Below, piece after piece: positions 1 to 27,921 of a stretch of DNA of 27,921 bases. Source of the DNA: a virus. The notes beneath the pieces were generated by a model. It was not told the origin of the DNA. It was given only the letters and a program-made list of their open reading frames with translations, and did not search any database. Made by a program: the position numbers and the translations under genes. The stretch's first letter is position 1. Each line of letters begins with the position of its first letter. The DNA is taken from positions 1 through 27,921 of the IMG/VR virus record IMGVR_UViG_3300046462_000050; one strand, given 5' to 3'.

Positions 1-3
1 CAT

Positions 4-18
4 TACCGCAAGGCACTA
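4..18 (-). promoter_or_regulatory. Copy A of the 15-bp intergenic motif
   Basis: The minus strand reads TAGTGCCTTGCGGTA, identical to copy B, with the TAG being the lectin gene's stop. The window ends 3 bases further on, so the downstream gene is not visible. Confidence 0.6.
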
Positions 19-798
19 GTATCCTATGATTTGCGCCCAGCTTCTTTTAGCAGACGGTATCTGTGGAGCTTGTGGAGCATAAGGATGCCCGCCAGGCAGA
101 TTGGCTTGCAGACCCCATTTCCAGGCTAGATAGCCTTCCGCATTCTGCCGGTCGGCGGAACTTGCGCCGGAGAACAGCACGATTTCAGCGTATTTGCCGG
201 GCGTTCCATTGGTGGCGGCGGCAAGCTGTCTGCCAAAGCATATATCTGGCGATGGATGGGCTGTTTCGGTTGTTCCTTGCGACGTTCCTGCCGTGCCGTC
301 GAGATAGACATCGCGCAAAGTGGCCGAGCACGTACCTGAGAACAGATGCGGATTAGTGACATCCGAGTAAGTCGCTGTCGCCCAACTGGCATTGATATTG
401 CCGGTTCGCACATGCAAAACGGTCGTGGCAAACTCGAACAGCATGGATTCCAGTGTCGAGTTGGTGTGATCTCCAAGCGATATGCAGGCCGTCGTGCTTA
501 ATCCGGTGGGCGCAACGATGGCGCCAAAGCCGATGCCCGTCGTGGCCGATGGCAGACTGGAAGCCGCCAGTTTCTGCAATCCCGTATTGGTTCCAAATGT
601 CAGGACTTGCAGACTGTTGATGCCGCCAGCGGTGATGGTCGGCTTGCCGCTCGACTGCGGCGTCACATGATTGGCGTTCGATGACTTGTCATTCCATTGC
701 GAGCAATGCCCGGTGCCGTCGTCGGTGACGGTGCCCGTGTCGCTGGCATCCCACCAGCCGGCAAGAGTCAATAAGTTTACCGGCGTCCAGGCAGTCAT
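16..798 (-). CDS. Concanavalin A-like lectin protein (260 aa)
   Basis: The pattern fits the LamG/concanavalin-like lectins common in phage tails: LLTLAGWWDASDTGTVTDD at the start, CSQWNDKSSNANHVTPQ next, and the signature EGYLAWKWGLQANLPGGHPY near the end. It probably binds glycans on the host. I start at ATG 798 (MTAWTPVNLL), 1 bp after the previous stop. An in-frame GTG at 825 would overlap the previous gene and add nine unlikely residues. The TAG stop is the first codon of motif copy A, so this is probably the last gene of its unit. Confidence 0.8.
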   Translation of the reverse strand: MTAWTPVNLLTLAGWWDASDTGTVTDDGTGHCSQWNDKSSNANHVTPQSSGKPTITAGGINSLQVLTFGTNTGLQKLAASSLPSATTGIGFGAIVAPTGLSTTACISLGDHTNSTLESMLFEFATTVLHVRTGNINASWATATYSDVTNPHLFSGTCSATLRDVYLDGTAGTSQGTTETAHPSPDICFGRQLAAATNGTPGKYAEIVLFSGASSADRQNAEGYLAWKWGLQANLPGGHPYAPQAPQIPSAKRSWAQIIGY

Positions 799-799
799 G

Positions 800-1138
800 C
801 TAGACGACGCACTGCACGCCCTCACCGTAGATTGTCAGGCTGGTGGCAGCCGAAGCACCGCCGACCAGGAAGTCCGTCGATACCATCTTGAGTCGGCCGT
901 AATAATCGAAGGTCGAATTGGCCCCGACATTTTGTGCAGAGAACAACTCGGTGCCGGCGGCATTGGCTCCGGTCGCGCCCAGCCATAGGCTGAACGTCAC
1001 GGCGCCGGCCGTCTTGTTTGCCACATGGATGTGAGTAATCACGTCATAGAGCAGCGCAGACGTGTTGTTGTAGATATTCGTCGTCAGCGTTGCACTCATG
1101 GCCACCGGCCCGAATGTGCGAACTGTCTTGTCAGCCAT
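800..1138 (-). CDS. Small beta-rich virion-type protein (112 aa)
   Basis: The sequence is a chain of short strands: SALLYDVITHIHVANKTAGA, TFSLWLGATGANAAGTELF, DYYGRLKMVSTDFLVGG and TSLTIYGEGVQCVV. I recall the same pattern (HIHVANKT, SLWLGATGAN, DFLVGGA) in small proteins from many phage structural clusters, without a function. It follows the collagen-like fibre and precedes a lectin-like protein. A fibre cap or adhesin partner is possible. The start has a clean AGGAG (CAGGAGACATCG then ATG). Confidence 0.75.
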   Translation of the reverse strand: MADKTVRTFGPVAMSATLTTNIYNNTSALLYDVITHIHVANKTAGAVTFSLWLGATGANAAGTELFSAQNVGANSTFDYYGRLKMVSTDFLVGGASAATSLTIYGEGVQCVV

Positions 1139-1156
1139 CGATGTCTCCTGTTGTGT

Positions 1157-1957
1157 TCACGGTATTGATGCCGCCAGAGTAAGAGTTGCCTTCGTCAGCG
1201 TTGATGCACTGTTGACATTTACACGGATGCTGGACCCGGCAGCAATCGATCTCGTCCACCCGGTCAGCGTCGTATCGCTTGCACCTGTGGCGCCTGATAG
1301 CGTCGGCAGCGCGGATGCCGTGATCGTGTTGGCCACTGCCGGCGGCGAGCTTGTGCTGAATGCCTTGACCCATACGTCGAGCACACAACTGCCGGATATG
1401 TCAGCCAGCAATGTGCTGGATAAAAGCGTGCAGGCAAAGTTGACTGACAGATCGACAATTGAATTAACAGCCGGAGCCGCCCCGCCGCCGTCGAATGAAA
1501 ACACAAATTCTATGATACGCGGAGACGTAAAAGGGATCGGCGGCCCCTCGTCTCCTTCATTGCCATCGATAGCAATGCCAGGCGGTCCTGCCGGTCCCGG
1601 CACCGTCGAGGCGGCACCTGCTGCACCGGCCGCGCCTGGCGCCCCTGGGATGCCAATGAATGTCGTGCCGCCGCCATCTTCAGTCTCGCCGCCGCCTAAA
1701 TTACTGGCACCGATCTGCGCAATTGTTAGTGCCTGCTGCGCTATTTGGTTTGCCTGTGTTGCCGTCATGCTCGCGGATACAGCCGTGGCACCAATCGAAT
1801 TGCCGCTGCCAAAACCGCTGGCACTCGCTATTCCACCCACCTGATCGATCGGTATCAGATGCACGTCTCCAGTGCCGCCCGCAGTTCGGCCCAGCACATA
1901 GCCGGACGGTATCGGTGTCCTAATGCCACGGATTTTAATGTCGGGGATGAGGGGCAT
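1157..1957 (-). CDS. Collagen-like fibre protein (266 aa)
   Basis: The first about 60 residues (MPLIPDIKIRGIRTP, VHLIPIDQVGG) resemble the attachment ends of small phage fibres. A helical Gln/Ala stretch follows (QANQIAQQALTIAQIG). Residues about 102-140 are collagen-like Gly-X-Y repeats (GAPGAAGAAGAA, GPAGPPG, GNEGDEGPP), which form trimeric triple helices in other phages. The C-terminal about 120 residues are a beta-rich head (VLDVWVKAF, TLTGWTRSIAAGSSIRVNV, TKATLTLA) likely to contact the host. The ATG overlaps the gp16-like stop (TAATG). Two more surface-type proteins follow, so this opens an adhesin block. Confidence 0.75.
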   Translation of the reverse strand: MPLIPDIKIRGIRTPIPSGYVLGRTAGGTGDVHLIPIDQVGGIASASGFGSGNSIGATAVSASMTATQANQIAQQALTIAQIGASNLGGGETEDGGGTTFIGIPGAPGAAGAAGAASTVPGPAGPPGIAIDGNEGDEGPPIPFTSPRIIEFVFSFDGGGAAPAVNSIVDLSVNFACTLLSSTLLADISGSCVLDVWVKAFSTSSPPAVANTITASALPTLSGATGASDTTLTGWTRSIAAGSSIRVNVNSASTLTKATLTLAASIP

Positions 1958-4900
1958 TAGCGTTTAAGCCTGCGTTGTTCGAGATATTTTTCACGCATCT
2001 CAGGTGTGGCTTTTTGCATGAAGTCGCGCACGCTGCGTCCACTGACAAAGCTTGGGTCTTTCGCTGCCCGTTCCAGACTTCGCTGTTCAAGGATATTCAT
2101 GTGAAGCTGTCCGCTCATCACCTTGCGGGCACCCGTCAAATCGCCATTCCGTATCATCTGACGAATACCGGGCCAGGCCATGTCAAACTCGGCCTTCTGC
2201 CGGTCTTTCTCCATGAACATTTCGGTCTTGCCGGCAGGCGGGGATGTTGATGTGGTAAAGCCGGCAACAGGGCCGAATAGACGCAATTTATTTACTGTCG
2301 GATCGCCCTGGTTCATCAATAGATCATAGCCGCCCTGAATCTGCCCCTCTGGAAAATAACGAGCTACAATATGCCCCATGCCTTGCAGAACAGCACGGCC
2401 CTGTTCGTAATATCCTTTCGGATCAGACTGCGTAATCTTGCGACCAAATGCGTCTTGGTTCATCCAGACATCGAGTGGTCCGGCTATCATCGGATTGAGT
2501 TTGCTGCGCAACGTATAGCGCGGATATGACGGCCACGATGTTACCTCCTCCGGGTACTTGCCCATAGGATTGCGGCCGAATATTTCATTGCCGTATTTGT
2601 CGGTGCCAATGAATATCCTGTTTTCCTTGCCAGTCGGATTGACGCTCATAGGAGTAAGACGATCAACCAGATCGAGTGGGTGCAACAATTCAAGTGGACT
2701 GACCTTGATCTTGTCCCATTCTTTTTTCAGACGCTCGGCATAGCCGCGCACTTCCTGCGCGATGTTGGAATTACCCAGCGTTACATTCATGCCGTTCTGG
2801 ATCAGTGAGTTGACTATCTTGGAAAGCGCGTAGTCAACAGCGATGATACCAACGGCAATCTTGGCCGCGCTTCCCATGGCCCGGCGTTTGCCGAGAGAAT
2901 TGAGATAGGCATCCCCCGCTTCTGGAACTGGCAGACCACCTTCTTCTGGATGTAGTTGTCCCATATCCCTAGCGATCTGCGCCATGATCGGCTTTGGAAT
3001 ACCAACGCCAGCCATCTTGACGACCTGCATATTGCCAACAGTGAATGAACGAGAGAACAATACCGTGTTTAGGAATGCCCGCATTGCAGCAGACATTGCC
3101 TCCTTCGGCATGGCTCCGACAATCGTATTGGCGAAGTGCGATGCTATACGATCAGCAACAATTCGTTCGGTTCCTAATGAAGTCAGTTTGTCGCTTAGGT
3201 GCTGTGCTATGCCGAATTGAACGTCAGCAACGCGGTCCCATAGCAATGTACCGTGAACAAAATCACCGGCCTTGTCGAAGGCTTCTCGGATGTTAAGACT
3301 GCGCTGTTCAGCCGCCGCTTCCTTGCCGGGGATAACCTTGTCCATGGTAGCCAGTGCGGCTGTTATCTTGGATGTCAGCGAACGTCCTGGGATCAAACTC
3401 GGCGTCTCAAATTGCGAACTGATGTCCTGATAGGAACCGCGATTGCCTATTGGTGCCAGTCCACGTTCTATTAACTCAGCCGAACGAACCGGATCGTTCT
3501 TGATGGCGTTGCCCTTCCAATAAAGGCGCAAGCCAAGCCATTCCCCAGGTGCGCTCGGTGCCACCTTGCCCCACACCACGGCATTGTGGATTAAAGGCGA
3601 GTTCATAATCATGGTCATGACCTTGCCCTTAAACCACATCATTGCATCGTATGGGGCCATAGCTGCGCGAGCGTATGGACTTTTGCTGCGCGGCTCATCC
3701 ATGATCGAGCGCAGCGGGCCTTCAAATTCATTGTTAAGGCGGAGTTGATGCGATTCCCAAATCATATTTCCATGTTCATCGTGAAGGGTTATATATTTTC
3801 CCTCCGATGGAAACGGCGCCGTTTCAACAGGCTCCATTGGTCTTGTTGCCGGGCGCCATACTTTGAATGCCGGATGATTAAGCGTGAAAGTACCCTCGCG
3901 CTCGACGCCTTCCGTGACCGTAGTCTCCCCGGTTCGCTCACCAACCTCCTTGATGGAGTTAATCATGCGCTTCCAGATGACGGCTTTCTCCAACTCAGCC
4001 GTAGAAGCAATGACTGCCCGAATGTCCTGCGCTACAAATGCCTGTTCGCCAAATGCACGCTTGGCTGCCTCCTCAGTTTCTTGAAGTGTTTCATATTTAC
4101 GATGACGCAGGTAAGGCGTTCGCACCTTTACATTTCGGCCTAGCGTATCCAGCGCAAACCTGTCCTCACCACTCGCTATGCCGAGAACCATGCGGGTCGC
4201 GTGCATTGGTATGCCTTCGCCTTCAGCAACGCCCTCATCTACAGCCATGCGCCAGATGGCTTGTTGGCGATCATCAACCGCTTGCACAAATTGTCGTTGC
4301 TGTGGATTAAGTCTATTCAATCCAAGGTGCTCAGACTTCTCTCCGCGCTTTAATAATTCACTTTCCTCATCCATTGCTTTGAATAGTTGTTCGCGATCTT
4401 CGCGACTGAAATTATCTAATGCGAAACGATCATACCTAGCTTCATCCCATTCGGCGCGGCGGATATTGCTGATGGTGTCCTTGCCGATGACCATGGCCCG
4501 ATCGGAACCGGTTGACATAGGATCGATCAGAAAATCTATGTTCTTGGCAAGGCCGACAATCTCCTCGATACCCTGATGTGCCAGATCAACAAGCGAGCCA
4601 GATGGCGTTAGTGGTTGCATCCTCGGAGATATGAGCGGCGGCATATCCTCTGGCGGTGTAGCAGCAGATGAAAGCTCATGCGCCAGGAAGGCATCGGTTT
4701 TTGAGTCGGCAGATAGTTCCGACGGAAACTTACCTTCTTCTTCCCATTTAGCACGAAGGTTTTGCTCGACAACGGTAGGCTCTGTTTTGTTGATGGCAGC
4801 TATGTTCGTTGCTGCATTCTCAAAATCCGCAGGCTTCGGCGGCGCGTCTCCAAGAACGTGAGCCTGCATCGTGCCCGTCTCTGGATTAGTAACAAGCCGC

Positions 4901-5583
4901 GCAACCTTGCCTTCCGGCGTGAATACAAGTGGCTTCGGTGCTGGCATGGCATCGAATGTCGAGCGCACACCGCCCGTCATAGCCATGTCTTGCGACCGCT
5001 GAATTAAAGTATCTAAAGGTTCTGTTGCTGTTGGATCGTCCGTAAAATCACTGGCATGAAGACCGCCGGCATAAACTTTTCCTTCTCTAACATCGCCCGC
5101 AAGAGTGGCTCCGCTCACAAACATTTCTTGAATGCGCGCCGCTAATGTTCCGCCAACACCAAGTGCGACACTGGCATAGTCACCATCCCGCAAAGCATTG
5201 GCCGTCCAATTAGCAATCCTCTGTGAGACTGGCATCTGAGCCATCTCATCCATGGTCTTATTAAGTTCTTGGCCCTGTGCGATACGCTGATGAAACGCCG
5301 CTGGCCCTGGATTGATCGGAACCGGCTGTGGATTGAATGCCGCCCAAGGATCGGGCTTTGCGCCCTTTGGTGCATATTGCGCCCACGGATCAGATGGTGC
5401 CTGCTGCGCAATCGGCTTTGGTTCTTGCGCATCACTTAATTCAGGGATGTTTTCTTCCGGTGCCTGTGGCGTATCTACAATGTTGGCGTCAGAACTTCCT
5501 GTCTCGGCGCCCTTCATTAATTTCTGCGGATCGGCATACCATGGAGTGTTCGTAGTTGGGTTGACGTTCTTGATGGCTGGCAT
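1957..5583 (-). CDS. Large internal virion protein, gp16-like (1208 aa)
   Basis: Size, position after the gp14- and gp15-like genes and long helical composition identify the large ejection protein that forms the DNA-conducting channel. The N-terminal about 100 residues are Pro-rich with repeated DPWAQYAPKG and DPWAAFNPQP. No transglycosylase motif is visible. A hydrophobic segment near residue 910 (AAKIAVGIIAVDYALSKIV) may insert in membrane. The C-terminus is basic (EKYLEQRRLKR). I start at the ATG at 5583, which overlaps the upstream TGA; an in-frame GTG at 5631 would add 16 residues inside the previous gene and looks spurious. The stop overlaps the next start (TAATG). Confidence 0.82.
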   Translation of the reverse strand: MPAIKNVNPTTNTPWYADPQKLMKGAETGSSDANIVDTPQAPEENIPELSDAQEPKPIAQQAPSDPWAQYAPKGAKPDPWAAFNPQPVPINPGPAAFHQRIAQGQELNKTMDEMAQMPVSQRIANWTANALRDGDYASVALGVGGTLAARIQEMFVSGATLAGDVREGKVYAGGLHASDFTDDPTATEPLDTLIQRSQDMAMTGGVRSTFDAMPAPKPLVFTPEGKVARLVTNPETGTMQAHVLGDAPPKPADFENAATNIAAINKTEPTVVEQNLRAKWEEEGKFPSELSADSKTDAFLAHELSSAATPPEDMPPLISPRMQPLTPSGSLVDLAHQGIEEIVGLAKNIDFLIDPMSTGSDRAMVIGKDTISNIRRAEWDEARYDRFALDNFSREDREQLFKAMDEESELLKRGEKSEHLGLNRLNPQQRQFVQAVDDRQQAIWRMAVDEGVAEGEGIPMHATRMVLGIASGEDRFALDTLGRNVKVRTPYLRHRKYETLQETEEAAKRAFGEQAFVAQDIRAVIASTAELEKAVIWKRMINSIKEVGERTGETTVTEGVEREGTFTLNHPAFKVWRPATRPMEPVETAPFPSEGKYITLHDEHGNMIWESHQLRLNNEFEGPLRSIMDEPRSKSPYARAAMAPYDAMMWFKGKVMTMIMNSPLIHNAVVWGKVAPSAPGEWLGLRLYWKGNAIKNDPVRSAELIERGLAPIGNRGSYQDISSQFETPSLIPGRSLTSKITAALATMDKVIPGKEAAAEQRSLNIREAFDKAGDFVHGTLLWDRVADVQFGIAQHLSDKLTSLGTERIVADRIASHFANTIVGAMPKEAMSAAMRAFLNTVLFSRSFTVGNMQVVKMAGVGIPKPIMAQIARDMGQLHPEEGGLPVPEAGDAYLNSLGKRRAMGSAAKIAVGIIAVDYALSKIVNSLIQNGMNVTLGNSNIAQEVRGYAERLKKEWDKIKVSPLELLHPLDLVDRLTPMSVNPTGKENRIFIGTDKYGNEIFGRNPMGKYPEEVTSWPSYPRYTLRSKLNPMIAGPLDVWMNQDAFGRKITQSDPKGYYEQGRAVLQGMGHIVARYFPEGQIQGGYDLLMNQGDPTVNKLRLFGPVAGFTTSTSPPAGKTEMFMEKDRQKAEFDMAWPGIRQMIRNGDLTGARKVMSGQLHMNILEQRSLERAAKDPSFVSGRSVRDFMQKATPEMREKYLEQRRLKR

Positions 5584-8144
5584 CAGCGCCCTGCCACCCG
5601 CGTCACTTCGCGGTTGTACCGAGCGGCCCACATCTCAACGAAGTCGGCACTCGTTACGCTCTCGACTCCATCAGGAAACTCAGCGCGCATACCTTTAGAC
5701 ATATTGCCCCATATCGCGCGCTTGGCCCATCCAATGCCCTTGCTCCGTCCTTCGCCGGTTTGTGCCATGCTGAGATAGGCTGGTTGTTCAGGATGCGTTA
5801 AATGCGCAATTGCTCCTCCGATACCTTGCTGATGTGCAAGATAATAATCGGACGGTTCCGGCTCATGACCTAACGCCTTGGTCAATGCTGGGCGGAAGCC
5901 TTCTGCTTCTTGCTGTAATGCGCGCGTCACCTGCGCTCTATTGTCTGGATCAGTAATACCAAGCCGGCGCTGCTCTGACTTACTGAATTGTCCTAAGCCC
6001 TCGTAACTGCCAGTGCGCTGACCTGTCCTGCCACCACTCTCGATCATAATTGTTGCAGCAGCATAAGTCGATTGTGCGCCACCTGACGCAGCCTTGCCCA
6101 TCGGCGCAACATTGCCACCGCCCATGGCTGCATCACTAGGCGTATGCGCGGCTGGCGTTCCTGCTTCTTCAGGCGGCCCCAATGATGCTTTTTGCAACCT
6201 TGCCACAGCACCACGCGCAGTATCTTGTAGCGCCGATTGGATTGCAGTCTGCGCCGAAGTTTCACCGCCAGTTTCCGGCGCGTAGCTCATTTTCTCCGGC
6301 ACCGTGCCGATCTGCCCCTTGTGTGGTCCTTCTGGAATAATGAACTTAGTTCCTGGTGCTAGGCTTTTCACATCATCAATCGTCTTGACCGGAGCGGCAG
6401 GTGGCGGCGGCGGTGGTGGTGCAGCCGTGGGCTGCGCAGGAGCCGCAGAAGGTGTTGCTGCCGGTGCCGTAGTTGGCTTTGCTTCTATTGCTCCCGGCTT
6501 GGCTGTTTCTGGCCTGGGCGCACCCAACCAAAACATACGTTCAAAAAATCCCGGTGTTTGTTGTGCTGGTGCCGCTGCGCCTGGCTGTTCGCCTCGCGCT
6601 GCCGCCCTAAGTTTGTCTGCCTCTTCATTAAGTTTAGTTTGATTTTTCTCATATTCCTGCGCAGCATTCTCGGTTACTCGATAGTTCAACAGGATTTTTG
6701 GATCGGTCATGCTTCCCGGCTTGCGAGGATCAAGCAGGTCAGTAAGTTTTTCACCTGCCGCCATGCGATCGCGCAATGCCATTTCCCATTTTCCAACTGC
6801 TGCTTGTCCTGCATTGGTCTTGCTAAAAGCAACCCCCGGTGTTGAAGCGGTATCAATCTGCGACATGACGCCATGTTCAAGCGCATCAGTGATTGCCGCC
6901 TTGACACCAGGATTTTTATCAACATCGTTCAATTGCTTGATGGCGTAGTCGTGTGCCTTCTCATCGATATCATGATTTACTAAGGCTTGGTCTATTGGTG
7001 TGCGGTCGGTAATTCTTTGCGGATCACCGGGCTGCTTATAAATACGCGGGAGTAATCCATTAGGACCACGCATAGAATTAAAGGTTGTCTCGGCAGGAAC
7101 CTCCAACTCTCCGGCCTTCAACTGCTTGATCGTCTTTACGGTTTCGGCTGCGGTCTTAGCCAGATCAGGTCTGTCCTTGTATGCCTGGTCTTGAATAATA
7201 TCGATAAGCTTTTTCTGAGGCTGCGGAGCCATGGCATCTGCCACATAAGACCCGGTAGCCGCATGTGCAGCTTCCGTCTGCGCGTGATTAAGTTGTGTCC
7301 GCTTTTCATTGATAACAGCGTCAACAGCCTTTTCCACTGATGGCAAGTGCTTACCCAATACCTCAGCATATTGAGGATCATGGATCATCCTCTTGCCTTC
7401 ATCTGGATTACCGATATTGGCCCAACCCATCGCGGCTTGCGTAATCATATTCTGTCTATCTGCAAGCTCACGCGGACCCATGGCTATGCGCTGTTCCGAC
7501 TTTGAGCCACCAAACATGGTTAACATTTGTTGATGCTGTGCAAGCGCATCTGGCAATCCGGTAGGGTGGTCAAAGAGCGGCCCCGTCAGTGCGGCAACAC
7601 TCGTGTCATAGTTATGTGTGAGTTCCTGCACCTGCCTTTGGTGTTCGACGGCATGGGCCTGCAAAGTCAATCGGCTGGTTTGCTGTGCCGCATGAACAGT
7701 CAACTTGTCGATCAATCGCGGACTGGCACCGGCAGCACGCGCACGCTCGATGGAGTTCTGCGTCATCTGCACATGCTGCTGCATGACATCATCAGCAACC
7801 GTCGCGTATTGACCGGCTGACGGCACGGAGATCGTCGAGCCATCAATGTCCTTTTTGGCCGAACCGCCTTGTTCCAGCGTCTGAGTAAACGCCAGTTGGC
7901 TCTGTGTCTGGTCGGAGTAGAACTGCGCCTCCGCCATCATGTCGGTGTGTTCTTCGGCCTGCTTGAAAATAGGTCCGAAGCTGGCAATGCCGGAACTTAA
8001 TTCCTGGCCTTCACGATCTAGAATAGCCCGCGTCTGCGCTCCGTAATGCTGCGCCATTGCACCAGCACGCGCCCAAGCCGCACTGCCTTGCTGATCGGGA
8101 TGCAGCGTTACCGGAGGTGCTTCATAGACTGGAATGCGTGGCAT
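5583..8144 (-). CDS. Internal virion protein, gp15-like, with C-terminal lytic transglycosylase (853 aa)
   Basis: This ejection protein probably helps DNA cross the envelope and opens the peptidoglycan. The first about 550 residues are helical, Gln/Ala/Asp-rich and begin MPRIPVYEAPPVTLHPDQQG, as in podoviral internal proteins. A Pro-run (about residues 570-580) leads to a short beta motif (APGTKFIIPEGPHKGQIG). The C-terminal domain is a soluble lytic transglycosylase: IMIESGGRTG with catalytic Glu702, then YEGLGQFSKSEQRRLGI and DYYLAHQQGIGGAIAHL. In T7 the transglycosylase belongs to gp16, at its N-terminus; here it ends the protein before the gp16-like one. The TGA overlaps the next ATG (TGATG). 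Confidence 0.85.
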   Translation of the reverse strand: MPRIPVYEAPPVTLHPDQQGSAAWARAGAMAQHYGAQTRAILDREGQELSSGIASFGPIFKQAEEHTDMMAEAQFYSDQTQSQLAFTQTLEQGGSAKKDIDGSTISVPSAGQYATVADDVMQQHVQMTQNSIERARAAGASPRLIDKLTVHAAQQTSRLTLQAHAVEHQRQVQELTHNYDTSVAALTGPLFDHPTGLPDALAQHQQMLTMFGGSKSEQRIAMGPRELADRQNMITQAAMGWANIGNPDEGKRMIHDPQYAEVLGKHLPSVEKAVDAVINEKRTQLNHAQTEAAHAATGSYVADAMAPQPQKKLIDIIQDQAYKDRPDLAKTAAETVKTIKQLKAGELEVPAETTFNSMRGPNGLLPRIYKQPGDPQRITDRTPIDQALVNHDIDEKAHDYAIKQLNDVDKNPGVKAAITDALEHGVMSQIDTASTPGVAFSKTNAGQAAVGKWEMALRDRMAAGEKLTDLLDPRKPGSMTDPKILLNYRVTENAAQEYEKNQTKLNEEADKLRAAARGEQPGAAAPAQQTPGFFERMFWLGAPRPETAKPGAIEAKPTTAPAATPSAAPAQPTAAPPPPPPPAAPVKTIDDVKSLAPGTKFIIPEGPHKGQIGTVPEKMSYAPETGGETSAQTAIQSALQDTARGAVARLQKASLGPPEEAGTPAAHTPSDAAMGGGNVAPMGKAASGGAQSTYAAATIMIESGGRTGQRTGSYEGLGQFSKSEQRRLGITDPDNRAQVTRALQQEAEGFRPALTKALGHEPEPSDYYLAHQQGIGGAIAHLTHPEQPAYLSMAQTGEGRSKGIGWAKRAIWGNMSKGMRAEFPDGVESVTSADFVEMWAARYNREVTRVAGR

Positions 8145-8147
8145 TTT

Positions 8148-8639
8148 TTAACCCCCAAACATCCCAAAAACTCCTGTTAATAGTTTAAGACCGCCGCCAA
8201 TCAACGCGCCCGTCGCAGCACTCTTGGCAGCCTCGCCGGCAGCCTGCGCCTGTTCGGCCTGCGCCTGATAGGCCAGCGATTGCTCCTGAAACGAATTGTA
8301 ATCGACGCTGGTCTGTAGCGAGATCAGGCTTTTGGCAATGCCGCCCTGGTGGATCGTGTCGCGCAGGATATCGCCGGCACTACCACCCATTATATTGCCG
8401 GTGCCCTCGACGGCCGATGCCGCGCCCTTAGTCAATTCGATCTTGCGGTTTTCCTGGGCGAGCTTGAAGTCGCCGGCCGTCAAGCTGATCTTGGCATTCT
8501 GCTGGGCAATCTGCGATGCAGTCGTGAAGTCAGCCGCTGCCGCAAAATCTCCTTTGGCCTGCGCCATGTCTCCTTGCGCGGAGAATATGCCGCCAACCGC
8601 GCCGCCAATGCCGCCGAATAGCCCCTCTAGTCCCGCCAT
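8148..8639 (-). CDS. Internal virion protein, gp14-like (163 aa)
   Basis: In T7-like phages gp14 is ejected into the outer membrane, and gp15 and gp16 continue the channel. This protein fits by size, position just before the two large ejection proteins, and composition: glycine-rich hydrophobic ends (GLFGGIGGAVGGIFSAQ and GALIGGGLKLLTGVFGMFGG) flank a long Ala/Gln-rich helix (SLAYQAQAEQAQAAGEAAKS). Both ends could insert in a membrane. The ATG is at 8639, 2 bp after the tail tubular B stop. The TAA is 3 bp before the next ATG, with GGGGG as that gene's ribosome site. Confidence 0.75.
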   Translation of the reverse strand: MAGLEGLFGGIGGAVGGIFSAQGDMAQAKGDFAAAADFTTASQIAQQNAKISLTAGDFKLAQENRKIELTKGAASAVEGTGNIMGGSAGDILRDTIHQGGIAKSLISLQTSVDYNSFQEQSLAYQAQAEQAQAAGEAAKSAATGALIGGGLKLLTGVFGMFGG

Positions 8640-8641
8640 TG

Positions 8642-9904
8642 TTATACGTCCTGCGTTTTCAGCATTGCGCCGATCGACACTACGGACGCCGGATAGGGCC
8701 GAAGTATCTGCCAGGTTATCATGCTGTCGAAGTCGTAATCATCCATCACGGTATCGCGCCAGGTGCCGGAATACATCTGGTTCGGCGGCGTCAGCACATC
8801 TCCGTCATCCTTGAAGTTGGCCGGCAGCAGCTTGTTGGCGAAGTCGGTGCCAACTTGCAGTCCGATGGTGTTGTGAAACAGCCCGACAAACAGGTGCGAG
8901 CGGCGTTTCTTGCCCATGGCCGGGCCGGCACGGGTTCCGGCGGTTTCCGGTGCGGACGGCCGCAACGCCTGACCCTGGCTGGTATAGGTGTAGCCGACGA
9001 CGCAAGGCATGAAGCCGCCGCCATAGGCTGGCGCTCCATTGCGCGGTGCTGCATCAAGCACATTGGCCGCAATGTAGGCCGCCGTGAACAGGTAATGCCC
9101 GGCACCGGCTACCGTGTAATTGAACGAGGCGGGAGCCGTGCCGCTGCCATACGGCACGAACACCGTGCCATCAGTCGCCACCGTGTAGTCCCCAAGATCG
9201 AGGCCGAACGCCATGACGGCAACCGTCTGCCCGATCAGCCAGTTCAAGCCGGTGAAATGCACGCCGGTAACAACAGCCCAATAGGTTTGCCATCCGGTCG
9301 TGACGCCCGGCTCGATGGCATGGCTCGCGGCAATCGCCACATAGGACACGCCGCTGTCGTTGACATAATCGCCAATGGCATAAGTCGGTGATCCTGACCA
9401 CGCTGAATAGGCCGGATTGTATGTATCTGCGTAGGCGCTGTCCGGCACCAGTCCACCATCGACAAACCAGGCGTCGGTGAGAGCGTCGTCCTCATCGAAC
9501 ATCTGCGTCAGACCCTCGACAAAGTAATTGCTGCCATCGGTCGTGACAAAATCCAGATTGTCGATCAGCCCGCTCGCATCGCCGGATGGCGTCACCCCCA
9601 TGCTAGTAAGCTGCCTCGTATGACCGAGATCGTGCCGGTGCCATCCGACAAACGCAGGTGCCTCTGTCGTGAATGCCGACACGCGCCGATAGGTAGCACC
9701 GATAAGCCCGCCTGAAGGAAACGTGACGACCGGCGGCGGCGGAGGCGGAGAACCTAATTTTACCCAAACCTCGAACCCGGCCTGGTTTACCGTGGCAAGA
9801 CGCGGATTATCAACCCACGTCTCGAATCCGGCTTCTACTACTACGACAGAAGCAGAATTAGAAACCCATGGCTCCAAGCCGGATTGGACGACGACTGCTG
9901 CCAT
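8642..9904 (-). CDS. Tail tubular protein B, C-terminal part, with N-terminal W-repeats (420 aa)
   Basis: From residue about 66 this continues the nozzle protein: GLIGATYRRVSAF, FVGWHRHDLGH, YFVEGLTQMFDEDDALTDAW, WLIGQTVAVMAFGLDLGDY, HYLFTAAYIA and KKRRSHLFVGLFHNTIGLQV are standard C-terminal signatures. One CBM5/12-like module is inserted at about 169-212 (WSGSPTYAIGDYVNDS). The first 50 residues are new: three repeats around QSGLEPWV, EAGFETWV and QAGFEVWV, then a PPPPPP linker. These may be a docking segment replacing the covalent link to the N-terminal part. The ATG lies 1 bp after the lectin stop (TGATATG), with no strong Shine-Dalgarno, so coupling is likely. Confidence 0.85.
   Translation of the reverse strand: MAAVVVQSGLEPWVSNSASVVVVEAGFETWVDNPRLATVNQAGFEVWVKLGSPPPPPPVVTFPSGGLIGATYRRVSAFTTEAPAFVGWHRHDLGHTRQLTSMGVTPSGDASGLIDNLDFVTTDGSNYFVEGLTQMFDEDDALTDAWFVDGGLVPDSAYADTYNPAYSAWSGSPTYAIGDYVNDSGVSYVAIAASHAIEPGVTTGWQTYWAVVTGVHFTGLNWLIGQTVAVMAFGLDLGDYTVATDGTVFVPYGSGTAPASFNYTVAGAGHYLFTAAYIAANVLDAAPRNGAPAYGGGFMPCVVGYTYTSQGQALRPSAPETAGTRAGPAMGKKRRSHLFVGLFHNTIGLQVGTDFANKLLPANFKDDGDVLTPPNQMYSGTWRDTVMDDYDFDSMITWQILRPYPASVVSIGAMLKTQDV
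9761..9895 (-). repeat. Three W-repeats at the start of tail tubular B C-part
   Basis: Residues 4-48 consist of three copies of about 15-17 residues ending in G(L/F)E(P/T/V)WV. Similar short repeats are known to me in other phage structural proteins, without a firm function. Confidence 0.65.
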
Positions 9905-9905
9905 A

Positions 9906-10964
9906 TCAAGGACTCGAAACTATTTCAGGTCCAAGGGTTGCCGCATCGACGGCAGCCTGTAGCCAGGCAACTGAAGTCGCCGGATCGACAGTCATGGGCT
10001 TGAGACACCACCTATTCGTGCTTGCCAGCGATAGATTGGCAGATGAGACGGTAGTTGCCGCAGACGTAACATTGACCTTTACGGTATAGGCCGTCGTGTC
10101 CGATATGTTGGCATACATCTTTCCAACGACACAAACGATGGTAAGCGGAATGCTCGGCAGCGGAGAGACGGTGTAAAAATCCTGATGTCCTACGGTGCTA
10201 TCGGAAACAAATGGCGTTGTCGCCGGCACTAACTTATTGACGCATTGCCAGTTGGCGCCTGTTGATGGAGTGAACTGCAACGGAGTTGAATTGCCGTTCG
10301 GCATGAGTTGATATGCCCGCACGTCCCCCTGGAAGTCAGCCGGTGCCGTAGCGTCGTCGCCAGTGAACATATAGAAATCGTCAACGTATGTATTGTTAGA
10401 CCCAAAGCCGTTGAGTTGAATTAGGTTGATGTAACTGTTTGTTGATCCTGACCTTGTATTTAGACCCGTCGCGCTGAAATCATTTGACGTGTTTCCGTTG
10501 CGTCTTATGGAAACAGAACCAGTTGAATTGTTGATGACCAACTTTATTTGATAATGAATATACTGGAAACTGGTGAAAACGTTGTTGAATGTTGCCAATA
10601 TAGAGCCGCCGCCGTTGGCCGCGGTCGTGACAATAATGGAGCCATTGCTCCTGGTCGCAATCGAGCATTGCAAATGCGCGCCGGTATCGTAACAGTTGAT
10701 GCAAAACTGATTCGATGACGAGCCAGGGGTCAATTCATAATTTGCCATGGCAGCAAAGTTGATAAACATCGTCGTGCGATTGCCGGTCAAGTTCTGCCAC
10801 AAGTTTGAACTCGGCCCGAATTGAGCAGCCTGTCCGATGCCAAATCTGGTGTACGGCAATCCCGGCCTCGTGATAATACCGGCACCCGTGTACCAGTTTG
10901 TCGGCGCCACACCATCGGCCACCGCACCCCAGAAATCGAAACTATCGCCGAAGTCCCAGCTCAT
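9906..10964 (-). CDS. LamG/concanavalin-like lectin protein inserted between the two tail tubular B parts (352 aa)
   Basis: The N-terminal about 205 residues look like a LamG or concanavalin-type jelly roll: MSWDFGDSFDFWG, GLPYTRFGIGQAAQFGP, FQYIHYQIKLVINNSTGSVS and NTYVDDFYMFTGDD. Residues about 206-352 are a second beta-rich domain seen in other phage structural proteins: QGDVRAYQLMPNGN, QFTPSTGANWQCVN, GHQDFYTVSPL, ending in DPATSVAWLQAAVDAA. A surface-binding tail appendage is likely. The start (ATG at 10964) has AGGAG overlapping the tail tubular B stop region (GTAGGAGAATGAAATG). It separates the two halves of tail tubular protein B with no spare sequence either side, implying a clean insertion or rearrangement. 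Confidence 0.72.
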   Translation of the reverse strand: MSWDFGDSFDFWGAVADGVAPTNWYTGAGIITRPGLPYTRFGIGQAAQFGPSSNLWQNLTGNRTTMFINFAAMANYELTPGSSSNQFCINCYDTGAHLQCSIATRSNGSIIVTTAANGGGSILATFNNVFTSFQYIHYQIKLVINNSTGSVSIRRNGNTSNDFSATGLNTRSGSTNSYINLIQLNGFGSNNTYVDDFYMFTGDDATAPADFQGDVRAYQLMPNGNSTPLQFTPSTGANWQCVNKLVPATTPFVSDSTVGHQDFYTVSPLPSIPLTIVCVVGKMYANISDTTAYTVKVNVTSAATTVSSANLSLASTNRWCLKPMTVDPATSVAWLQAAVDAATLGPEIVSSP

Positions 10965-10965
10965 T

Positions 10966-13161
10966 TCATTCTCCTACTGTTGGCACGTCGCCGGTCCTGG
11001 CCCACAAGACCGGCGCGAGTTCTTCCTGATAGGCGATTTCTGCCACGCCGTTCGTCGTCAGATGCTTGGCGGCCTCGTTCAGGTGCGGCGCGACATAACG
11101 TCCGGTAAACACGTCGGCCAGAAACTCCATGACGCGGCGACGGAATTTCTGGATGAACACAAGGCTTATGCCGGTACGGCGCGGCTCGACATTGGCGCAG
11201 CCATACTTGGTAACGCGCTTGGCCTGTATGCTGGTCGGCGTGATAGGATCGGACAATGTGCTGGCCTGGATCAGCCATTCACCACCGAGCGTGCCGAAAC
11301 AGATGCCGTTGTGGTCCGGCTCCAGCCAAAATATCTCATTGGCATTACGTCCTTGCAGGGTATAGCTGATGCCATTGGCATCCGTAACAGTTCCGTCCTG
11401 CAATGTCGGGGCCATGAATAGAGCGCCGTTTTTATCGAAGCCCTGACTTTGCGATGTGTCGAATCTGTTTGGAATGGCGCCGGCAAACCAGAACCGACCC
11501 TCGTAAAATGAACCACAGGCAGGATATGCGGTCGTATCAGAATAAACTCCAAGCCTCCATAGCGGGGCAGGTTCCGGCACCGTTAGCGGTACATCTTTTG
11601 TCGGACTATAGATCGGAAGCGGAGAACCTTCGATCACAACAACGGCCGAAACAGAACTCAAGACTTGCGTGATGACGCCGCCGGTCCATTTATCGTAATT
11701 GCCGGGGGGCTGTAAATTCCAGACTGGACCTGGGACGATGCTGCCGCCCGGTCCTGAACCAGTAACGAGTAGGCTGTTACCTATAAGATTTACCGACTGA
11801 CCGGGGACATCGTTTACACTTAGATTGTTGGTATTAGGATCGCCACTCACATATACGGCGTCTTGGTAAGTAACTACATCGCCCGTGTGATAAACAGTAT
11901 TTGCATCCCACTCCGGCGGTTGTGACCAAATCCTGACATGCCGACCGACATCGGTCGATTGGAACCCCGGCAATTGCCCGTAGGTTAAATAGGGTCCGGT
12001 GACTTCTGTTCCGACCGGAACAACCTCCCAAAATGCCGTTTGAGTTGCTGGGTTTTGATTTATGTTGCCCTGCTGCAACGACCGATAGTTAATGCCTAAA
12101 TAAGAAACATAATCATCAATGTTATACGGCTTCGTAGCGTCCCAAACGATAAACGAAACCGTTATCGTAACGCTGCCGTCGATGCCGGCGCCCGCTCCTG
12201 ATGCTGATACGAGATACCAGCCGGCGCTTGGAGGCGCCACACCGATCGGTGAAGTGACACCAGGAAATCCGTTCGACGGAGCATACAAATAATAAAGATT
12301 ACCAAGCTCTACAACGGCTCCACCATGATACGATATGCTGGCATCCCACGGTAAAGGACCAGTGAGCGTGCCGCCAGCGAAAGTCAATTGGCTGTTGTTT
12401 ACCGGGTCGAGATACGGCCCATCTATGAATTGCACCTTTTGAAATGTCGCGAAGGCCGTGCCGGCGAATGTGCCAGACGCAATCGTAAGAACATACGGAA
12501 GGAAAAGACGATTTAGCACCAGGCCAAATTCCTGATTTTGCACAATCCGGCATGTTACCCATGTTCTATCGGTGTAGGGCGTTGCCAAACGCAAAATTCG
12601 CGAAGCCGTAATGACGGTGTTGGCAGTAATGTTAAGCGTCGAACCGTCGATGCTAGTCCCTGTAAGTCCATCTGTCAGCGTGAATGTCGATGTCGTAACA
12701 AGCGTGACGGCAAACGTGCGTTGCCGCAGCGGCAGCGACCCGGTTGGATGAGCAGCATCGAATGCAAACGTGATCTCGTCACCTGTCACCCACGTCACCG
12801 GAGCCGTCAGAGTAAGCAATGCCGGATTGGCCGAACTGATCGAGGCTACAGCCTGCGGTCCATCAACCGTGTAAACTAATTTATGTCCCTGATAAAACCG
12901 CAGCCAGCCATCCGTGAACTCAACGTCATACGGCTGGTCTGAAGCAAATTCTATCGGATAAATCTTGGCCGGATTGTTCTGGTAGGTCGGCGCCTTCAGA
13001 CGAGAACCCGGCCTGCGCAGCCATGTGCCCTCCTCGATCGGCAGACCGTTGCGCGATACGTTGAGAGCCGTGACATACTTGGGATGGTCCGTGCGGCCCT
13101 GGTAGAACGGCGACCACTCGCCGCCGAGAAATGATTTCTGTGTCCAGGAAGTTTCGGCCAC
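10966..13161 (-). CDS. Tail tubular protein B, N-terminal part (731 aa), GTG start
   Basis: This is the nozzle protein of podoviral tails (T7 gp12 type), but only its first part. The opening WTQKSFLGGEWSPFYQGRTD, then TWLRRPGSR, and the later AKRVTKYGCANVEPRRTG and VFIQKFRRRVMEFLADVF are family hallmarks. The protein stops shortly after LAPVLWARTGD, exactly where relatives continue into a strand like LLGLTYxRxxExxAWHRH. That continuation is found two genes downstream (8642-9904). Three CBM5/12-like modules are inserted at about residues 271-318, 339-382 and 417-450. The start is GTG at 13161, 3 bp after the previous stop, with GAGG upstream. The TGA ending sits inside the ribosome-binding zone of the next gene. 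Confidence 0.88.
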   Translation of the reverse strand: MAETSWTQKSFLGGEWSPFYQGRTDHPKYVTALNVSRNGLPIEEGTWLRRPGSRLKAPTYQNNPAKIYPIEFASDQPYDVEFTDGWLRFYQGHKLVYTVDGPQAVASISSANPALLTLTAPVTWVTGDEITFAFDAAHPTGSLPLRQRTFAVTLVTTSTFTLTDGLTGTSIDGSTLNITANTVITASRILRLATPYTDRTWVTCRIVQNQEFGLVLNRLFLPYVLTIASGTFAGTAFATFQKVQFIDGPYLDPVNNSQLTFAGGTLTGPLPWDASISYHGGAVVELGNLYYLYAPSNGFPGVTSPIGVAPPSAGWYLVSASGAGAGIDGSVTITVSFIVWDATKPYNIDDYVSYLGINYRSLQQGNINQNPATQTAFWEVVPVGTEVTGPYLTYGQLPGFQSTDVGRHVRIWSQPPEWDANTVYHTGDVVTYQDAVYVSGDPNTNNLSVNDVPGQSVNLIGNSLLVTGSGPGGSIVPGPVWNLQPPGNYDKWTGGVITQVLSSVSAVVVIEGSPLPIYSPTKDVPLTVPEPAPLWRLGVYSDTTAYPACGSFYEGRFWFAGAIPNRFDTSQSQGFDKNGALFMAPTLQDGTVTDANGISYTLQGRNANEIFWLEPDHNGICFGTLGGEWLIQASTLSDPITPTSIQAKRVTKYGCANVEPRRTGISLVFIQKFRRRVMEFLADVFTGRYVAPHLNEAAKHLTTNGVAEIAYQEELAPVLWARTGDVPTVGE

Positions 13162-13164
13162 GGA

Positions 13165-14307
13165 TTAGTACCTCACCGCGAGGTAGTCATCGCGGGGTGC
13201 CTCCTCCGCTTCGTTCTCGATGCCGTTGACGGTGCGGGCCTCCGTCATGAACTTGGCATACTCGCCGCTGATGTTTTTCAGCTTCTCGGTCGATTGCGTG
13301 ATGATCTCGCAGACTTCCAATGCGATACGCGCGGCAAAACCCTCACAGAACATCGCATCCATAGCCCTGATGTTTGTCACATCTGCGGTAAAGCGCAGCA
13401 CGATTGGGTCGCTCTGCCGCGACACGATATAGCCGCCCTCGAATATCCAATCATTGTACAACAGGCTTGATGGCGCCCCCAGGAATGATGTTGAGCCGGC
13501 CTTGGGGTCTTGGTTGCACTTGCGCAGATATCCATAGGGCAACGGAAACACGTTCTTGGTCTGCGACTGCGAGAACGGCCCGGCTTGCAACGGATAGAAA
13601 ATGTTGAGCGCCACAAGGTTTGTGCCGACCAGTACCCACTGATAGGAGCCGGTAGATGCCGTCACGGTCCACTGCGTTGCAAAGCTGGGCGGGATAAGGT
13701 TGATATTGCCATCGACGTTGCTGATGTAATTGGTCGAGGCATAGGTGACGATCGTGCCCTTATCGTAGGTGACGGTGGCATCCCAGGTGTTTGTTACGCT
13801 GGGATCGGCAGCGTTTCCGCTCATCAGCGACATATAGACCTTGAAAGTGCCGTTGCTCTGCGTCTCATAGACCAGATCGCCGGCATAATAGTTGGTCTTG
13901 ACGGTGTATGGCGTGGCCACAAGCGAGCCGAAGTAATTTTCCCATTGGTTGTTGTTAGTGGGGATATTGCCAACATTGCCCGACGCCACCGACAGCCAGT
14001 ACCGGCTGCCAAAGCCGTCGTCGTAGCTCACCACCTGCCCCATGGCGTAGGTCGTGCCTACCGCCCAGGCCGGCGGCGTCCAAAGCATCGAATTGGTATC
14101 AACCGGCCGTAGAACCGCGCGGCGAACGGCAAAGGTCCAGTTATTACGCCGCAGTTCAGCCTGCCGCAGCTTGGTGTAGCAAGCCTGCACTTCCTTGGCG
14201 TTTTTGCTGCTTTCCGTAATGGATGCTATGCGGTTGCCGCCGCAATGCTGCAAGGCACGATTGGCGATATCCTCGACCGAGGTAAAACCTGGGGTCTGAA
14301 ATAGCAT
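13165..14307 (-). CDS. Tail tubular protein A with inserted carbohydrate-binding-like modules (380 aa)
   Basis: The ends match the T7 gp11-like adaptor joining portal to nozzle: N-terminal SVEDIANRALQHCGGNRIAS and KLRQAELRRNNWTFAVRRAVL, C-terminal ALEVCEIITQSTEKLKNI. The middle carries three modules with the chitin-binding (CBM5/12-like) pattern of an initial Trp or Tyr, YxxGxxVxY and a closing Trp: residues about 76-125 (YAMGQVVSYDD), 133-175 (YYAGDLVYETQ) and 175-215 (YDKGTIVTYAS). These make it clearly longer than the approximately 200-residue T7 protein. The start has AAGGGAG 6 bp upstream. It is the first gene after motif copy B and is followed 3 bp later by tail tubular protein B. Confidence 0.88.
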   Translation of the reverse strand: MLFQTPGFTSVEDIANRALQHCGGNRIASITESSKNAKEVQACYTKLRQAELRRNNWTFAVRRAVLRPVDTNSMLWTPPAWAVGTTYAMGQVVSYDDGFGSRYWLSVASGNVGNIPTNNNQWENYFGSLVATPYTVKTNYYAGDLVYETQSNGTFKVYMSLMSGNAADPSVTNTWDATVTYDKGTIVTYASTNYISNVDGNINLIPPSFATQWTVTASTGSYQWVLVGTNLVALNIFYPLQAGPFSQSQTKNVFPLPYGYLRKCNQDPKAGSTSFLGAPSSLLYNDWIFEGGYIVSRQSDPIVLRFTADVTNIRAMDAMFCEGFAARIALEVCEIITQSTEKLKNISGEYAKFMTEARTVNGIENEAEEAPRDDYLAVRY

Positions 14308-14348
14308 CGGCGGCTCCCTTGATGCCGCAATTTGACCTATTTACGCCC

Positions 14349-14363
14349 TACCGCAAGGCACTA
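14349..14363 (-). promoter_or_regulatory. Copy B of the 15-bp intergenic motif
   Basis: The minus strand reads TAGTGCCTTGCGGTA, identical to copy A over all 15 bases, and the next bases are GGG. The initial TAG is the stop of the 51-aa gene. It opens a 53-bp gap before tail tubular protein A, whose own site is AAGGGAG just before the ATG. Confidence 0.62.
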
Positions 14364-14516
14364 CTCGACGGCATGTAACTGCGGCTTATCCTGCTCTTTA
14401 GGCTCCAGCGCCTTGAGCCTTTCCTGCGCTTCTTCAAGTTGCCGTTGCAATTCGTGGTTGACGAACACGAGTTCGCCAATGTGCTGCTTTAGACGCTGCT
14501 CAAGAGTGTTTATCAT
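14361..14516 (-). CDS. 51-aa coiled-coil protein
   Basis: A short gene with a good start: ATG at 14516 preceded by AGGAG that overlaps the spike's stop (TAGGAGCCAACATG). The sequence is almost entirely charged helix: LEQRLKQHIGELVFVNHELQ then EEAQERLKALEPKEQ. Leu/Ile/Val heptad positions indicate a coiled coil, probably dimer or trimer. The TAG stop is the first codon of motif copy B. Function is unknown; it may help assemble or attach the trimeric fibre or spike just upstream, which is inference. Confidence 0.65.
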   Translation of the reverse strand: MINTLEQRLKQHIGELVFVNHELQRQLEEAQERLKALEPKEQDKPQLHAVE

Positions 14517-14524
14517 GTTGGCTC

Positions 14525-16039
14525 CTATGGTGTGTAAACACTAACCCAATCGACGTACATGGGGATGGCGATTGCAAGTCCTGTGACATTAACTCCGGTG
14601 TCCATGAATACCGGCAAATGCTGAGTTTCTATTGCGGCACCGTGAGTATCAGTCAAGGGATAATAAACAAATTCAGAATTGTTGATGAATTGACCGTTGA
14701 GGAAGTGCATGAAACGACCGCAATTGTCTCCGTTGGTGGTAGAATCCAGCCATATTCCGGTAATTCTGGCAAACTTACTTGATGAAATTGCAGGCTCGAC
14801 AGTCGATGTCGTATCGACTGATCCTATCTGATTGTCATGCACAACACCGGCAACTTGATACCAATCGTGCGCTACACTCGTTGACCCTTGAATATCCGTA
14901 ACATCCCATTCCAGCATATCGTTTGCGGCAGACAGGCCGGTATTGATAAGACTCTCTATGGCCGAACCCCAGAACGCCGGACCTAGGCCGGTCGATGTCA
15001 CAACATCCCAGGCAAAATATCCGTCGAAGATGACAGGCGCACCAAATACACTGCCGATATATCCCCCAGCATCTGGGCAGGCCACACTCCACAGCATCGC
15101 CGTCCATGGATTTTGTGGCGCGGCTCCTGCATTATAAATCTTTAGAACTGACGGACTCGAAATAGATAAACTACTAGGCAGCGTGATTTCATTTCCTCCA
15201 GCCCCGCGATGCTGCCAACTGAATGTCGGGTAGGCGGAATTTGGCGCTAGATTATTGACATACCAGTTGAACCCTGGAGCCAACGTATTGTTGACATCAA
15301 TCGTTGACAGGTCAGTGAAATCGTCGTGAAAAACACGATTGTTCATGTCCCACACGGCCCTTGGAAGCTGATTGAGCCACCAAAGATTGATGCCGGACGA
15401 TCCGTTGCCTTGATAGCTGATATTCCTTGCTGCTGTCCCTGACCCCGCATCGAGATTAATTTGCTGAAGCCAATTTGCGCTGGCGGTTGTACCAGGAACG
15501 CCAGAATTAAATGTCGCGTCGAAAATGCAAAGCCACCAACCCGATCCCAGGGCAGACATACTATAATTTGTAATAGTAAATTCGCTACCATTTACGAGAT
15601 CGTAGCCGACATTGCCGCCAGAGAGATCAAAACCGACCGATACCGTTCCGTTGGTTTCATCACTGTAGCGCGTAAGAGAAACGACGATCCTAGTTCTTTC
15701 GGCAGCTTGCGCAATGCACGCCATCCGGTAGGTACAGGTCGCTTGTTTATTTGTTCCCGTATCTCGCGAGACAACGTAGTGCTGATTGTTGGAAGAATCC
15801 TCTTTGAGTTTTTGTCCGTTGCTCGTTCCATCGAGCAGAGAAACATTCTTAGAAACCGTCGAGTTAACCCAATTATATTGCCCTATCGCTTGCACATTGC
15901 CGCTGAAATCAGATGCCTGAGCAAAGGCACCGGGCCATGGAGCCATATTAAAATTAGCCGGTACATACCCAACCAATGAAGCGAGCGATATGCTTCTCTT
16001 CACAAGCATTGTTGTCCCCGATACGGAGATCAGGGACAT
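14525..16039 (-). CDS. GH16-like tail spike with carbohydrate-binding N-terminal domain (504 aa)
   Basis: Residues about 75-225 look like the beta-sandwich binding domain common in phage spikes (HYVVSRD, RIVVSLTRYSDETNG, ALGSGWWLCIFDATF). Residues about 236-504 match the layout of GH16/concanavalin-like glucanases: FHDDFTDLSTID at the start, GLGPAFWGS and NDMLEWDVTDIQG at the active-site strand, then FMHFLNGQFI, ending with MYVDWVSVYTP, which mirrors the classic VDYVRVY end. GH16 enzymes carry ExDxxE; here it is E377-W-D379-V-T-D382, so the second glutamate is aspartate. It may be a weakened or altered enzyme, or a pure lectin. A glycan-binding or depolymerising spike is the likely role. It starts 3 bp after the fibre stop. 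Confidence 0.72.
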   Translation of the reverse strand: MSLISVSGTTMLVKRSISLASLVGYVPANFNMAPWPGAFAQASDFSGNVQAIGQYNWVNSTVSKNVSLLDGTSNGQKLKEDSSNNQHYVVSRDTGTNKQATCTYRMACIAQAAERTRIVVSLTRYSDETNGTVSVGFDLSGGNVGYDLVNGSEFTITNYSMSALGSGWWLCIFDATFNSGVPGTTASANWLQQINLDAGSGTAARNISYQGNGSSGINLWWLNQLPRAVWDMNNRVFHDDFTDLSTIDVNNTLAPGFNWYVNNLAPNSAYPTFSWQHRGAGGNEITLPSSLSISSPSVLKIYNAGAAPQNPWTAMLWSVACPDAGGYIGSVFGAPVIFDGYFAWDVVTSTGLGPAFWGSAIESLINTGLSAANDMLEWDVTDIQGSTSVAHDWYQVAGVVHDNQIGSVDTTSTVEPAISSSKFARITGIWLDSTTNGDNCGRFMHFLNGQFINNSEFVYYPLTDTHGAAIETQHLPVFMDTGVNVTGLAIAIPMYVDWVSVYTP

Positions 16040-16042
16040 TTC

Positions 16043-18304
16043 TTAAACTCGTGCGGCTAATTCTTTGATTGCGTTGACACAAGCGGCGAGCAATGCACGA
16101 TCCTGTAAGGTGAGTGAACCGTCACGGTTCTGCCCAGTTGCCAACGGGATTATCGAGTTGACGTTGCGAGCGCCAAATCCGGCATACTCATGCTCTGTTT
16201 CCATACCACTCGACGGTTTCCATTTGTAGCGGATTGGTTTGATCTGCATGAGTTCGGCAAGGCCGGAAGTGAAAGCGCCTTGGATGTCCTTGACATTTTC
16301 ATCCGATGTGGCGGTGATATTCCCGCTTGCATCGGTTGACATGGCCCCTGCTCCATAACCGTTGAAGGCAATCCCAGTTGCACTTGAATTAGCGATAGTT
16401 ATTGCCGCCGCTGGCGTGGCAATAACCGTTCCGGTGCTTCCTGCAATAGAAGATTGAAATATGATCTTTCCGGGTGTGCCGGAGCCTTTATTCAGACCTG
16501 ATACGATTGTGAAATCTGCGCCGTTCACATCGGACGTTCCGCCCGCGAGAGGACGCTGCACCGTAATTGTCTGCGCGACAGGGGCGGTGTTTACGTCTGC
16601 CAAACCAAGATTGAGGGTGGCTGTTGTACGACGCTGCAAGATCGTATCGCAACTTGAATATCCCGCGTTGCCAAATCCGATTGCTAAGGCAAATCCGGTA
16701 TTTTTGGATACCTGAAATTCTGCTGTAGTCCCCTGCCAAATTACAGAGTCGTCAGATGCCCTGCACGCCAAATTTCCAGGGCATTTCAATCCTTTCACTA
16801 TGACTTTATCGTTTAGGACCGCGAAAACGCGGGTCGTGCTGTTTTGCACTTCCATCAACGATGATGCGGCGTCGCTCGCGGTATTAGTGACATTCATAAA
16901 GAAGCCACCGCCGACGACGATGCCGGAGGTGTTCAACGTCCCGGTAATATTTAATCCTACGCCGTGCGTGCCGGAGCCAGTGGTATTTCCGCCACCGATT
17001 GAGGCGGTGTAATTATTGTCCGACCCCGTAACGGCGAGAAACGTACTGCCGATGGTAGCGCCGTTGAGCGCCAGCGAGGTTCCGGTAGCAACTCCAAGAG
17101 CAGGAGTAATCAAGGCCGGAGAAGTCTGCATGGCAACAACTGTGCCAGAACCGGACAAAGTATATTCACCTACCACGCCGGAATTATCGTAGAGAATGCG
17201 AGTATTGGTCCCGCTTGTAATTGTCGAAGTGCCAACGGTTAAGCCGCCGCCACCGGCCGCCCAACTCAATATTCCGTTGCCTGCCGCGTCAGTCAGAACT
17301 GTTCCCGCTGCACCAACAGCAGTCGGTAACGTGTAAGTAACGGCTGCCGTGGCACTGTTGCTCGACTTGATGGTGGTGGCAAACGCTCCCGCCGCTGTGT
17401 TAGCGAGTACGATTGAGCCTTGCGTGGTTTGCTGAACACCATGGGTAAACGCACCAGAAATGAATGCCGTTCCCGTAATGGCGAGGGCATTACTGCCAAG
17501 CGTAGCGCCGCCGAGAGCAATGCTGGTTCCTGTAGCAACACCTAGAACCGGAGTAACTAGCGTTGGTGTACCGTCATAAACCAGTTTGCCGGTGCCGGTT
17601 GCACCTGTGGAAGTCACACCCTCGAATGTCGTATGCCCTGTTACTGAAATAGCACCAGCAATAGTGGTCAAACCATCCTTGCGAACGCTGAATTTGCTGG
17701 ACGATCCTACTTCGAGATCGAGCAACAGCGATGCCGACGCGCTGTTAGTGTCTGTCACATTCATCTTAACGGCGGTGAACGTGGTGGCGATATTATTCCA
17801 GGTATCGGTCAGATTGTTGATGGCGATTGGTGTGACCCAACTCATTGCGGTCGAGCCGCCGCCGCCGGAGGTCAGCACATCGCCGGAGTTTCCCGCGCCT
17901 GTCGGAAGATTGAGATTATATGTTCCGGCTGCGGCTTGCGTTTGTATCGTAATTGCGCCGGACGAACTGCCGTCAATCTCGACAGTTCCCTTCAACGATA
18001 TCGAATTGCTGCCGATAGTCGTGCCATTGAGAGCTAGACTTGTTCCCGTGGCTACACCAAGAACCGGCGTTACCAGCGTAGGCGTTCCATCAAACACGAA
18101 CTTTCCGGTGCCAGTCGCGCCGGTTGCCGTCACACCTTCTATTGTGGCATGGCCGGTGATCGTAGGAGATGCGCTAGTGAATGCTTTAATCTGCGTGCCA
18201 GAAAACAGCAGATCGGTAGTGCCGGAATTTATGCCAACCAACGTATCGGCAGCAACTAGGTTTGCACCAGATGCCGTAATGGCTGATAGTTTCTGATTGG
18301 CCAT
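16043..18304 (-). CDS. Tail fibre with C-terminal peptidase S74 intramolecular chaperone (753 aa)
   Basis: A trimeric fibre that likely binds the host surface. The C-terminal about 87 residues are an S74 self-cleaving chaperone. SDENVK gives Ser667 and Lys672, the same Ser-to-Lys spacing as the catalytic dyad of the K1F endosialidase. MQIKPIRYKWK and DRALLAACVNAIKELAA follow, as in the family. The shaft is Gly/Thr/Ala/Ser-rich with repeated modules at residues 49-100, 222-274 and 391-420, sharing cores like GVATGTSLALNG; GTVLTDAAGNGILSW-type turns also recur. The N-terminus (MANQKLSAITAS) resembles virion-anchoring ends of other phage fibres. Cleavage is expected just before Ser667. The ATG directly follows the previous stop. 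No enzymatic depolymerase motif was seen. Confidence 0.88.
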   Translation of the reverse strand: MANQKLSAITASGANLVAADTLVGINSGTTDLLFSGTQIKAFTSASPTITGHATIEGVTATGATGTGKFVFDGTPTLVTPVLGVATGTSLALNGTTIGSNSISLKGTVEIDGSSSGAITIQTQAAAGTYNLNLPTGAGNSGDVLTSGGGGSTAMSWVTPIAINNLTDTWNNIATTFTAVKMNVTDTNSASASLLLDLEVGSSSKFSVRKDGLTTIAGAISVTGHTTFEGVTSTGATGTGKLVYDGTPTLVTPVLGVATGTSIALGGATLGSNALAITGTAFISGAFTHGVQQTTQGSIVLANTAAGAFATTIKSSNSATAAVTYTLPTAVGAAGTVLTDAAGNGILSWAAGGGGLTVGTSTITSGTNTRILYDNSGVVGEYTLSGSGTVVAMQTSPALITPALGVATGTSLALNGATIGSTFLAVTGSDNNYTASIGGGNTTGSGTHGVGLNITGTLNTSGIVVGGGFFMNVTNTASDAASSLMEVQNSTTRVFAVLNDKVIVKGLKCPGNLACRASDDSVIWQGTTAEFQVSKNTGFALAIGFGNAGYSSCDTILQRRTTATLNLGLADVNTAPVAQTITVQRPLAGGTSDVNGADFTIVSGLNKGSGTPGKIIFQSSIAGSTGTVIATPAAAITIANSSATGIAFNGYGAGAMSTDASGNITATSDENVKDIQGAFTSGLAELMQIKPIRYKWKPSSGMETEHEYAGFGARNVNSIIPLATGQNRDGSLTLQDRALLAACVNAIKELAARV
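17045..18160 (-). repeat. Repeated modules in the fibre shaft gene
   Basis: Three related segments lie at about 18005-18160, 17483-17641 and 17045-17134. The first two share the full pattern EGVT(A/S)TGATGTGK, DGTPTLVTPVLGVATGTS and an LGSN/IGSN turn. The third keeps only the later half (PALITPALGVATGTSLALNG). Such repeats let fibres change length by recombination. Confidence 0.7.
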
Positions 18305-18454
18305 TTAGAACTCGTTGATGTAAAAGGTTGCATTATCCTCGGCTACATAAAACGTAGTACCATCTTCGGCAACATAGTTGGCTGATGTCCCACCAATCCC
18401 GCCAATCATGGCAGACAATCCGCCGAAGATCAGGATGTAAAGGGTGTGCAGCAT
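18305..18454 (-). CDS. 49-aa microprotein: hydrophobic N-terminus plus nonapeptide repeats
   Basis: The short gene exactly bridges two neighbours: its ATG overlaps the upstream TGA, and its TAA abuts the fibre ATG (TAAATG). Residues 1-25 are hydrophobic and glycine-rich (MLHTLYILIFGGLSAMIGG), reading as a membrane helix or signal-like segment. The rest is a tandem repeat: YVAEDGTTF at 27-35, YVAEDNATF at 36-44, then a partial YINEF. The repeat codons differ mostly at third positions, so the protein repeat looks selected rather than freshly duplicated. Function is unknown; its place just before the tail fibre suggests a fibre-related or membrane-anchored accessory. Confidence 0.6.
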   Translation of the reverse strand: MLHTLYILIFGGLSAMIGGIGGTSANYVAEDGTTFYVAEDNATFYINEF

Positions 18455-18738
18455 CACACCGGCTCGGCGATGGCGACCAAATCCGCATAGATGCCGGTTA
18501 CGGAAGTCACCAGCAACTTGTATGTGCCAGACGGCAATTGCGCCGTGACAAACCCATTGGCGGTCAATGCCGTGATAACGCTGACGTAAGTCGTTCCGTC
18601 AGTCGATAGCCGCTGCAAAACAATCGACGTGCCGAACGTGCCAACTACCGTCAGTGCGTAAAGACCGCCGCGCAGCGTAAACACTGCCGGTGTGGCAGCA
18701 ATGTTGCTCCACGATTGATTTGTCAGGCGGTTGACCAT
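18454..18738 (-). CDS. Small beta-rich virion-type protein (94 aa)
   Basis: The sequence alternates short beta strands and tight turns (FTLRGGLYALTVVGTF, SIVLQRLSTDGTTYVSV, GFVTAQLPSGTYKLLV), consistent with a small jelly-roll or knob domain. I recall similar small proteins in other phage structural clusters but no assigned function. It starts 1 bp after the previous stop (TGATATG). Its own TGA overlaps the ATG of the 49-aa gene (TGATG). A neck, fibre-tip or capsid-decoration role is possible. Confidence 0.72.
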   Translation of the reverse strand: MVNRLTNQSWSNIAATPAVFTLRGGLYALTVVGTFGTSIVLQRLSTDGTTYVSVITALTANGFVTAQLPSGTYKLLVTSVTGIYADLVAIAEPV

Positions 18739-18739
18739 A

Positions 18740-18961
18740 TCAGCCCTTCACGTCGAAGCCGGCCGCAACCAATTGCTGGGAGTTCTCGAAGAACCGCTCG
18801 AATGCTTCCATGGCCTTGTTGACTTCCGTCTTGGTCGGCGTCACGCCGTCAAGAATACGAACCTCGAATAAGGCTGTCGAAGTCGATGATGTTCCGGTCA
18901 GGAAATCGGAGTACTTGCTTCCTTCAACTCCGCGATGCAGTGCAACAAAATGATCCGACAT
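18740..18961 (-). CDS. Hypothetical small protein (73 aa)
   Basis: A short mixed alpha/beta protein with a predicted strand FEVRILDGV followed by a helix KTEVNKAMEAFERFFENSQQ. No family recognised. The start has GGAG in the 12-bp spacer after the 151-aa gene. The stop overlaps the Shine-Dalgarno zone of the next gene (TGATATG spacing). Its place among capsid-to-tail small proteins suggests a virion or assembly role; nothing in the sequence is diagnostic. Confidence 0.7.
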   Translation of the reverse strand: MSDHFVALHRGVEGSKYSDFLTGTSSTSTALFEVRILDGVTPTKTEVNKAMEAFERFFENSQQLVAAGFDVKG

Positions 18962-18973
18962 GCTTATTCTCCG

Positions 18974-19429
18974 TTAGAGCGTAGGTGTGCCGGAACCAGC
19001 CAAGGTCAGCAATGCAGATCGAAGCGCGGCCCGCAACTGGTTCATGTTGGTGATTATAGCCGCATCGTAATCCACGACAAGGTTTGCACTGCTGGTTTCG
19101 GCCACGGCTGCATCGGAAAGCACCTGTGCCGCCAGGGCATCGGTATCGACCGTGGTCATGGCGGTCGAGAGCAGGCCCCATGCCGTATTGAGCGTAGTGA
19201 CGTGCCCCTGTGTTGGAGAGCCGGCGTCAGTCACGAGTTGCGCCACGGCAGCAGCCACGTTGGTTTTGAGTGTGCCCTGCATAAGCGCACTGTCGGTGAC
19301 GGTCAGATCAACAGCGGTATCCAGCGCGGAGAGGTTGCCGGATGCAGTCGAAATGGCGGCGCCGCTCGAATTATAAGTACTCTCTCCGATTTGCTGTCCG
19401 AGTGTAATCCCTACTGCGTTGCGTGCCAT
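18974..19429 (-). CDS. Hypothetical virion-type protein (151 aa)
   Basis: No family recognised. The sequence is rich in Ala, Thr and Ser and looks mostly helical: SGNLSALDTAVDLTV, GTLKTNVAAAVAQLVTDA, ALAAQVLSDAAVAETSS and a C-terminal NMNQLRAALRSALLTLAG. Heptad-like Leu/Ala spacing suggests a helical bundle or trimeric stalk. There is no signal peptide or membrane helix. It lies between the cement-like proteins and the tail-fibre genes, so a head or neck component is plausible. The ATG at 19429 lies 6 bp after the upstream stop. Confidence 0.7.
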   Translation of the reverse strand: MARNAVGITLGQQIGESTYNSSGAAISTASGNLSALDTAVDLTVTDSALMQGTLKTNVAAAVAQLVTDAGSPTQGHVTTLNTAWGLLSTAMTTVDTDALAAQVLSDAAVAETSSANLVVDYDAAIITNMNQLRAALRSALLTLAGSGTPTL

Positions 19430-19435
19430 TTGCGG

Positions 19436-19990
19436 TCACTCGCAATAAAGGACGGTCACGCCCATGCGCGCACCCGTGGTGACGGTGGCACCATCGCAGG
19501 TCGCCACGATATCGAAGAACCCCTTGGGGTCGGCCGTCAAGCCGCAAGCCTGCCATAGCGGCTGATTGCGTTTGTCCAGCGTGTTCAAGGCGGTGCCGTA
19601 ATAGGTGCGGTCAACCGGAGTTACCGCACTCGTGCAGTCAATGTCACCGGAGAAGAAGTTGACCTGACTTGTGCTGCCGCTACTGGTAACAACCAGTCCG
19701 GCATTGGGCGATGCCGTACCATCACTGGTACTGGACGAGTAATAGACACCGAGTTGGAACTCGCCCTGCGTCATGGCTTCCGCCTCGAAGATCACACGCT
19801 TGACCTTGGCGGTCGTCGGCACGCGCACGAGTTGATAAGTAGAGGCCAGGGCGTCCAGCGATACCGTGGTGACGAAGCCGTTAACCTCTTGCAGCCAGCC
19901 GGCCGCGCCCTCGCCGATCGTGGCCTGGGTCGGCGGCACGGTTTCCATAGCCGTGATAATGGCCGATTTCAGATGGGATGTCTGTGCCAT
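19436..19990 (-). CDS. Cement / head-decoration-like protein, copy 2 (184 aa)
   Basis: This is the paralogue of the preceding 190-aa protein, aligning end to end with roughly half the residues identical by eye. Shared blocks are MAQTSHLK, VVTSSGSTSQVN, FSGDIDC and YGTALNTLDKRN. It lacks about five residues in the loop before VVTSSG and has a different C-terminus (VLYCE against VLYVD). The start has GAGG upstream and follows the first copy's stop by 8 bp. Having both copies intact suggests either a hetero-oligomeric shell component or two specialised sites on the capsid, which is inference. Confidence 0.75.
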   Translation of the reverse strand: MAQTSHLKSAIITAMETVPPTQATIGEGAAGWLQEVNGFVTTVSLDALASTYQLVRVPTTAKVKRVIFEAEAMTQGEFQLGVYYSSSTSDGTASPNAGLVVTSSGSTSQVNFFSGDIDCTSAVTPVDRTYYGTALNTLDKRNQPLWQACGLTADPKGFFDIVATCDGATVTTGARMGVTVLYCE

Positions 19991-19998
19991 GATCTACC

Positions 19999-20571
19999 TC
20001 AATCGACGTAGAGGACGCAGACGCCCATCTTGCCGGTTCCGGTGGTGACGGTCGTGGTATGAACCGTCCCGACGATATCGAAGTAACCACCAGGATCGGT
20101 CAATAGACCACAGGCATCCCACAACCGCTTGTTGCGCTTGTCGAGCGTGTTGAGCGCCGTACCGAAGTAGGTGTAGTCGGCCTGCCCAACCGCCGATGCG
20201 CAATCGATGTCGCCGGAGAAGTAATTGACTTGGCTGGTCGAACCTGAACTGGTCACAACCTTGGGCGCGCCGGTCGATAGCTGATTGGCGGCCACCGTGC
20301 CGTCAGTCAGGCTGGTCGAGTAATAGACGCCCAACTGCACCTTGCCGGCGCCCTGGGCCTCGCTCTCGAACAACACCTGCTTGACGCGCGCATGAGTTGG
20401 CACGCGGCAGAACTGGTAGGTGGTCGCCGCGTCGTCGAGCGTGATAGGCGTGACATAACCGCCGATCGCGCGTACGCGACCGCCAGCCCCCTCACCGGCC
20501 GTCGCGAAAACAGCCGGGGTTGCGTCGAGATTGGTAACTGCCGTAGCTTTCAGATGGGAGGTTTGTGCCAT
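19999..20571 (-). CDS. Cement / head-decoration-like protein, copy 1 (190 aa)
   Basis: It sits directly after the capsid gene, where BPP-1-type phages encode a cement protein, and is beta-rich without long helices. Key stretches are ARVKQVLFESEAQGAGKVQL, VVTSSGSTSQVNYFSGDIDC and YFGTALNTLDKRNKRLW. The Shine-Dalgarno AGGAG overlaps the capsid stop (TAGGAGCCAAACATG). The adjacent downstream gene is a paralogue with the same N-terminus (MAQTSHLK), so this is a tandem duplication. The shell-decorating role is inferred from position and fold type; a head fibre base or connector accessory is the alternative. Confidence 0.75.
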   Translation of the reverse strand: MAQTSHLKATAVTNLDATPAVFATAGEGAGGRVRAIGGYVTPITLDDAATTYQFCRVPTHARVKQVLFESEAQGAGKVQLGVYYSTSLTDGTVAANQLSTGAPKVVTSSGSTSQVNYFSGDIDCASAVGQADYTYFGTALNTLDKRNKRLWDACGLLTDPGGYFDIVGTVHTTTVTTGTGKMGVCVLYVD

Positions 20572-20580
20572 GTTTGGCTC

Positions 20581-21516
20581 CTACGGCGTTACGTCGGCGA
20601 CTGTCGAGGTGTCCGCGCAATCGACTTCGATCACGCGCCCTGGTTCGAGTCGGGTCGCGCCCGAACTCATTTGCGTGTAAATCTGCCAAGGCAGACTGCT
20701 CAAATCCTTGCGCTGGGCGATGTCGTTGCGGACATCCTGCCATACGCCGAGATACAGTCCGGACTTCACGAACGCGATGTTGGCGCGCACGTTGGTATCG
20801 GCGGCAGCAAGACGTTCGCTGTACACGATGTCAAAGCCCATGAACCTGACGACCTTGCCCTCGACCAGCGTGGGACGGTCGGCGCCGGCAAACTCCGTGC
20901 TGACCACCTGCACCTGATTGAGCAAGTCGCTTTCGCCCTGGCTGTTGGTGACGATCGTGAGTGGCTCGGTATCGACCTCGACCTGCGCCTTGCGCATGAT
21001 ACGCTTGGCTTCGATCAGCTTGGCTACCGTCAGGCCGCTGTCGGCGGCGGAACCGAACTCGTCCAGCACGGTGTAGGAACTGGATATCGATGCCCATGTC
21101 TCGGACGTGAGGGCTGCGGCAACGCCGGTTCCGGTGAGCGCGGTGCCGAACGCTGCCGCGATGATGCGGTCGTCCCATTCGCGGGCGACGGCGGCGGCGG
21201 CGACTTCGGAATAGCGCGATGTGGGATCTTGCAGCAGCTTGAGCTTGTCGAAGCTGTCGATAAGCTGCGAGGCTTCCTTGTCCACCGGCAGCACCCACCG
21301 ACGCGAGAAGTCCACGTCCTGGCGGTTGAGCGGCGAGAAGCGGCCAGCCGGGGCCTGCATCTGAATGTTCTTGATGTATTCGACGGGCGAAGCCTGCTGA
21401 CCGATGTGATGTCCTTCCATCACGCGGCCGCGCAGTTTCGACTCGCGCTGTTGCAGCGCAATCATGAGGTTGGTCGAGAACTCCTCGACGTAAAGTTTGA
21501 CGAGATTTTCGGACAC
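20581..21516 (-). CDS. Major capsid protein (311 aa), GTG start
   Basis: It forms the icosahedral shell. The pattern fits the Bbp17-like, HK97-fold capsid proteins of BPP-1-type podoviruses. The N-terminal arm is rich in Gln and Arg (FSTNLMIALQQRESKLRG). Then come RRWVLPVDKEASQLIDSFDKL, the helix WDDRIIAAAFGTALTG, the spine-helix segment LTVAKLIEAKRIMRKAQVEV, and a C-terminal A-domain with GFDIVYSERL. The closing SGATRLEPGRVIEVDCADT is typical. The start codon is GTG at 21516 with AGGGG 8 bp upstream; no ATG gives a better N-terminus. It is the first gene after the structured leader and motif copy C, as expected for a heavily expressed gene. The TAG stop is part of the next gene's Shine-Dalgarno. 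Confidence 0.9.
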   Translation of the reverse strand: MSENLVKLYVEEFSTNLMIALQQRESKLRGRVMEGHHIGQQASPVEYIKNIQMQAPAGRFSPLNRQDVDFSRRWVLPVDKEASQLIDSFDKLKLLQDPTSRYSEVAAAAVAREWDDRIIAAAFGTALTGTGVAAALTSETWASISSSYTVLDEFGSAADSGLTVAKLIEAKRIMRKAQVEVDTEPLTIVTNSQGESDLLNQVQVVSTEFAGADRPTLVEGKVVRFMGFDIVYSERLAAADTNVRANIAFVKSGLYLGVWQDVRNDIAQRKDLSSLPWQIYTQMSSGATRLEPGRVIEVDCADTSTVADVTP

Positions 21517-21717
21517 GGCCGATCCCCTTGTGCGGTTGAACGAAAGAATGATGGCTTTTCCGCTCGAATAGCGGGGCCTCAGACCTTCGGCCTTGTCCGT
21601 TGACGGGGGCCGTAACTACCCGAATGCGGTCTTGACCTTACGGGGACCGCAACACCGGGAAGGTTCTTAACTTTGCTGGGCGCGATAACTGCACAACGCT
21701 GGCTTCACCGCAAGGCA
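21517..21717 (-). promoter_or_regulatory. Structured leader of the capsid gene
   Basis: This 201-bp stretch is the longest gap in the window and I find no small gene in it. After motif copy C it contains two clear inverted repeats. One pairs 21625-21631 with 21645-21651 (TGCGGTC/GACCGCA, 7 bp, 13-nt loop). The other pairs 21560-21564 with 21570-21574 (CCGCT/AGCGG, 5-nt loop), followed by AAAA. Neither is followed by a T-run on the coding strand, so a simple intrinsic terminator is not supported. Just before the capsid GTG is AGGGG. A stable 5' leader boosting or protecting capsid mRNA is an inference. Confidence 0.45.
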
Positions 21718-21720
21718 TTA
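21706..21720 (-). promoter_or_regulatory. Copy C of the 15-bp intergenic motif
   Basis: The minus strand reads TAATGCCTTGCGGTG; its first three bases are the TAA stop of the phosphatase gene. It opens the 201-bp leader before the capsid gene. It is the most diverged copy, differing from copies A and B at the third and last bases. The core TGCCTTGCGGT is unchanged. Confidence 0.6.
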
Positions 21721-22575
21721 TTTGCCTTCGTAGTGCTTGCACCATCCGTCAGCATTGATCTTGCCCATGACCAGCGTGCAGGAATCCGGTTGCAGGAACA
21801 TGCTGCAATCCTTGCAATGATAGGCTTTATCGCTCTGTTCCATGTAATCGGCTTCCGCCTTGGTCATGCTGGGACCAGTTTCAAGCCTACTGCGCGGGAT
21901 CGATATTTCAGTGACGTGAGCGGGAGCAGGGCCTTTCTCGGCAAAGACCTTGCGGTCGATCTCTCCCGATTTCGGAAAACCTTTTGCTTTCCAGGCTTCA
22001 AGAAGCCGCTCATTACGATAGTGCGTAACGATGGCGACGTGATTGCCGTTATATTTATCGAGCGTTTGCGCCAGATGATCGAAGAAGCGATGCTTGAAAT
22101 CATTGAACGATTCCCCTCCCGGCACCTTTTCATCCGGCTTGTTCTTGGCGTAGTCGGAGAGGATCGGCACCGCCTCCGACGACAGTTTTCCGGCATAGGT
22201 GCCGACATTCCACGGCCGGAAGCCCTCGCTGCGCTCCGACACCGGCACGCCGATCCTGGCCGAAACGATATGAGCCGTCTCGCTCGCACGCTTGAGATCG
22301 GAAGTAAGCAGCACATCCGGCGGCTTCTTGGCGAGCTTGTCGGCCATCTTGTGGGCTTCCGCGCGGCCTTCCTCGTTGAGCGGAATGTCCTTCCAGCCCC
22401 GAATGCGATCGACCGATGTCTTGCTGTCGTTGAGGTCGGTCGAGCCGTGCCGGATAATCATGATCCTGTGCATGTCGCCCCCGCCGTGAACTGGCGCAAT
22501 GAGCGGCGCACGCGGTTCGCCGGAGAACATATCCAGCGCCCGCTTGCCGCCGCGCAGCCCAAGGTTCATCGGCAT
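21718..22575 (-). CDS. Histidine phosphatase (phosphoglycerate-mutase-like) with C-terminal HiPIP-like four-Cys tail (285 aa)
   Basis: Residues about 35-200 are a histidine phosphatase domain: IIRHGSTDLN holds the phospho-acceptor His43 with Arg42, TSDLKRASETA gives Arg96, and IVTHYRNERL gives the second His185. These cover the main catalytic residues, so it is likely active; the substrate is unknown. The last 35 residues hold C254-x2-C257-x8-C266-x12-C279, with a Gly before the fourth strand and GWC at the end. That closely resembles the cluster-binding end of high-potential iron-sulfur proteins with a shortened loop. The start at 22575 overlaps the previous stop (TAATG) and has AGGA upstream; M35 at 22473, after a GGGGG stretch, is a second possible start that would trim the preamble. 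A phosphatase joined to a HiPIP-like tail in a capsid cluster is unusual. Confidence 0.88.
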   Translation of the reverse strand: MPMNLGLRGGKRALDMFSGEPRAPLIAPVHGGGDMHRIMIIRHGSTDLNDSKTSVDRIRGWKDIPLNEEGRAEAHKMADKLAKKPPDVLLTSDLKRASETAHIVSARIGVPVSERSEGFRPWNVGTYAGKLSSEAVPILSDYAKNKPDEKVPGGESFNDFKHRFFDHLAQTLDKYNGNHVAIVTHYRNERLLEAWKAKGFPKSGEIDRKVFAEKGPAPAHVTEISIPRSRLETGPSMTKAEADYMEQSDKAYHCKDCSMFLQPDSCTLVMGKINADGWCKHYEGK

Positions 22576-22760
22576 TATTTCTTTTTCCTGACGTGCCGGC
22601 CCATCATCTTGTTGCCGTGTTTATTGGCGGTAGCAATGGCGATTCCTTCCGGGGTGCCTGACTTAACCATGGCAGTCGCCATCGCCGCCGCCTTGGAAGC
22701 TGCCGGTCCAGACAGCTTCTTATTGTGTTTCTTGGCGAAAGACTTGGCAGACCAGGGCAA
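22575..22760 (-). CDS. Small basic protein of a recurrent phage family (61 aa), TTG start
   Basis: The sequence is highly basic, beginning PWSAKSFAKKHNKKLSG, with an alanine-rich helix carrying AMVKSGTPEGIAIATANKHG and a terminal RHVRKKK. I recall similar small phage proteins with the same AxMVKxGxPEGxAIATANK core, function unknown. Charge suggests nucleic-acid or capsid-interior binding. The start codon is TTG, immediately after the TGA of the previous gene (TGATTG), with GGGAG a few bases upstream. No ATG occurs near the family's usual N-terminus, so TTG is the best choice. The stop overlaps the phosphatase start as TAATG. Confidence 0.75.
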   Translation of the reverse strand: MPWSAKSFAKKHNKKLSGPAASKAAAMATAMVKSGTPEGIAIATANKHGNKMMGRHVRKKK

Positions 22761-23066
22761 TCAACTCTCCCTGACCATCTGGTGCGCGAGGAAAGCCTTG
22801 GCGGCGCCGAAGCGCTTGACCGCCTCGTGCTTAAGCATGTCCTTGTTTTGCAGGCCGCCCTTGTAGGGATGCGCGCAGTAGGTGTTGTTGCTGACGACGC
22901 AATGGCCTTTGTGACAGCCATCGCAACAGTTCATCTTGGTCATGCCGGCAAACGGCGACGGCTTTGGCGCAGCCACCACCGCGAGTTTGGGACGGTTCGG
23001 CCCGCGCTTGCGGCGTTGCTTGACGGGCGGCGGGGGCAATTCGGTAGCCTGGCTCTGGTCGCTCAT
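22761..23066 (-). CDS. Cys/His-rich small protein, possible metal-binding (101 aa)
   Basis: No named family recognised. Residues 1-40 are Pro/Lys/Arg-rich and probably disordered (PPPPVKQRRKRGPNRPK). A compact cluster follows: C47, C48, C51, H52, H55, C56, C64 and H66, within MNCCDGCHKGHCV and YCAHPYKGGL. The spacing suggests a zinc or other metal site, which is inference. The C-terminus is a short helix (KRFGAAKAFLAHQMV). The start is supported by AGGAG about 9 bp upstream, and the gene overlaps the 31-aa gene's stop. It lies two genes before the phosphatase with another four-cysteine motif, so two candidate metal proteins share one head-gene cluster. Confidence 0.8.
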   Translation of the reverse strand: MSDQSQATELPPPPVKQRRKRGPNRPKLAVVAAPKPSPFAGMTKMNCCDGCHKGHCVVSNNTYCAHPYKGGLQNKDMLKHEAVKRFGAAKAFLAHQMVRES

Positions 23067-23158
23067 GGGTCATATCTCCTGATAACAAATTCGGCAATCA
23101 TCAAGGCAAGAAACGTAACCGCCAAGACGACCGCGATGGTTTGCGCCAAAGTGTGCAT
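23063..23158 (-). CDS. 31-aa single-pass membrane microprotein
   Basis: This short gene fills what would otherwise be a 91-bp gap. Its ATG overlaps the scaffold stop (TAATG), and its TGA overlaps the next gene's ATG (ATGA). The translation starts MHTLAQTIAVVLAVTFLALM and ends with a short charged tail (RRYDP). Residues about 4-25 form one hydrophobic membrane-spanning helix with positive charges after it. No independent Shine-Dalgarno is obvious, so it would rely on coupling. The AGGAG for the following gene lies inside its own last codons. Function is unknown: a small holin-like or virion membrane peptide is possible, but the position inside a head module gives no direct support. Confidence 0.55.
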   Translation of the reverse strand: MHTLAQTIAVVLAVTFLALMIAEFVIRRYDP

Positions 23159-24024
23159 TAAGCCGATATATCATACACGCCAGTAATTTTTCTATTCAGA
23201 TATCGCATTTCGTTTACCTCATGAACTCCGTTCTTGCGAAAGCGCGCTATCCAATCCTTGTCGGCCATCAACTCAGCCTTTCTCGCCATCGCAGCCTCAA
23301 CGGTATCAGGTGACGAATTATTACCCTCCACCAGTCTGTCCTCACTGATGCCGGAGCCGATCTTGCGGAACAATTCGGCAATGACATCGACGCCGGCGGC
23401 TTTCGCCATGGTGTCGTAGAGTTCCTGGCTGATACCGAGCTTGCGGGCTCCTTCCATGGCCTGCAACTGATTGGCATTGAACTTCGGTCCCCAGGATTCC
23501 TTGATCTTGGCAACGCCCTGGTCCCATTTTGCCTTGGCTTCTAGCGCGTCGGTGGCATCGCTTTGCTCAGCGTGCTTGACCATGGCGGATGCGAGCGCCT
23601 TGGCGGCGTCCTTCGGGATGTGGTTTTCGAAGGCGGCCTTGCGCAGCGTGTCGGCAAAGGCGTCATCTATTGCCGAGCCGTCAGCCAGCTTGATGTCGGA
23701 GAAGTCGTACAGTTTAGGATCGATCGGCTTGCCCAGCCGGTTCCAGACGTTGTTCCAGGCCGGATCGTTGCCGTCCTTGGGCAGCCGGATCAACTGATCG
23801 GCGGGCGCGCCCAGGTGGCGTTCGGCGGCGCGGTGCGCCTTGCTGGCTTCGATGGCGGCCTTGACCGGATCGTCGGCCCAGCCCTTGTTCTGCAAATAGC
23901 CGATGGTTTCGGCATCGGCCTTACCCTCGTACCAGGGCGCTGTCGGGGTAGTGGGTGGTGTTGCTGTCGTTCCGGTGGCCGTTGTCGCGGTCGTTGCGGC
24001 AGCCCCGGTGTCGGCTTCAGGCAT
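23158..24024 (-). CDS. Putative capsid scaffolding / assembly protein (288 aa)
   Basis: It probably guides procapsid assembly and leaves before or during packaging. Evidence is composition and position: between the connector and capsid genes, predominantly charged and helical, with an Ala/Thr-rich disordered start (residues 4-25) leading into PWYEGKADAETIGYLQNKGW. That opening is typical of scaffold-like proteins in podoviruses. A helical stretch rich in Lys and Glu follows in the middle, and the basic C-terminus (RFRKNGVHEVNEMRYL) could be the capsid-binding end. The ATG has an AGGAG Shine-Dalgarno (TAGGAGAAAATACCG then ATG). The stop overlaps the next start as TAATG. There is no protease motif, so a separate maturation protease is not encoded here. 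Confidence 0.75.
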   Translation of the reverse strand: MPEADTGAAATTATTATGTTATPPTTPTAPWYEGKADAETIGYLQNKGWADDPVKAAIEASKAHRAAERHLGAPADQLIRLPKDGNDPAWNNVWNRLGKPIDPKLYDFSDIKLADGSAIDDAFADTLRKAAFENHIPKDAAKALASAMVKHAEQSDATDALEAKAKWDQGVAKIKESWGPKFNANQLQAMEGARKLGISQELYDTMAKAAGVDVIAELFRKIGSGISEDRLVEGNNSSPDTVEAAMARKAELMADKDWIARFRKNGVHEVNEMRYLNRKITGVYDISA

Positions 24025-24316
24025 CGGTATTTTCTCCTAGGTTGATTGGCCGGCCGGTAGCGACCATGAAAATCTGTTCCGGCGAGAGACTCAAGAAACG
24101 CTGTATTTCAAGGAACACCTCGCGGCGGCCCTCAAGGACCAGCGTGCGGTGAATATCGATCGGCGCGCCGCGCTTCTCTATTGCTACGCAGGTTTCCCCG
24201 GCGCGGCAGAAATCCGCCATGTAGGTCAGCACCGCCTGTCCAGATGGCGAACCAAATGCCATGCGGAAGTTGCGGCAATGGGCCTCGATCGACTCGACTG
24301 CGGCCTGGTCGGACAT
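24017..24316 (-). CDS. Bbp19-like small phage protein (99 aa)
   Basis: The layout resembles the Bbp19-like domain of Bordetella-phage-type podoviruses. A core like FGSPSGQAVLTYMADFC is followed by a short variable loop, then LEGRREVFLEIQRFL and SPEQIF. In those phages the gene also sits directly after the portal. Function is unknown to me; position suggests a connector or head-assembly accessory. The start is fixed by the preceding portal stop (TAA then ATG). Its end overlaps the scaffold start by 8 bp. The family call is from memory of the pattern and moderately sure. Confidence 0.7.
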   Translation of the reverse strand: MSDQAAVESIEAHCRNFRMAFGSPSGQAVLTYMADFCRAGETCVAIEKRGAPIDIHRTLVLEGRREVFLEIQRFLSLSPEQIFMVATGRPINLGENTDA

Positions 24317-26122
24317 TTACGGCCCCGGACCTTGCTGCGGTTGCTGCTGCGGCTGGCCTTGCGGTGCGCCGCCCTGTTGTCCCATGCCGGCCTTGGCCTG
24401 CACGGCTTGGGCTTTCATCATAGCCGCCTGGCTGGGCATCGCCTGTATTTGTTGCTGTATTTGCTGCGCCTTGGCGCGGTTCTGCGCCTTCTGCGCCATG
24501 GCCCGCTTGTCGGCCATCCAGCGTTCCGGCGTGCCGTTGATGTCTGCGATATCCGGCAGTGCCACCTGAAAATCGAACGGATCGTAGATCGACGTATCGC
24601 CGGTCGCCTGGGCTACCTGATGGGCTATATCCAAAGTTCTAGTGAAACCGGACACTTCGCCGGCCCGTTGGGCCTTTGCCAGCGGGCTTGTATAAACAAC
24701 CTTGTATTCGCCCTTGGCCTCGGCAAGCCTAGGAGGCATGGGCGGCAGGAGCCGTTGCTCGGCCAGTAGGTCCAGTTCTCTGTCTATCATCGGCCCGAGA
24801 TACTCGGACTGCTGCCGCCCAAGGGTAGGCGCGATCAAGATGCCCTTTTGATTAACGATCTCAGTGACCTGCGTAGCGGTCAGGATTTTCTCGTCGAGGA
24901 TGAGTTTGAACAGACTGACCAGGAAGGCGTCCTGGATCAGTTCCTTTTCCATGTCCATCATCTTCTCGGAAATCTGGATGTTCCCCGCGGGGAGCACGTC
25001 GATGAGTTTCTTGCCGTCCTCGGTCATGGCACCCTTGTTGAGCGCGCCCGGCCGCATGGAGAAGCCTACGATGCCGTCATCCCCGGTGATGAACACGGGC
25101 GCCACCGCGCGGTGGCCTTGCGTGAGGAAGTCGGCCTTTTGCGCGTTGAGCGTCTTGAGCGCCGGCAGCACCATCTGCGCCGGCCCGCGCCCGTACACCT
25201 CGTTCGGTCCCTGGTCGTATCGGCTTGGGCATATCGGTAGCGAGCGATAACCGCCTTCAGGGGCCATCAGGCAGCGGCCTTCGATAGAGACATAATACGA
25301 ACAAAACGGCAGGCCGCGCTTGTCGAGGCGTTCGCTATCGAAGTCGTGGCGCGGCTTGACGAAGTGCAGGAAGTTGTACGGCCACTGGCTGTTCTGTTTC
25401 AGCGGCGCGTGCAGGCTCGCGGGTAGAGCTTCGATGCCCCATTTCTGCACCGCCTGGTATGCCGTGAGCCGGAACCAGCGCACGAACCGATCGACAAGGC
25501 CCTGATGGTTTTCCCCCAGGAACAGTTCACCGAGCGGGATCGACTTGTAGCGCAGGCCGGGCCGTTGGCCGTGGCTCGAGCCGTCGAACTTATCGACGTA
25601 CATCGCCGCGTTGCCAAACGCGCCGAGCGACTGAAAGTTGTTCTGGTTCTGCCCGGTGAAATTGCTCGACGGCTGGTTGCGCTGGTTGAACAGTATGCGA
25701 TTGACCTCATCGAACCACAGCCGCGTCTGCCGGTCCTTCATGACGTAATCGTTGTTGGCGGCGAGCGTATGCCATTCCATGTTGCGCGGCGTGAGCATCG
25801 AATCGCAGATGGCGGCGAACCTGTGCAGCGCCATCATGCCGGTGGCGTCGATCTGCTGTTGGGATTTCTTGGTGCCCGGCCAATTGTAGTTCATGTAGAA
25901 AAAAGTGTTGCGCGAGTTGGGGTGAATGAGTTGGGCCACCTCCTCCCACTGGATCGCAAAAGTATTTCGCCAGATCGTCATCTGCGAAAACTCTTGCAGC
26001 AGTTGGGTAACTAGCTCCTGCTCGTCCCACGGTATATCGCGCGGCATTCCATCGAGCACCTGCGCGTTCGCTGAATTAAGCGTGACGTTGAAATTGAAAT
26101 TCGGCTTTGATTTTGCGGCCAT
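24317..26122 (-). CDS. Portal / head-tail connector protein (601 aa)
   Basis: This is the dodecameric ring at the capsid vertex through which DNA enters and leaves and to which the tail attaches. The N-terminal third has the helical connector pattern (TIWRNTFAIQWEEVAQLIHP; TGMMALHRFAAICDSMLTPRN). The middle carries the family hallmark EVYGRGPAQMVLPALKTLN near residue 310, and a long helical stretch follows (MEKELIQDAFLVSLFKLIL). The length is somewhat above T7 gp8, mainly from a low-complexity Gln/Ala/Pro/Gly tail over about the last 75 residues (QQIQQQIQ and PQQQPQQGPGP). I assign it to the podoviral head-tail connector family. Its TAA abuts the ATG of the Bbp19-like gene with no base between. 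Capsid, scaffold and terminase neighbours agree with the call. Confidence 0.93.
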   Translation of the reverse strand: MAAKSKPNFNFNVTLNSANAQVLDGMPRDIPWDEQELVTQLLQEFSQMTIWRNTFAIQWEEVAQLIHPNSRNTFFYMNYNWPGTKKSQQQIDATGMMALHRFAAICDSMLTPRNMEWHTLAANNDYVMKDRQTRLWFDEVNRILFNQRNQPSSNFTGQNQNNFQSLGAFGNAAMYVDKFDGSSHGQRPGLRYKSIPLGELFLGENHQGLVDRFVRWFRLTAYQAVQKWGIEALPASLHAPLKQNSQWPYNFLHFVKPRHDFDSERLDKRGLPFCSYYVSIEGRCLMAPEGGYRSLPICPSRYDQGPNEVYGRGPAQMVLPALKTLNAQKADFLTQGHRAVAPVFITGDDGIVGFSMRPGALNKGAMTEDGKKLIDVLPAGNIQISEKMMDMEKELIQDAFLVSLFKLILDEKILTATQVTEIVNQKGILIAPTLGRQQSEYLGPMIDRELDLLAEQRLLPPMPPRLAEAKGEYKVVYTSPLAKAQRAGEVSGFTRTLDIAHQVAQATGDTSIYDPFDFQVALPDIADINGTPERWMADKRAMAQKAQNRAKAQQIQQQIQAMPSQAAMMKAQAVQAKAGMGQQGGAPQGQPQQQPQQGPGP

Positions 26123-26124
26123 GT

Positions 26125-26586
26125 TTAATTCAATGCGAACCTTCTGGCATCAGGGTCATGCACGGAGAAATTCGGATCGAGCCGCCGGTCGGCCACGATC
26201 CATTTCTGCGCGTAGCGGAACAGTTCGATGCGGTCGTCGTCGTTGAGTTTGATATCGTCTGCGAGGCGACGGAACGCGCCCTGCATCTGCTCCTCGTCTT
26301 TGAAGATTGTGGCATTCAGAATGCGGATGCCGTCCTTGCGAATGATGTCGGCCACGATGGCGCCGCTCTGCGCGATCTTGCCGGCGCTGCACAGGCCGGG
26401 CGGGCGCAATCCGGCGAAGTCGTCAAACAGCGCGTGCAGTAATTCCTCCATGGCTTCGTCGTCGGAATGCGCCACCACCGACATGACCACCGCGCCGAGC
26501 GGGCGATAGCGCGTAGCCGCGATCAGCCGGCCCTGCCATGACGTGCGCAGGACTTCCGGCAGCATTCCGGTGGACAATCTAGCCAC
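26125..26586 (-). CDS. Hypothetical protein between terminase and portal (153 aa)
   Basis: No family recognised. The protein is mixed alpha/beta. An early basic segment (SWQGRLIAATRYRP) is followed by an acidic patch (HSDDEAMEELLHALFDDF) and a charged C-terminus (DIKLNDDDRIELFRYAQKWIV). The start is GTG at 26586, overlapping the end of the 67-aa gene by 8 bp. An in-frame ATG at residue 8 exists but has no clear ribosome binding site, so I prefer the coupled GTG. The stop lies 2 bp before the portal ATG. The position would suit a packaging or connector accessory protein. A small terminase subunit is possible but would normally precede TerL, and I see no helix-turn-helix. Confidence 0.75.
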   Translation of the reverse strand: MARLSTGMLPEVLRTSWQGRLIAATRYRPLGAVVMSVVAHSDDEAMEELLHALFDDFAGLRPPGLCSAGKIAQSGAIVADIIRKDGIRILNATIFKDEEQMQGAFRRLADDIKLNDDDRIELFRYAQKWIVADRRLDPNFSVHDPDARRFALN

Positions 26587-26782
26587 TGTAGCCGCCGAGC
26601 AGGTTTATGGCGCCCAGGCCCATAGCGGTAGCTTGTTTGCTGCTGCCCTGTGGATTGGCGGATTGCAGGAGCTTTTTCTTGCGCTCCTCCTCCTGGTCGG
26701 CCATTTGCTGATTGAGAGCATCGCCCAGCCCGCCTAGCCCCAGGTTGATATTGGCGAGCGATGACGGGTTGGGTGTGGCCAT
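26579..26782 (-). CDS. Small hypothetical virion or morphogenesis protein (67 aa)
   Basis: I do not recognise this family. The N-terminus is Asn/Leu/Gly-rich (NLGLGGLGDAL). A strongly charged helix-prone stretch with EEERKKKLL lies around residues 29-39, and the C-terminus is glycine-rich and hydrophobic (GLGAINLLGGYSG). It sits between terminase and portal, where T7-like phages carry small accessory proteins such as gp6.7 and gp7.3. That is a positional analogy, not demonstrated homology. The ATG is preceded by a GGAG Shine-Dalgarno (GGAGGCGCCGGC then ATG). Its last 8 bases overlap the GTG start of the next gene, indicating translational coupling. It is the first gene after motif copy D. Confidence 0.75.
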   Translation of the reverse strand: MATPNPSSLANINLGLGGLGDALNQQMADQEEERKKKLLQSANPQGSSKQATAMGLGAINLLGGYSG

Positions 26783-26833
26783 GCCGGCGCCTCCATGAGA
26801 GCAGACCGTCGCAAGTTGCTCCGGGGCACCGCC

Positions 26834-26848
26834 TACCGCAAGGCACTG
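26834..26848 (-). promoter_or_regulatory. Copy D of the 15-bp intergenic motif
   Basis: The minus strand reads CAGTGCCTTGCGGTA. It starts directly after the TAA stop of the terminase gene and opens a 66-bp gap before the 67-aa gene. It is one of four same-orientation copies in the window. Function is inferred: a phage promoter or other transcription signal is the simplest reading. Confidence 0.6.
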
Positions 26849-27921
26849 TTAGTCGAACGGCTGGAACGGGTCGAAGTCGATGCCTTCGGCTATTTGCGGG
26901 CCGGAACCGGTCTGCCGGCGCACGTCCATGGAGCCCAATGGCACGTTCTTGGCGTAGCGTTTCATCATCAGGCCGATACGTACGGCCGACAAGATATCGT
27001 CTCTTTCTTTCACGATCTGGCCGTCGCGGCGGTGATAAAGCCGGAACTCGTCAAAGAAATCAGACAGATGGTTGGCGACCTTGAACCTGCCGGTGGTCAT
27101 GCGTTCCTGCATTTCCATGATGCCGGCCTCGGTGGAAAACCCGCCGTCCGGCCAGGTTCCCCACTCTTTGAGCATGTGCAGGCCCTGGTCCTTGTAGAGT
27201 TTCTGCACGGTCTGCCCGGTGTTTCTGTCACCGCGCACATTGCCGTCGTGCGGCCATGCCACCGGCACGGAAGCCCCGATATTGCGCATTGGCACCGCGT
27301 GTTGCAGCGGCCCGCAGTCCTTCATGCGAATGACATGGTGCACATGGATGACATCATTGTCTCGGTCCCACAGCAGCAGCGCCGCCGCGAAGGCGTGCAT
27401 GATGCCGAAGTCCACGCCCCATATTTTTCCCCAATGGCCCGGCACGTTGTCGATGATGGCCTCCGAAATCGATTCCTCCGTGACCTGGAATATCCGGCCC
27501 GACCCCAGCATTGGCACGCCTTTGGCGCGCGCCTCGCGCTCGTGCGCGGGGTAGCCGGCTATGATGGACGCTCTCTGCTCCGGCGGTATGTGTTTGGCGT
27601 CCTCGATCTGCATGGACACCATGCCGCGATCCTCGCTCGGCTCGTCGGTAAAGCGCGTCACCACATCGCTTGGACCTTTAAGCGGCGTGAACGTCATGTA
27701 GGCCATGCCGCCGGTAGCGGCGACGCGGGTCAGTCCTTCCGAGTAGATCGCGAGGTCCGGTTCCTCATCGAACCAGATGAAGTCGAGCGTTTCACCCTGG
27801 AACTTGGCGCGGCCCTGTTCATACGATTTGAAGCGCGCGACGCTGATACCGCCGCTGATATGCTTGACCTGGATAGTGTCGTAAGCGTCCGTGACGCCTC
27901 TGGCGAGAGACGGCTTATCAG
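26849..27921 (-). CDS. Terminase large subunit (TerL), N-terminus beyond the window
   Basis: This is the ATP-driven packaging motor and headful nuclease that loads DNA through the portal. The frame is open to the window edge, leaving 356 visible residues; a methionine at 27706 is internal, not the start. The upstream part holds the Walker B and catalytic glutamate motif FIWFDEEPD (about 27755-27781), followed by the ATPase coupling motif in GGMAYMTFTPLKG. Walker A must lie outside the window. The C-terminal RNase H-like nuclease shows the expected acidic residues: Asp in WGVDFG (about 27412), Asp in WPHDG (about 27247) and the DD of ERDDILSAVRIG (about 27000). The family is usually near 500-600 residues, so roughly the first third is missing. 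The stop codon is followed directly by a copy of the 15-bp intergenic motif. The family call is secure; the subfamily is not. Confidence 0.95.
   Translation of the reverse strand, partial: DKPSLARGVTDAYDTIQVKHISGGISVARFKSYEQGRAKFQGETLDFIWFDEEPDLAIYSEGLTRVAATGGMAYMTFTPLKGPSDVVTRFTDEPSEDRGMVSMQIEDAKHIPPEQRASIIAGYPAHEREARAKGVPMLGSGRIFQVTEESISEAIIDNVPGHWGKIWGVDFGIMHAFAAALLLWDRDNDVIHVHHVIRMKDCGPLQHAVPMRNIGASVPVAWPHDGNVRGDRNTGQTVQKLYKDQGLHMLKEWGTWPDGGFSTEAGIMEMQERMTTGRFKVANHLSDFFDEFRLYHRRDGQIVKERDDILSAVRIGLMMKRYAKNVPLGSMDVRRQTGSGPQIAEGIDFDPFQPFD

Follow-up and report, generated by a model that had tools for sequence, protein, structure and literature searches.

The nozzle of the phage tail keeps the pressurised genome in place, and has to alter its shape to let the genome out. 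An earlier note on the DNA studied here had proposed that the nozzle gene (tail tubular protein B) is split into two genes with a lectin-like gene between them, and we asked whether the two genes encode one nozzle and why they are interrupted at this place. The window, which is the whole stretch analysed (27,921 nt, IMG/VR virus record IMGVR_UViG_3300046462_000050), carries the nozzle locus with all genes on the minus strand. N731 and C420 denote the N- and C-terminal nozzle chains, and L-numbers denote contigs of relatives. The features of the locus are as follows.

13165..14307, minus strand: ttpA (adaptor), 380 aa, with a CBM5/12-like insertion (phrog_394, E = 2e-34; CBM_5_12)
10966..13161, minus strand: N731, N-terminal nozzle chain, 731 aa, GTG start (phrog_376 match)
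10971..10976, minus strand: Shine-Dalgarno-like TAGGAG before the lectin ATG, within the 3' end of the N731 gene (from the sequence)
9906..10964, minus strand: lectin-like protein, 352 aa, ATG start (phrog_2448 match, AlphaFold2, Foldseek)
8642..9904, minus strand: C420, C-terminal nozzle chain, 420 aa, ATG start (phrog_376, identity to L005)
9749..9904, minus strand: three W-repeats at the start of C420 (repeat pattern, 68-aa gene of L076)
9272..9415, minus strand: insertion of about 48 aa within C420, weakly CBM5/12-like (weak match, E = 0.65; alignment)
8148..8639, minus strand: T7 gp14-like internal virion protein, 163 aa (phrog_418, E = 1e-6)

For the late genes, which lie on this strand, the order of transcription is capsid region, variable genes, ttpA, N731, the 352-aa gene, C420 and the gp14-like gene.

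Profile searches placed N731 at positions 1-469 (E = 2e-59) and C420 at positions 600-711 (E = 2e-10) of the 712-position family phrog_376 ('tail protein'), without overlap, and N731 also matched the Carin-1 nozzle (8ck1_A, E = 8e-18). Unsplit forms are present in related phages. In MW202898, a single 850-aa 'phage stabilization protein' is covered by N731 at residues 1-520 and by C420 at residues 516-848, and in L005, one chain of 1532 aa is covered at residues 1-729 and 1221-1532, respectively. The two proteins are thus consecutive parts of one nozzle family, as had been claimed; they do not cover the same region of it, and the coverage of both single chains rules out C420 as an unrelated tail protein beside a full-length nozzle. 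N731 is 89% identical to its counterpart in L004 and 82% to that in L005, and C420 shares 72% identity with the C part of the unsplit protein in L005. Alignment showed that the C-terminal residues of C420 are intact and that its insertion of about 48 aa is missing from L005, L006, L007 and L009. Because the subunit is encoded by two genes in different frames rather than as a single polypeptide, the locus represents a split variant and not a standard phrog_376 member. From these sequence relationships, the two chains would form one working nozzle. No nozzle homologue was found in a search of bacterial and archaeal genomes.

The nozzle fold was recognised in the model of an unsplit relative, L021 (858 aa), predicted by AlphaFold2 from a 38-row alignment (pLDDT 86.5, pTM 0.86). 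The best PDB match of the model was the Carin-1 nozzle (E = 4e-42), and other nozzles were matched too, among them T7 gp12 (7boy, E = 4e-20). In this model, strands 568-573 and 578-584 are joined by a hairpin turn of 4 residues, which holds the break. The family profile matched the Carin-1 nozzle with E = 3.5e-163, and the break aligned to the turn WLVRSDGALL of that protein (approximately residues 498-507). The alignment of the family against T7 gp12 alone by hhalign was weak, and the break is therefore not assigned to a particular propeller blade of T7 gp12. A break in so tight a turn would leave the strands on either side able to pair across the chain break, so that a split subunit could fold. 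T7 gp12 has at its core a seven-bladed propeller, the loops of which shut the channel, and its C-terminal platform seats on the adaptor (PMC6702177), so a functional nozzle should need both chains.

The N731, lectin and C420 genes occupy three different frames, so simple read-through cannot join them, and each gene junction has a proper stop and start codon. The nozzle-family homology of N731 stops at about residue 724 (base ~10990), and its last 6-7 residues (VPTVGE) overlap the ribosome site of the lectin gene. The 3' end of the N chain gene reads GTA GGA GAA TGA in the window, and the stop in L004 is the TAG of TAGGAG, such that the N chain ends within or just past the lectin ribosome site in both. 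The 352-aa gene is intact and has its own clear Shine-Dalgarno-like TAGGAG at 10976-10971, in agreement with the earlier note. No clear ribosome site was found in the sequence at the start of C420. The ATG of C420 lies one base past the lectin stop (TGATATG), and its translation is therefore probably coupled to, and likely dependent on, that of the lectin gene. The nozzle homology of C420 begins at about residue 65 (GGLIGATYRR, base ~9712).

To examine the state of the break point in relatives, all collected contigs were searched with profiles of the C part and of the 200 residues that precede the break, counting one locus per contig; some of the 52 scored contigs are near-copies of one another (e.g. 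L029-L031). The break was read straight through in 44 of the 52 loci, with a direct join (gap below 60 aa) in 31 and a single frame for at least 150 aa in 13 more. Four of the 52 (L005, L006, L007, L041) carry an in-frame insert of 427-499 aa exactly at the break, and in another four (the window, L004, L010, L011) the frame stops there. The independent contig L004 contains the N chain, the lectin gene and the start of the C chain in the same order as the window, with intact frames. Its N chain, lectin and W-repeat start are 89%, 60% and approximately 50% identical to those of the window, respectively. The recurrence of the arrangement in L004 indicates that the split is neither an assembly error nor a fresh mutation. 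The complete split is seen in the window only, since the L004 contig stops 97 aa into the C chain. The N chains of L010 and L011 end at the same residue as that of the window, followed by a 93-aa gene, a phrog_644 gene of ~146 aa and a BNR-repeat protein of at least 413 aa; these contigs stop ahead of any C chain, too early to judge the C half. A search for the missing half through their BNR gene returned the same contigs only.

The unsplit L005 holds a 492-aa module in the slot, and the ttpA protein of the window is 100% identical at the amino acid level in both L004 and L005. The L005 module is homologous to inserts that L012 (E = 2e-17) and L045 (E = 3e-21) carry at a second site. The slot cargo of L006, L007 and L041 consists of SPRY-type modules, the SPRY match of L007 being under the curated cut-off and its module being homologous to that of L006. 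These comparisons support the proposal that cargo of the binding type is installed at the break point. The second cargo slot of the nozzle lies in the C part (L021 residue ~734), and inserts of 375-660 aa are present there in L012, L017, L023, L025, L045 and L047.

The 352-aa protein matched phrog_2448 over nearly its full length (residues 5-348 of 352, profile positions 4-333 of 335, E = 7e-23), and contains a concanavalin-A-like N-terminal domain (~1-210) and a conserved C-terminal domain (~255-352). Its AlphaFold2 model had a pLDDT of 77, with residues 223-254 poorly predicted. Foldseek showed a concanavalin-A-like jelly-roll fold, with matches to ERGIC-53, calreticulin and legume lectins at E = 3e-7 and weaker; the target-normalised TM was 0.37 for ERGIC-53 and approximately 0.4-0.58 for most entries with a single lectin domain. 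Closer fold matches were full-length phage proteins in BFVD (E = 2e-24, TM 0.78/0.82), and the shared fold together with the full-length profile match assigns the protein to phrog_2448. Brevundimonas, Caulobacter, Burkholderia and Mesorhizobium phages carry genes of this lectin family amid their tail genes. A search of viral contigs with the single protein found no close relatives, and a search with an alignment found 8 loci. The fold suggests that the lectin-like protein may bind host surface glycans.

The W-repeat extension of C420 exists as described in the earlier note, and comprises three repeats of the type VVxQxGxExW in residues 1-52, with units of ~17-22 residues (VVVQSGLEPW / VVVEAGFETW / TVNQAGFEVW). 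In a different phage, L076, a standalone 68-aa gene with three repeats comes directly after a lectin gene that is 57% identical, and the lectin stop overlaps the start of the repeat gene; no nozzle half is attached, and the peptide is 47% identical to residues 1-52 of C420. The gene after these two (L076:6271-7554) appears ATP-grasp-like by eye, and gave no significant family match. Further 69-aa three-repeat genes lie directly before a lectin-family gene in CcrMagneto and CcrKarma, and a 103-aa repeat gene lies directly after two lectin-family genes in Mesorhizobium phage Cp1R7A-A1. At least three tandem units were detected in 9 of 3,492 ORFs with a pattern written after the examples were known, and all nine (copies of L004 included) adjoin a lectin-family gene. 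A repeat search of viral contigs returned L076, L004 and one further match, L093, which was dismissed as chance, since it belongs to a long, spurious frame in an unrelated phage of high GC content. Blast searches of phages with the short repeat peptides found none, and many lectin-family genes in Brevundimonas, Burkholderia and Sphingomonas phages and in L077-L082 have no repeat neighbour detected by the pattern. The repeats appear to move together with the lectin gene, and a role as partner or dock of the lectin is more likely than one as a glue between the nozzle chains. The standalone repeat gene of L076 suggests that the lectin and repeat genes probably entered the slot of the nozzle gene as a unit, with the repeat gene becoming fused to the C-terminal half.

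In a tree built from the N part of the nozzle by a quick method, with some weak branches, the split window and L004 group with the fused L005 (support 98), and at least three changes between the split and fused states are needed. The dN/dS was 0.06 for the N chain (window against L004, both split) and 0.12 for the C part (split window against unsplit L005), from which both nozzle chains are under purifying selection. The silent sites of the lectin gene are too diverged for dN/dS scoring.

Several further observations were made in the neighbouring genes. CBM5/12-like modules are inserted in both the adaptor (13165-14307), which has 380 aa against 190 in the family profile phrog_394, and N731 (10966-13161; two stretches, E = 5e-11). 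The adaptor gene of L010 (991-3897) and L011 (5092-7998) encodes 968 aa with three tandem ttpA copies, each matching the 380-aa ttpA of the window, and four of these triple chains could make up a ring of 12 adaptors. Between the capsid-region genes and the adaptor, the window (14525-18304) encodes proteins of 504 and 753 aa, and L004 (3381-6801) and L005 have four different genes there, making this a second exchangeable region. The 753-aa protein ends in a Peptidase_S74 chaperone domain, and is therefore probably a spike or fibre. The genes at 19436-19990 and 19999-20571 (184 and 190 aa) are neighbouring paralogues, ~56-60% identical as seen through L004. On the other side of the locus, the gp14-like protein (8148-8639) is 92% identical in L005. 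The 853-aa product of the gene at 5583-8144 is positioned as expected for an internal virion protein that is ejected. Its residues 695-790 match phrog_22520 and look by eye like a region of the lytic transglycosylase type (MIESGGRTGQRTGSYEGLGQFS).

We consider it somewhat more likely than not that the nozzle consists of two chains and displays a lectin that comes from a gene of its own and docks on the repeats. The earlier note had read the W-repeat extension differently, as reconnecting the two nozzle chains, with the lectin-like protein then being unrelated or a free tail protein. The position of the extension does match the break exactly, and L004 has it in conserved form, but its counterpart in L076 is a separate gene beside a lectin with no nozzle half, lectin-family genes of Caulobacter and Mesorhizobium phages have similar repeat genes next to them, and N731 has acquired no segment to pair with the extension, the short extra tail of N731 running into the ribosome site of the next gene. 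We regard reconnection as improbable, and of the earlier interpretation the two-piece nozzle and the break as a site for binding-type cargo are retained, while the rejoining of the chains through the repeats is not. Slightly less probable again is that the N chain alone serves as a shortened nozzle, the C chain being a decaying remnant or a separate lectin-carrying tail protein. The lack of a clear ribosome site for C420, and the contigs of L010 and L011, on which no C half is found, would fit such a loss, but those contigs end too early to tell, and the dN/dS of 0.12 and intact C-terminal residues of the C chain argue against decay. Moreover, the corresponding C-terminal part of T7 gp12 forms the platform on the adaptor (PMC6702177), so a nozzle lacking it should not attach.

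That the interruption is removed before the protein is made, by a self-splicing intron, an intein or ribosomal bypass, giving one chain in the virion, would fit a break inside one gene with an ORF in the gap. A search of 8000-14400 with Rfam, up to E = 1, found no catalytic intron RNA, and an intron or bypass was rejected. Splicing would also have to excise the in-frame, conserved repeat segment of the C chain, the stop and start codons lie exactly at the gene junctions, and the gap gene encodes a phage tail-type protein and not a homing nuclease; we consider removal highly improbable. An assembly or frameshift artefact in the metagenome might be suspected in an uncultured contig that provides the single complete example, but each junction has proper stop and start codons, and in the independent L004 the three genes follow in the same order, with intact frames and a lectin that is 60% identical. 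Assembly error was rejected through L004, and an artefact is the least probable of these explanations.

The preferred reading, a two-chain nozzle with a docked lectin, can be placed beside known systems. The T7 gp12/ttpB nozzle family (phrog_376; 8ck1; 7boy, 6r21) shares the profile, the fold and the gene position, after the adaptor gp11 and before the gp14-like protein. Unlike that family, the window has two chains with a third gene between them, several CBM5/12-like insertions, and a C chain newly extended at its N terminus. The relatives with in-frame cargo (L005, L006, L007, L041) have the same break point, binding-type cargo and similar flanking linkers (GDLPA... and ...PGGLIGATYRR), but encode one polypeptide with a SPRY-type or unnamed module instead of a separate lectin and fused repeats. 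Brevundimonas phage Delta gp31, CcrMagneto gp100 and BcepSaruman gp270, tail-region proteins of phrog_2448, share full-length homology and the predicted fold with the window lectin, and are likewise set among tail genes; their genes are ordinary neighbours, and were not seen interrupting another gene. In Vibrio phage OWB, the tail tubular proteins A and B bind the receptor Vp0980, a precedent for host binding by the nozzle and adaptor themselves; the abstract of that study mentions neither a split gene nor an added lectin (PMC7241545).

The lectin and repeat cassette sitting inside the nozzle gene would explain why the nozzle is encoded as two chains. The assembly would be a hexamer of the T7 gp12 type that opens and closes the DNA channel, here with two chains per subunit. 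The break in the tight β-hairpin turn would leave the neighbouring strands paired, and the subunit would fold as a split protein. The break site would act as a cargo slot, in which relatives hold binding-type modules of 430-500 aa within one chain. In the window, this slot would hold a cassette of two genes, one for the lectin-like protein, preceded by its own ribosome site, and one for the three-repeat peptide. The latter gene may have lost its stop codon, so that it now forms the beginning of the C420 gene. Most likely, the lectin-like protein is held by the repeats, and the nozzle would then display non-covalently a lectin where its relatives display a covalent domain. From its fold and position, the displayed lectin may bind host surface glycans. 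For the podovirus group as a whole, we give an even chance to the view that the nozzle hairpin turn is an exchangeable cargo slot, at which covalent inserts and a trans-acting, repeat-docked lectin are swapped, and that the gate tolerates the cut.

No earlier report of a split nozzle was found in the open-access literature searched. A nozzle naturally cut at a cargo slot would show where the machine tolerates foreign parts. The locus also makes the repeat peptide a candidate docking site for a phage lectin-like protein that is widespread. If the proposed arrangement is true, receptor binding would be tied directly to the DNA gate.
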